Origin: Lunularia cruciata
Taxonomy: Eukaryota > Streptophyta > Marchantiopsida > Lunulariales > Lunulariaceae
Assembly: GCA_948567375.1 (NCBI GenBank)
Contig: OX419761.1
Location: 30,480,243-30,544,242 of the forward strand
Length of the DNA stretch: 64,000 bases
Direction of reading: 5' to 3'
Positions 1 to 64,000 of the stretch are shown here, one piece after another. The translations under genes were made by a program, and so were the position numbers. Below the pieces are notes generated by a model. It had not been told where the DNA came from and searched no databases. It worked only from the letters and a program-made list of their open reading frames with translations. Within the stretch, counting starts at the first letter, position 1, and each line of letters begins with the position of its first letter.

Positions 1-544
1 GAACCTCCTCCAAAATTGGAAAAACTTCTCCAAACTTGCAAAAGTCCTCCAAACTAGCAAAAGTCCTCCAAATCTGGCCAAATAGAAAAAATCCTCCAAA
101 TCTAGCCAAAATCTGACATAAATTCTAACCAAAATCTGACATAAACCCTAAATTTGGCTATCCGCCAAATCCCCCGCTAACTTTCCACTTGAGCCAAATT
201 GACAACACGGGTTTTTCCAAATCACAAATTCATGAGAATAGCTTCTCAACTCCACCTTCAATTTGACTTTCTAAGCCCAACTCGGAGCAAATTGGTCCTA
301 CCTTCACCTCTTGAGCTCAAAATCACAACCATTGCTCAAAATTTGCTCCTCCTTTGCTCAAAATTTGGCCAGTGCTTCCGTACACCGTCTGCCTTACTGC
401 CAAATCTACATCAATCAAATGAGCTTTTGCACACTAGGGAAACACTAAACTTGAATCGAGCTACCAACGATCCACCGAGCTTGGAGATACCACCAACACT
501 CAAAGTTCCTGCACCCAATTTCCCTTAAACTTCACTTCTCTGAT
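1..544. other. Uncharacterised non-coding stretch with CTCC/AAA-rich short repeats
   Basis: No gene is recognisable. The first 130 bases hold imperfect repeats of a motif like aaagtcctccaaa. The open frame at 199-528 has low-complexity composition and no recognisable domain. The stretch lies left of a dispersed 455-bp repeat unit and is probably old repeat DNA. Confidence 0.4.
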
Positions 545-1000
545 GTAATCAAATTGCTTACCACTCTCAACTCAACTCAACTCAGATCAGTACTTGATCT
601 CTCACTCTATAAACTGCTAACAACTAAGCATTGATTACAGTCAAGCCACACCCACTCAAGCATAGAGAATCCAGGTGATGCTTGCTGACCTCTGTCCACC
701 ATAGCTAGGAACTCAAAGGCTCAACATTAGAGAAGTGAGCTCTTTGGAGCTCACTTTGAAACTATACCCCCTGGACTTGAGCTAGCTCTGAAACCCTAAC
801 GGTCCTGCTGACAGCACACTCGACGGTGCGAATGGTGCAAAGTGACGGTGGGCCCCACCATGAAGTCAATACTTTGAACACAAAATCTGACCGTCGGAAA
901 GTAGTCTCTAAGATACTACTGAAATAACTCTAACTACTATCATTGGAACTCCAGTGTCTAAGCAATCTAGATGCGACACTACAAATGGCGTGACAACATC
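545..1000. repeat. Dispersed 455-bp unit (R455), copy 1, without flanking 102-bp repeats
   Basis: This block aligns along its length with 2560-3006 and 25208-25662. It starts near taatcaaattgcttacc and ends near aatggcgtgac. In the other two copies the block is flanked by a 102-bp LTR-like repeat. Here both flanks are different, so this copy was either inserted alone or lost its flanks. It contains no coding capacity. Whether it is part of an LTR or a separate short element is open. Confidence 0.6.
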
Positions 1001-1004
1001 TTCC

Positions 1005-1435
1005 TCAATCAAAATTGCTTCACATCAACTTTGAGCTGCACTCACAAATGCAAAATACTATCAACACTACAATTCTTCTCAGATTTGGCAAGGCATTGCT
1101 CCCATTGCTCTTCACTCAAGATCAAACACATAGAATAAAGATCAAGGCTACGTATCCAACATCCAACATGCACATTGACTTGCACTTAGAAATTCTCCAC
1201 ACAGTCACAAACATAGACACAGAATTGATACTTGGAATCAAGCTTAAACAATGAGCACTACTTCACAACACTTCACTTTATCTATTCTCAAAAATTAAGA
1301 GCATTGAACAACATATGACTACGAATGACACCTTTAAATAGGCAAAGCACTTAATAGTAACAACTCTTCCTACCTGTAGATCCAAAATGACAATGCATCT
1401 CTTCATATCTCAAAATTTTTACTACTCAGATCCAA
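1005..1435 (-). mobile_element. Partial LTR of family A, inverted relative to 5958-6412
   Basis: The reverse complement of 5958-6412 matches this stretch closely. Shared blocks include ttgcttcacatcaact, aaggcattgctcc, gatacttggaat and aacaacatatgactat. The copy at 5958-6412 precedes a candidate primer-binding site and a plus-strand gag, so it is a plus-oriented LTR. This copy is therefore minus-oriented and partial. The short open frame at 1015-1254 is a by-product of the LTR, because the other copy has the equivalent frame. Confidence 0.65.
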
Positions 1436-1494
1436 TGTCTATCTCTTCCTCGGCTTCCAATCCCGAAGTAACTTCACATACTACTCTATCCTTG

Positions 1495-1990
1495 GAATTC
1501 CCAACTACTAACTCTTCTACCAATTCTAACACCTCTTCACTCTAAATTGCAATTAAAGACATGGGTAATCTATCTTCCTCTCTATCTCCCAACCCATACT
1601 TCTCTAAAGACTCAAATAACTAACCCAAAGACACCTGCACTCCTACTTCTCTTACTTTGGGTCTAACTACTATCAATTCCTTTGCTAATTCTATTATAAC
1701 CTCATCAAGGATTGTAATTGAAAGCATGGGTACAATATCTACACCTTCAATTTGTAACCCACTTTCCCTTAATCACTCGTGTAACTAACCCAAAGACACT
1801 TATTGTCTGATCCTACACTTTGAGTTCATTCACTACTACTATTTCTCTTTTAATTCTATCATATCTTCAATCAGAATTGAAATTGAAGTCATGAGTATCC
1901 TAAATATCTTCTTTCCTTATCCTAGCTTCCTCTAATGCCTCTGGCAAGACTCCCAAAGTCACCTTCAATGCACTATGAGGTCAGACAACC
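1495..1990. repeat. Tandem repeat, unit about 165 bp, about three degenerate copies
   Basis: The landmark catgggta/catgagta recurs near 1560, 1725 and 1891, and taactaacccaaagacac recurs near 1617 and 1782, giving a period of 165-166 bp. Each unit is CT-rich on this strand with a string of short tact/aatt words. No coding frame spans it. It lies next to the inverted family-A LTR and may be part of that element's untranslated region, but it is not present in the plus-oriented A copy in this window. Confidence 0.65.
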
Positions 1991-2479
1991 TCAGATTTGG
2001 TCACTTTCATCCTGAGACAAAGTCTCTTGACCCAAAGTCTTTGTAACCTGAATTCATGTAAGTCCGCAGTCACTCAACTACTCTATACATCTACTCCCAA
2101 AACTTAAAATGCTTGTAACTTTTGCTATAGACCTCTAACCTCAACAATTTTGGTGGCAACAGAAATCCCAGAACAAGATGCTTCCAACGAAATATAGCAC
2201 ACATGATTTGGACATGTCGTCACCGAGATATGCCCCCCATTATATAATGTAATTTCTATTTTGACATGAAGTACCCTCTTTTGGCGTTTTACCTCCTTCT
2301 TCCTCTTCCTCTGACATGAAGTAAGCTTCTTTGGGTCTAATCCAATCCAAGTCCTTCCTCCAACACAAAGTCAACTTCCTTGGGCTTGATCAAAATACAA
2401 ATTTCCTCTCATTTCTTCTCCATTTGGTTTTAGTTTGGTTTCAACAAGGCACTTCTTCTTCAAAACTCATCCAAAATGA
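1991..2479. other. Non-coding stretch, nothing recognised
   Basis: I see no gene, RNA or repeat I can name. Around 2265-2330 there are two near-copies of gacatgaagta. The open frame at 2331-2513 runs into the next repeat and is not supported by any domain. Confidence 0.4.
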
Positions 2480-3108
2480 AAAATGTGGGTACCACAAACA
2501 TCATACACTATAGAAGCACAACTCACACATAAGTGATACATAGACTCTAAAGTGTTACAATAATCAGATCGTTTACATTTCTAATCGATTGAACTTAGAT
2601 CAATACTTGATCTGATCCTCAAAAACTTGCCAACAATAGGGCACTGTCAAGCCACACCCACTCTAGCTAAGAGAATCCAGGTGATGCTTGCTGGCCTTTG
2701 TCTGCCATAGTCAGGAACTCAAAGGCTTAACATCAAGGAAGTGAGCTCTTTGGAGCTACACTTTGAAAGTATACCCTTGGACTCAAGTTAGGTTTGAAAC
2801 CCTAACGGTTCCGCTGACGGCACACTCAACGGTGCAAATGGTGCAAAGTGACGGTGGGCCTCGCCATGAAGTCAGTACCTTAAACACAAAATCTGACCAT
2901 CAAAAAGTAGTCTATGAGTAATTGCTAAAATGCTTCTAACTACTATCATTGGAACTCTAGTGTTTGAGCAATATAGATGCAACACTACAAATGGCATGAC
3001 AACTATCATGCGTATATACATCACTACACAACATACATCACTGTCAAAATCATACACTATAGAAGCACAACTCACACATAAGTCATACATAAAACCTAAA
3101 GTGCCACA
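2480..3108 (-). repeat. LTR-like block of the PHD/DNMT Ty3 family: 102-bp repeat, 447-bp unit, 102-bp repeat
   Basis: The arrangement is a partial 102-bp repeat ending at 2559, an R455 unit at 2560-3006, and a complete 102-bp repeat at 3007-3108 ending gtgccaca. The same arrangement occurs at 25106-25764. A purine-rich tract on the minus strand (gggaggtgat) directly follows 3108, as expected for the polypurine tract next to the 3' LTR of a minus-strand element. It is therefore read as the 3' LTR of the truncated element at 3109-3990. Confidence 0.6.
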
Positions 3109-3990
3109 ATCACCTCCCTAGTTGGCGGTTAGGTCTCTTTAACTCCAAATAGCCATCTACTCCAAGTATATGGTATACCCTATGATGGTTAAAGATCAGG
3201 AGGCCGGGTGCTATGGAGCCCCATCATTAGTAGCATGTCTGCAATCTACTCCATATAAATGATGAACTAGCTATAGGCCAAGTACATTTAGGACATAACC
3301 ATTGTCCTTGAGGAACCATCGTGAGGGGAGGAGTCATACATGCCATATGTCATCTTCTCAAATAGCTATCACACACTAACACAATAGCAGCACCACTAGA
3401 GCCATATAACATACACCTCAAGCCTGCACGTACAAGTGCCAAGCTTGGATCCATAGTATCATCAATGGTATGGTCAATTGTACACATGATCCTTCTAGAC
3501 AACACCGTCACGTCCTTCTAACACAAGGACTCTAGATGGGAAAATCTCATGCACTCTCAAGATAGTGCGGCCTATTGAAACATCAAACATCATTGGTGCT
3601 ATCTATTGTAGATATACATAGTCTCTTGGATGAAATTGATGGATCAAGGATCTATAACCTCCTCCTTAAATGGTACCATAGCATAAAGTATCTTTATGTT
3701 GAGCAATCACCAAGTTCTCAAAAGCCATTGGCATCACTCTCCAAAAGATTTCTGCCCGTTGAGAACATGTGCTCATCCATACATTTGGGTCATCCAAGTC
3801 CAAAACTACAATAGCATCTCAACAAATGGCTGTAGGTAAATCTGGATCTCATCCATAGAGTAGGAAGTAAGGAGAAAAGGATGCTAAGGAGGCCTACCGG
3901 CTGAACCAATAGCCCATGGCCAACCAAGGTAATTGGAGATCCCAATCTCCCAAGTGGCCTCTCTACAAACCATACTTTTGTAATCCTCTC
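3109..3990 (-). pseudogene. 3' end of a PHD-type Ty3/gypsy pol (integrase C-terminus plus PHD finger), truncated
   Basis: This is a third, 5'-truncated copy of the element family at 25765-30246. On the minus strand it reads integrase C-terminal sequence and then a degenerate PHD-type finger with a CDSYL-like segment, HMACM and a final WLCPKC, ending just before the polypurine tract and LTR. Compared with the copy at 25933-26232 it carries stops and changed cysteines (CMLYG instead of CMLCG). Upstream it is cut within integrase near 3990, where a tandem duplication begins. It is not functional. Confidence 0.65.
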
Positions 3991-4265
3991 TTCACTATTT
4001 GAACCACTCTCTCTACTAAGCCATCTATGGTACCCACATTTTTGTTTTTTTTCTTATTTTTGAAGAAGAAGTGTACAGAAGAAGTCATTTTGTGCCTATA
4101 TGACATTGGCTTCTCTTCAAACCATACTTTTGCAATCCTCTCTTCACTATTTGAACCACTCTCTCTATTAAGCCATCTATGGTACCCACATTTTTGTTTT
4201 TTTTCTTATTTTTGAAGAAGAAGTGTTCAAAAGAAGTTGGATTGCACCTATATGACATCAGAAGG
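3961..4265. repeat. Tandem duplication, two copies of about 152 bp
   Basis: The segment from ctctacaaaccatacttttg through gaagaagaagtgt is repeated with a period of 152 bp (landmark catactttt at 3971 and 4123). Each copy holds the same T-rich run followed by gaagaagaagtg. The left part matches the integrase region of the PHD-type Ty3 element, so the duplication arose at the junction of that element with unrelated DNA. Confidence 0.75.
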
Positions 4266-4724
4266 CAAATAATGGTGTCTTCAGGTTGTAACTTGAGGAA
4301 AAGTGACTTCTTGTTAGAAGATGAAGTACTTGGATTTGCCCTATCAGCGTGAAACCCGAAGTAAGGAGACTTCAGCTTGGAGGTGCTCAACCTAAGGCAA
4401 GGAAAGTGTAACAACTTTCCTTTGGGGTTGGATTTTCAAGAAGGTACCATGCAAAATGGCTGGCCTATGAGTAGGAGGTGATTTGACATTGATAGGAGCA
4501 TGAAGGAGGTGTGATTCTTGATAGAAATTTGAAGTGAAGAAAGATGGAGGAAGCATGCCACTATAAGATTTGGGCTAGAGACAAAGTAGTGACAAGTAAT
4601 TTCCCATTGTTGTTAAGAAGTTGTCCTACGAGAGATCATGGGAAAGGAAGTGTAGTCGAAGATGCACTAGTGTGGAGAGGAAGTCAGTCCAGGAATAAGT
4701 AAGAAGAGTAGCCACCAACCCAGA

Positions 4725-5291
4725 GTGGAAGAGAGTAAGATGGGAGGTGGGAAGAAGAACTCTGAATTTGCAATGAGAAATCATGCAATTTGGAGATTAG
4801 ATGTGATCGCCAGAATTGAAGTCTTGACCAGGCTTTGGATCACATTCTTGGCATGGAATTGGAACATTATCTTTCCAGGTTTCATGATTGAGATCATTGA
4901 GAGTAAATGTCTTGATGGCCCCAAGGAAGAAGGGAAGAGAGGAAGTCCGGCTTGGTGGACAAAGTTGGATTGGAGATTAGTACTTGAGAGAGAGGCGGGT
5001 GATGAGCATGGATCCACGTTCTTAGAGAAGGGAGAAGTAGCTGAAGAAACCCAAGAAGTGAGAGACACCTTCTCTTCAAAGTGCACAAAGAATGGCTATA
5101 AAGTTGAGAGCTATAAAGATCCTATGAGGAGAGGCATCGTAAGTGCAATGATGGCTATCTTGAAGCCAAAGCAAACCACTTATGTGATGAAACATCAAGC
5201 GGTGTTCTTTCACAAGATGTTTGCAGGGGAACCAATCATTTGGGCAAAGTGCTTTCATCAACATGCAAGACAAATGGTGTGGAACTTGTGA
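4725..5291 (+). CDS. Unidentified 188-residue ORF upstream of an LTR
   Basis: I do not recognise this product. It begins MEESKMGGGKK, is rich in Trp, Lys and Glu, and has no signal peptide or transmembrane segment that I can see. It stops at 5291, but the reading continues in the same frame with scattered stops and then shifts into the charged ORF at 5476-5949. Both lie directly upstream of the family-A LTR in the same orientation. They may therefore be one extra 3' ORF of an LTR element, as in some Athila/Tat-like elements. That placement is inference only. A chance open frame in repeat DNA is the alternative. Confidence 0.3.
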   Translation: MEESKMGGGKKNSEFAMRNHAIWRLDVIARIEVLTRLWITFLAWNWNIIFPGFMIEIIESKCLDGPKEEGKRGSPAWWTKLDWRLVLEREAGDEHGSTFLEKGEVAEETQEVRDTFSSKCTKNGYKVESYKDPMRRGIVSAMMAILKPKQTTYVMKHQAVFFHKMFAGEPIIWAKCFHQHARQMVWNL

Positions 5292-5475
5292 GACAAGTCA
5301 CCTCCACACTATGTTGTGCCGTTTGCATTTCTACTTAGGACTAAACTTGTTGAATGGGGCAGAGAGACACAAGATGGTGTCGCACTTCCACCCCGATTTG
5401 AGAAGAGATGCTGACGCGGAGGAGCAACAATACATCTTGAAAATAAGGAGCAGCAACAAGTACTACACGTAGACA

Positions 5476-5949
5476 GTGCAGAGCGTGCAGATGAAGGTGA
5501 ATAATCCAAAGTTGAAGAAGAGGAGTCAACAAGGAGAAGAAGAAGAAGAAGTAGCAATGACAAGACCTCAAAAGACCAAGAAGGTAAACCTGAGGAAAGA
5601 ATTGGTGGTAATTGCGTCATCGGGCAAAGAATCAGAAGGGGAGGCCAAGGACAAGTCAAAAGACTCAAACAAGGAGAAAGAACCCAAATTCACTTTGCAA
5701 AGTGGTGACATGACCAACAAGAGTGAAGATGGAGTGGAGATGCAATCGGTACCCAAAGAGGAAGAAGGAAATATAGAAATGGAAGAAGAAGGTAACCCGA
5801 GACCCAAAGACAAAGTTCCAGAGCAAGAAGAGAAGAAGGTGACCATTCAAAGAGGAGTCTATCCTAGAAGGAAGGTGAAGTATGAAGTGAGACCAAGTAT
5901 TATAAGAGAAGTGGAGAGTGGAGAGTGGAGAGTGGAGAGTGGAGAGTGA
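5476..5949 (+). CDS. Unidentified highly charged ORF (157 residues) ending in a minisatellite
   Basis: The product is dominated by Lys and Glu, with a poly-Glu run and segments such as KDKSKDSNKEKEPK, so it should be disordered. The last residues are encoded by a tandem gtggagagtg minisatellite at about 5909-5949 that translates as repeats of VESGEWR. The purine-rich end directly abuts the family-A LTR and could have served as a polypurine tract. No conserved domain is recognised. It may be the end of a retroelement accessory ORF interrupted by the frameshift near 5470. Confidence 0.35.
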   Translation: MQSVQMKVNNPKLKKRSQQGEEEEEVAMTRPQKTKKVNLRKELVVIASSGKESEGEAKDKSKDSNKEKEPKFTLQSGDMTNKSEDGVEMQSVPKEEEGNIEMEEEGNPRPKDKVPEQEEKKVTIQRGVYPRRKVKYEVRPSIIREVESGEWRVESGE

Positions 5950-6745
5950 AGACAGGATTGGAGTAGTAACAAATTTTGAGATTTGAAGAGGCAGATATGA
6001 AGAGGTGCATTGTCATTTCGGATCTGTAGGTAGGAAAAGTTGTCATAGAATGGTATAGTTGTTAGTAATTTTTGATTGCTCTGCCTATTTAAAGGTGGCA
6101 TTCATAGTCATATGTTGTTTAGTGCTCATAATTTCTGAAGATAGATAAAGCAAAGTGATGATTTCAATGCTCGTCACTTGAGCTTAATTCCAAGTATCAA
6201 TTTTGTGCTTGTGTTTGTGAGTGTGTGGAGAATTTTGAAGTGTAAGTCAATGTGTTTGTTGGATTCCATAGCCTTGATCTGTGTGTTTGATCTTGAGTGA
6301 AGTGCAATTGGAGCAATGCCTTGACAGATCTGAGAGGAATTGTAGTATTTATAGTATTCTGCATTTGTGAGTGCAGCGCAGAGTTGATGTGAAGCAATAT
6401 TGATCAAAAAAGTTGTGCCTTCAGTGGAGAGGCGGAACACAATTCTGAGGCAAAGTTGTTTTGTAGTGAAGTGCTATTTTTGGGAGAGCCTAAATCATCA
6501 CAATCAAGATTGTTTGGAAGAATTTGATGGAGGTGTGATTAAGTGTGACAAATTGTTGTGACGAGACTGCAAGTTAGTGCTTGTTACTCTCTTTTGGTTT
6601 CCACCTGAGAGATTAAAGAGGAACCCAAGAAGAATTGAAGTTGTTACTTTGCTTCATATTTGACCAATTTTGAATCATATCTCTACGGGAACAAACTTTA
6701 CTTACTTGATTACTACAAAAGTTATATTTGTCGGGTTTTCACATG
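5950..6745 (+). mobile_element. Family-A LTR (left LTR of a gag-bearing Ty3/gypsy remnant)
   Basis: The block shares about 450 bp with the inverted copy at 1005-1435. It lies immediately 5' of a candidate primer-binding site (6751-6768) and a plus-strand gag (7430-7972), which identifies it as a 5' LTR. The exact 5' boundary is uncertain because a purine-rich minisatellite abuts it. The element is broken after gag by LINE sequence near 7975 and no partner 3' LTR is visible in the window. Confidence 0.55.
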
Positions 6746-6750
6746 ATTTT

Positions 6751-6768
6751 TGGCACCCCTGCCGGGGA
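6751..6768 (+). other. Candidate tRNA primer-binding site
   Basis: The sequence tggcacccctgccgggga lies just after the LTR and before gag. It resembles the tggcgccgttgccgggga-type site (tRNA-Asp-like) used by many plant gypsy elements, with changes in the acceptor-stem part. Position and shape support the call; the exact primer tRNA is not certain. Confidence 0.5.
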
Positions 6769-7429
6769 TACAAATCTTGGAAGTGGAAGAATACAAAGTC
6801 AATTTTGATCCTGGGTGTCAAAGAAATATGAATGTCTGCATTGAGAGAACAATAGGAAGAGAGAGTTTGAAGACAAACATTGTATCATAAAGAAGAAGAA
6901 CGCCTAAAGATCCAATCCACTTTTGATGAAACCAAGTAAGAGGCATTGGACTTTCAACTTCTTCACAAAGTGCAAGAAGCTTTGCAAGAACTCAAACAAA
7001 AGAAAGACAAAGGCGGTTGGCAAGGCTACTTCTTGTCTCTTCCAAGAAGAAGAAAGACTTGAGCAGGCAGACATATTCATTACACCCTAATACACCGACT
7101 TCCCCTAAAGTTGTAAAGGAAGTTGAATTTATCAAGAAGTTTGTTCAAGAAAAGACAGCATAAACACTCACGGAAGAAGAGTGTCAACATCTTGTACGCA
7201 CAATTCCTAGACTGTCTTGAAGGAATTTTGAAGAACACTTTGAAGGTGTTGAACCTCTTGCTTCTACTCGGGTTGAAATTGATACAAAAAGAGAAGAAGA
7301 AATTGTCATAGAAGACACACTTTGAACTTGACCAATCGGAACCCATGGGTTGTCAAAACGGCGTCAACACCAGCCAGCTCTTCACGCCCATCAAGTTCAA
7401 ACTTACCACAGCCGATATCACCAAGTTGA

Positions 7430-7975
7430 ATGATGACTTTGTTACCTGTCACTCGACACACCTATCAAAAGTACAAGGAGACAGAACAAGACAAAGATCT
7501 TGATGAATTTATCAAGGAATTTAATGTCATCTCCTTTGCCAACAAGGAACATGACTTGGCAGATTGCTTGCAAATTTTCCCAAGTCTATTCTCAAAGAAA
7601 GCTTGGAGCTGGTACATCCATGTAACTCAAAAGGGGTTCATACCGCCGGACTGGGCGGACTTGAGAAAAAATTTCTTGGAATGCTTCCGAGAAGTTGATT
7701 ATGATACAAGCATTTTTGCAGTGCTTAACGATTTAGACAGAGGCAAGAAGGAGAAGTTGAGAGACTACTTTGAGTGGTTCATGGTGCTCTTGAACCGAGT
7801 CCCGAAGCAATTGGGTGTGGTGGGTTACTCCGATGCCCAAGCCATTACTTGGTTCCTGGGAGGACTTTCACCAGAGATTCAAATCTTTGCAAAGGAGAGG
7901 AATGTAACTTCCTTGGATAAAGTACTCAAACAAGTTGCCCACAATGAGGCAGCTCACACCTGGAAGATGTGAGGC
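7430..7975 (+). pseudogene. Ty3/gypsy gag (retrotransposon gag capsid domain), 3'-truncated
   Basis: The 180-residue frame matches the retrotransposon gag family: an acidic start, a DEFIKEFN segment, ADCLQIFPSLF, the conserved W-Y pair in AWSWYIH, a WADLRKNFLECF block, GKKEKLRDYFEWF, and the closing GLSPEIQIFAKE with LDKVLKQ. This is the capsid region. The zinc knuckle and protease that should follow are missing because LINE sequence begins near 7975. Upstream (6820-7430) the leader and gag N-terminus are interrupted by stops, so the gene is not functional. Confidence 0.75.
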
Positions 7976-10075
7976 TATATCCCTAGGCATTAGGGCACCC
8001 CTAGATATCCATCCAAAGTGGGTCGTCCTACAAGTAGATGTTGAGAACACTTTTAATAGTGTCTAACGGGCATCCATCTTTAGAGAGCTTATGGAGGTTG
8101 GTGGATCCTTGGCTCATACCATTTGTGTGGTCTTTTTATAGCTTTCATGCTTCCCTTTACTACTAGCACGGTACTTCACGAGAGGGAGTCATTGTCTTGG
8201 AGTCAGTTGTTGGTACACGTTAGGGAGATCCTTTTGGGGGACCATTATTTGCCATGGCTCACTTTAGAGCTCTCCTATCTACTACTTTGGCCATGCCAGG
8301 TTGTGTATTTCCCTCCTTGGCAGATGATACACACATTGTAGGCCTTGTAGATCAGATTAGGCAGGCCTTTGACTACTTGACGACTAAGTTACATCTAGTA
8401 GGCTTGAAAGTCAAGGTGTCAAAGTGCAAGGCATGGTCTCCTTTAGGTATCCCTCCCCACCTTGAGCTTCCAGAGGAGTGTATCACATCCATAGACGGAC
8501 TTTGTGTTCTTGGAGTGCCAATAGGATCGGAGGATTTTGTCACATGCTTCTTAGACAATGCACTTGCAGAGGATGTTCTCCATGTGGATGACCTTCCATT
8601 ACTAGGAGATCTGTAGGTGGCATTTGGTATACTCTCTTCTAGTATTGCTCATCAACCATCCTACCTCATCCGTATAGAATCCTCCTCATCGTCCTTCCTA
8701 TCACTTTTGAGAGCTTTTGATAGGAGGATTATGGGAGTCTTTGGTGATATTCTTGGACCAGGGACATCTGAGTGTGTGACAAGGGATTTGGCACGGAGAT
8801 AGATGGCTCTTCCAATCTCATTTGGTGGGGTTGGCTTGCTAACTATTGAGGAGATAGCACCTATAGCATTTTTGGGTAGTTGAGCTTTCTTGGCACCCCT
8901 ACTTTCCTCTCATTTTGTGGTTGTTGATAGGCTGGTTTTGGAGACTTATGTGACAGAGGTGGAGAGAGGATCCTTTTTGCTCCAGATGTTACTATGGCAG
9001 ATGAGAGATATTCTATCCCCACATGCACAAGAGGATTTTCCACATTTGCTTCACTATCATCAAATTGTACTAGAGGTTTATAGTCTTCCTTGATGGAGCA
9101 ACAATGTGAGCATACACTACATTCTCTTTTAGTCAACTTGTCCATTCCTTAGGCTACTAGAGCATGTCTTCACTCTTGCTCCGGCAAGGATGCAGGCTCT
9201 CGGATCCTAGCTTGACCATGCATTAAGGCATTCCAACTCGCACCAGCTACTTTCTCTACAGCGATGAGGTTTCGCCTACATTTAGTCCACCCATCTGGAT
9301 CTTCATTACTCACTTGTGAGTGTGGTTCTACACTAGATGCAGCAGCGGTCCACATGACATAGTGTCCTTTTGGAGGACAAAGGGTAGCTACCTGTGATGC
9401 CATTAGGGACATAGTGTTTGCTATGGCACAAGAGAGTGGATACTTGGCTTGGAGGGAGCGTTTGTATGCTTTGCAGACAATACGTGTCAATGCAGACTTA
9501 TACTTGGCCCGAGATGATTAGGTGACAATAGCAGATGTTGTGGTTACTGACCCTACGCAGGAATACAGTTTGGAGGGGGTGATTACCCATCCCCTTGGAT
9601 GGGCAGCGAGTGCAGCATCATGTTGTAAGGTCTCCAAGTATAGGGGCATGCAGCGAGGTCACCTCTTTGTTCCTCTAGCCTTGGAGTTATTGTAGCGATG
9701 GACACGGCATTTGACACATTTGTTAGGAAATGCACAAGAGCTTATCATGTTAGGTGCCAGGGGTACCACTCTCACTCTCATACTTTGTAGCATATTTTAG
9801 GCAGCGTGTGTCCATTGCTCTACAAAGGGCAGTGGCTGGTGCAATCCATAGGAGAGCAATCACATTATGTGATGTTTCTTTGGATGTTCCCATTGTGTGT
9901 AGACAGTGCGACTTGCATAGCTCGGATATCTTAGGTGCAGTCGGGCAGATTTCTCATATAGACTCTATTGGGGCTTAGCACCATTTTACCTTTTTTTGTC
10001 CCTCCCTTGTAGGGCTTGATGGGGTCTTCACATCCTTCATTTTTTTTACGCGGTCGCCTTCTCCTTTCATGCTAA
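7975..10075 (+). pseudogene. 5'-truncated non-LTR retrotransposon (LINE) ORF: RT, zinc finger, likely restriction-like endonuclease
   Basis: Reading the plus strand with frameshifts gives an RT domain from about 8015 (LQVDVENTFNSVSR; GDPFGGPLFAMAHFRALL; the catalytic box as FPSLADDTHIVG; then VGLKVKVSKCKAWS). Near 9300-9400 a CECGSTLD...H...C finger-like segment follows. Near 9530-9680 comes a block VVVTDP ... KVSKYRG ... GHLFVPLALEL, which resembles the D ... K-x2-KY arrangement of the C-terminal restriction-like endonuclease in R2-type LINEs. Stops and frameshifts are frequent (8616, 8802, 9978). A distinctive 3' tail with ggggcttagc and acgcggtcgcc ends it at about 10075. The RT call is firm; the endonuclease type is inference. 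Confidence 0.7.
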
Positions 10076-11824
10076 GTCATAAGGATATTATAGTACTTAC
10101 AAAATTCGAAAGGCTAGGAATTCAGGGCGAACCACTTCAGCGAATCAGCTGACAAATTTTGATAGATTTGAGGGCGAGAGAAGTGAATAAAACTTGGCTC
10201 TGAAAATTCTGTTGGAGAGTGTAGAACAGGGTGGCTTCGGTGGTCTTTGTCTCTGCATAAGTCCGTGTGTAAGTGGAAGAAAATTGTGAGAATCGAGGAT
10301 TGGAGCAGCCGCTATGGCTTGAGGGAAATGGAGCGAGAGTGAGGAAAATACAGGGAACTTTCACAAACACCTTCGCGGAGGACTCTTGTGGATTTACTCA
10401 GCAGCGGACAGGTTTGAGTGCTTCTCGATGGGTAACCTATTTCTATATATTCATATTTCTTGTCTAGTGTGAAGTTCAGGCAGACCTTACCAGTACTCTC
10501 CCAGCAGAGATTTCACATACACTTCTCATTAATGATGGGAAAGATCGTCATACCTCTCACTACATAAACTATCATTATGCAGAGAGTTCTACTATATAGA
10601 GAGGTAAGCATTTGTAAGTCTGCATACATGGTTTGTATAATGTTTGTAATGCATGGGTACTTGCAATTTATTATGAGTGTGAGAAAGTGTACCCTTGAAA
10701 GTGAAAGTGAAGTATCATTTAGCAATTGCACTATAAAGTTAGTGCACAAAACATGCGTTGTCTCATAAAATTATGAGACTATTCCCAGAGCTAATGTATG
10801 AGAATTGGGATAAACCCGAACATGCTCTATGTCTAACATGAGTCTTTAAACACTAAAGAGGAAGCAAGATTTTTCATATTAACTCTGCAGAATAACATTC
10901 GTGACTTTGTCAAAACCCTAAGGGGTGTCAATGATGGCCGGATGCAATGCCATATCTGTCATCTCAAGTTTCTATTCCTGTGTTCATGAGTGCCAGAAAA
11001 ACCCGGTTGTTCACAAAGGAGATGCTAAAAAAGGGACTTCAAAAAGATGAAGAATAAGGAAGCCACTACTAATCGTAGCCTTTGTTTGACAATCGAAAAC
11101 ATTTAATATTTGGTATGTAGAACACCAACATGACAGCGAAGTGAGAGTAAACCATTGACTTACGTCGCACCTATAGGGGATTGATGTGTGAGTGAGTACC
11201 TGACCTATATATCACATGAAGGTCAAAAGTGAAGAACATACTTTATGTATATAGGGAAATGAGAATAGAAGCCGTTCTTTGAACGAGGAATCTTGATCCC
11301 ATTAAAAGTGAACTGATATTTATGATATGTGATACTTTAGATATATGTTAGTAGAGTGAAGAGGACAATTGAGAAGCAGCCAAAAACGATTTAACTTCAA
11401 AGCATTAAACACTCCGAGTAAGAGTGGACTACTCAGAAAATATAGGAAGCATTGCTAGCGTATGGTGTTAGTGAGAGCGAGTGACATATCTCGTGTACCC
11501 AAGAACTATTCGAATAAATGCTTGTGAGGGGACGAGCGGAAAATAACCTAACAACGGGTAACGTCTTAATTATTTATCTGTCGCCGTAAGTATAATGACG
11601 AAAAGTTCCTTCCTTGGGATAATGCAGGATTCATTGGCAATACCTGCAGGGAACGCAGAACAGCATGTAATGTCATGTTTGTTTATTGTGGTCATAAGTC
11701 CTACGACGAAGGATCATGCAGAATGCATTGACTGGCTTTCCCTCCATGAAAATGCATGTAAGTAAAAGAAAAGGCGACCGTGTACGAAAACAAGGATGGA
11801 CAACATCAATCCTTAGGTGCAGTA
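10076..11824. other. Intergenic stretch, no gene recognised
   Basis: Only short open frames without domains occur (for example 10137-10370 minus and 10513-10749 minus). The base composition is close to that of the non-coding DNA on either side. Nothing else is recognised. Confidence 0.4.
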
Positions 11825-12000
11825 GGGCAGATTTCTCGTATAGACTTTGGGGCTTAGCCCCATTCTCGTATAGACTTTGGGGTTACCGTTTTTTCTCTCC
11901 CTTTAACTACTGGATGGGGTCTTCCCATCCTTGTGTTTTTTCTCTCCCTTTAAGTACTGGATGGGGTCCTCCCATCCTTCTGTTTTTTACGCTGTCAGCC
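11825..12000 (+). mobile_element. Isolated LINE 3' tail with internal duplications
   Basis: The stretch matches the end of the LINE at 9935-10075: ggtgcagtagggcagatttctcgtatagac, ggggcttagcccc, tggatggggtcttcccatcc, and tttttacgctgtc. Two short segments are duplicated in tandem (tctcgtatagactttgggg and ttttttctctccctttaa(c/g)tactggatgggg). Only the tail is present, as expected for a severely 5'-truncated insertion. Confidence 0.65.
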
Positions 12001-13341
12001 GTTTTCTCTACATCAAGCCCGCGTAGGAAAACAAAGATGAGAAAACCCATCAGGCAGTACAAGAATAAATCATTAGAGGTAAAATGGGCTAAGGCTCAAT
12101 AATATCGGTACGAGGAATCTGCCTACTGTACTACTGGATGGAAAGAGAGAACTGTATGTAACGTCTTATTTAACTTTCGTCGTAAGTCCTAAGAAGACCA
12201 AAGACTTCCTTTCCAAGGTTAGTGGATCATGCAGAAGAGTAAAGAATGTTTAGGGTTTAGGGTTCATGCAGAATGTTTCGAAAATGCATGCAGGGAAAGC
12301 CAGAACAGCGCGTATATGTCAGAAAATTAATGCAGAAGAGTAAAGAATATTGTCAGAACAATACAACAAACGCACAAGGTACTATGTCAAGAGCGAATGG
12401 CATAGCAAGTTGTATAAGGTGGGAAAACATGATATGTTGTAGTGCTGTCTTCTTTCTGGTGATGTATGTACGAGTAATTGAAAGGTACAAGTTACTGGTG
12501 AGAAACCCAGTTTCCTAGTCCGGTATAGAGCTTAAATTCCAGATAAGTGTTCATGGAGGACACGTTTGAAAGGGAAATCGTTAAGCCTACATATTTAACG
12601 AACTTCTTACTAAATTTGAAAGTGATGCCAATGGGCAATTTTCTTAAGTAAAATATGTGCTTTGAACACTACTTCCTGCTGCAGGCAAAAGAAGTGGAGG
12701 CCAGGCCTTGTCTTGTAGGATGACGTACAGCAGTGCTCCCAAGGACATTTGGTATATCTGCGAAAGCCCAACCTTTTTGCACATTTCATAAGGGCATACA
12801 TTTCCGGTATTCGTACAGTACGCTATCAAGTAAGAAGGCCTCAAGACTTAGTTTGGAAATTTGCAGGCATAATACGACGTTGCTGTACTGCACGAGATGA
12901 AAGAAATGCGGTCTTCAGCATGTATGCATGTACAGCACCCGTGAATATGAATGCAAGAGTGCAAGAGTGCAAGAGTCCAGAAAGCAGATCCTTACTGAGA
13001 GGATCTAAAACTCCAGCACTGGTACATCGCTTGAAGACAAATTCCAACTTGTAGTTTCTACCAAGCTGAGCGCATAACCAAACCGCTGAAGGTTTCCCCT
13101 GTGTAGATCTTCATGAGGAACCTGAAATCTCTCGTGTCCCAATTCTGTATTCTGTCTGTATTCACAAAGTATTACATAACAGCATCAATGACCTGTGCTG
13201 CACAACAGACGAATATTAGAATTTCATCTTTCACCTAAACTGCTTGCAGAAGTCCTCCTTATCTTTACCATGTTCGAGAAGTCAATCTATTCTGCAGCTG
13301 TGGATAATCAAGACTCCTCAAACTGCAGGGACTACGAAGGT
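12001..13341. other. Intergenic stretch with diverged local duplications
   Basis: Segments near 11560-11720 and 12140-12300 share landmarks (gtaacgtctta, cgtaagtccta, ggatcatgcagaa, tgcatgcagggaa), suggesting an old duplication of a few hundred bases with a LINE tail between the copies. A two-unit TTTAGGG run lies at 12249-12264. I see no gene. Confidence 0.4.
12249..12264 (+). repeat. Short interstitial plant-telomere-type motif (two TTTAGGG units)
   Basis: The run reads tttagggtttagggtt. TTTAGGG is the common land-plant telomere unit; two units can arise by chance or be a telo-box promoter element. It is about 6 kb beyond the promoter side of the nearest gene, so no role is claimed. Confidence 0.5.
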
Positions 13342-13393
13342 ACATTGAAGTGCATGCTCAACAGCTCGAGCTGTTGAGCATGCATTTCAATGT
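13342..13393. repeat. 52-bp near-perfect palindrome centred on CTCGAG
   Basis: Two 26-base arms with no spacer are complementary except for one mismatch (c/t near the outer end). The centre lies between 13367 and 13368. It can form a long hairpin or cruciform. It does not follow a gene closely, so a terminator role is unlikely; it could be a footprint of a mobile element. Confidence 0.9.
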
Positions 13394-14187
13394 GTTTGAT
13401 TTAGTTAATCTCTATTTTAGTGACTTCTCTACTTTTAGGGCTTTGTTACATTCCTCTAAAAGTTCTACTAAATATACTTAGGGTAAAGAGGGGGCGAAGC
13501 CCTAATTAGGGTACTGCAAAAGAACACTCTAGGGTTTACTTATGTGTATATACGAGTGGTTTCTGCTCTTGTTTTGTTAAATTCTCATACAATGATCATT
13601 CCCAACACCTTGTACCTTGTTTTAGGTGTGTTCTATGTTGCTTACCACTAGGGTACTTTTCATGCTGCATGAGTGCTGCTGTGTACTATCTTTGAAGGCT
13701 CTGAGAGAGAGTGAGTTAAGTATTGCTGACTGCGATCAGGAGTGTCTACTCTGGTGAGACTAGGAAAGCTGAGTGCTAGGATGTCTGATACATCATAAGT
13801 CAGAATGATTGAGGATAGACCATCTACTTCAAAGACTAGGAAGAAAGGTTCTCATCACAATGTACTCCAATAATGCAATCCAGTCAAAACTGTGATTCAA
13901 GGAATGAAACGCTCTACAGTGCACCAAAGCTTTAGTAGTCTATCGTGGTCAGTCGGGGGATGTGAGAATGATTCAGGACGTCCCATGAGGAGTGCCCGTC
14001 AACAAGACCAAAAGGTCCGTAGAATTTCGTAAACGACGTAGTCTATGATCACTCCTAACAGAGGAAACGCCTGTAGATGACTCAGACATATTCATTGCAT
14101 ATAAGCCGGAATACACATACAGGCTTACCATGTAGCACAAGGATGTTATAAAAAGGGTGAAACGGCCTTCGTCATGGTCGTTTTCTT

Positions 14188-17100
14188 TCATGAGGATACA
14201 TCTGAACTGGAACTTCTATCATGGCACTTGTTCAAATTCCGCCATTTGTCTTTGAGATCTACGGTAGTGCGGCTTGGGTCGAACGAGCCGTACCCAAACT
14301 CAAGTATACTTTTCCAGTGGAACCCCCAACCATCAGTTGAATATCTTTTGACACCCTCCTGCATTCATCAATATTAGTCAACGGGAGAACTTTCCTAGTT
14401 ACTATCCAAGCCATTGACACGATCTGCACTTTAGACTGGCATCTTACAACAGAAGGCAGTCATCTAATGCAATTACCCTTAAAACGGCGACTTCGCATTC
14501 GGACCACGGTAGATTCTTTCTCCGAACACCAGGTATCTTCCATCGTCCCCTGCATTTCACCATTTCGACCCAATGTCTAGTTCATGACTAGTAGGAAAAT
14601 CATGAAGCTCTATGTCAAAAGAAAAGAGAAATGCCTAATGAGTTCAATGAGAGCCATAGACTACTTCCATCATGAGATTCTCGCCCGATCAGTTTCGTTT
14701 AATAATATGATGACTAACATCGAAGAAATTGCTTTCAATTCTCAAAAATGTGAAAATGTGAACTGGTTTTGGTAATAGACACAGCATTATACTGGCACAC
14801 CCATGCATAGAGATGAACGACATAAAGCCCACCAGAAGATCAGTGCCCAGACTAATCCTTGGTTATAGCCATAGTGTATGTATACAAAACTAGCGCTTGA
14901 GGCTACGGGATTTAGGCGATTCCCAAACTTTTGTTGCAAGACATCAAAAATTTCGATTGTAAGTACAGGAACAGACCTGCTAGGTTTTGCAATAAAACAA
15001 TTGAGGCTTTAGTAAACGGCGGAGACTCTCTAACCTGTAACGACCTCTCCTTGGAGGAGTTCGTTCAGCTGTTGCAACTGAGTTCTCCTTTGCTTGACCT
15101 TCCTTGCTTCGTGCACCGTTGTCTATTTGTCTGTTGACATCTTCTTCAAGGTCACCATCATGTCCGTCCCCATCGTCTACTCCGGGTTTCACATTATTGA
15201 TTGGCGTTTGATTTGCTGTACTGGGAACCCCATGGCCAGGTAATTCTACTCCCATGTCATGTGTTTCATGCTTGTCTGCCCTCTGACCTTCATCGCTACA
15301 ATTATGAGCACTACAGCTGGTCTGAGCATCCCCCTCCACAAAACAATCAGTTGGGATATGCTTCGGTGACGCGTCCTTGCTTGCAGCTGAAGTATCTACA
15401 GTCTCAGATGTGACTAGTCTCGATTTCCCTATCTCTGGGGTAGAAGCTGGTACAAGTAACGCTGGTTCAGGTGGTCGCAACCCTGATTCAGGTATGCCAT
15501 CTTCTCCAGAAATACCTTCGGTTGTCTTGACTTTCCTCATCGTGGAACCTTCCATTTGGTCCGGAGAAAGGCTGGTCTGGATCTGGAGATTCAGTAGTGG
15601 GGCTACTCTCGGTCTCAAATGATATCGTTTTTCAGCAGGTGGGGCGGATGGAGGAGATAGACACTCCTCCGGTTCTTTTCTTACTCGTGCATTTGGACCT
15701 TGCTTCTTCTCCCTTATCTTCGCCTGTGCTTCCTGTTCTGAAACTTGCCCATGAACACCCAATGATGGTGTACTCTTATGCAGAACAGGAGGGACAGGCG
15801 TGGAGCCGGTCCCTTGATCAATTCTATCCACCCTCGGCCTCAAAGGATGGCGCTCGTCTAAACGCTCTCTTTCCCCACGCAGGAACGTAGCCGCATTTTT
15901 TACTGCTGTATCTGCCTCCGCCTTGGCCCTCTCCAACGTATCCAGAGAAAACCTCCCGACACAACATGGACAGAACCAGAATGTTTCACCAACCGGTTTT
16001 CCCATGTCTAGCTCTTCAAGACAGAGTTCATGGACTGAAACAGGGCATCTACGACAGCTGAGCAAAACACCTCCTCTTCTACAAAGATGGCATCGGGTGT
16101 TTGATTCACGAGCTCCAAGTTGTTCGGCTAATTGCTCAGACGTCGTGGATCTCGAGAATTCGACATGTCTCGTTTGGCTTAGGTAAGGTTTAGAAAGCTT
16201 GTATAGTGGAGTCTGACTAGTGTCAGTGACTCCTTCAGACGGGACAGGAGACTGCAGCAGTTCTGCGGGACTGCTTCGCTGCTGTGAATTTAGAAAAGTG
16301 TCATCTTCAAGAACTTTGGGATTTTCTTGGCATCGTTCTTCGTTCTCCCTCTCCTTGCCTGTTAAAGAATTGCCTGTGCCGGTGAACTTTAACTTCTTGG
16401 TAACACCAGGAGACACGTCTGTGGCAGGTCTCTTCATTGGTCCATCTACGTTGACTCCAAAAGAACTCGCATCAGTCCTCTGTTCTTCCTGCCCTGCAAC
16501 TGCATCCGCCAATTTAATGCCCTCCTCATTAGAATTCGTTGCCCCTTTATCAATATCGGCAGTAAACTTCTCTAAGTCATCGACGAATTCAATTATCTGA
16601 GCAGTAAGCCCAGAGGCAACTTTGTCAACCTCGGCCATTCTCATACACATCTCTTCCCTTAGATCCTCTGGCACAGAAATCCCATATAAGCCGCTCGTTC
16701 TCCTATCGCCTTTGTTTAGAAGCTGAAGCTCTGTGTCCTCATGTCCTGTGATCTCCGTATCTGTTCTACGGATGACAGGAATCGGAGACGTGGTCTCGTC
16801 AGTATGCACATCAGCAGAAGCCTCCTTCAAGACTTCCGCATCTCCCTCAGCTAGCTCCTCTCTTCGAGAATTGCCCAAAGAGGTCTTTGTTTGTGGACCC
16901 TTTCGCGATGCTTGCTTACTTCCTGACAGAATATTTTCTGCCACGTGATATTTTCCAGCACTATCCCAGAAATGGTAGTCATTAAAAGTTGGAGCCAACG
17001 GCTCCTTATCAACAAGTAGAGATGTCGCTGAAGGAATGTAGGAACCACCGTGAACGTCTTTAGCAAGCTGTCAATCATCACCTTCGGGTCAGGATATGTT

Positions 17101-18599
17101 AATATGCTAAGATCAACCTAAAGCAGGAAAACTGCGTTAGGTACGCTGAAACCTAGAACAGACTTTACGAACTTGATGATGAAGGCCCGGCTGATCGAGA
17201 TAATGGATCACGAATCAAGTATTGACCAAAAAGCCGATATTGAAGCTAAAAACCGACCTGGTCGAGAAACTTGGTCTTCAGTAGTGTCTTCTTCTGTTCG
17301 ATAAACTGTAGCAAGTCTTTCAGAAGGTCGTCCAGTGGAAAATTTCGGAGCATACCTTTACACAAATCCTCCTGGTGCTCATTTACCTGAGAAGTCGGAC
17401 AAGGCGTCTTACCCAACTTAGAATGTTTTGAGTGCAGAAGGAAGATTCCAAGACTGAACGCTATATTTTAGCCCAGTTAAAGCTGAATACTGAACATGCA
17501 CTTCGGTGAAAAATCAGACGGAGAATTGTAGCAAACGTATTTAAAACTCTCCCATACCAGTGATATAGAAATCAGTTCTTCACGACGCCTGGTCTTGGAC
17601 GCTTCACTGGTGCCTTCAGGAAATATTTCCTCCACTGCATCCTGGAAGGCCTCCCAATCCCTACCTCCGTCTCCACTTTGTTCTCTCAGAATGGCGAGCA
17701 CAACCTGCAAGCGAATGACCAAAACAATCAAGAATTGGAACCAATGATTTCTCATAATTTGTTGGGAATATAAAGTTCATGAGAGCAATATAAGACGTTT
17801 CGTTTTTCAAGGCAGCGCACATAAAGTAAGTAGTTACAACATACGAAGCATACTATGTTTTCCCAATACCTCGGTTTCAACCCGAAGTATCAAGTCGCTC
17901 TCCACTGATTCTTTGAGGCTGTGGATTCTGCGCAGATTGTAACTACTTTGCGATTTCAGTATATATCTGATTAGGGTGACTGCACAGAGATCCACTTTGC
18001 GCGTGAGCACAATCTCCTCCAAGTACCGCAGTGCCACCTTTTGCAGCAACTTGCTGCAGCGTGGATCTTCTATGTGTGGAACGTAGTCAATTAGCTCTGC
18101 ATTAGCGTTGGCAGTGATCATTATCAGCATGTCATTTTAATTGCTGTAAACGCTTGAATGATCGGACGAGTAGCATTAAGGAGCACGTTCAGAGGCAATC
18201 GCTGATGAAGCCTACTATTGTTTCTGACTAACGACCTTCAAGTATCTTAACGCACACCTGAATAAGAGCTTTTCCAGGCATATATGTCAACAATATGTAA
18301 GAACTGAACTCAAAGTAAATTAAGCCCTGCGGCTACTAAAAGAATAGGTCTAACCTAGTTTTATAATACAGACCTTTCAAACACGGTAATGAAAATTCCT
18401 TCAAGTCGAGCACATTCTCCAATATCCACTCCCAGGGAAGCACGGTAGATAGCATTTTCGGGAATTCTAGCTCCACATTCGCCTCCTTTATCACTGAATT
18501 GATCATACATAACAATAAAATATGCGATCGACTAAAGCTATCGTCGTGGGTAAACTCAGAGCGGAAGCATTCAACTCTCAGGACGCAACTTAGACTCAT
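14188..18599 (-). CDS. PHD-finger protein with C-terminal telobox-type Myb domain (TRF-like), seven exons
   Basis: I joined exons 18599-18374, 18096-17870, 17704-17558, 17386-17258, 17067-15035, 14549-14477 and 14358-14188. All introns are GT-AG and phases agree, giving 1001 residues. The start ATG has an in-frame TAA 21 bases upstream. Residues 1-243 are Leu/Glu-rich and look helical. A C4HC3 PHD finger spans about 569-612 (CHLC, SCRRC, VHELC, WFCPCC). A Myb domain spans about 930-988 (RRKNLPWSE ... VDLKDKWRNL), the last block being the signature of telomere-repeat-binding Myb proteins. Long disordered charged segments separate the domains. The family resembles plant homeodomain-like/PHD proteins related to TRF-like factors, expected to act in the nucleus on chromatin, perhaps on TTTAGGG-like DNA. 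Telomere function is inference. Both flanks are intergenic. Confidence 0.85.
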
Positions 18600-18681
18600 G
18601 AATGCAACAAAACTCTTTTAACGAGCTTCATCCGCATAGATAGCGCAAATCATTACGACACGCGCAGAACAGCATAATCTT

Positions 18682-18733
18682 CTAATCATCATGATCATAA
18701 TCATAATCATCATCATCATCATCATCATCATCA
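18682..18733. repeat. ATC/ATG trinucleotide microsatellite
   Basis: A run of atcatc with some cataat interruptions. It lies just upstream of the PHD-Myb gene on its 5' side, so it may be in the 5' untranslated region or promoter. Confidence 0.85.
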
Positions 18734-19380
18734 CACCGGAATTTCCTTAATGAAACGGAAAAGACTTCATGTTCAAATGAATCCCTACGCGATCGGAATA
18801 GATTAGGACACTCGCTCTGCAGACGGAAAATACCACAAAATAGTGGTAATCTACCCCGGGCCCAATTTCTTCAACAAATTGATAATGGCAACTTGAGATT
18901 CTTACCCACTCAAGAATTTATCAACTCATGGAACAAGCAAAGCTTCCACCATCGTTTCCCGGCTCAATCCGACGACTTCCACGCGCCAAATCCCAAGGTT
19001 TGCATTGCCTCTAACATTACAAATTGTTCGTGAGAGATGGTAAAAACACTCCACCTTGTAAGTTTCTGCACACGATGAAGACTAGAAACCGTGAGGATGT
19101 GCACGATCTTCGGCCAATACATTTCCCAACACACTGGTTTGGAGACTTGCGTAGATTCACACATTGGTACAGGCCAAAGCGGATTTCTGCTAGTCAGCGT
19201 CCGAAACTGACACGTCAATGGTGCATATATTCTCATCAACCTCATCAACCTCATCAACCTGTGGGAACGGGAGCGTCGGAGGGGGACCGGCAGGAGGTTT
19301 CCTTCTTCACCAAGTTAAAATCCACAGGGTTACTATCCACTGACTGTTTTATTTTGTTTTACAGAACAGCGTAGGGCACC
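18734..19380. promoter_or_regulatory. Putative promoter/5' region of the PHD-Myb gene, with a 9-bp minisatellite
   Basis: This stretch precedes the minus-strand gene and is less AT-rich than the DNA beyond 19400. It contains three perfect copies of a 9-bp unit (ctcatcaac) at 19231-19260. Open frames on both strands here (19024-19374 plus, 18964-19257 minus) have no recognisable domain. No TATA box or start site can be assigned with confidence. Confidence 0.3.
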
Positions 19381-20227
19381 TCGTGGTTATTGTAAAGACT
19401 TAGTGATCTAGTTCACAAGTCAGAATTTAAACCACTAATATACCATAAATTATATTTTCCATTTTTAAAAGTATAATATTTTCCAAATCGTATTTTTTTT
19501 TGTTTTATTTAAATATATCACATTATAGTGTAATATACAAACTTTTATATGAAATCTGATATTTTCATCACCACAAAATCTTAGGAAGATTTTGTCAATA
19601 TATTCCTCTTTATTTATTTGTTTTTATTTATATATATATTCCATAATTTAGTGGTTCAAGATGATGATTTTACCTTCGTGAGTAGTTTACTTTTGCACGT
19701 AGTATCTATTTTCTTAATAATTATAAACTCACGGTGACATGTACTTAGGAATTCGGAGAAAAATTTAGAAAATGATATGAAGTAAATGTTTCTGGAAACA
19801 GGATAATACACTCTCCTTGTCAAACCAGGATGGATAGTAGGAAATGCCCGTACATGTGGTCCATTGAATTATCAAATGAAGTTCACCTTGAAATACCCTG
19901 CTCACCTAGTAAGGATTTTTCTAGTCACAATTTCTTCGAAAATGGTAAACTATCAATGCCTACAAGCTTTACTACCAATAAAAAATGAATTAGAAGTTGG
20001 CAGACAAATGATGATAATGTATTACTGAACTTTAACTAAGACCTCGGTATCTCTGGCATTTAATATTCATCCGATTCAATTCTCGATCCATTTACTCTCA
20101 TTATCTATCCTACTTGCTGTCTTGGATTTTGGTCTATTATATTAGGATCAAAGCAAACTCTTGGATGGTTGGAGTATATGATCCTCCTAAAATATGGTAT
20201 CTAAATCATCAGGATTTTTGCATTAGT

Positions 20228-20450
20228 GTTATACTTTAGTATAATTTTTATCTATTTATACTGTCCTATTTTGTTTGGACTTTCTTGGATCTTATCAAAA
20301 TATGAAATGAGCTTTTGGTGTTCCAATTATTAGAATTTTATTAGTTTTATACTTTACTATATTTTTTATCTATTTAGAATGTCCTACTTTCTGGACTGTC
20401 TTGGATATTATCAAAATATGAAATGAACATTTTGTGTTTCCAATTATCAC
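20228..20450. repeat. Direct duplication of about 100 bp
   Basis: Two adjacent copies share ttatacttta, tttttatctattta, ttcttggat/tcttggat and ttatcaaaatatgaaatga, with roughly one in eight bases changed. It has no coding content. Confidence 0.65.
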
Positions 20451-21208
20451 TTTTAACAAAGATGGAGGTATGTCGTCACCAATATAGAAGATTGATACTA
20501 ATAGCAATGATAAAGATAAGAATAAACTTATAATTCAAGTAATATAACAGTAAAACAAAAATTTCACTTGAGCAGCATTGGAGTACAATACTCAACTATA
20601 ATAAGGAGAGGTCGTAGAATTATGAGAAGAAGCAAATCATGCTCATTTTTCTAAGCCAACACTATTTATAAAAAAACAATTGTAATTGGTTCATCATTTT
20701 TTTCCAATTATGAGCAATAGACTTGGATTACTATAAATACGATCATTAACCAACATTTACTACAGTCACTTAGAAAGCATTTTAAAATTTGGGTACAATT
20801 ATCGAATGGAGCAATTGTAACACAATTTGGTGATACTAATTTATTATTGATTAACACTCAAGAAGTTCCTTACATCTAAATTTCAAGTCATCGATGCACT
20901 AAACTAAGTACATAGATGACTTTACATTTAAGTGCATCATAAGATCATATTATAGAGATTAAACTAATGTGTTTAGTAAAGATACAAATAGTTCAATACT
21001 AAAATAACTTCATAATAGATAATATTTTAGGATTGGTTTGCAACTTAAGTGCTTATTTGTACAATGACAACAAATATAAATAAGATAGAATATATTAGTA
21101 TCCTATTTTTCACTTGGAATTTTTATTATAATTTGAATATATAGAAAAATCATTTATTTTGATAGAACAAAAGAAACTTGGATCTCTCTCTATTCTATCA
21201 TCCACCCA

Positions 21209-21210
<2 letters not shown>

Positions 21211-21250
<40 letters not shown>
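21211..21250. repeat. (AT)n microsatellite
   Basis: Uninterrupted alternation of a and t for 40 bases in AT-rich intergenic DNA. Confidence 0.95.
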
Positions 21251-21252
<2 letters not shown>

Positions 21253-22396
21253 TACCATCCACATGTAATATATTATATCTCATCCATACATAATAATTCT
21301 CTCTACATATTAAAACTTGTATAACAAAGTTGTAATAGGGAAATGATCATCATAAATTAATATACCCATATATGAGGTTTTCTTGCATGAAGCATCACCT
21401 TTCTAAAGAGAGAATTATTATCTTTCACTATTACCTAAATTAATTTATCTAACCATATTCCTCTTTCTTTTCTCCTTCATCTATATCTTCTAAATTCTTT
21501 CTATTAGCATTGTTTAATACGTTAGGTAGTGCTTGAGAATCATTGACATCTCAACCCTAGTTAGAGATACCCATGATCATGATCGGACATAAAGTCCATC
21601 AATATTTTAATATCTCTAATAAGAACATCACTTGTTGATACAAAATGACTTGTAAGTGTAAGAAGTATAATAGAAAGTAAAGTGTAAGAGGTTATTCTTT
21701 TCTCACAAACTTAAATAATAACTTCCACTGATATTACTACTTGGAAATTTCTTGAGTGAGTTATATTTAACGGAGAGAGAATCAAAATTACTAGATAAAA
21801 TGCCTTACTTTTATATATAGTTTTTAATATCAAATTATTTTGTTAAAATTAAAGTTGAAATGAAACCCTTAAGCTTATAACTTATGTTATAAGAATCCAA
21901 TAAACACTTAACTAGCTAACTAAGATTTGATATATAAGTAACTTAGCAACAATATTTGAATTTGAGTGGAATGCTATTACTTTTAGGCATAATGTCAAAT
22001 TTTAAAAAATAATTTTTTATCTATATCTAGTGAATATCAAAATAATATCTCTATTTTTATGATATTTTATTTATTTTCATGGTATTTTATCTTTACCTAA
22101 TTAGATTTGTTATAACATGATTTTATTTTATTTTATTTTATTTTATTAATGTCAATTATTTTTAATGTAAATAACCTAAGTTTTTTTCCAATATGTGTAA
22201 TATGTTAGCATTGATAAATATTCTAGAAAAATACATAATCTGAAATTAATATTACACTTATTTCCATATAACTAAAATGCACCCAACTTTGCTACAATTT
22301 AGACTTGCTTTGTTTAACAAAGATAGATAGGGATCAGTTTTTCCACCAAGCAAAAAGTGATCATGATTACTATTGAATTTGGTTTCTATGAGAGAT

Positions 22397-23134
22397 TGTA
22401 ATACTCCGAGGACAAGAGAAGAGAGAAAATACAAATTTCACACTCAAACATTTGATGCCCCAAAGGAACATCACCTCTTTATTATACAGACAAAGAGTAT
22501 CTCCTCCAAGGAAGCTCCCCCATAGGATTAGGCACACAGATAGGTGACATGTCAGCAAGCTCCACCCTTGGATTACTTACTTGGATGGGTGACATGTTGG
22601 TCTAGGTCCTATCTGGTTGGTCAAACAAGCTTTGATCAGAGGGAATCTTTTAGGGAATCTTCCTATAGGAATCTTAGAATCACGTGGGTAAGGTACCGAT
22701 GTAAAGCTCTCAATGAGACAAAGCAAGGGGGAGAAAAAGCCAGTCTTTCAGCCATTGGGAGTGGGGTGGTGACACATTTTTGAGTCCTAATTCATCCGTT
22801 TAGGTCTCCAAAATTGCCTTCAAAGATTTTAGGCATATTTCGGTTCCTACTCTATTAGTAGGAGTCCCCTTTTGGTGAAACCTCTTTCTGATCTGTTTAG
22901 TCCATCATGTGTAACATCCTTCCAGATGTTACCAAACCAATTCTCACCTTTAAATCATATGTCTAGCTATTGGTTCTAAGGTTTTCAAGTCTATTTTGGT
23001 TTTTGCTCTATTATTAGAAGTATTCTTTTGGTGATACTTTATCTGATCTATTTGACCATCATGTGTAACATCATTCTAGATGTTACCAAACCAAATTTCA
23101 CATCTAGATCATATGGCTAGCTCTTGGTATTACA
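22397..23134 (-). mobile_element. LTR of chromovirus family D, minus orientation (3' LTR)
   Basis: The block begins tgtaatactccgagg and ends ttggtattaca on the plus strand, giving TG...CA ends. A purine-rich tract on the minus strand (aaaaagagggaggtc) adjoins the right edge at 23135-23150, which is where the polypurine tract of a minus-strand element should be. It matches the LTRs at 48618-49216, 51763-52349 and 36700-37450. Like the solo LTR at 36700 it contains an internal duplication of about 150 bp around the segment gatctgttt...atgttaccaaacca. Confidence 0.8.
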
Positions 23135-25105
23135 GACCTCCCTCTTTTTAACACTCAACGTCCTCGTTGTGCAATTGTTGCTCAAATGCTTGCACCAACA
23201 CCGGTGCATGTGTCAAGTTTGCGGCAGGCTCCTAAGTTTCTTCATAGAGGGGGTAAACTTTCCACTATATTAGATAGTCCATCCGCAGATGGTGAGTGCC
23301 ACACATGTGTTTTTGGAGAATACGTTCCACTTCATATTCCTCAATGCCATCAATGAGTGTCAAACAAGGTCGAATGTCTTGTGTGAAATGACCCTAGCCT
23401 GATCGGGGTGCATATCTACATAGCAGGGAAACATGGAACACTGGATGGATCTTCATGTGTGGTGGTAGCTCAAGGTGATAGGCCATAGTGCCGACTCAAC
23501 AAAGAATCAAGAAAGGCACAATAAAACGAGGTCTAAGCTTACGAGGTCTAAGCTTACGAGGTCTGAGCTTACGAGGTCCAACTAATGTGAGGTTGGTTGT
23601 CAATAGCCATACTTGATCTCCAAAATTGAAATCCATGTGCCTATGGTGTGCATCAGCATACTAATTTTGTTAGTTTTGCACAATTTGTAATCTATGCTTG
23701 GCGCTCTCCACACCTTGTTGGATTCTAGAAACAAATGTGTTGACTGCACCGACCTTACCACTGGACGGATCTTCATCAAGCTAGAAGGTGTGAAGGGATG
23801 CTCACCATACATGAGGAATAACAGAGTGACTTGGGTAGATGCATTTATTGAATTTTTGTAAGCAAATTCCACCAACGGGAGTAAGGTGTCCCACCTCTCT
23901 TGCTCTTCTAAGGTGAAACCGCATAACATGTCTTCAATCATGCAATTAGCCCGCTATGTTTGTCAATTTATTTGTGGGTGGTAAGTTGTGAACATGGCCA
24001 ACTTGGTGAAAGAGTGTTCGCCAAAACAAATTGGTGAATTGAGTGCCTCTATCGGTGATGAGTACTCTAGACAAGCCATGGTGAGAGAAGATTACATTTA
24101 AGTATAATTAAGCTAGTTGTGGAGCGGTCACATCCTTGGTGATAGGGCATACATGAATCATTTTGCTAAGCCGGTCTACAAAGACCAAAATAGAGTCAAA
24201 CCCTGAGGTGGTCTTGGGTAATTCACATTCTAGATCCATAGTCACTTGTTCCTAATGTTGGTTAGGAGTGGGGAGAGGTTGAAGGAGCTCTACATGAGCT
24301 TGATCAGAAGCTTTGTTTGTTGAAAAAGTAGGCAAATGTGCACATAGTCTAGCACATTGTTGCTCATCTTGGGCCAATAGTAATGGTGCTAGACTGCATC
24401 CAAGGTCTTGTCCACTCCAACAAGACCTGCAATGGCCAAATCATGACATTCCGCTAGAATGGTGGTGTGTAATTTTGAGACATTTGGGATCTATAATCTG
24501 CCATCATGAAAGTTGAGTCCTTGGGTGCTAGTAACGCCTTTGGATGATTGCACTTCTACAATATGTGGATCAATTTTTGTAGCAGCCAAAATCTCTAGCC
24601 AGAATTCAAGGTTAATCTTAACCTCTACCACCAAGTTATTGGCCATTGGCATGTAGGTGAATGCATCTACAAGTTGCTTCTTACCTTCCATGTAGGTGAT
24701 TGTCATGTTGAAGCGTTGTCGTCACTCTGCCTACTGAATCTGGCAACAAGATAGATCCTTTTGCGTCTCAAGGTAGACTAGAGGTTTGTGGTTTGTCTTT
24801 ACTACAAATGCACTCTTGCCCATATAGTGCTTCCAATGCTTGGTTGCCAAAACAATGGCCAACTCTTTTTGTTCCGTGGTGTGGTAGTTGCACTCTACCG
24901 GTAACAACTTTCAAGAGAAATATGCAATTGGATGTAATCCGTCATGCCACTCTTGTTATAGGACTGCTCCTATTGCTACGCTTGATGCATCTATAGCCAA
25001 CTTGATTGGACGTTTTGGGTTTTGGGTTTTGGGTTGGACGTTTTGGGTCATACCATTTCAAGATTAGTGCATATAGCAAGGTTGCTTTCAATTCTTGAAA
25101 GGTAT
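23135..25105 (-). pseudogene. Chromovirus pol remnant: RNase H, integrase, chromodomain end (minus)
   Basis: Read on the minus strand from 25105 down, the remnant starts inside RNase H (FQELKATLLYA; later segments equivalent to HYMGKSAF and VYLETQKD). It continues with integrase, including the zinc-binding and core parts near 24200-24450 and the well-preserved block ERWDTLLPLVEFAYKNSIN followed by GEHPFTPSSL at 23600-23941. It ends near 23150 with sequence equivalent to the chromodomain end (EQQLHNEDV). RT, protease and gag are missing: the remnant stops exactly where the 102-bp LTR-like repeat begins at 25106. A GGGTTTT-type microsatellite interrupts RNase H near 25010-25045. Many stops make it non-functional. 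Confidence 0.75.
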
Positions 25106-25764
25106 TGTGCGTATATACATTGCTACACAACATACATCATTGTCAACATCATACAATATAGAAGCACAACTCACACATAAGTCATACATAGACTCTAAAG
25201 TGCCACAATAATCAGATTGCTTACCACTCTCAACTCAACTCAACTCATATCAATACTTGATCTGTCACTCTATAAATTGCCAACAACTGGGCACTGATTA
25301 CAGTCAAGCCACACCCACTCAAGCATAGAGAATCTAGGTGACACTTGCCGGCCTCTGTCCACCATAGCCAGGAACTCAAAGGCTCAACATCAGAGAAGTG
25401 AGCTCTCTGGAGCTCACTTCAAAACTATACCCCCTGGACTTGAGCTAGCTCTGAAACCCTAAAGGTCCCATTGACGGCACACTCGATGGTGTGAATGGTG
25501 CAAAGTGATGGTGAGCCCCACTGTGAAGTCAGTACCCCAAACATAAGATCTGCCCGTCAGAAAGTAGTCTTTGAGAAACTGCTGAAATAACTCTAACTAC
25601 TATCATTGGAACTCTAATTTCCGAGCATCTAGATGCGGCACTACAAATGGCGTGACAGCTATCGTGCGTATATACATTGCTACACAACATACATCACTGT
25701 CAACATCATACACTATAGAAGCACAACTCACACATAAGTCATACATAGACTCTAAAGTGCCACA
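25106..25764 (-). repeat. 3' LTR block of the DNMT/PHD Ty3 element: 102-bp repeat, R455 unit, 102-bp repeat
   Basis: On the plus strand a 102-bp repeat runs 25106-25207 (tgtgcgtatatac ... gtgccaca), then the 455-bp unit 25208-25662, then a second 102-bp repeat 25663-25764. The right edge is followed by ccccctag, the complement of a polypurine tract, so this is the 3' LTR side of the minus-strand element. Either the LTR is 659 bp with terminal sub-repeats, or the LTR is only 102 bp and a second LTR lies beside it. The plus-strand relative at 36034-36135 has just the 102-bp version. Confidence 0.65.
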
Positions 25765-25932
25765 ATCGCCCCCTAGCTGGCAGTTAGGTCCCTCTAACTC
25801 CAGATACCCATCTACTCTAAGTATATGGTATACCCTCTAATGGGCAAAGATCAAGAGGCCGGGTGCTATGGAGCCCCATCGTTAGTCGCCTGTCTGCAAT
25901 TTATACCATATAAAGAATGAACTAGCTATAGG

Positions 25933-27070
25933 TCAAGTACATCTAGGACATAACCATTGTCCTTGAGGAACCACCATGAGGGAAGGAGTCATACATGCCA
26001 TATGCCATCCTCTTGAATAGCTATTATACACTAACATAATAGCAACTCCACCAGAAGAGCCACATAACATACACCTCAAGCCTGCACGTACAAGTGCCAA
26101 GCTTGGGTCCATAGCACCATCAATGTTGGGGAGGTGGCATGGTGCACAATTGCGCACATGATCCTTCCAAACAACAACATCATGTCCTTCTAACATAAGG
26201 ACTCCAGATGGCAAAACCTCGTGCACTCTCAAGATAGTGCGGCCTGTAGAAACGTCAAGTGTCGTTGGTGCTATCTGCTATAGATATACATAGTCGCATG
26301 GATGAAATTGACGGATTGAGGGTCTATAACCTCCTCCTCAAATGGTAGCATAGAGTAAAGTATCTCTATGCTGAGCAATTGCCAAGTTCTCAAAGGCCAT
26401 CGGCATCACTCTCCAAAAGATCTCTGCCCGCTGAGAACATGTGCTTATCCATACATTGGGGTCATCCAAATCCAAAACTACAGTAGCATCTTGATGAATG
26501 GCTGTAGGTAAATCTGGATCTCGTCCATAGAGTAGAAAGTATGGAGAGAAGGATGCTAAGGAGGCTTGCCGGCTAAACCGATAGCCCATGGCCAACCAAG
26601 GTAATTGGAGATCCCAATCTCCCAAGTGGCCTCTCTACAAACCATACTTTTGCAATCCTCTCTTCATCGTCTAAACCACTCTCTCTACTAAGCCATCTGC
26701 CTCAGGGTGATCTCGAGATGTAGTACAATGATCAATCAAGGCCTTGTCACACAAGACTTGAAACTCCCCCAAGAACTTTGTACCCTGATCAGTCAAAACC
26801 TCAACTGGTGCACCAAAATGACTAAGAACTTGATCCAGGAATGAGTAAGCTGTCCCTTCACTAGACTTGTCAGGAAGTGCCACCAACTCAATCCACTTGG
26901 AGAAGTGCTCCCTCATCACCAAAACATATTGATGATGTCTCACAGTCAATGGTAAAGGTCCGGTGAAGTCTAAACTCCAATGGTAACCCAATCCCATGAT
27001 AGGTAATGGGTGTAATTGTGGCGTAGGAGCATTGAATGATGCTCTAACTTGGTCACAAACCACACATCTG
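25933..27070 (-). pseudogene. Integrase with C-terminal PHD-type finger (copy B)
   Basis: The catalytic core reads WSLDFTGPLP (first Asp), VLTDQGTKFLG (second Asp) and HPEADGLVERVV (Glu), the DD35E triad of retroviral-type integrase that inserts element cDNA. After a stop near 26671 the C-terminal part continues (WDLQLPWLAMGYRFSRQ, YGRDPDLPT). From about 26232 the end is VVVWKDHVRNCAPCHLPN and a finger CMLC-x(11-13)-YNSY...WHMAC...WLCPRC. In the sister copy the second cysteine pair retains its first Cys (VCDSY). The layout is that of a PHD finger, which binds histone tails, and it sits where chromoviruses carry a chromodomain. Two stops (near 26669 and 26283) inactivate it. Confidence 0.75.
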
Positions 27071-27282
27071 GCAACAAACTACTGTACCTCAGTCTGCATA
27101 CTGTGCTACCAATAATGACTCTAGAGTAAGCTATACATACACTTTACTCCAAAATGTCCTAGCTCCTCATGAGCATGACGGACCAACTGTGGTCTCTGAG
27201 ATGGAAGTGGTACTACTCGCACTCTACCATCCTCCCATACACGCAAAAGGTGTCTACCCTCCAATCTGAACCATCTGGCTCG

Positions 27283-27606
27283 CTAAAGAACACGGTCTCT
27301 CTCCTTGGCCCCAATTGTGCCACCCACAACACCAGTGTGAAGATAGTCCATCACTAAGATATCATCATGAATGTCTTGCTGAACTATACCAATATCTTCA
27401 CTCTCTGGATCTGTGACCTCAATAACTCCTCCTGTATGCGCTGAGAGAGATACCACCAAAGCCTCTGCAAATATACACAGAAAGGCCGATGCATGCCAAC
27501 CTCGCACCATCTCCTCATCTGTCTCACCATGCCAACGTGCTTCGGTCTGATCCTGCTGGCTGGGACATGGGTTTCTACTCAACCCATTTGCATCACGGTC
27601 CACCAC
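27283..27606 (-). pseudogene. RNase H-integrase connector with part of the integrase N-terminal region (copy B)
   Basis: The frame begins VDRDANGLSRNPCPSQQDQ, the usual end of the RNase H/connection region of Ty3 elements (a variant of the NVADALSR motif). It then runs through a variable acidic segment (VIEVTDPESEDIG) to GAKERDRVL. The zinc-binding HHCC part lies just downstream on the minus strand (about 27070-27280), with HAHEELGHFGVKH-like sequence visible more clearly in the sister copy near 34630-34680. It is part of the same broken pol. Confidence 0.6.
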
Positions 27607-27672
27607 TCCAGGTCTATGAACAATCGTGAAATCATACTCATGTAAAATCAGAGCCCATCGTGCAAGCTTCCA

Positions 27673-28700
27673 TTAAAGCTTGTCAGACTCCATCAACCAC
27701 TTCAGTGGCTGATGATCAGTGATGAGAGTGAAGGGGTTACCAAATAGGTAACATCGGAAATGTGCTACTGCCCAAACTGCTGCCAAGCAATCTCCCTCAT
27801 ATGAACTATACTTTGCCTCCGCTGAATTGTTGGAGCGACTAGCATAAGCCACCACAAACTCCTTCTCCTCATCATCATGTTGGGTGAGCACCGCTCCAAG
27901 CCCCAACATAATCCAATCAATGTGAACTTGAAATGGTCGTCCCTTGATCCTAAACTCCTCAAAATAGGAGCAAATGTCAACCTCTCCTTGAGCTCTACAA
28001 AAGCTCTCTCATGCTCATCTCCCCAACACCACTCTTGTGTAAGCTTGGTCAACTTTGTCAAGGCCTTGGTAATGGCACTAAATCCTCTAACATAGCGGCA
28101 ATAAAAGTTTGCCAACCCAAGGAATGCTCGCACTCTGCTCACATCCATAGGCCGAGGAATACGTGCAATAGCCTCCACCTTGGTCTGCTGAACACCAAGT
28201 CCTCCGAGATAGATAGTGTGACCCAAATACTCAACCTGCTTGTGGAAGAACCTACACTTCCTAAGATGTAATTTGAGTCCATGAGATCTCAACCTCTCAA
28301 ACATCTCCAACAACTGTCTCTCATGCTCCTCCACAGTAGTGCTATAAACCAAAATGTCATCAATATAACACCGAGCAAAATCCAATCGAGCTAGGATCCT
28401 ATCCATGACCCTCTGGAACTCAGCATGAGTGTTCTTTAACCCAAATGGTAAGAACCTCCATTGATTTAACACATCCTTGCTGTGAGGATCAATAGCCCAA
28501 AATGTTGTCTTGGACTTATCCTCCTCCTTGATCGGCAACTGATGATATCCCGCTCAAAGATCCAAAGTACTGAAGATCTTTGCATGCCCAATCGCATCAA
28601 AAATCTCCTCTGGTGTAGGCATGGTATACCGATCAGCCTTGGTCTATCGGTTGATAGGATGGTAATCTCCACACATCCACCTATCTGTATAGTTGCCATG
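27673..28700 (-). pseudogene. Reverse transcriptase and RNase H (copy B)
   Basis: RT reads DLxAGYHQLPIKEEDKSKTTFWAI, the PFGLKNTHAEFQRVMD block, the catalytic box CYIDDILVYS, then GLKLHLRKC, YLGHTIYLGG and RAFLGLANFYCRYVRGFS, the classic Ty3 order. RNase H follows with FVVAYASRSNNSAEAKYSSYEGDCLAAVWAVAHFR and TLITDHQPLKWLM. A frameshift near 27910-27960 separates RT from RNase H, and a stop precedes AGYHQL. The enzyme copies element RNA into cDNA; this copy is dead but the catalytic DD is kept. Confidence 0.85.
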
Positions 28701-28989
28701 CATATCCTTCTTGGCTGGCATCATTGTCATTGATGCATACTCTCCATGTGAAATCTCCACCAAACTAGCCTCAAAAAGGTCACTACTCCCGCTCTGAATC
28801 AATGTCCTCTCCATATCACTATATCGATAAGGACGTCAAAAAACTGGTGTGTTGCTAGTCAACTCAATCTGTATACCAGGTCCCTTTAGAGCACCCAAAT
28901 CCTTCATATTGAAGGCAAAACAACTTGTGTGACTCCTCAAGAACCTCCAAACCCTCTGTCTTTCCTCTCTAGTAAGCTTGGGTCCAAGA

Positions 28990-29370
28990 TCTCACTCCCA
29001 AGTATCCTCTTTTACTGTAGTAGGAGTGGAAGACATACTGATTGACTGCTACACTGGGCCCTTGGGAGCAATAGTGTCATACTCCCGACCACTAGAGTCC
29101 CAACCTCTGTGTGAAAAACTCCCTCCACTCTGGCTGCAAGCTCCACACGTCCTCTAGCTGCATCCCATGTGGACCAAGGGTGTAATCCAAGTAGCCCACG
29201 CTCACCTGGATGGACTCCAAGTAGACCACTCTCCCTAGTAGCTATTGGATGTGTCCCAAGAATACCATGTCCACTTGGTCCATCGGCCCCAACATGTGCC
29301 TGAATTGTCTTGATAGGCACAGGGCTCACAAGTGTCCAAGTAGTGATGCCTATCAAGCGCATCCTGTGCT
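28990..29370 (-). pseudogene. Conserved unidentified linker between DNMT and RT (copy B)
   Basis: This pol segment follows DNMT motif X and precedes RT. It contains GILGTHPIATRESGLLGVHPGERGLLGLHPW and then DAARGRVELAARVEGVFHTEVG. The sister copy at 32480-32770 preserves the same words (ESGLLGVHLGE, ARGRVELAARVEGVFH). I do not recognise a family. Repeated G-L-L-G-x-H-P units suggest a small repeat domain. Conservation between two decayed copies indicates it was coding in the active ancestor. Confidence 0.5.
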
Positions 29371-30246
29371 ACTCTGCCAAGCCAAGGCTCACAATCCAGG
29401 TCAAACAATTCAGGTCCATACCCTGACCTAACACCTGATGCCTAGATGCCTCTGACACTGCTAGAACAGCAGTAATACTAGTGCAAAAACCCATCACCCG
29501 CTCTCTCTCATCAGCGTTGGGCTCCACCAACTGCTGTAACTATGAGTCCCAAACAAGTCCAAGTCCTCCCTCTCAAAAAGCATGAGAGCCTGGGAAACTC
29601 ATGAGTGTGGGAAATGCAGCTTTAGGCTGTCCAATTAGGTTCACCACTACCATAGGTGACCTATCAGCCACTACCATTGTCTGAGATTGACGTCCAACAT
29701 CCAAGATATCATCAACAAGGATGTGGTAAAGTCGCTAAATCCCATCATAAGCGCACTGTAGAACCTCTCTGGGTAAGAGGTTTGTCCACCAAAGACAAAG
29801 ATGATGAGCCCGTGATCCCACTCTGGCTGCATCTAACAATACAGCAGGTCCTATCCAAGAATGGACCTAATGTGTACTTGCCACCACTCTAGTGCGAGAA
29901 TCACCCATCAAAGGAACATTCTCCAAAAGGTAAGCTGGAGAAATAGACTGATGAACCTGGAGATGTCGTAGTATCCGTAACATCTCCCAAAACACACCAA
30001 AATGAGGATCTTGAAGACCCAATCCTCTACCAGCACGTGTATGTCCTTGACATGGCCATCCAAAAATCACCAAGTGAATAGGCCCATGTCTCTCTAGGTC
30101 ATGCCCTCTAGTAAGGAAATGTCTCATATTAGGGCCTTTTGGTAACCTCTGACTACTAACATTGGTAATAACTCCGGATACCGATAGGCCAAGTGTGCCA
30201 CATGATGTAGAGAGACTCGCCTTGCAGTCTCATCCCTCTCTACATA
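29330..30246 (-). pseudogene. DNMT3-like C5 cytosine DNA methyltransferase domain (copy B)
   Basis: The domain transfers a methyl group to C5 of cytosine in DNA. From 30246 down it shows YVERDETARRV (motif II region), VIFGWPCQGHTRAGRGLGL (motif IV; catalytic Cys codon at 30050-30052), PAYLLENVPLMG (motif VI, ENV), RVGSRAH.LCLWWTNLLP (motif VIII), a target-recognition-like stretch, and RVMGF...SEASRHQVLGQGMDLN (motifs IX-X). The ENV-x2-MG and SRAH...NLLP arrangement is closest to DNMT3. Motif I (SAM binding) is missing here, lost at the junction near 30246, but is present in the sister copy at 31492. Stops occur near 30126, 29860, 29745 and 29538. It lies between protease and RT of a Ty3 pol, not in a host gene. 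Confidence 0.8.
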
Positions 30247-30310
30247 CATACATACACTGGTCATACTTCCCCAATCTTTCATGCTATCTGAGGCATTGCA
30301 GACAACATCC

Positions 30311-31470
30311 ATGGCTCCTAGACGTCCCAATGCACATGTGGTAGATGGTGATGGAGTGCATGATAGACTACCTGCTAGTCAGCCACCTACTACTACATAG
30401 ACTGAGTCTAGCATGATGTTGGGGGCGGCTCAACTGATTATGCGGTGCCCTTTGTTTTTAGCCAATGACATATTTACATTAGGAGTTGATCCAGCCCTAG
30501 TGTTTGGTTGGCTACCACACTTTGTGAGAGTAAGGATGATGCATTTCCTACTATTAGAGCAGAGGTGGTCGATAGGAGAGTTGATTGGGTTGAGGAGCAT
30601 GAGATCCGTCAAGCAACCAATGGTTTATGGCAGGCATTAGCAACTAAATTGGAAGAGTTGCCAATTAGACCGACCTTTGAGAGAGCACAGTTCACACTTG
30701 GTGTTGTCCTCTTGGATAACCAGAGGGAGATTTTCCATTTGGTGGGACCTTCAAGGAAGGTCTACACACCACATAGAGTCTTGTTAGACTCTAGTGTGTA
30801 GCCCCTTATGTTGGGAAAGGCTGCAGTAGTCAATCTAGAGTTACAAAAGATTGAAGTGGAGAGGTGTCCATTTCAGATCCAAACATCTCTAGGTGGTAGT
30901 TTGACACAATACATCACACGTGGGGAGCTTGTTGTCCAGGTTCAGCCTTGTCATCCAATTGATAGCTTAGTGGTGAGAGCTCAAGCTATTGCGACAATAG
31001 CTGAGTCATATGATGTGCTAGTTGGAAGAGTAGTATTATACCCCATGGGTTTCAACATTGACTATTGGGAGGAGATAGCCTCTTATAGACGAGGTTGGCC
31101 GTTTGGTAAGGGGCAGGTATGTCACCTCCCTGTATGCTTCAATCGTGGTAGTCTTGGCTCACTACAGTCCGCAACCATGGCAACATTAGTTTCAACTTTT
31201 AGTGGTGTAGTTACTTGGCTTGGTGACTTGTTGGAGGGGAACGCCCATGCAGAGGATACTCCAGTACCAAAGGAGATCACTTGGATTTGGAGAACAAGTA
31301 GGATTGTTCTATTGTGGAGTTTAGAGGAGGCATTGCAGCAACATGCAGATCAGTTGGTGCAACAGGCTTGGAGTGGAGCCTTCATACCATCAAGAGATGA
31401 GTGTGAGGATGAGCCTCTTGAGTTGATTACTTTGACACCTCTGGATACCACACTCATTGCTTGGCAATAT
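30311..31470 (+). pseudogene. pol N-terminus with retropepsin-like protease (copy C)
   Basis: A possible start ATG is at 30311 (MAPRRPNAHVV). A stop at about 30402 and a frameshift near 30500 break the front part. From about 30508 one frame runs to 31566 except for a TAG at 30799-30801. The protease centre reads RVLLDSSV followed by PLMLGKAAV, so the catalytic D-S/T-G is changed to D-S-S. Further on, SYDVLVGRVVLYPMGF matches the second conserved retropepsin block. The segment WEEIASYRRGW and a 120-residue linker lead to DNMT motif I. Protease would process the polyprotein; here the active site is altered and a stop lies next to it. Confidence 0.65.
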
Positions 31471-32470
31471 CCAATAGATGGGATATGTCTATTGGAGTTG
31501 TTTGGTGGGATTAGCACCATATGGTATTACAAGTGGGTATATGAGTATAGAGGTACTTGTATGTAGAGAGAGATGAGACTGCTTGGCAAGTCTCTTTACA
31601 TCATATGGCACACTTGGCCTATCGGTATCCTAAGTTATTACCAATGTCAACAGTCAGAGGTTATCAAAAGGCCCTACCAACATACTTTTCCTTACTGGGG
31701 TGCATGATCTAGAAAGACATAGGCCTATTCACCTGGTGACTTCAGGATAGCCATGTCATAGACATACACATGCTGGTCAAGGTTTGGGTCTTTAGGATCC
31801 TCATTCAGGTGTGTTATTAGAGATGTTATGGATACTATAACATCTCTAAGTCCATCAGTCTGTTTCTCTATTTCTCCAGCTTATCTTTTGGAGAATGTTC
31901 TTTTGATGGGTGATTCTCGTACCTGGGTAGTAGCGAGTACACATCAGGTCCATTCTTGGATGGGACTTGCTATATTGTTGGATGTAGCCAAAGTGGGATC
32001 ACGGGCTCATTATCTTTGTCTTTGGTGGATGAACCTCTTACCCAAAGAGGTTTTATAGTGTGCATATGATGGGATTCAATGACTAGACCATATCCTTGTT
32101 GATGACATCTTGGATGTGGGGTGTTAGTCTTAGACGATGGTAGTGGCTGATAGGTCACCTATGGCAATGGTGAACCTAGTTGGATAGCCTAGAGCCGCTT
32201 TTCCCACACTTATGAGTTTCCCAAGCTCTCATGCTTTTCAAGACGGAGGACCTGGACTTGTTTGGGACTCACAATTATAGTAGTTGGTGGAGCACAATGC
32301 CGATGAGAGAGAGCGGGCAATGGGTTTTCACACTAGTATTACCGTTGTTCTAGCAGTATTAGAGGCATTCAAGCATCAAGTGTTAGGTCATGCTATGGAC
32401 CTGAATTGTTTGACCTGAATTGTTTGACTTGGATTGTGAGCATTGGCTTGGCAAAGTAGCAAAGGATGCA
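31471..32470 (+). pseudogene. DNMT3-like cytosine methyltransferase domain (copy C), motif I preserved
   Basis: Motif I reads GICLLELFGGIST (codons from about 31480; LELFGG at 31492), the SAM-binding loop missing from copy B. The part after it is scrambled by frameshifts and a TAG at 31564. Motif IV is degraded to a form with PCHRH in place of PCQGH and a stop before it, so the catalytic block is broken. Motif VI (PAYLLENVLLMG) and motif VIII (KVGSRAHYLCLWWMNLLP) are clear at 31876-32040. Motifs IX-X are visible near 32310-32430 with several stops. Together with copy B all signature motifs of the domain are represented. Confidence 0.75.
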
Positions 32471-32479
32471 TTTGATAGG

Positions 32480-32770
32480 CATCACCACTTGGACACTTGT
32501 AAGCCCTATGCCTATCGAGACGATTTAGGCACATGTTGAAGGTAATGGACCGGGTGGACAAGTTATTCTTGGGATGCAACCAATGGCTACTATGGAGAGT
32601 GGTCTACTTGGAGTCCATCTAGGTGAGCATAGTCTATTTAGATTATACCCTTGGGATCCAGCTAGAGGACGTGTGGAGCTTGCAGCCAGAGTGGAGGGAG
32701 TTTTTCACATAGAGGTTAGGACCTCTAGTGGTCAGAAGCATGACACTACTACTCCCAAGAGCCCAGTGTA
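32480..32770 (+). pseudogene. Conserved unidentified DNMT-RT linker (copy C)
   Basis: It is equivalent to 28990-29370 of copy B, with ESGLLGVHLGEHSL and ARGRVELAARVEGVFHIEV. No family is recognised. It ends at a TAG (32769-32771) shortly before RT begins. Confidence 0.5.
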
Positions 32771-33059
32771 GCAACTAGTCAGCATGTCTTCCACTCTTAC
32801 TATAGTTACAGATGATACTTAAGAAACAAATCTTGGACCCAAGCTTATTGGAGAGAAAAAACTCAGGGTTTGGAGGTTCTTGAGGAGCTACACTAGTTAT
32901 TTTGCCTTCAATATGAAGGATTTGGGTGCTCTAAAAGGACTTGGTATACAGATTGAGCTGACTAGTGATACACCAATTTTCTGAACGTCCTTATTGCTAT
33001 AGTGACATGGAGAGGACATTGATTTAGAGCTAAAGTAGTGACCCATTTGAGGCTGCTTT

Positions 33060-34260
33060 GGTGGAGATTTCACATGGAGAGTATGCATCAGCAACAATGA
33101 TGCTAGCCAAGAAGGATATGCATGACAACTACACAAATAGGCAGATGTGATACCGTCCTATCAACCGACAGACCATGGCTGATCGGTATACCATGCCTAC
33201 ATTGGAGGAGATATTTGATGCAATTGGGCATGCAAAGGTCTTCAATACTTTGGATCTTCAAGCGGGATATCATCAGTTGCCAATCAAAGAGGAAGACAAG
33301 TCCAAGACAACATTTTGGGCTATTGATCTTCATGGCAAGGATGTGTTGTATCAGTGGAGGTTCTTATCATTTGGGTTAAAGAATGCTCCTATCGAGTTCC
33401 AAAGGGTCATGGATAGGATCCTAACTAGATTGGATTTTGCTTGGTGCTATACTGATGACGTTTTAATCTATAGCACTACTATGGAGGAGCATGAGAGACA
33501 ATTGTTGGAGGTGTTTGAGAGGTTGAGATCTTATGGACTCAAATTACATCTTGGGAATGTGTAGGTTTTTCCATGAGCAAGTTGAGTATTTGGTCATACT
33601 ATCTACCTTGGAGGACTTGGTGTTCAACAGACCAAGGTGGAGGCTATTGCACATATTCCTTGACCTATGAATGTGAGCAAAGTGCAAGTATTCTTTGGGT
33701 TGGCAAACTTCTATCGCCGCTATGTTAGAGGATTTAGTGTCATTACCAAGGCCTTGACAAAGCTGACCAAGCTTACATAGGAGTGGTGTTGGGGAGATGA
33801 GCAGGAGAGAGCTTTTGTAGAGCTCAAGGAGAGGTTGACATGTGCTCCTATTTTGAGGAGACTGATTAGAGGACAACCATTTTAGGTTCATATTGATTGG
33901 AGTATGTTAAGGCTTGGAGCGGTGCTCACCCAACATGATGATGAGGGGAAGGAGTTTGTGGTAGCCTATGCTAGTTGCTCCATTAATTCAGCAAAAGTGA
34001 AGTATAGTTCATATGAGGGAGAGTGCTTGATAGCAATTTAGGCAGGACCACATTTTTTATGTTATCTATTTGGTAACCACTTCACTCTCATCATTGATCA
34101 TCAGCCTTTGAAGTGGTTGATGGAATCTGACAAGCTTTCAAGGAAGCTTGTACGATGAGCTTTGATTTTACAAGAGTATGATTTCATGGTTGTTCATGGA
34201 CTTGGAGTGATGAATTGTGATGCAGATGAATTGAGTAGAAAACCATGTCCCAACTAGCAT
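33060..34260 (+). pseudogene. Reverse transcriptase and RNase H (copy C)
   Basis: RT begins with ADRYTMPTLEEIFDAIGHAK and FNTLDLQAGYHQLPIKEEDK, followed by FGLKNAPIEFQRVMD, the catalytic box CYTDDVLIYS, and a stop after GLKLHLGNV (33562-33564). Downstream FGHTIYLGGLGVQQTK and LANFYRRYVRGF continue with a frameshift and further stops. RNase H reads EFVVAYAS and IIDHQPLKWLMESDKL up to about 34140. It matches copy B domain for domain. Confidence 0.8.
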
Positions 34261-34479
34261 GATCAGACCAGAGCACATTGGCATGGTGAGACATATGAGG
34301 ACATGGTGCCAAGTTGGCATACATCGGCCTTTTTGTGTATAGTTTTTGAGGCTTTGGTGGTATCTCTCTCAACGCATACAAGAGGAGTTATTGAGGTCAT
34401 AGATCCAAAGAGTGAAGATACTGGTACAGTTTAGTGAGACATTCATGGTGACATCTTAGTGATGGACTATCTTTGCAGT

Positions 34480-35865
34480 GGTCTTGTGGTGGAATAGTTG
34501 GGGCCAAGGAGAGAGATTGTGTCCTTCAGCAAGCCAAACAATTCAGATTGGAAGGCATACACCTTTTGCATGTATGGGAGGATGGTAGAGTGCAAGTAGT
34601 ACCACTTCCATCTCAGAGACCACAGTTGGTCCGTCATGCTCATGAGGAGCTAGGACATTTTGGAGTAAAGCATACATATAGCTTACTCTAGAGTCGTTAT
34701 TGGTGGCACGGTATGCAGACCATGGTATATTTGTTTGTTGCCAAATGTGTGGTTTGTGACCAAGTTAGAGCATCATTCAATGCTCCTATGCCACAATTAC
34801 ACCCATTACCTATCATGAGATTGGGTTACTATTGGAGTTTGGACTTTGCTGGATGTTTACCATTGATTGTGAGATATCATTGGTATGTTTTAATGATGGT
34901 GGAGCACTTCTCCAAGTGGATTGAGTTGGTGGCACTTCTTGACAAGTCTAGTGAAGGGACAACTTACTCATTCTTGGATCAAGTTCTTAGTCATTTTGGT
35001 GCACCAATTGAGGTTTAGACTGATCAAGGTACAAAGTTCTTGGGGGAGTTTCAGGTCTTGTGTGACAAGGCTTTGATTGATCATTGTACTACATCCCAAG
35101 ATCACCCTGAGGCAGATGGCTTAGCTAAGAGTGGTTCAGACAATGAAGAGAGGATTGCAAAAGTATGGTTTGCATAAAGGCCACTTGGGAGATTGGGATC
35201 TCCAATTACCTTGGTTGGCCATGGGCTATCGGTTCAGCCGGCAAGCCTCCTTCTCTCCTTACTTTCTACTCTATGGATGAGATCCAGATTTACCTACAGC
35301 CATTTGTCGAGATGTTATTGTAGTTTTGGACTTGGATGATCTAGATGTATGGATGAGCACATGTTCTCAACGAGCAAAGATCTTTTGGAGAGTGATGTCG
35401 ATGGCCTTTGAGAACTTGGCAATTGCTCAGCATAGAGATACCTTACACGATGCTACCATTCAAGGAGGAGGTTATAAACCTTTGATCCTTCAATTTCATC
35501 CAGGAGACTATGTATATCTATAGCAAACAGCACCAACAACACTTGATGTTTTGACAGGCCGCACTATCTTGAGAGTGCGTGAGGTTTTTCCATGTGGATT
35601 CCTTGTGTTGGAAGGACGTGATGTTGTTGTTTGGAAGGATCATGTGTGCAATTGTGCGCCATGCCACCTCTCAAACATTGAGTACATGGATCCAAGCTTG
35701 GCAATTGTACATGCAGGCTTGAGGTGTATTTTATGTGGCTTTTTTGGTGGAGCTGCTACTATGTTAGTGTGTGATAGCTATTTGAGAGAATGGCATATGG
35801 CATGTATGACTTCTCCCCTCACGGTGGTTCCTAAAAGACAATGGTTATATCCTAGATGTACTTGA
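34480..35865 (+). pseudogene. Integrase with C-terminal PHD-type finger (copy C)
   Basis: The zinc-binding part shows HAHEELGHFGVKH near 34640 and CVVCDQVRASF. The core has WSLDFAGCLP (Asp), then a TAG at 35017-35019, followed by TDQGTKFLGEF (Asp) and HPEADG near 35108; the Glu region is disturbed by a frameshift. The C-terminus at 35551-35865 reads VVVWKDHVCNCAPCHLSN and the finger CILC-x11-VCDSYLREWHMACM...WLYPRCT, with one terminal Cys replaced by Tyr. This copy keeps the CD pair lost in B, which supports the PHD reading. Confidence 0.75.
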
Positions 35866-36033
35866 CCTATAGCTAGTTCATTCTTTATATGGTATAGATT
35901 GCAAATAGGTGACTAATGATGGGGCTCCATAGCACCCGGCCTCCTGATCTTTGCCCATCATATGGTATACCATATACTTGGAGTAGATGGCTATTTGGAG
36001 TTAAAGAGACCTAACCACCACCTGGGAGGCAAT

Positions 36034-36135
36034 TGTTGCACTTTAAAGTTTATGTATGACTTATGTGTGAGTTTTGCTTCTATAGCATATGATGTTGGTA
36101 GTGATGTATGTTGTGTAGCAATGTATATATGCACA
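36034..36135 (+). mobile_element. 102-bp LTR (or LTR end) of copy C
   Basis: It starts TGTTGCACTTT right after the polypurine tract and ends ATATGCACA, so it has TG...CA ends. It aligns along its whole length with the inverted 102-bp repeats at 25106-25207 and 25663-25764. No R455 sequence follows; unrelated DNA begins at 36136. Confidence 0.7.
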
Positions 36136-36699
36136 ACAACTCTTCTAACACATTCTTAGGCTAGTGCTACTTCCTTTTGCTATATTTAGCTTAAACTACT
36201 AACTCATTAGCTTCTATTAACTCATCTACTAACTCTATATTATTACATAAGCTCCATAAAGATGGATGTCCATGAGATATTGTTGAAATCATTTTCAACA
36301 TCCACATGAAGGAAAATCCACTCTAGATGGATAGCTAGGAGTGCCACAATACTTCAAGATATAGCTTCACAACCTTTGGGTGTAACTATTCAAACTAATA
36401 TGGACCAAATGTTGCTAGAAGTGAGAACAATGATGAGATATGATGGTATGGCTAACCAGATGCAAAAAAATATCCCCAATAGCAATTGATCTAATGCCTT
36501 TAGTATCCTTCTCCATCTTGAGAAGTCAACTAGCACTTAACACCCACCTAACTAATGTAGAACTATCTCTCCTTTCTATTGCTCAAGCCACTTGAAATAG
36601 CTTAATAAAACCACTAGAAGGATCATCATCTTGAAAGCAATCTCTAAGATGCTCATATACTATACCCAACAAACCTCTTGAGGAGAGGTGTGTGGCAAT
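36136..36699. other. Intergenic stretch, nothing recognised
   Basis: No gene, RNA or known repeat is visible. A short motif ttgttgaaatcattttcaacatccaca near 36280 may be gene-unrelated low-level repeat. Confidence 0.4.
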
Positions 36700-37450
36700 T
36701 GTAATACTAATAGCTAAACACATGATCTAGAGATGAAATTTGGTTTGGTAACCTCCGAGAAGATGTTATACTTGATGGAAAAAGTAGATTACATAGAGGT
36801 ATCACCAAAAGAGTACTTCCACTAATAGGCCAGAAACCAAAACATGCTTGAAGACTTTAGAATCAATAGCTAGACATATGATCTAAAGGTAGAATTTGGG
36901 TTGGTGACATCTGGAAGGATGGTACACATAATGGAAGAAGTAGATAAGGTATAGGTATCACCAAAACAGAACTTCTACTAATAGGGTAGAAACCAAAATA
37001 GACCTAAAAACTTCAGAGGCAATTTTGGAGACCTAAACGGATGAATTAGGCCTAAAAAATGTGTAGTACTCCCCCCCTCCCCTAAATGGAGGAAAGGCTG
37101 GCCTTCCCTCCACCTTGGTTTTTCTTGCCAAGAGCTTTCCAATAGTACCTCACACACGTGATTGTAAGATACCTACAATTAGATTCCCTAAAAGATTCCC
37201 TCTAGTCAAAGCTTGTTTGACCAACCAAATGGGACCAAGATAGACATGTCACCCATTCAAGCAAGTAATCAAAGGGTAGAGCTTGCTGAAGAGTCACCTA
37301 TCCATGTACCTATCCTATGGTGGAGCATCCTTGGAGGAGATCCACTTTGGCTATATAATAAAGAGAAGGTGCTTCCTTGGGGTACCAAAGTTTGAGTGTG
37401 AAATTTTTGTTTTCTCTTTTATGTTTCTTTGCTATCCTCGGAACATTACA
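36700..37450 (+). mobile_element. Solo LTR of chromovirus family D
   Basis: The block begins TGTAATACTAATAGCTA and ends TCGGAACATTACA, matching the family-D LTRs at 22397-23134 and 48618-49216. No polypurine tract, primer-binding site or internal sequence flanks it. The bases before (gcaat) and after (acaat) agree at four of five positions, as expected for an aged 5-bp target-site duplication. It carries the same internal duplication of about 150 bp as the LTR at 22397. Confidence 0.75.
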
Positions 37451-38700
37451 ACAATGCACAATGCTTGTGCAAAAAGTGACATATCAAGACATAAAAGCTA
37501 CTCCAGTTTATAATCTAAGATCTATAATGGTACTTCTTCTCCTTGCCATAGGATGTAGTCAGCATAAGGAAGATGTAGTCTTATCAATGGGACTAGCCAT
37601 AAATATAAAGAGGTAGCACTAGTGTTGCTCTCTACTAAACTCTCCCACCTAACTCAATATCCTACACCATTGTAATCAAGTAGAATCCATGGTATCTTGT
37701 GGCTAAATCTACCCCTTGTAACGTTCAGCCCCAAAAGACTCCTCTCGTAGGGCAGCCCAATCTCTTACTTAGAATCTATGAAATCTAGTTGCCACCTCTT
37801 TATGCCCCGTATGTCCTAGTATAACAAAGATATCATGGGGGAGTAAGAGGAATAAGAACCATGCTAACTCATCAAAGAGTGTCAACCAATTTTATGGTAG
37901 GCAAAACACTTGTCTACTCTCATCCTGGAGTGTATGGGGTAGCCTATGGAATAGGCATGGACATAGAAAACTAGTCTCAAATAATCCCAAAATACAATGT
38001 ACTTGAGATGCTAACCACTCACTCGACTCAATTGGTATTCACAAAACTATCAATGAAGGAATAGTGGAAGCATGCATAATCTTGAGAGTTTTGTTGTTGA
38101 TGTGGTTGTTTGCCTCACATGAACATCCCAAGTGGTCCAATTATAATCTTTGTGCATCCTTCACACATGGATTTTTACCCCTTACAAGGTAAAGTGTAAA
38201 TGACACACCAGGCTTGGTGTATCCCGAGCCGCTCTAGACAACACGTATGGGACAGTGTAACCATAGCTAGCACAAAATTAGTGTTAGTAACATACAATAC
38301 TCCTCTCCATATCTTCCCATACATGCAAAATCACAACCCCTCACATCCAAACTCACATGAGTAAATGTTATCTCTCCATACCCTATTACTTATTAACTTC
38401 ATAATTTTCAGTCCACATCTTAATCATTTTCAAATTAAATTTTCATGGAACTATGAACATGAATACCAAAAAATCCATACTGAATTTTCAAACTCTCAAT
38501 GTGAAGGTAATCATTCTAAACACTGAAAAAATTGAAAGCATATATAACTTTCTAGTCAATATTCCAAGCCCTTCAATCTAGGTACGTATGGAACCAGAAT
38601 TTAAAAATAAACTGAAATCAACTATTCATTCATGTGCTGCTATATGCTAGCGAGCACTCCAAACATCAGAATTCATCTTTTCTCGTCTCTCTCCCTTCGC
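37451..38700. other. Intergenic stretch, nothing recognised
   Basis: No domain-bearing frame is present. The composition shifts from AT-rich to more balanced toward 38640, where the gene-like island starts. Confidence 0.4.
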
Positions 38701-38709
38701 CACCCTCCC

Positions 38710-38775
38710 TCGAAATTTATTTTACTGGTATTTTACAGAGAAACAATTTATGGATACCAGTAAAATAAATTTCGA
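38710..38775. repeat. Perfect inverted repeat, 21-bp arms with 24-base loop
   Basis: The left arm is 38710-38730 (tcgaaatttattttactggta) and the right arm 38755-38775 is its exact reverse complement. It could form a hairpin in RNA. It does not follow an identified gene. Confidence 0.9.
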
Positions 38776-38929
38776 TGTTAATCCACTACCGGTAGAGATC
38801 CGTCGATTCCTAAATATGAAACCCATAGTGTGGTTGATCCAACTTGAAGGAGAAACAATCCCCGAGGGCAAGAATAGTTCCTCGACTGTTGTAGAGGGGA
38901 ACTCCGTCCCCGGGTGTTGTGGATGAGAA

Positions 38930-38999
38930 CTGCCGAACAAACAAGGCGACCGCGTAGGATAACAAGAAGGACGGGAAGACCCCATCACACCCCCCCTTA
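38930..38999 (-). mobile_element. LINE 3' tail fragment, minus orientation
   Basis: The segment contains ggcgaccgcgtaggataac and gggaagaccccatca, the reverse complement of the tail words gatggggtcttc and acgcggtcgcc seen after the LINE at 7975-10075. Confidence 0.55.
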
Positions 39000-39038
39000 C
39001 ACAGAATAAGAGGTAAGATCCCCGGTTAAATCATATCT

Positions 39039-39443
39039 ATGATGTTCACTGGACAAGAGTTTCGTGCGCCGTCCCGCCTCTTTTTGGCCCACCCATATGC
39101 ATACTATCAAGAACAGGATCGATTATTCTGTTCGAACGACAAAAACTTAGGCATCCTCTACTCTGCCTGCGTTTGTAAAGTACCGTACGACCTAATTCTC
39201 AAGCCCCACGACCAGCGGATTTGCGGATTGGTCGGGAGGACAAGACCGCCGTCTAACTTGTACGCACAGGAGCCAAATGTGGTATTGATCAAGACAGGGA
39301 AAGACAGACTCCCGTACTCTGTATCCGGCATAAGGGTTATGTCATTCCGGGAAGTTGCGGGAATAGACTTCGGAATCAAAATGTGCACCACGAGATGCTC
39401 GGATCTGACGGTTGCTGAAGTTTACGGAGCGTACAGTGGTTAA
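39039..39443 (+). CDS. Hypothetical 134-residue ORF in the gene-like island
   Basis: I do not recognise the product. It starts MMFTGQEFRAPSRLFLAHPY and holds several cysteines (CVCK, CTTRC). Its GC content is higher than that of surrounding intergenic DNA and similar to the aldo-keto reductase exons downstream, so it could be an exon or a gene fragment. No splice context is clear. It ends about 700 bases before the aldo-keto reductase start on the same strand. A chance open frame cannot be excluded; the minus strand is also open over 39158-39391. Confidence 0.3.
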   Translation: MMFTGQEFRAPSRLFLAHPYAYYQEQDRLFCSNDKNLGILYSACVCKVPYDLILKPHDQRICGLVGRTRPPSNLYAQEPNVVLIKTGKDRLPYSVSGIRVMSFREVAGIDFGIKMCTTRCSDLTVAEVYGAYSG

Positions 39444-40150
39444 TTAATTACCTCAATTGCGTACACGAGTGCGCTCCCAGCAGAGCTGCGCGAATAGGGA
39501 CCTGCTGTGACGATTAGTAGGTTGTGGCGATTTGCAATTCCAGTGGGAAGTCATTGAAGAGCGAGCCATTCTCCGGGAAAGAAGAAGAGTAGCAGGTGTG
39601 TTGATGAGTTCTCGATCTTTTGTATGCAGCATTAGCCCTGGCTTTTTGTTCTCTACAGGCTAGTTTCTTTCGTTGGATATCGTCGGACGAAGAGTTGCTC
39701 AGGTCTGCGGTGGTCTCCTCGTTATGCGGTCCTGGGTTATTCAGTCTGAGTTATTCTCGTATGAAAGTTCGAGAATAATACAGGATAGTATGTAGCTGTT
39801 GTTACATGTGTAGCCGAGTGGATGTGTTTGATGGGATTTGAAGTTATAATGGAGGTGGAAAGGGCTGACTTGAAGCTGGAGCAAGTGATTTTGTTGTACC
39901 TCGCTTGATTTTGTTGAGAGGTTATCTGCGATTAGGTTGCAAGCGCTTTTAAATGACAAGAGTAGTTTCGTATGTGGTAGTCGTCTGCCGTGGTTTAGTC
40001 CCGTTGTTGTGTTTTATCTGACGGATGTGAGGTTATTTTGGCTCTCACTGACTCAAGTTCGACGTTTGTATAGAGTTTTCGCTTTACGATCCAGCTCCAG
40101 TCGAGTTTCGGAGATTCAAGCAAACTCTTGGAAGAACCTTATATTTCGAA

Positions 40151-42283
40151 ATGGCTCCCATGGAAACTGTGACGTTGAGTAGTGGTCACGAGATGCCCAT
40201 CATTGGCATGGGAGTGTGGAGAGCTGGGGCTAGCGTTCAAAAGCTTGTTATGGAAGCCGTGAAACTGGGCTACCGTCACTTCGATTGTGCCGGTAGGTTT
40301 TTCTTCTGTTGATATGGACTTTAAAGAAGAAGCTGGAGGGTCCATCGAGTTTTCTGACATGTATCGCTTCATATTTCCTCGAAATATGAATAGCTGGTAG
40401 CGGAATAATCTCCGATTCATGAATGGGCACCAATTTTCTCCAACTGAATCACAACAGGCCCAATTGATGAATGCAGCTGACTATCACAATGAGAAGGAGG
40501 TCGGAGCAGGACTCGCAGACGCGATCCGCAAGGGTCTAGTTAAGCGTGAGGAACTTTTCATCACTACCAAGGTACGATGTTTCTTTTCATCATCGCTTGT
40601 GATAACTATTTGGGTTGGAGTTCAGCTCCTGGAGCTTTTAGTGGTTGAATTTAAAAATGGAAGATAATTAAAGTTCGCGGGATGCGAGTTAATTGGTTGC
40701 TGTACAGACCTCGCTGCGAATGAGGAAGTTGACAGTACAGCGTTCCTAGTTTATTGAATGCTAGGTCGGCGCTCCGAGTTTAGTCCGGATGAGAGCTTTA
40801 GTTCAATACAGTTATTTCTCGTCGTAAGTGATTCGGTTGTAGTTTCATATACTGCAAAGATGGCTAACAGATCCTGTTGTGCTTCTAGCTTTGGAACTCA
40901 GATCACAAGCATGTCCGTGCTGCGTGCGAGGACAGCTTGAAGAACTTGCAGCTAGAATACCTGGACCTTTACTTAATTCACTTTCCTATTGCCACTCGCC
41001 ATACCGGTACCTGACTCTTCCTGGGAGCAGTAGAGAATGGATTGGCCTATATTTTCTTTTTTGCCTTGTAAGAGGTGCACGTAAATGCTCAACAGTTTCG
41101 AAGAGTCCATCAATGCACGAAGCTGCCTCTTTTCACATTTTTTCAAGTAGTCAGTGTCTTGCTCAGGACGTCCAGTACGCGCTGATCGAGGTCGCCTTTT
41201 AAAGAATTGGAACTCCTGTTTGTAGTGGATCAAGTCGACGATCATCCACTAATCAGATTTTGGTTTCCCCTGTGTACATGCGTGTGAGCAGGTGTGGGTA
41301 AAACTGACAGCGCAACAGATGAAAATGGTGTGCTAGACATTGATGTCACAGTATCTTTAGAAACAGTGTGGCATTCAATGGAGGAACTAGTTGATGCAAA
41401 TCTTGTGCGGAGCATTGGGATAAGGTAGTTTTCTTATCTACTTTACATTTTACTGTAGTGTTGACGCCGATGATTTCAGGTTGAGATCTCACTCATTCAT
41501 GTCCTCATGTTTTATCTGGTCACGTTTTGCAGCAACTACGACATTTTCTTGACAAGAGATTGTCTAGCCTATTCAAAAATCAAGCCGGCAGTTAATCAAA
41601 TCGAGACGCACCCTTACTTTCAGCGAGGTGATCTCGTAAAGTTCTGCAGGAAGCATAACATTGCAGTAACTGCCCATACCCCTCTTGGTGGTGGTGCTGC
41701 CAACACTGAGTGGTTCAATTCCGTATCAGCAATTGAGGACCCTACTCTTAAGGTTTGTTCCTGTCTTCATAGTATCATTTGAATAGAGAACGTCAATCAT
41801 ATCGTTGTATATTATGCCGTCGCCGAATGAAAAAGTGACGCAATGTTTGCTCATTTCCGCTTTGTGAAATCATCACTTATTAGAAGTATTTTCAATGATG
41901 TTGCTCAAGATTTATCTCGGAGGAGAGAGTGAATGAAAGACATATGTTTGGCCTACGATAACTTTAAGCTATAGTCAAGGGTTTGATTAGAGACTCCCAA
42001 ACATTTGATACTTGTTACCTCTAATAAGAGTATCGGGCATCTGTGAATGCAGGAAATTGGAGTCAAGTACGGTAAGACTGCCGCACAAGTAGCTCTTAGG
42101 TGGGCAGTACAGCGCAACACAATTGTTATTCCCAAGTCCAGCAAGGTTGAAAGACTTGAGGAAAACCTGAACATCTTCGACTTTGAACTGGAAAGTGAGG
42201 ATATCCAGGACATAAAGCAACTCGAGAAGAGAGCGAGAACGAACAATCCGAAGAACTTCTGGGGAATTGATTTGTACGCCTAG
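40151..42283 (+). CDS. Aldo-keto reductase, plant sorbitol-6-phosphate dehydrogenase-like, six exons
   Basis: Exons 40151-40292, 40477-40571, 40889-41006, 41292-41424, 41533-41752 and 42053-42283 join with consistent phases and GT-AG introns to 312 residues, the usual length (about 310) for this plant group. The protein is a TIM-barrel NADPH-dependent carbonyl reductase. The catalytic tetrad is visible: Asp45 and Tyr50 (HFDCAADYHNE), Lys79 (ITTKLWN) and His110 (YLIHFP). Family signatures [41 protein letters not shown] and the C-terminal FWGIDLYA are all present. Homologues are annotated as NADP-dependent D-sorbitol-6-phosphate dehydrogenase or aldose/mannose 6-phosphate reductase; the substrate cannot be fixed from sequence. 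No signal peptide is seen, so it is probably cytosolic. It appears intact. Confidence 0.93.
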
Positions 42284-43194
42284 TTTTAGCATAGTAGGCG
42301 CTCAAGTGGAAGAAATGAGGAAATCGAACGATGAAATGATGGTCATCTGGGCAGATAAGTCCAGATTCACGTGGCGATTAAAAATTTACCAAAGGTAGTA
42401 TGTCGCAGCTGGTTTCTGCAGATCCGTGACTGCAAATTTAATCCCGGTGGGGCCTGCTTCCAGTTGTGAGAAGTGAAGAGAATTTATCTAGCTCCGCAAC
42501 TGGAAGTTGAATCCCCGCCCGCCTGCTTCCCAAGTAGTGATGGAGCTGGATAATGACAGTGGGCTTGTCCCCTAATTGCAGGATACGTGCAAATTTCCCT
42601 ACTTGAAAAAAGGTCTGAGATGTTTATTGATTAGATATCCCGTGCCACAATGTGTCTTCGACCCCTCCATCTTCAACATTACTTCGGGGACATAATCTTT
42701 AAAAGCTGTACTTTGGATGTTCTTTCGTCCTCTTGTAAGTTGGTCACATGTATTAAAATGGCCTTTATGAAGATCGCGTTTTATCTAAATATTTAATTAT
42801 TGAAGAAATGATATGTATGTAATTGCTTCACACCGAACTACGTAAGAAAAATAAGGTGGTCGTTATGAGAAAGTAAGTGGTTATGATACTATTCGAATAC
42901 AATTATCTGATCGAGTAAGAAAAACCTTCTATTTTAAAGAGTTGAATTGTAAATACAAACTTCAGACTATACTTAAATAATGGTACTCAAATTCGAGTGT
43001 TCTAAAGCTTCGTTATTGTTCGGATAGCTAAAATGCGCTAACTTATCTCATTGGTGACAAAACATTATATTATTTCTATATACCACAACTTATTATTAGG
43101 AACGCGAACTTACTTGGAAACAAAAATTTTAATCAGTGTTGCACTCCTAATTCTAACTAAAATTTTGGTCCATGGTTTCCTTGAAACTTTACTA
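42284..43194. other. 3' region of the aldo-keto reductase and AT-rich intergenic DNA
   Basis: The first 400 bases contain two related segments (atccgtgactgcaaattt/ctccgcaactggaagtt followed by aatcccggtg/gaatccccgc and cctgcttcc), probably in or after the 3' untranslated region. No further gene is seen. Confidence 0.4.
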
Positions 43195-43700
43195 TTGGGG
43201 GAAACGGGGCGGCGTGTGAAAACAAGAAGATGGAAGATCGTCAAGTACAAGGAAAAGACAAAGGGTGGAGAAGGGGGCTAAGCCCCAACCTCATTATTGA
43301 ATGTTGCACTTCTATTTGAATCATATCGATTTCCGTAGTAAATGGGAAAAGGGCGACCGCGTAGAGAACACGAAGGATGCGAAGACCCCATCAAAGTAAA
43401 TTTAGGGCGATAGTTCGCAAGGTGACCTGACCACTAAAAAAGTTTCACTGAAATGTCCGAGAAGTCGATCTGAAGGGCAAATAGAAACCACGATCTATGG
43501 AGTATGCATGGTGATGGTCGATGGAAAAACACGAGAGGGAAATTTATCCATATTCGCACATTCACAATTAGCTCCATTTTACCTTTTTATGTTCTAGCCT
43601 TGTACGGTTTGATGGGGTATTTCCATCAAGGTTAACAAGAAGGGGGGGGAGTATCCCCATTCTTCTTGTTCTCCTACGCGCCTTTTCTTCTTCTTTTCTC
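43195..43700. mobile_element. Cluster of LINE 3' tail fragments in both orientations
   Basis: Minus-oriented fragments lie at about 43200-43290 (ggggctaagcccc) and 43350-43400 (gcgaccgcgtag ... gaagaccccatca). A plus-oriented one lies at 43565-43695 (tagctccattttacctttttatg, ccttgtacggtttgatgggg, ctcctacgcg). They match the tails at 9970-10075 and 11825-12000. No RT sequence accompanies them. Confidence 0.6.
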
Positions 43701-46700
43701 ACATTTAGAGAAATAGAGAGGTGTGCATTTATCCAACTGCGGAGCGGTAAGAGTTTCTCTAGTTCTGGAATGAAAAATCAGGAAAAGATTCCTCACTTCT
43801 ACTACACTTTTATGTAAAAATGGTGAACTACACTAAATAGAATTTTGGGATCACTCCCGGGACTTAGTGTCATCACATTAGAATACATTAATTAAACTTA
43901 CCCTTTAATAAAGAGTTGAAATAGTTGATGTGGATCTATATCAAAAGGAACTTTATTAGTGTATTTTAAGTACCATACTATTTAAGTACACAAGCAAAAC
44001 CAGAGCTTACTGTCCTAAAACTGTAATTTTGTAAAGGCTAGGGTTAAACAATAGGTTAAGGGTTTGATTTCTTGTGTTGTAATTTTAAAGGGGCTCTTGT
44101 TCCCAAAATTATCTTTTTTATCATAATTTACTCATTCCATAAGACGAGGAAGGTTGAGAGTAGATTCGAATTGCCTCATGGAGAGCTATACTAGGAGCCC
44201 CATTCTCTATTTTGGAACTTTTTATTCACTCCTTGTTTTAGATTTTAGATTTGGATCAATTTCATCATGAGATATCACAAGATCAACTTCATAGGGTAGA
44301 AACTAGCCAAAGTTCATAGTTAAAAATAGAAAAGAAAAAAAAATTTCATATGAAGGCTAATTCTTAGACCATATTTACAAAATTCCATCCAATTCCTAGT
44401 AGATCCTTACTAAAAGAAAATCTATACATAATCTATAATCTATATGTAAAACCATCAAATTTCTCATTTGTTTTCTACTAATCTTTAACAAGGATACTTA
44501 ACAAGGAAATAAGAATTTTATTAAAATGTGCCTTATAAACAAACACTAACAATTCCTTGCAAGATATAAATTAATTGTCTAAGATGCCATATTCCATTGG
44601 GATTGACGGGCAAACTAGAACAAACCGTAGTTTTCATAACAAGGGACATAGCTTTTAAATCTTTGCTAGAACTTGCTATACAAACTAAACTTGCTGCAAT
44701 TTTCAAGAAAGAGTATTTCCCAAGGTTACGTAAGACACTTAAGCTACTTATCTTTGTCCCGTTGATTGTTTGTTGCATCTTGTACTCATCCTTGTCATAT
44801 GAATATAAGCTTAATATAAGCTTTCTTCTTGGCAAAGTTAGCCATTCCTTGGCAAGTTACTCCGTCCATAAGAAGTTTCTTCTAGGTCCTTCATTACCTT
44901 ATAGCTTCAGTCTATACTAACTTACTTAATCTCTAGGTTTCTATTCCTTGGAAAAATATTCCTTCATAAAACTCCTTAGCACTTTTTGAAGTGTTTTCTA
45001 GGAGTTTAGGTGATGGAAATGATTTTCCAAATCATTTCCATTATCCAGTTTACTAAATTAAAAAATTAGGTTCATTTGACAAAGGATTGTAAACCCCACC
45101 TATCTTATTGTTTCTTTAATACCAAAATAGAAATCAAGCATACAAGAGAACAAATAGAGAAGAATAAAAGAGGACTAAAAATTGGATGTAACATGCTTCA
45201 AAACCAAAGATGATCCAAGGCCTTATTAATAATACTTGAAATATATAAGCTTGATTCCTTAAAATAATTTTAACTTCCTAGCCAAGTTACAAATTTTTTC
45301 CAACACCCTATAGTCTATGTCTAAAACAAGTTTCTTCAATACCTTTCAAGACTTCCACAATATGATGGTTGGGTTATGTCTTCTATATCCACCAAGATCC
45401 CTTGTTCTTTGCACACACAAAAGGTCTTAGGATAAAATTACCTTTTGTTTATTTTTCCACTGTTATGTTGCAAGGAAAAAGCCTAAGGGATAGAAGAAAT
45501 TATTAAAGTTGAGGAATAATACATAATTAATATAAATTTTAATCCTGAAAAAAGTCAAAGGGTTTATCTTTACAAATGTTCTCAAGAACTTCCTAAGCAT
45601 TCCTTAATGAAACTTCCTTAAAAATTATGGAGTATATTATAGAGTTCCTAGTGACATGTATGAACCACATTGAAATATATATTTCTTATGTCCTTAATAC
45701 ATTGAATAATGATTTATGTGTGTGTAGGAAGCTCATGTTTAGAAGGAGTTTATAATCTCAATACAATACTAGACCAAATAATATAGCAATACTATATTTA
45801 ATGCAAACTAGCACTAATTGGACTTGATTCCATGTCAAAACCAACAATCTAAAGCTCAAAAGACTCAAGTATATAGTTGAATTATATCATATACTAAACA
45901 ATATAAGCAAGTAAATTATGACTTGTGATATTTCCTTAATAGCCACAGATCTTCAAATGAAAAACCTCATACTTAATGGTTGAACTATATATATATATAT
46001 AGCTTTTTGAGTAACAAATTTGCATCTCCAAGTGCAACCTAAGTTTGGTTCTTAATTTAAGTTCATAATTATAACCTAATGTTTAACCTGATGTTTAATG
46101 TGATGTTTAATGTTTAACCTGATGTTTAATGTGATGTTTAATGTTTAACCTGATGTTTAATGTTTTTTTCTTGGTTGTCCATAACATGCTAACTAAAGTT
46201 TGTTTAATTCATGCAAGATTAGGTTTGTTTACTTTCCAAATTCTCTTTGTCAGCTTATATCTTTCTTCATGAATTATGCTCTCTATCTCTAATATTGAAG
46301 ATGATTTCTACACAAGTATTCAAGATAGTTGGATATATCTTAAGTATCTCTTATCCAATTCTTTAGCTCATAACTACTAGGGCAAACTTAGGTCTTTCAA
46401 GAAGTATTGCTCAACTTCAAATCTCAAAAAAATATGAATAAGGAGATCAACTTCAATAAAATAATTCCATTTACACCATAAAAGATTAAAAACAAGTTAT
46501 GATATGTAGAGAAGCTAAACCAAAGTAAGGAAAAAGCTCATATTCAAGCATTCAAGAGATAAGTTGGAATTAGTAACTTGCCTATAAATCAAAAGAACAT
46601 AAAGTTGAGACAAGATATACTTGCATTGCATTTAGTTATCTTGACATCCCATCCTTTACTTCCTTATCTTATGATTGGACTAGAGTCTTGCAATATTCCT

Positions 46701-46728
46701 TAATGCAACAAAAATGTTAGTATATACT
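43701..46728. other. AT-rich intergenic DNA
   Basis: No gene is recognised in about 3 kb. The largest frame (44597-44920) has no domain and is also open on the other strand. A short tandem array lies at 46079-46166. Confidence 0.55.
46079..46166. repeat. Short tandem repeat, unit tgtttaa(c/t)(c/g)tga
   Basis: The words atgtttaacctg and atgtttaatgtg alternate in a higher-order unit of about 33 bases, repeated nearly three times with almost no divergence. Confidence 0.85.
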
Positions 46729-47690
46729 ACATTCTCTCTTAGTTGACTTGTCCATTCCTTGGGCTACTAGAGCATGTCTTTGCTCTTGTTCCAACAAGGG
46801 TGCATGCTCTTGGATTCTAGGTCAACCGTGCAATAGGGCATTTTGATTTGCACCAACTATCTTCTCTACAATATTGAGGTTCTACTTAGGTTTGGTCCAC
46901 CCATCTGCATCACCATTACTCACTTATGAGTGCTGTTCTACACTAGATGTAGTAGCAGTCCATATGACATGGTATCCTTTATGAGGATAACGGATAGTTA
47001 CCCATGATGCCATTACAAACACAACATACTCATTAGGGATGTTGTGTTTGTAACAACATATGAGAGTTCATACCTTGCTTGGAGGGAGTATTTGTATGAT
47101 TTTTTGACATGTGTTAGAGATGACTTATACTTTGTCCAAGATGGTCAAGGTAGCGGACGTTGTGGTTATGGATACTATCCATGATGCAATTTTAGAGATA
47201 ATTACTACTCACCCCCTTGGATGGGTGGCAAGTGGAGTGGTAGTAGGCAAGGTCTCCAAGTATAGGAATATGCATTAAGGTCACCTTGTTGTTCCTCTAG
47301 CCTTGGAGTTATATGGAGCAATGGATACAACTTTTGATACATTTGTCAAGGAGTGCTTGAGAGCATATCATATTTGACATTAGAGAACACTCCTCTCACT
47401 CTCATACTTTGTAGCATATTTCAAGTAGTGTGTGTCAACTGCTCTGCAAAGAGCATTGGCTAGTGCAATCCATAAGAGAGCAATCATACTAGGTGGTGCT
47501 TCTTTGCATGCTCTAGTAGTTTTTAGACCTTATGGCTTGCATAGTTCAGATGTCTTAATTTTAATAAGGAAAATTTCTCAGACCAATACCATTGGGGCTT
47601 ATCCCCATTTTATCTTATACTTGTATGGCTTGGTGGGATCTTCATATCCTTTGTCTTTTCTATGTAGTTGCCTTTCTCTTTTTAGTTATC
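46729..47690 (+). pseudogene. Second LINE copy, 5'-truncated C-terminal part
   Basis: It begins at tatatactacattctctcttag and follows the LINE at 9108-10075 to its tail. Recognisable parts are the finger-like segment near 46920-46950, the putative endonuclease block near 47160-47330 (VVVMDTI, HPLGWVAS, GKVSKYR, PLALEL), the RALASAIHKRAIILGG segment at 47432-47560, and the tail ggggcttatccccatttt to tgtagttgcc. Numerous stops and indels are present. It is truncated upstream of the RT domain, as is typical for aborted target-primed insertion. Confidence 0.7.
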
Positions 47691-48612
47691 TTAGCACTTA
47701 CATGGAGTACTAATAAAGTAAGATGGGTATTTTTGTCTAAACTTACTATGTCCAACATGATTCTTCTTCTATGTATTTCATAAGGATGAAAGATTCAAGC
47801 GCACATCAAATATGCATAAAGTAATTCTAACCTTCATATACTTGCTCTAGAGATAATGTCAACATTTGTCATGAGACTTATGCATTTCTTGTGTATTGAT
47901 TGTTTTATGCAATTTAATTTATAAAGTCCTTTTGATTGTGAATCGTTACAATTGCTTGCCGTCAAACTCCATTGAAATACTTCCAATGTTGCAAGCACTA
48001 CAATTCATCATACACATTTTGCTAAATTTTGATGTGTTAGACTTAAGCATGTTTGATGCGCTGTATAAGTGATAATTTTGATGTCTTTATCATAAAGAAT
48101 TAGAGTTAAACTTTGTTTCTAGCTTTGACTATCTTTAGAATCAAGAGTTAAAGTCAAACTTTGTTAAAGATATATTCACTTCCTATTGTGTGTCATCCAA
48201 ACACTATGAAAGGAAAACACCTTTTGGACACAATGAAAGGACCACAATGCTTGAAAATTCAAGCACTCATCCGTCTTAACACCTAAAAATGTAGAATTCT
48301 ATTAGCTAAAGTTACTAAAGACCAAAAAGTGTTTATCTATATACCATAACACTTGGACTATCAATCTCTAAGAGAATCCAACTACCACTATGGTCATGGT
48401 CAGAAACAAAATCTATTATATGTATCAATGAATTGTTATTGTCATATTTTTGCTACTACTACCACAACTAAAGTGCATTGAAAAAATCACAATGAAGTAA
48501 AATGATAGTCCTCTTATTTTTTTGCAAATTAACCTACTAACTATGAGTATGAAAACAATACCAAGGCCGCATGTGGTGTAAAGTGGGTGAACTAAGGCAA
48601 GAGGAGTCATGT
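47691..48612. other. AT-rich intergenic DNA
   Basis: No gene or recognised repeat. It ends at the CATGG target-site duplication of the element at 48618. Confidence 0.5.
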
Positions 48613-48617
48613 CATGG

Positions 48618-49216
48618 TGTAATAAAAGTAGATAGACAAATTATCTAAAGGTAAAAATTGGCTTGGTAACATCTAGAAGGATGTTGTGTAAAATGGCTAG
48701 GTAGATCAGACAAAGGTGTCATCAAAAGAGTAATTCTACTAATAGTGTGGAAGCCAAAAATCACATGAAAACTTTAGAGCCAATTTTGGAAGCCTAAATG
48801 AATGAATTAGCCCTCAAAAATTGAAAGGTTCTCTCCCTCAAGGGAAAAAGGCTTGCCTTCTCCCCCCTATGATTTTTCCCATCAAGAGCTTTCCAATGGT
48901 ACCTCACCCATACAATTATGAGCTCTCTATAGGAAAATTCCCTAAATATTCCCTTTGGTCAAACCCATTTGACCAACTAGATAGGACAAGGACTGACATG
49001 TCACCCATCCAAACAACTAATCCAATGATGGAGCTTGCTAACAGGTTACAAATCCATGTATATGATCCAAGGGTGGAGCTTCCTTTGAGAGGATCCTCTT
49101 TGTTATCTAATAATAAAGAGAAGGTGCTCCTTTGAGGCATTGGAGGATTGAATGTGAAACTTGTGTTTTCTCTCTTATATCTCTCTTAGAAATTCTCTTG
49201 TCCTCAAAGTATTACA
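48618..49216 (+). mobile_element. 5' LTR of the deleted chromovirus
   Basis: 599 bp with TG...CA ends. It contains the family-D landmarks ttggcttggtaacatctagaagga, ccaatggtacctcaccca, gacatgtcacccatccaa and ctaataataaagagaaggtgctcctt. The region near tctaataataaagag could hold the promoter; this is not demonstrable. Confidence 0.85.
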
Positions 49217-49217
49217 G

Positions 49218-49230
49218 TGGTATTAGAGCA
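49218..49230 (+). other. Primer-binding site, initiator tRNA-Met type
   Basis: The sequence tggtattagagca lies one base after the LTR. It matches the common plant retroelement site tggtatcagagc, complementary to the 3' end of initiator tRNA-Met, with one change. Confidence 0.8.
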
Positions 49231-49319
49231 GGTTTTTTAATCCAAGAGAGTGGATCATCCCTCTTAAAAGAGCATAAACTATTGAAACTAAGTAATTTGA
49301 GGTGGAGAACATGGTGAAA

Positions 49320-50360
49320 TTGCTAGACTTAGGAAGTGCTTTAGAGAGTGGATGGGATGGATGCACCGGGAGGAAAATTTTCTACACCTAGCTTTCCATT
49401 CTTGAATCCATTCTACATCAAGATTATGTACATCTAGCATGAGCAAATGAGAGTATCTCTAGTTTATCACTTTGGAGCAGGATTTATGGACAAAGTGATG
49501 AATTCACCAAACCCAATGATTCTACCTGTGGTGGTATATGATAGAAAGTAGGATTTAAAAATCTACATTATACTATGATGTTATAGATCTTAATGTATAG
49601 GATCCTCACCCTTTCAACACATAAGTAGAAATCTATTATGTAGTTAGACCAAAAGTGATGTTTAGGGATTTTGTAGTCCACAATTTTGGTGAAAAATATT
49701 ATCAATGAGTGATAGCCTTTGGGGCCCCAATGGTAGTCCCCATAGTTTGTGCACCCTCTTGAGTGATCATTCTAACCCTTTATTGAAGTAGGAAGTAGCA
49801 ATTGAACATTGGTCATGTGTAGGAATCATGGATCCATAGTTGCAAGAGTTGATGTAAGGAATGCATGTGATGTTGAACAAGTTTCAAGAAATCAAGATGA
49901 CCATGGAGGAATTGAAAAATCAAATACATAATATCAAGAATGATCAATTAATGCAAGAAGGGGAACCATCTCAACAACCAGCACCAGCAATCAAAGTACT
50001 TGGAGAGTTATGCATGCCAATGACACCGATTCCAATCAACAACCAATCCACATTGTTACTATGAATGAAAAATATGTGCAATATCAAGCCTTACAAGGGA
50101 TAGCAGTCTATGAGAGTAGTGGAAAATTGGATTTCAAGAATTAATTGATACCGTTGATTATTCACAATAGAGATTATTGATCATTATGTAGGTGTGTTTG
50201 TGTGTGGATACATGGTTGATAAATCTCTCACATGGTATGCACTTGGGAACCATCATTGTTGGTAGAAGGAAGAGAGGTCACTTGGACAACCATGCAAGAA
50301 AGGCTGCTCAAGAATTTCCAATATGTGGAATTTGTGCAAATGGCCAAAATACAAATTTTA
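49320..50360 (+). pseudogene. gag remnant of the deleted chromovirus
   Basis: Fragments in several frames match the related element at 57900-59100. They include a coiled-coil-like piece at 49861-50064 (MLNKFQEIKMTMEELKNQIHNIKND) and a later capsid-like piece near 50160-50280. The zinc knuckle and protease do not follow; the sequence passes directly to integrase near 50400, marking the deletion. Stops are frequent. Confidence 0.55.
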
Positions 50361-50399
50361 GATGCTCAATCATCCAAAGGCATCACCACCACTTAAGGA

Positions 50400-51540
50400 C
50401 TCACCTTCTGTGATGGCAAGTTGTGGATCCTAGATGATATGGATCTAAGAACCACCATCCTAGCAGAATGTCATGATTCTACTATTGTAGGCCACGTTGG
50501 AATGGACAAGACCTTGGATGCAATCAAATGCCATTACTATTGGCCCAAGATGAGCAATGATGTGATGGAATATGTTTGGAGCAGCCTACTTTGTCAACAA
50601 AATAAGCTTCTAATCAAGCTCCCATAAGACTCCTCCAACCTCTCCCCACTCCTACACAACATTGGGAATAGGTAAGCATGGATCTGGTTTGTGCATTGCC
50701 CAAGACCACCTTTGGGTTTGATTCCATAGTAGTCTCTGTTGACCAACTCAGCAAAATGATTGATGTACATCCTACTACTAAGTATGTGATTGATTGCCTT
50801 GCAACTAGCTCAATTGTACTTAGATGTATTATTTTCCCATCATGGCTTGTCTTGAGTGCTCGTCACAAATAGAGGCATTCAATTTACTTGTTTTTTTTGG
50901 AAAACACTCTTTGGGTTCTTCAAAACCAAATTGGTTATGTTGATAGCTTACAATCCATAGACCAATGGAGAAATAGAGAGGGCAAATCACACTATTGAGG
51001 ACATGCTTTAAGGCTTTAATTTGGATGAGCAAGAGAGTTGGGACACCTTACTCCCATTGGTGGAATTTGCTTTTGACAATTCAGTGAATGCCTTTACACA
51101 AGTCACATCATTCTTCCTCATGCATGGAGAGCATCCTTTCACACCTTCAAGCTTGATGAAGGTCCATCCGGTGACTACCAACATTGACGTTGTCAACACT
51201 TTTGTCTTTAGAATTTAATAGGAGGGGAGCACACCAAGCACAAGTTGCAAATCATCCAAAATTGGTAGAAGTAGTATGTAGATGCACACCGCCAACACAT
51301 GGAGTTCAATGTGGGAGATCAAGTCTAGCTATCAACCACCAACCTCAAGTTAGTTGGTCCTAATAAGCTTAGATCTTGTTTTATCGGACCTTCCTACATC
51401 CTTTGTTGCAACGGCGCCATGACCTATCACCTAGAGTTATTGCCACATATGAAGATCCACCTGGTGTTTCATGTTTCCTTATTAGACCAATATGCTTCTC
51501 CACTTCTCTTCCATCCAAGAAAGTTGACCTTGTCCAACCT
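50400..51540 (+). pseudogene. Integrase of the deleted chromovirus
   Basis: The zinc-binding part reads WILDDMDLRTTILAECHD, GHVGMDKTLDAI and YYWPKM. The core begins SMDLVCALPKTTFGFDSIVVSVDQLSKM; further pieces include DEQESWDTLLPLVEFAFDNSVN and GEHPFTPSSLMK. The C-terminal part near 51230-51540 has HRQHMEFNVGDQV and LVGPNKLRS. Frameshifts occur near 50627 and 50872 and a stop at about 51217. It resembles the minus-strand remnant at 23600-24450. Confidence 0.75.
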
Positions 51541-51749
51541 TGGTTGATGAGGTGGAGGAGTATGAGGTCAAACATATTCTCCAAAAATACATATGTGGTA
51601 CTTGCCATCCGCATGTGGAATATCTGGTCCATTGGAAAGGGTATCCACTATACGGGGCAACATGGAAGCCAGCAGCCAACTTGACCAATGCACCAATATC
51701 AGTTCAATCTTTTGAGCAACAACTTCGTAATGAGGACGTTGCATCTTAA
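51540..51749 (+). pseudogene. Chromodomain at the integrase C-terminus
   Basis: The frame contains VEEYEVKHILQ, then VEYLVHWKGYPLYGATWKPAANL and ends SFEQQLRNEDVAS with TAA just before the polypurine tract. YLVHWKGY and ATWKPAANL are the core of a chromodomain, which identifies the element as a chromovirus. Integrase chromodomains direct insertion toward marked heterochromatin. The fold looks intact although the upstream integrase is broken. Confidence 0.85.
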
Positions 51750-51762
51750 AAGGAGGGAGGTC

Positions 51763-52349
51763 TATAATACAAGCAGCTAGACATATTATCTAGAGATGAA
51801 AATTGGCTTGGTAACATCTAGAAGGATTTTGTGTAAAATGGGTTAGGTAGATCAGACAAAGGTGTCACCAAAAGAGTACTTCTACTAATAGAGGAGAAGC
51901 CAAAAATAGCTTGAAAACATTAGAGCCAATTTCAGAGGTCTAAATAAATGAATTGGGCCTCAAAAATAGAACGAGTTATTCCCTTAAGACAAAAAGGTTT
52001 GCCTTCTCCCCCTATGATTTGTCTCATTAAGAGCTTTCCAACGGTACCTCACCAACACCACCTATAGAAATATTCCCTAAAGATTCCCTTTGGTAAAACC
52101 TATTTGAACAACTAGATAGGACAAGAACTGACATGTCACCCATCCAAACAACTAATCTAAGGATGGAGCTTGCTGACAAGTCACAAATCCATGTATTTGA
52201 TCCAAGGGTGGAGCTTTCTTTGAAAGGATCCTCTTTGCTATATAATAAAGAGAAGGTGCTCCTATGGGGCATCAGAGTATTAAGTGTGAAACCTGTGTTT
52301 TCTCTGTTGTATCTCTCTTGGAGAGTTCTCTTGTCCTCGGAGTGTTACA
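51763..52349 (+). mobile_element. 3' LTR of the deleted chromovirus
   Basis: 587 bp, similar along its length to 48618-49216. Its first dinucleotide is TA rather than TG, a single transition. It is followed directly by the catgg target duplication. Confidence 0.85.
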
Positions 52350-52354
52350 CATGG

Positions 52355-54600
52355 GTGGTAACAACAATTCTATGTGTATATATTTTAATTTTTTTACTTT
52401 ATTAGATATATATTGGTATATATTCTATTGCAAGTGACATATTTGGTAGAAAACAAAATATTTTCAAATGTTTTTTTAAAATTTAAGCTGAATTATCAAT
52501 GAAAACTTTAGAATGCTCTTTAGATATCATTTGTGTTCAAAATACAATATTTTTCCATCTATTAGCTATATAAAAGGATTGTGTAATTTGCAATAAAACA
52601 TGTGACTATGTAATAAAAGCTCTTTTTATTATTTCTTTTCTTTACAAGTGAGAAATTATGAAAATTTTATATTATTTCATAGTTCCTGTCCAAATATGTG
52701 AAATGAAGAGTATACCACTTAATTTAAGATTAAATACTTATGATTTTTGAAGTCACCTATGGAAGTAAGCATTAGAATGTTTAGAGCGTGCTAAAAGACT
52801 TTTCTTTAATTGAGTGATATCATTGCATAAAGATTTTAGTATCTTTTCCATGTAAATTAATTAAAGAAAGAATAGAATTTACTCCTAAATTCCTTACATC
52901 AATAACAAGAGTTGATTTAAAAAAAACAATCATAGGTATAAATGCTATAGTCTTATGTTCTTAATATGTACAATAATTGAATTATATCAATATTTTAGTT
53001 GGTGTCTTCTTGGGAATAAACTGATCTATAATTCATGAAATCTATATGATCTACTTTAGTGTTATATTAGACAAAGCAATGAATTATTTTAGGTAATTTA
53101 GTGATGAGCTTCTTCTACAGTGCATTGCCTTTAGCATGGTTGTTATATTTACTAGAGCATTTGTAATATATATTTCATTAATTCTATTTAATTTTCTCAT
53201 CATATATTAATATTTTCAAATGTGAAATTAATACAAAGCCATAAAGAAATTTTAATAAACATTTTGATTGATATTAATAAAAGATTAGCTTAATTTTTGA
53301 AGTAGCTAAAAAATGTTGATAGACTTAATTGAAGTGTTCAATAGACCAAAGATTTAATTGAGTGTTTATTACTATCAATATTGAATAATTTCTAATTTTG
53401 TAGTTTTTCATTTTAGATCTACATTCCATGTTCTAATTATTCTTATCAATCTAATCCAATCCATGTTTATTTCAAATGTGATGATTATAATTTTGAAAAA
53501 GTTCCTAGCCAAAATTTTATTTCTTTCTAACAAAAAACCTAGCATGGATTTTACGATAAAGCAAACTTTGATTCAAAAAACATGGATCAATTTATAGCTG
53601 AAATTTTATAAAATTATTTCCCGTCCAAAGTTAGCCATTCCCATAGTCAATACAAACATGGATTTAAGGTACCTTCAACTTGAGAAATGATGAATCTAAT
53701 GACTTTCCAAGAGAATGCACATATAAGTCCAAATCCATCTTCATCTCAATGTTCATTTGAAAGAAATGAATCATGCAAGAGAAGAAAAATGAATGAAGAA
53801 AAAATAACTTTTATGAAAATTTACAAGAAGCTTAAAAGCTTCTTGTAAATCTTCATAAAAGTTGTTTTTAAATATATTGATGTGTACGCATAGGAAAAGA
53901 TTAATACATGAACCATGATGTAATATGAAACTCTCACACTAGAATAGGAGTATGATTTGATGGAGAGAACCAAACACATTAGGGGGTTTTAAAGTCCATA
54001 TTGTCCAAGAATCATGTGTATAGGCTCAAGAGTCATAAATTTTGTATATTTACCCGTAAAGTTGATGACACTATAAATGAATGTTCTTGTAAAAAAGAGT
54101 TATGGGTACAAAAAAGTGGTTTGAGGGCAGAAGGGGTTTCAATTTAAAATTGACATGTGGCCTTATTGTAGAGTACACTAGTGAAATCCAGCAATTAAAT
54201 AGTGTCTTGATTCAAGGCCAATGCTAACCACTCATATTATCCTAACCACTTTGCATTATGCCAAATGAAGCATGTCAGGAGGGAAATTAATGAATAAGCA
54301 TAATTTGAAAATTGTTTACATTCTCAATTTCTAGTTTCAAATAACTCGTGGGCAAGGGGAGATGGTTTCATGTTTTTTTATTGTGAATTTGCAAGATACA
54401 AGATTAAACATGCTGCACCTTGCATAACATCACCCCAACAAGAAGACCCCGATAGTAACACAAGTTTGCATGGGCAAATTGAAATCAAAGTTTGGGATTG
54501 TTCATGAAATAGAGAAGACATAGATGAATCTCACATTCATATTCAAGGCAGCAAAGAACAAGTTCAATCTGCACCCTTCTCCCCATCTGATTTGGATTTC
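52355..54600. other. AT-rich intergenic DNA
   Basis: No coding content is recognised. It contains the hairpin at 53806-53863 and otherwise simple AT-rich sequence. Confidence 0.5.
53806..53863. repeat. Inverted repeat, 28-bp arms with 2-base spacer
   Basis: The left arm (53806-53833) and right arm (53836-53863) are complementary with one mismatch; the centre reads aagaagcttaaaagcttctt. It is a long hairpin in otherwise plain AT-rich DNA. Confidence 0.9.
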
Positions 54601-54617
54601 AAGAACTTCTGAAGAAG

Positions 54618-55393
54618 ATGGTTGCATCTATTCCAAGTTATGCCAGCAAGGGTGTTCCAATATTTGCTAGCAAGGGAGGTTCATTTGGATTTGGGAGTAG
54701 CAATATCAAAGCGGGCAAGGATGATAGATTTAGAATGATTTCTCACCATTATGCCTATATATTGGACTATTTGGGTGACCCAAAACACTTTAGTCAGATT
54801 CATGGTAGGAAAAGTGAAAGGCCTAACCAAAAAAACATTTCATTTAGTTATATCACCACTTACTTAGTGAGGGATGGTGAGGATTTCTAATTTCTATGAC
54901 AAGAGAGAGGCTTTACAAACAATGTGCTTCATACATGCAATTATATAAGGAAACCCAAGAATGGAAATACAATTCCATGGGGGAGGGTCTCAATGAGAAA
55001 GACCTCAAGAAAGGATGGCAAACTATAGATGACAAAGTGAACAATCTTTGTCCATATTTGAAGAGGATGGATTTAATGTTGGGGAGCAAAGCCATTATAT
55101 CTCCACCTACTTTGTTGGGCATTGGTAGTAGTATTGAAGATGGAATTCAAATAATAGATGGAACATACAAAGGTGGTGTTGAAGAATTTGGCCAGAATTC
55201 TACACTTGATTCAACACTAATTAGCATCCATAGCACCAAAAGGCACGTAGAAAATCAAATGAATAGATTTGAAGAGGAAGGTCTAAATTATAACTGTCCA
55301 CTTGGAAATTGTGAGTGCAGGTCAAGAGGAGTTCAAGAGGATGAGAGTAAAATGCTTGATGGGAGAAAATGCAAAAGGAAGAATATGCCTTGA
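54618..55393 (+). pseudogene. Possible SANT/Myb-like transposon-type ORF, frameshifted
   Basis: Two consecutive frames (54618-54890 and 54896-55393) appear to be one gene broken by a frameshift and stop near 54890. The first has YAYILDYLGDPKHFSQIHGRKS; the second has YMQLYKETQEWKYNSMGEGL, KGWQTIDDKVNNLCPYLKRMD and a Cys-containing tail (NCPLGNCECRS). The run of aromatic and charged residues with W at regular spacing, followed by CPYxxRMDxxxG, resembles the SANT/Myb-like helper proteins encoded by some DNA transposons. I am not certain of the family. No inverted repeats or transposase are visible next to it. A host gene fragment is the alternative. Confidence 0.35.
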
Positions 55394-57687
55394 GGAAAGC
55401 AAAAGAGATTCAATTGTAAGAATATCAAGGAGCAACAAGACTAACACATGAGATGAGCTCCAGAGGAACATCCAATGAAACAAGAGAAACACACAAGATC
55501 AGATTGGGGGAATACACTTTGAACATAAGAAGAGGAGGGTAGAGAATATATTGGAGAGCACAAGAGAGAAGCATCCAATTAAAAAGATCCAACTAGAGAA
55601 GAAGTTTCAAAAGAGAAGGAAGGTGATATTTGAAAGAGAAGGAAAATTTCTAAAATTGCCAAGATTACACATGCACTTGCTACTTTGTCACAAGATTTAG
55701 CTAGCCATAGCAAATTGAAAAGTGACTCCCTTGAATCCAAGCTAAGATTGAAACACGACAAAGCACAAGAGATAAGTAGAGGTTGAGGATATATTCAATA
55801 TAGAGAAAATTAGGTCAAAGGTAGAAAGGCTTCCTATCTTAAAGAGAGAAGCAAAATCAAAATGCTTTTACTCCATAACACTTGAACTAGCCTTGGCTAG
55901 GAAGACCCTTGAGGAGATCAAAAGTATTATTACCACTTTATTTGATATAGATTCACATCCTTATGATGGCTCTAGGTGCTAGTTACAACATGGATCCCAA
56001 ATTCCATGTATTAAAGATATATTATACAACAAATTTCACAAGTTGGGATGAAAGTGAAGAATAGTAAGAGCTCTCGGTGGTTCTTAGTGTTTAGTTAGCT
56101 CTCACAAAGGCTTTTGGAATAATAATAGCTCTGGGCAGTTTTAGAATAGTATGTGCATAAGTTCTTAGGGTGTAGCTATCACATGTTTTCTCCCCTCATA
56201 TGCAACATATAACATCAACATGACTTGCATATTTATCTTAAAAATATCATTTTATGCTTAAAAAGTTCAAGATCAAACCAAAACAAGCCTAGTTCCACAA
56301 CACACTCTATGCAAACAAGGTTTTGCCATTTAAGTCTACTTTGTTTAATCCAAGCTCACATAGTTTATGTGGTTTTCATGACTAAGAAAATCTTCTATGG
56401 TTTGCAAAGACCAGAGTTTAACCTGGTGCTTACCTTAGCTAATTAAATCTCACCTTGTTTACTTGGCGGATTGGTTTTAACTCAGACCAATGTTTAACCA
56501 TTTAACAAACAAGTTATGGTGCTAACATCAAGTAATGATGCAAGCACAAAATGTGAAAGGAGTCCATCTAAATAAGAATAAGTTTGGATGCAAGTATAGT
56601 AGCTTAAGTATATAGTCCATGGAGCTATAAGACCTCATGTAAGTATTATAATCCCTTGTGTATCAATAAAATACAAAACATCAAAGGAATAAATCAAAAT
56701 CATGAGAAAACATCTAAGTAATTGGTACAAGTATCCAAGTAAGTGATGCAAGTATAGATGATGAAGTGTAAAATACATAAATATACATGTCAAGACCATA
56801 AGCTAGGCCTAAAGTCCCAATGTGAGTGAGTTTTACACTAGGTATATAGTACATAGAACTCTATGGTACATGTTTCTCCAAGATCTAATGTAAGTGCCTA
56901 TAGAAGATAAACCTAAAAAGAAGGATTATAGCACCACAACCACCTCTTTTCTTGATCATGCATCTTGGCTCATGGCATGTCCAACCTAAAAGATCCTAAG
57001 GGTTAGAATTATAATTCATCAATCTACCTGTGTTCCACTATTCCTCTAAGAAATGTATAGCATGAAGAGTGGAGGCTCTAAATTTATCTAGAGGAGCTAC
57101 AAGATGCTAAAATAATGATGTATATGAAGTACAAAGTCTAGCCATCAGTCTAAACCTAGGAGGATATATAGCTCCATGAAGATGGTTTCTACAATAAGAT
57201 AGAGCATCATTGTCTATAAATAGTATATATTGGATGGATAAACCCAATGATGTAAATTTATTGTAGGGTCTAACCATGAAACCTCTATACTCATCAAAGT
57301 ATCTACTGCCTCACAAAGACATACCATCAAACATGCTCAAGTATGTACTCCAATAGGAAGGAGACCATGCTTCCACATAGATAGCAATGGAACCTCCACC
57401 TCAAGCTTTGGACCACATGTCCATATGATCACCTAAAAGTGTATGGTACAATACTCCATTAAATCTCTCGTGCTTTGCTGTGTGAGATACCATAAAGTAC
57501 TACTCATTTGGTAGGAATGCCATCTCCTTCTTATGGTCTATGCACACCACTCCAAAAAATGAGATCTAGTAGGAACTCTCATGTTTGCTATACAACTCAC
57601 ATCTAATACTAGAATCATCCTCCTCAAATCAGTGTGGAATAAATACTCTAGATACTTGATAGATAGGATGGAACTTGTAATCATTTC
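55394..57687. other. AT-rich intergenic DNA
   Basis: No gene is recognised. Repeated short words (aagagagaagg, caagagagaa) occur just after 55400. The rest is plain AT-rich sequence up to the LTR fragment at 57688. Confidence 0.45.
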
Positions 57688-60600
57688 ACCAATCCATGTA
57701 TCTGATCCAATGGTAGAACTTCTTTTGAGAGAATCCTCTTTGCTATATAATAAAGGCAAGGTGCTCCTTTGGGGTATCAAAGCATTGAGTGTTGAAGTTG
57801 TGTTTTCTTTCTTATGTATCTCTTGGGGGTTTTTGTGTCCTTGGAATATTTCAATAGTATCAAAGAAGATGTTTTAATCCAAGAGAGTGGATCCTCCTCT
57901 TGGAGGAACACAAGCTACTAAGACTAAGTAATTTTGAGGGGAGAAAACATAGTGCAATTGATAGATTGGGGTGCTTTTAAATAGATGATGGGATGGAGGC
58001 ACATAGAAGACAATATCCTACACTACTTTCTATTCTTGAATCCATTACACATGAAGATTATGTACATCCAATGTGATCAAGTGAGAGTATATCTTGTTTA
58101 TCATTTTGGAATAGAGTTCATAGATATAATGATGAATTCACCAAACCTAGTGATTCCACTTGTGGTGATATACTATAGAGGGTGGGATTTGAAAATCTAA
58201 ATTCTATTATGATTTCAATGGATTTGAATATACCAAATCCTTTCATTTTCTACATGCATGTAGAAATCCATTATTTGGTTAAACCAGAAGGAATGTTTAG
58301 GGATTTAATAGTACGTAATTTTGGTGAGGAATATTATCAATGAGTGATAGCCTTTGAGGTCATAATGGTAGTCCCTATAGTGTGTGCACTCTCTCAAGTC
58401 ATCATATTAACCTTCTATGGAAGTAGGAAGTAGGAGTGTTTATTGTGTGTACAAATCATGGAGTCATACTTGCAAGATCTGATGCAAGGAATGCAAGTGA
58501 TGTTGAACAAGTTTTGTGAGATCAAGATGACTATGATCATGATCTCACAAGTTTTTTGAGATCAAGATGATTGTTCTTTTCAATGCCATGGATGCATTTA
58601 AAATTCAATTACATACTTTAAGGAACAATCAATGAATGCAAGAAGGAGAACCATCCAAAAATCTAATATCAATGGCCAAAGTACTTGGAGAGTCACTCAT
58701 GCCAATGACACCAACCCCAGTTAACAATAAAGCCATATTGTTACTATGGATGAAGAAGACATGCAACATCTAGCATTACAAGAGATAACATTCCATGTGA
58801 GCAATGGAAAATTGGATTTCAAGAATAAATTGATATATTTGATTATTCACAATAAAGATCACCAACCATTCTATAAGTGTGTTTGCATATGGGTACTTGA
58901 CTGATAAAGCCTTCACATGGTATGATGCTTGGGAATAATAAGTGCTAGAAAAAGGAAGAGAGATTACTTGGATAGCAATGCAAGAATTGCTATTGAAGAA
59001 TTTCAAATCCATGGATTCCATATAGATGGCATAAACCCGACTATGGGAGTTGAAGTAGAAAAACAACATACAAGAGTATATGGAGGCATTTATTATCTAC
59101 ATGTCATGATAATTGATGAGTCTAATAGAAGCTCTTGAATTTCAAATGGGGGTTAAAAGAGCAAATTTGCCAAGAGGTAATGGTAAAGAATCCTTGCATT
59201 GTTTTTGAAGCCACTTTATGTACTTAGAGAATCGCAAGGGATCTTGGAAGAGGTGAAGGATAATTCCCCACTCAGCACTATTGGGTTGAAACATTGCACT
59301 TTGGTGGGACCAATTCTTATAGAATTGGGCAACATTTGGTTTTGAGATTGAGGAGCAAAACCACTCCAAGGAGAATGAGGATAGGTCAAAGAAAAGAGAG
59401 ATAGAGTTCCACAAGGGGAAGGGGCTCAAGCAAAACAATGACATTGTTATAATTGTGGTTGAGTTGGGCACGTAGCCATCAATTGTTGTGCTTGTCTTCC
59501 TAATCACTACCACTCAAGGAGGTGAAGAAGTAGTCCCCACTTAACACTATTGGGCTCAAACATTACTTTGGTGGGACCAATTCCTATAGAATTGTGCAAC
59601 ATTTGGTTTTGAGATTGAGGAGCAAAACCACTCCAATGAGAATGAGGATGGTTCAAAGAAAGGAGAGATGGAGTTCCACAAGGGGAAGAGGCTCAAGCAA
59701 AACAATGACATTATTATAATTGTGGCTGAGTTAGGCACGTAGCCATCAATTGTTGTGCTTGTCTTCCTAAATGCTCTTAGCCTACATACAAGCAACTTTG
59801 AACAACATAGAGGGACAAATTGAAGAGGAGGATGCTTAATCACATCAAAAAAAAATATTGTTCATGAATGTACATCATGGCCTTATTGGCTTAATGGAGA
59901 TGAGTATAAATGGGGGGAGTAGGAGGGCAAGGGTGCAAAGGTAGAAGAAGATAAATGCACAATTGATTATTGTAAATGGAGTCTCAGAAGACAATCAAGT
60001 GAGAATAGTGATAGATCCTTGAGCAATAGATAATTTCTTGTCTTGCTTTATTGCAATAAGGTTGGGGATGGAATTGAAGAAGGATGAGAATGATGCAGCA
60101 AAGTTACCTAATGTTATATCAAAGAGGATTGAGTCATTATCTAGAAAGATAACACTCTATATAAGAGAGCATCAAGAAGCAATTGAGTGTTGAGTAATAT
60201 GGTTAGCTTGTTATGATGCAATCTTAGGCATGTCGTGAATAGAACACTACAACCCCATGGTTGATTGGAGAAAAAATTAGAAAGAACTAACTAATGGAAG
60301 ATCTCTAGGGTTAAAGAAAGATCATAAAGGCAAGAACTATCTCTTAAGGACAACATCTATTAGAAGGGCATAGAGATGTTCATGGGTCTAAAAAGAGAAG
60401 TCCAAATGCACAACTCAATGGAAAAATTCTTGAGAAATTGAAAAATGTGTTCAATTAGTTTCAAGATGTCTTTCTGGATGATTTATCCTCAAGATTACCA
60501 CCAAAAAGGAAAGTAGATCATAAAATCAAGATACTTCCTAGGAAGACACCTCTTTGTAAGTCCTCATATTGACTATTACCTCATGAGTTGGAGAAATGTA

Positions 60601-60703
60601 AGGCTCAAATCAAGGATATGCTATAGAAAGGGTTTATCCAACTAAATATATCACCATATGGAGCTCCTATCTTATTTTTGAAGAAGAAGGGCAGGACAAT
60701 TAG
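57688..60703 (+). mobile_element. Ty3/gypsy remnant related to family D: LTR end, gag, protease, start of RT; interrupted
   Basis: The LTR end at 57688-57853 matches the last 165 bp of the family-D LTR (gatccaatggtagaactt, ctatataataaag, gtgctcctttgggg). A degraded primer-binding site follows. The gag region parallels 49320-50360. Zinc-knuckle-like segments occur near 59455 and 59725. The protease near 59950-60270 shows ILGMS with HYNPMVDW and a changed active site (VIDP then stop). The RT N-terminus near 60420-60700 ends with SPYGAPILFLKKKG. It is cut at 60703 by the LTR of another element. Confidence 0.75.
59265..59770. repeat. Tandem duplication within gag, two copies of about 238 bp
   Basis: Blocks 59265-59503 and 59533-59770 are direct repeats with a period of about 267 bp and only scattered substitutions. 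Each encodes a lysine/glutamate-rich segment and a zinc-knuckle-like NCG...GHVAINC motif containing the same in-frame stop after NCG. Because the stop is shared, it was present before duplication or transferred by conversion. Confidence 0.8.
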
Positions 60704-61056
60704 TGTAAAAGACCAAGACCAAGGAGAGAAATATGAGAATGGAAGATCACATTGGGACACTTGAATGTGGATAAAATCCAAATGACTAGCATGAGCTTTG
60801 GTTTGGTATTTATAGAGAGCATACAAGGCTCTTGAGAAGCTTCTCAAGAAGCTTCCTTTTAGAAGCCACCTACTTGGTTTGCAAGCTAAGCTAGTTGGAA
60901 GCTTCTAAATGCTACTTACTTGGGGTGCAAGCTAAGCTAGCAAGGAAGCTTCCCAAGAAGCTTCCTAGATAATTTTGGAATATTCTAGGCTAATTTGGCC
61001 TATTCACTTCTTTTTTAGCCCTAACTAGCTTCATTGCTTAACTCCATATTGTTACA
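60704..61056 (-). mobile_element. LTR of chromovirus family F, minus orientation (3' LTR)
   Basis: 353 bp with TG...CA ends on the plus strand (tgtaaaagacc ... ttgttaca). The complement of a polypurine tract (tattcccctaccgc) adjoins the right edge. The LTR is dense in aagctt-centred palindromes such as cttgagaagcttctcaag at 60831-60848. It is inserted in the RT of the element at 57688-60703. The bases before it are attag; the matching duplication is not seen within the window. Confidence 0.8.
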
Positions 61057-63028
61057 TATTCCCCTACCGCTAATTGATGATGTTTTCGCTGCCATTGAAG
61101 CTCCAAAATCCTAGATGGCCATTTGTGAATTTTGGAGATGAGAAAGAGGTTCCTATGTGGCATCATGAAGGAGATACCCTTTCCAAAGGACCTTGTACCT
61201 TGTATGTTGTTAACGGCCTTGTTGGATGTGACGATATGCAAGGATATGATCAACTTCATATCCCTCATGATCATTGATAGGGATGGGAGGATGAGGAGGT
61301 TGGACACAATAGGGAAAAGAAGATGGATTAGGGACAAAAGGTTTCAACTTGGAAATATGAAAGCCAAAGTGGATGTGCATATGACAAGGAAAGGTAAGTC
61401 AATAAGCAATAAGAGAAATGATTTATGTGATCTCAAAGGGTCCTATCTAATTAGGAGTAAGTTTACGGACTTGGGTATCAAGTAGGAGGGGTAGGTTACT
61501 GACAAGAGCATGACTTTATGACCAACGTGAAAGGTGAGATCATGACGATGGTGGTCTACATATTGCTTTTGACAATTTTGGGCAATAAGGAGGTGAGATT
61601 TGGCTTGTTGGAGAGATTGGATATGGTGGTCAAGAAGGTTGAAGTATGAGGGACATGAGATGGAGGAGGAGCAAGAAGGGAATCCGGAACAAGTGGATCT
61701 TAGCCAAAATTGAGGGAGAAAGGAGAGAATTGATGCTTGCATATTTGGAATTATTATATGCAAACTCCGCAACTACAAGACATTCATCCTAATTGGTATG
61801 GTGAACATTGACAAAGGCACAAAGTATATCCTCCAAGGTGTGATTTGCACATTCAATTTTCCCACTAGTTTGAGAATGATAGGCCATGGACAAAGTAAGC
61901 TTGGTGCCGAGTATCTAGAAGAATGCTTGCCAAAACTTTCCAATGAAGCAAGGATCACAATCGGAGATGAGTACACGTAACATCCCATGCTGCTTGAATA
62001 CATTGTTGAAGTAGATCTGCACCAAGGTTGAAGCATTCACAATATCAATGGTTGGTGCTAAATGGATTTGCTTACTAAAATTATCCACAAACACCATAAT
62101 GGCTATGTGACCTTGCTTTGTCTTGAGCACGGATGTGATGAGATCTAAGCTCACATGTTCCAAATGAGTAGATGGAACGGGGAGTGGTTGAAGGAGTCTA
62201 CTTGGTTTTTGGTTATTGGCCTTGTTGCATTGGTAGCTCTTACATGATCGAAAAAACTCCCAAAAATCTCATACCATGTTGGGCCACCACCATTTGCATT
62301 GGAGGGTATCCAAGGTCTTGTCCACACCCATGTGACCAACAATTGGTAAATCATGGGCTTCTTGAAGACACACAAGTCAAAGATCACCTTTGGTTGGAAC
62401 ATAGATTGGGTCCTCATGGAATAGAAGGCTTTCCTTATAGGAGATAGTATTGTACTCCTTGTCATATGTTGCAAGACAACCTAGTACCATCTAAAAGGAT
62501 CTTGTTGTAGAGTTGTTTGAAGCTCAACTTGGACTTTGGAGTCAATGGATACCGTTGTGATGAGAAGAAGGGACTTCAAATTAGGTTATTATGATAAGGC
62601 ATCAAGGATGACATGGAACCAAACAAGTTTATACTCAGGTTTGATATAAAATAACTATAGTTGTTCTTCCCATCAATGATGTATACTCTTCATGTGTTCC
62701 AAATGTAAAGTCTGCAACAAGGGCTTGTGATCAATTTGCATGATCATTTGTTTCCGCAAGAGATATTGCCTCCATAACTTGGTGGTATATACCATTGCTA
62801 GTTGTTATTAATCTTGAGCAAATTAATTCCTTTTTGCTATATTTAGTCTATAAGACACAAAGGCAATGGGATGCAATCCATTTGTGAATTCCTATTGCAA
62901 CATGACTCCAATTGTAAAGTTAGAAGCATCAAAATCAACCACACATGGTAGTTGAGGATCATATAATTGAAGAATTGGTCTTGAAGACACCATATTTTCA
63001 GCTTCTAGAATGCTTCTTTGTGCTTATT
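61057..63028 (-). pseudogene. Chromovirus family F pol remnant: RNase H, integrase, chromodomain (minus)
   Basis: On the minus strand from 63028 down: RNase H (RPILQLYDPQLPCVVDFDASNF, HPIAFVSY, QIDHKPLLQTL), the zinc-binding region with a block ending CKSYQCNKANNQKP-like near 62220, and the integrase core (MEHVSLDLITSVLKTKQGHIAIMVFVDNFSK; LISDCDPCFIGKFW; AYHSQTSGKIE near 61870). It ends with a chromodomain near 61100-61260 (GYEVDHILAYR, YKVLWKGYLLHDAT) just before the polypurine tract. RT and gag are missing: the remnant stops at the next LTR at 63029. Several stops are present. Confidence 0.75.
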
Positions 63029-63564
63029 TGTAAAAGATCAAGACCAAGGAGAGAAATAGGAGAATAGAAACTCACATTAGAACACTTGAATGTGAGAAAA
63101 CTCCGAATGCCTAGGATGAGCTTTGGCTTTGGTATTTATAGGTAGCATATAAGGCCCTTGAGAAGCTTCTCAAGAAGCTTTCTTGAGCCACTTTCTTAGA
63201 GTGCAAGCCAAGTTAATTAGGAAACTTCTCAAGAAGCTTCTTTCTAGAAACTACTTATTTGGCGTGCAAGCTAAGCTAGTTGGAAGCTTCTAAAAGCTTC
63301 CTTTTGGAAGCTACTTGCTTGGGGTGTAAGTTAAGCTAGTCGGGAAGCTAAGAGAATAGAAACTCACATTGGGACACTTGAATGTTGGAAAAATCCAAAT
63401 GCCTAGCATAGGCTTTGGCTTTGGTATTATAAGTAGCATATAAGGCCCTTGAGAAGCTTCCCAAGAAGCTTCCTAAATGCTTATAGAATATTTTGGACTA
63501 ATTTGGCTTATTCTCTACTTTGTTAGCCTTACTAACTACGTTGTTGAACTCCATATTGTTACAT
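63029..63564 (-). mobile_element. Second family-F LTR, minus orientation, with internal duplication
   Basis: 536 bp with TG...CA ends (tgtaaaagatc ... ttgttaca), similar to 60704-61056 but lengthened by an internal repeat: the segment gagaatagaaactcacatt ... cttgagaagcttc recurs around 63350-63470. It is followed by a polypurine-tract complement and by another chromodomain end, so it is the 3' LTR of a second F element lying directly beside or nested in the first. Confidence 0.75.
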
Positions 63565-64000
63565 ATTCCACCACTGCTAGTTGGTGATGTCTTTGTTGCC
63601 ATTGAAACTTCAAACTCTTGGATGGCCATTTGTTCATTCTGGAGGTGAGAAAGAGGCTCCCATGTGGCATCATGAAGGGGATATCCTTTCCAAAGGACCT
63701 TTTACTTTGTATGTTGTTAACGTTCTCGTTGAATGTGGTGACGTGCAAGGATATGATCAACTTCATACTCCTCATGATCATTGATAAGGATTGGAGGAAG
63801 AGAAGGTTGGACACAAGAGGAAAAAGAAGATGGGTTAGGAACAAAAGAGTTTCAACTTGGAAATGTGAAAGACATGGTGGATGCGCATATGACAAGGTAA
63901 GGCAAGTTGATAAGGAATAGGAGAGATGATTTGGGTGATATCAAAGAGTCCTATCCAATTAGGGGAAATTTTATGAACTTGGGTATCAAGTAGGAAGGGT
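63565..64000 (-). pseudogene. 3' end of a second family-F chromovirus (chromodomain), runs off the window
   Basis: The stretch parallels 61057-61495: the frames covering the chromodomain (RYKVLWKGYPLHDAT-like) and the preceding integrase tail are recognisable on the minus strand. The element continues beyond position 64000. Confidence 0.65.

Follow-up and report, generated by a model that had tools for sequence, protein, structure and literature searches.

A DNA methyltransferase domain ahead of a recurrent stop codon in a Lunularia retrotransposon of a wider green-plant Ty3/Gypsy family

Why should a sequence resembling a cytosine-C5 DNA methyltransferase (DNMT) lie inside a retrotransposon of a liverwort, and what could it do there? 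The question is raised by a 64,000-nucleotide stretch of the Lunularia cruciata genome (contig OX419761.1; hereafter the window), in which two dead Ty3/Gypsy copies, each with a DNMT between protease and reverse transcriptase (RT), are inverted head to head and abut near 30248 at a short TACA repeat. The minus-strand copy (25096..30248; 93.9% identical to genomic copy L013 over 4624 bases) is decayed and 5'-truncated inside the DNMT but keeps its B1-A2-B2 3' end; the plus-strand copy (30256..36141; 87.4% identical to L013 over 5945 columns) is likewise decayed and is truncated inside ORF1 and past repeat B1. Given their unequal identity to L013, they look like two separate insertions of different age rather than one inverted duplication. 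A second inverted repeat pair, of another repeat family (22451-23134 and 36700-37389, 79-83%), flanks them both. Family alignment further places two minus-strand fragments of other copies in the window: a 3' end at 2497..4178 with a PHD finger at 3284-3418, and a 5' end (A1 plus leader) at 1..995, across which the window edge cuts.

With the DNMT domain of genomic copy L010 as tblastn query, the minus copy matches at 29357..30249 (residues 58-355 with motifs IV-X, 88-91% identity) and the plus copy, in pieces, at 31396..32468 (residues 2-354, with motif I); both domains are broken, by indels and, in nucleotide alignment, by 6 and 14 stops, respectively. The initial annotation, made from the letters alone, had proposed a methyltransferase inside a Ty3/Gypsy element, and the follow-up bears this out: the DNMT lies upstream of RT in both copies, and Pfam reports DNA_methylase in an open copy of the family (1.9e-7). 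Motifs IV, VI, VIII, IX and X do fall on the minus strand within the match at 30249-29357, and motif I (residue 34), which the minus copy lacks because it is cut off at 30248, is indeed brought by its sister (30256-36141) as LELFGGIST. The remaining domains were placed by tblastn, the Pfam assignments coming from the open frame of copy L012. On the minus strand these are RT (28212..28865, 3 stops; RVT_1), RNase H (27607..28040), integrase (26680..27204, 3 stops; rve and H2C2) and, C-terminal to it, a PHD finger (25939..26076). On the plus strand an aspartic protease region (30428..30897, found with the family's own protease segment) precedes the DNMT, which is followed by RT (32986..33603, 6 stops), RNase H (33775..34206, 4 stops), integrase (34608..35129, 2 stops) and PHD finger (35722..35859).

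Within the window alone, one could take the DNMT for a host gene fragment caught between two element pieces, or for chance motifs, as neither copy there is intact and the two meet head to head near 30248. The genome speaks against this. When all 565,766,749 bases (566 Mb) were scanned with the Pfam DNA_methylase model, at least 123 places scored, many of them within long open frames. The 60 of the 123 that were read comprise 53 element copies (L005, L007, L008, L009-L018, L100-L139) and seven others, namely five genes that on inspection belong to the host (two DNMT3s, two DRMs and a CMT), a further element copy (L141) and L142, of uncertain kind. Ten 10-kb loci, chosen around DNMT matches for their long open frames, all have Gag/protease-region sequence upstream and RT downstream of the DNMT; another 40 copies were taken from the list roughly by score. 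Every copy was thus found through its DNMT match, and the set is silent on the share of copies that have none; likewise, the DNMT is open across the whole domain in 8 of 55 regions (the 53 loci and both window copies), which is not a genome rate. A 421-base probe across the DNMT-stop-RT junction returned at least 40 copies, each printed as 100% identical (the best 40 of 2161 first-look candidates): 15, the query copy among them, score highest across the full 421 bases, two are exact over 419-420 bases, and 23 score one step lower. With the same layout at ten other loci, 40 near-identical junction copies and relatives of this DNMT in other species, a trapped fragment, which the initial annotation had itself named as the outcome that would overturn it, is ruled out for all practical purposes, and the motifs are more than chance. 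The family has been active in recent times. The genome paper puts the size of the Lunularia genome down to Ty3/Gypsy bursts, and the word 'methyl' is absent from its main text (PMC9985172).

What kind of element is this? Its layout is A1, ORF1 (Gag, protease, DNMT), UAG, ORF2 (RT, RNase H, integrase, PHD finger), B1-A2-B2. Pfam lists DNA_methylase in ORF1 of L010, with a gag match under the cut-off, and RVT_1, RT_RNaseH, H2C2 and rve in this order in ORF2 of L012, so that the Gypsy-type Pol order RT-RNase H-integrase is present. Copies with an open pol, for which the initial annotation had suggested a search, exist: ORF2 is open in L012 and L013. Two plain long terminal repeats were not found; instead, complete copies show split repeats, with A1 (about 449 bases, starting TGTCACG) ahead of the coding region and B1 (107 bases, ending CGACA), usually two further bases, A2 and B2 behind it. 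By repeat comparison, the minus copy of the window retains B1 (25662..25766), A2 (25209..25660) and B2, which is the 3' end of the element (25096..25209), and the plus copy ends in B1 (36032..36138) with no A2-B2 after it. Split direct repeats of the form A1..B1-A2-B2 are the plan of DIRS/PAT-like retrotransposons, whereas TG..CA ends with target duplications are what a DDE integrase typically leaves. The liverwort element shares the former with DIRS/PAT-like elements and differs from them in the latter: it has a DDE integrase, TG..CA ends and a perfect 4-bp target duplication in seven of eight copies inspected (L010, L011, L013, L014, L015, L016, L018; none at L012), and Pfam lists the rve integrase core and no tyrosine recombinase domain in L010 ORF1 or L012 ORF2. 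Taken together, A1/A2 and B1/B2 differ by 0.5-2.5% within those seven copies and by 9.6% in L012. The average number of differing sites is 8.3 for repeats paired within a copy and 11.3-12.7 for other pairings, and several variants are common to both repeats of one copy; however, the own partner is the nearest repeat for only 5 of 14 repeats (one tied). There is therefore weak support for the view that every round copies A1 from A2. The B1-A2 junction may act as the template for the ends.

The DNMT and Pol are encoded in one frame, with a single stop codon between them in all 54 aligned copies (53 TAG, one TAA, no sense codon). In the window, comparison with the family identifies it as the TAG at 29049..29051 of the minus copy, followed by CAGTCA, and as that at 32769..32771 of the plus copy, followed by CAACTA. 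The hexamer CARYYA follows the stop in 52 of the 54 (CAGCCA in 46, CAGCTA in three, CAGTCA in two, CAACTA in one), the remaining two having CAGCAA and CAGCTT, and ORF2 is open past the stop in the same frame, as in L012 and L013, which gives the sequence layout of type I (UAG-CARYYA) readthrough. Placed 3' of a stop codon, naturally mostly UAG, CARYYA drives translational readthrough in plant viruses such as tobacco mosaic virus (PMC4132726, PMC3542737). By base counting, a random hexamer matches CARYYA once in 512, and the shared descent of the copies makes this one trial, not 54. Since the sites flanking the stop and hexamer vary just as little (about 2%), these two carry no separate sign of selection within the genome; more telling is that copies both identical and recent have the stop. 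RNA structure was rejected as a readthrough signal, as none stands out 3' of the stop (z +0.95). Among 41 related proteins that combine Gag or protease with the DNMT, our own copy included, 31 are without RT, RNase H and integrase, 24 of them ending 67-163 residues past the DNMT and seven ending 0-7 residues past it or cut inside it. The other ten are four metagenome proteins fused in one frame, and five Marchantia and one Sphagnum gene models that run on into RT/RNase H; these six count against the readthrough stop, and they may be spliced models or copies free of the stop. As the DNMT lies on the Gag side of the stop, we infer that it should be produced at Gag rather than Pol dosage.

Is the domain that of a working methyltransferase? 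In a PDB search it matched DNMT3A (9.3e-11), DNMT3B (1.8e-7), HaeIII (0.0013), DRM2 (0.035), HhaI (0.05) and DNMT2 (0.08). Motifs I, IV, VI, VIII, IX and X follow one another at 34, 121, 165, 203, 304 and 328, not rearranged as in DRM. In a family alignment of 46 rows, one of which was left out for low coverage, the catalytic Cys is present in 44 of 45 (one gap) and the Glu-Asn pair in all 45. In 12 of the 45, P0046 and P0059 among them, GWECQ takes the place of GWPCQ in motif IV, with the Cys kept and Pro replaced by Glu. A DNMT fold is predicted from sequence similarity and from the confidence of a model of the domain (mean pLDDT 92.6, pTM 0.91). Between liverworts, the DNMT is 70-72% identical to that of the Marchantia proteins P0001 and P0002, as compared with 59-62% for Gag and 47-55% for protease; three less complete Marchantia proteins give 62-69% for the DNMT and, in two of them, 66-78% for RT. 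Among open copies within Lunularia, transition-weighted dN/dS is 0.62 for the DNMT (n=8), 0.50 for RT (n=4) and 1.40 for the spacer behind the DNMT (n=46); the corresponding unweighted pN/pS values are 0.44, 0.32 and 0.95, with 0.49 for Gag-protease and 0.31 for PHD. Within-species ratios are diluted by fresh decay, and the informative part is the contrast with the spacer, relative to which the DNMT is under constraint. The integrase value (0.91), from three copies only, counts against the explanation favoured below.

The PHD finger that closes the integrase C-terminus (Pfam 7.4e-10, L012) has its best PDB entries in CHD4, PHF12, KMT2D, KMT2C, KDM5-type proteins, KAT6A and PHF21A. Several of these fingers read unmodified H3K4, and by analogy one might guess that the finger steers integration to chromatin without H3K4 methylation. 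In placing a chromatin-reader-type domain at the end of its integrase the element resembles the chromoviruses, which have a chromodomain instead. PHD fingers are also possible in Ginger DNA transposons (PMC2836005). The finger, the recurrent stop, the split repeats and the single clade of element DNMTs described below go beyond what the initial annotation had noticed.

How old is the association of DNMT and element? Three protein searches, two of which scored the best ~8000 candidates by shared words, listed relatives from Marchantia polymorpha, Sphagnum fallax, Haematococcus lacustris, Monoraphidium neglectum and, in part, Closterium, besides many unnamed ones; the closest named relatives among the matches listed are those of Marchantia, and none of these matches is named Klebsormidium. 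Two side matches deserve mention: P0139 (Closterium sp. NIES-53) has both a copia-type RT (RVT_2) and a partial element-DNMT match (41% over 37% of the query), which may reflect either a merged gene model or a DNMT carried by a different class of element, and P0120, a Gypsy-DNMT polyprotein filed under a Minisyncoccia bacterium metagenome assembly, is probably eukaryotic contamination. The relatives follow two plans, with the DNMT between protease and RT in type I and between RNase H and integrase in type II. In a 61-row DNMT tree, the 21 type II rows form one clade (100/99), joined with seven type I rows (99/97); a tree of RNase H plus integrase (24 rows, single outgroup), in which few other nodes are supported, likewise gathers its 18 type II rows together (94/97), and its one main split thus agrees with the DNMT tree. 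A single capture and a single relocation would account for this, in a direction that depends on the root. The type II proteins P0021, P0023 and P0028 have a C-terminal region past the PHD finger with DPWAG-like and (T/A)(S/P)P-like motifs; by eye it looks like a second, Rossmann-type methyltransferase, and for P0021 Pfam listed no second methyltransferase domain.

The host has two DNMT3 loci: L145 (G000:C7:31989837), which looks canonical (PDB DNMT3A 9.3e-16, with DUF3444 behind it, 4.6e-8), and L146 (G000:C1:51668693), by eye a second, similar one; DRM and CMT genes are also present, by eye. DUF3444 is described for streptophyte DNMT3s (PMC6453930, section 6), and in the accessible text of a paper on the Marchantia methylome, the host methyltransferases listed number five and DNMT3 is not named (PMC5784723). 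Plant DNMT3s of the PpDNMT3a/b type (PMC6453930) share with the element DNMT the unrearranged motif order I-X and the PDB similarity to DNMT3A/3B, but the element enzyme forms a separate clade, has PCQ in motif IV, and is not accompanied by DUF3444 in the Pfam lists of L010 ORF1 and L012 ORF2. These host loci, and DNMT3A as top PDB match, speak for an independent and recent capture of the liverwort's own DNMT3. However, in a 28-row tree, 19 element DNMTs (our own copy, Marchantia, Haematococcus and metagenomes; hand-picked from the 53 element rows of the 61-row tree) form one clade (100/100) that leaves both host DNMT3s outside. A fresh capture in the liverwort lineage is therefore unlikely, and one from the host's own DNMT3 so improbable that we discard it; the clade was tested without a Klebsormidium sequence. 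As outgroup, the 61-row tree had seven viral-contig methylases, five of which were used in the 28-row tree; they come from a scan that gave 73 loci, which were taken as phage-type without individual reading, except L042, on a contig of the length given for P0056. In the best 28-row tree the element clade joins these phage enzymes (86/82), and the DNMT3 rows are not one group, human DNMT3A joining DRM on long branches. A grouping of element DNMTs with DNMT3 is not rejected (AU p 0.297). The label 'DNMT3-like' given by the initial annotation thus holds as a statement of similarity, and of its 'related or independent capture' the kinship in kind to the elements of de Mendoza et al. (2018) is supported and the independence is not.

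Those elements provide the closest precedents: in dinoflagellates and Klebsormidium, C5-DNMTs are known from retrotransposons of the LINE, DIRS and Gypsy kinds (PMC5890265). KnitGypsy-Dnmt3 of Klebsormidium nitens likewise encodes a Dnmt3-type domain within a Gypsy element and, according to the Fig. 4 legend, has DIRS-like repeats with Gypsy domains, as in the liverwort element. It differs in being algal and published as an independent acquisition; the accessible text of its paper does not use 'PHD' and speaks of a 'stop codon' only for Symbiodinium, and the comparison is one of descriptions (PMC5890265). SymbioDIRS-Dnmt3 and SymbioLINE-Dnmt of Symbiodinium are also retrotransposon C5-DNMTs under purifying selection, but in DIRS (tyrosine recombinase) and LINE elements of dinoflagellate hosts.

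What, then, might the enzyme do? On this anatomy we place a scenario in which readthrough, packaging, catalytic activity, substrate and benefit are what we infer. Most ribosomes would halt at the UAG and release Gag-Pro-DNMT, and a few would read through, adding Pol, such that the methyltransferase would be abundant in the particle, at the dosage of Gag. Inside the particle it would methylate freshly made cDNA, with CG as the likeliest target, before the integrase inserts it with a 4-bp duplication at a site that the PHD finger may help to choose. The new copy would arrive pre-marked, and be tolerated and kept quiet via the maintenance enzymes of the host. Precedent is divided: two SymbioDIRS-Dnmt3 enzymes methylated CG in yeast, whereas the Klebsormidium enzyme showed no methylation in this test, a result called inconclusive there (PMC5890265) that nevertheless counts against cDNA methylation. 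The window copies bear traces of methylation. At sites where five copies agree, C->T (or G->A) changes affect 37.6% of CG in the plus and 22.5% in the minus copy, 27.9% and 16.1% of CHG, and 6.9% and 2.3% of CHH, which suggests CG and CHG methylation after insertion, as by host MET and CMT enzymes. That CHG has suffered almost as much as CG points to CMT-type methylation by the host and counts against the scenario. CG depletion was rejected as evidence of self-methylation, as it was not seen: CG observed/expected is 0.44-0.48 in four open elements, compared with 0.37 in the window and 0.10 in one other Gypsy pol (2 kb). Lasting self-methylation is therefore unsupported, though the youth of the copies could mask depletion.

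Three other roles have to be weighed against this. The domain could act on element RNA, or be a nucleic-acid-binding part of Gag; its position on the Gag side of the stop, where such binding is the main task, and the undepleted CG content would suit this, but even distant relatives have retained the catalytic Cys and Glu-Asn, which is more than binding alone would need, and the nearest solved structures are the DNA methyltransferases DNMT3A/3B, with the tRNA enzyme DNMT2 far weaker (0.08). We regard this as a minority possibility, if one to be taken seriously. A lower rank falls to action on the host genome, by which the enzyme would compete with or misdirect host methylation, or damp the element so that both persist. 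Host-directed action has been proposed for other retrotransposon DNMTs (PMC5890265), and the element is abundant and recently active; the decay of the window copies at CG and CHG is, however, what host silencing would produce. Improbable is a mere passenger, kept by hitch-hiking: most examined copies are broken, with 8 of 55 DNMT regions open, but constraint relative to the spacer, conservation above Gag and protease between liverworts and family-wide catalytic residues are hard to reconcile with a domain lacking a role. Self-methylation of cDNA is thus the likeliest role, and we hold, with slightly better than even confidence, that the explanation is right as a whole, namely that this is an autonomous-type Ty3/Gypsy family of green plants in which a C5-DNA methyltransferase is a standing part of the proteome and acts by the mechanism proposed.

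A wider reading would join all of this into one history, which we offer tentatively, expecting it to fail in some part sooner than to hold throughout. One ancient Gypsy lineage would extend across chlorophytes and streptophytes, having taken up a DNMT once, perhaps from a donor other than a host DNMT3, and with one branch later shifting it to another place in Pol. In bryophytes, its placement ahead of a readthrough stop would make a DNA methylase a bulk component of the virus-like particle, with self-methylation of the cDNA and choice of site by the PHD finger, and the family would have contributed to the doubled Lunularia genome.

The published DNMT-carrying retroelements that we found are algal and dinoflagellate only, and here they occur in Marchantia, a Sphagnum and Lunularia, in a plant group from which they had been said to be absent; that no report from bryophytes was found in the open-access literature is not proof that none exists. 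It is paradoxical for a transposon to bear an enzyme of the type by which transposons are silenced. In Marchantia, a genetic model whose methylomes have been published, the question of why a retrotransposon would methylate DNA becomes testable, and the recurrent stop gives a sharp prediction for the dosage of Gag-Pro-DNMT versus Pol.
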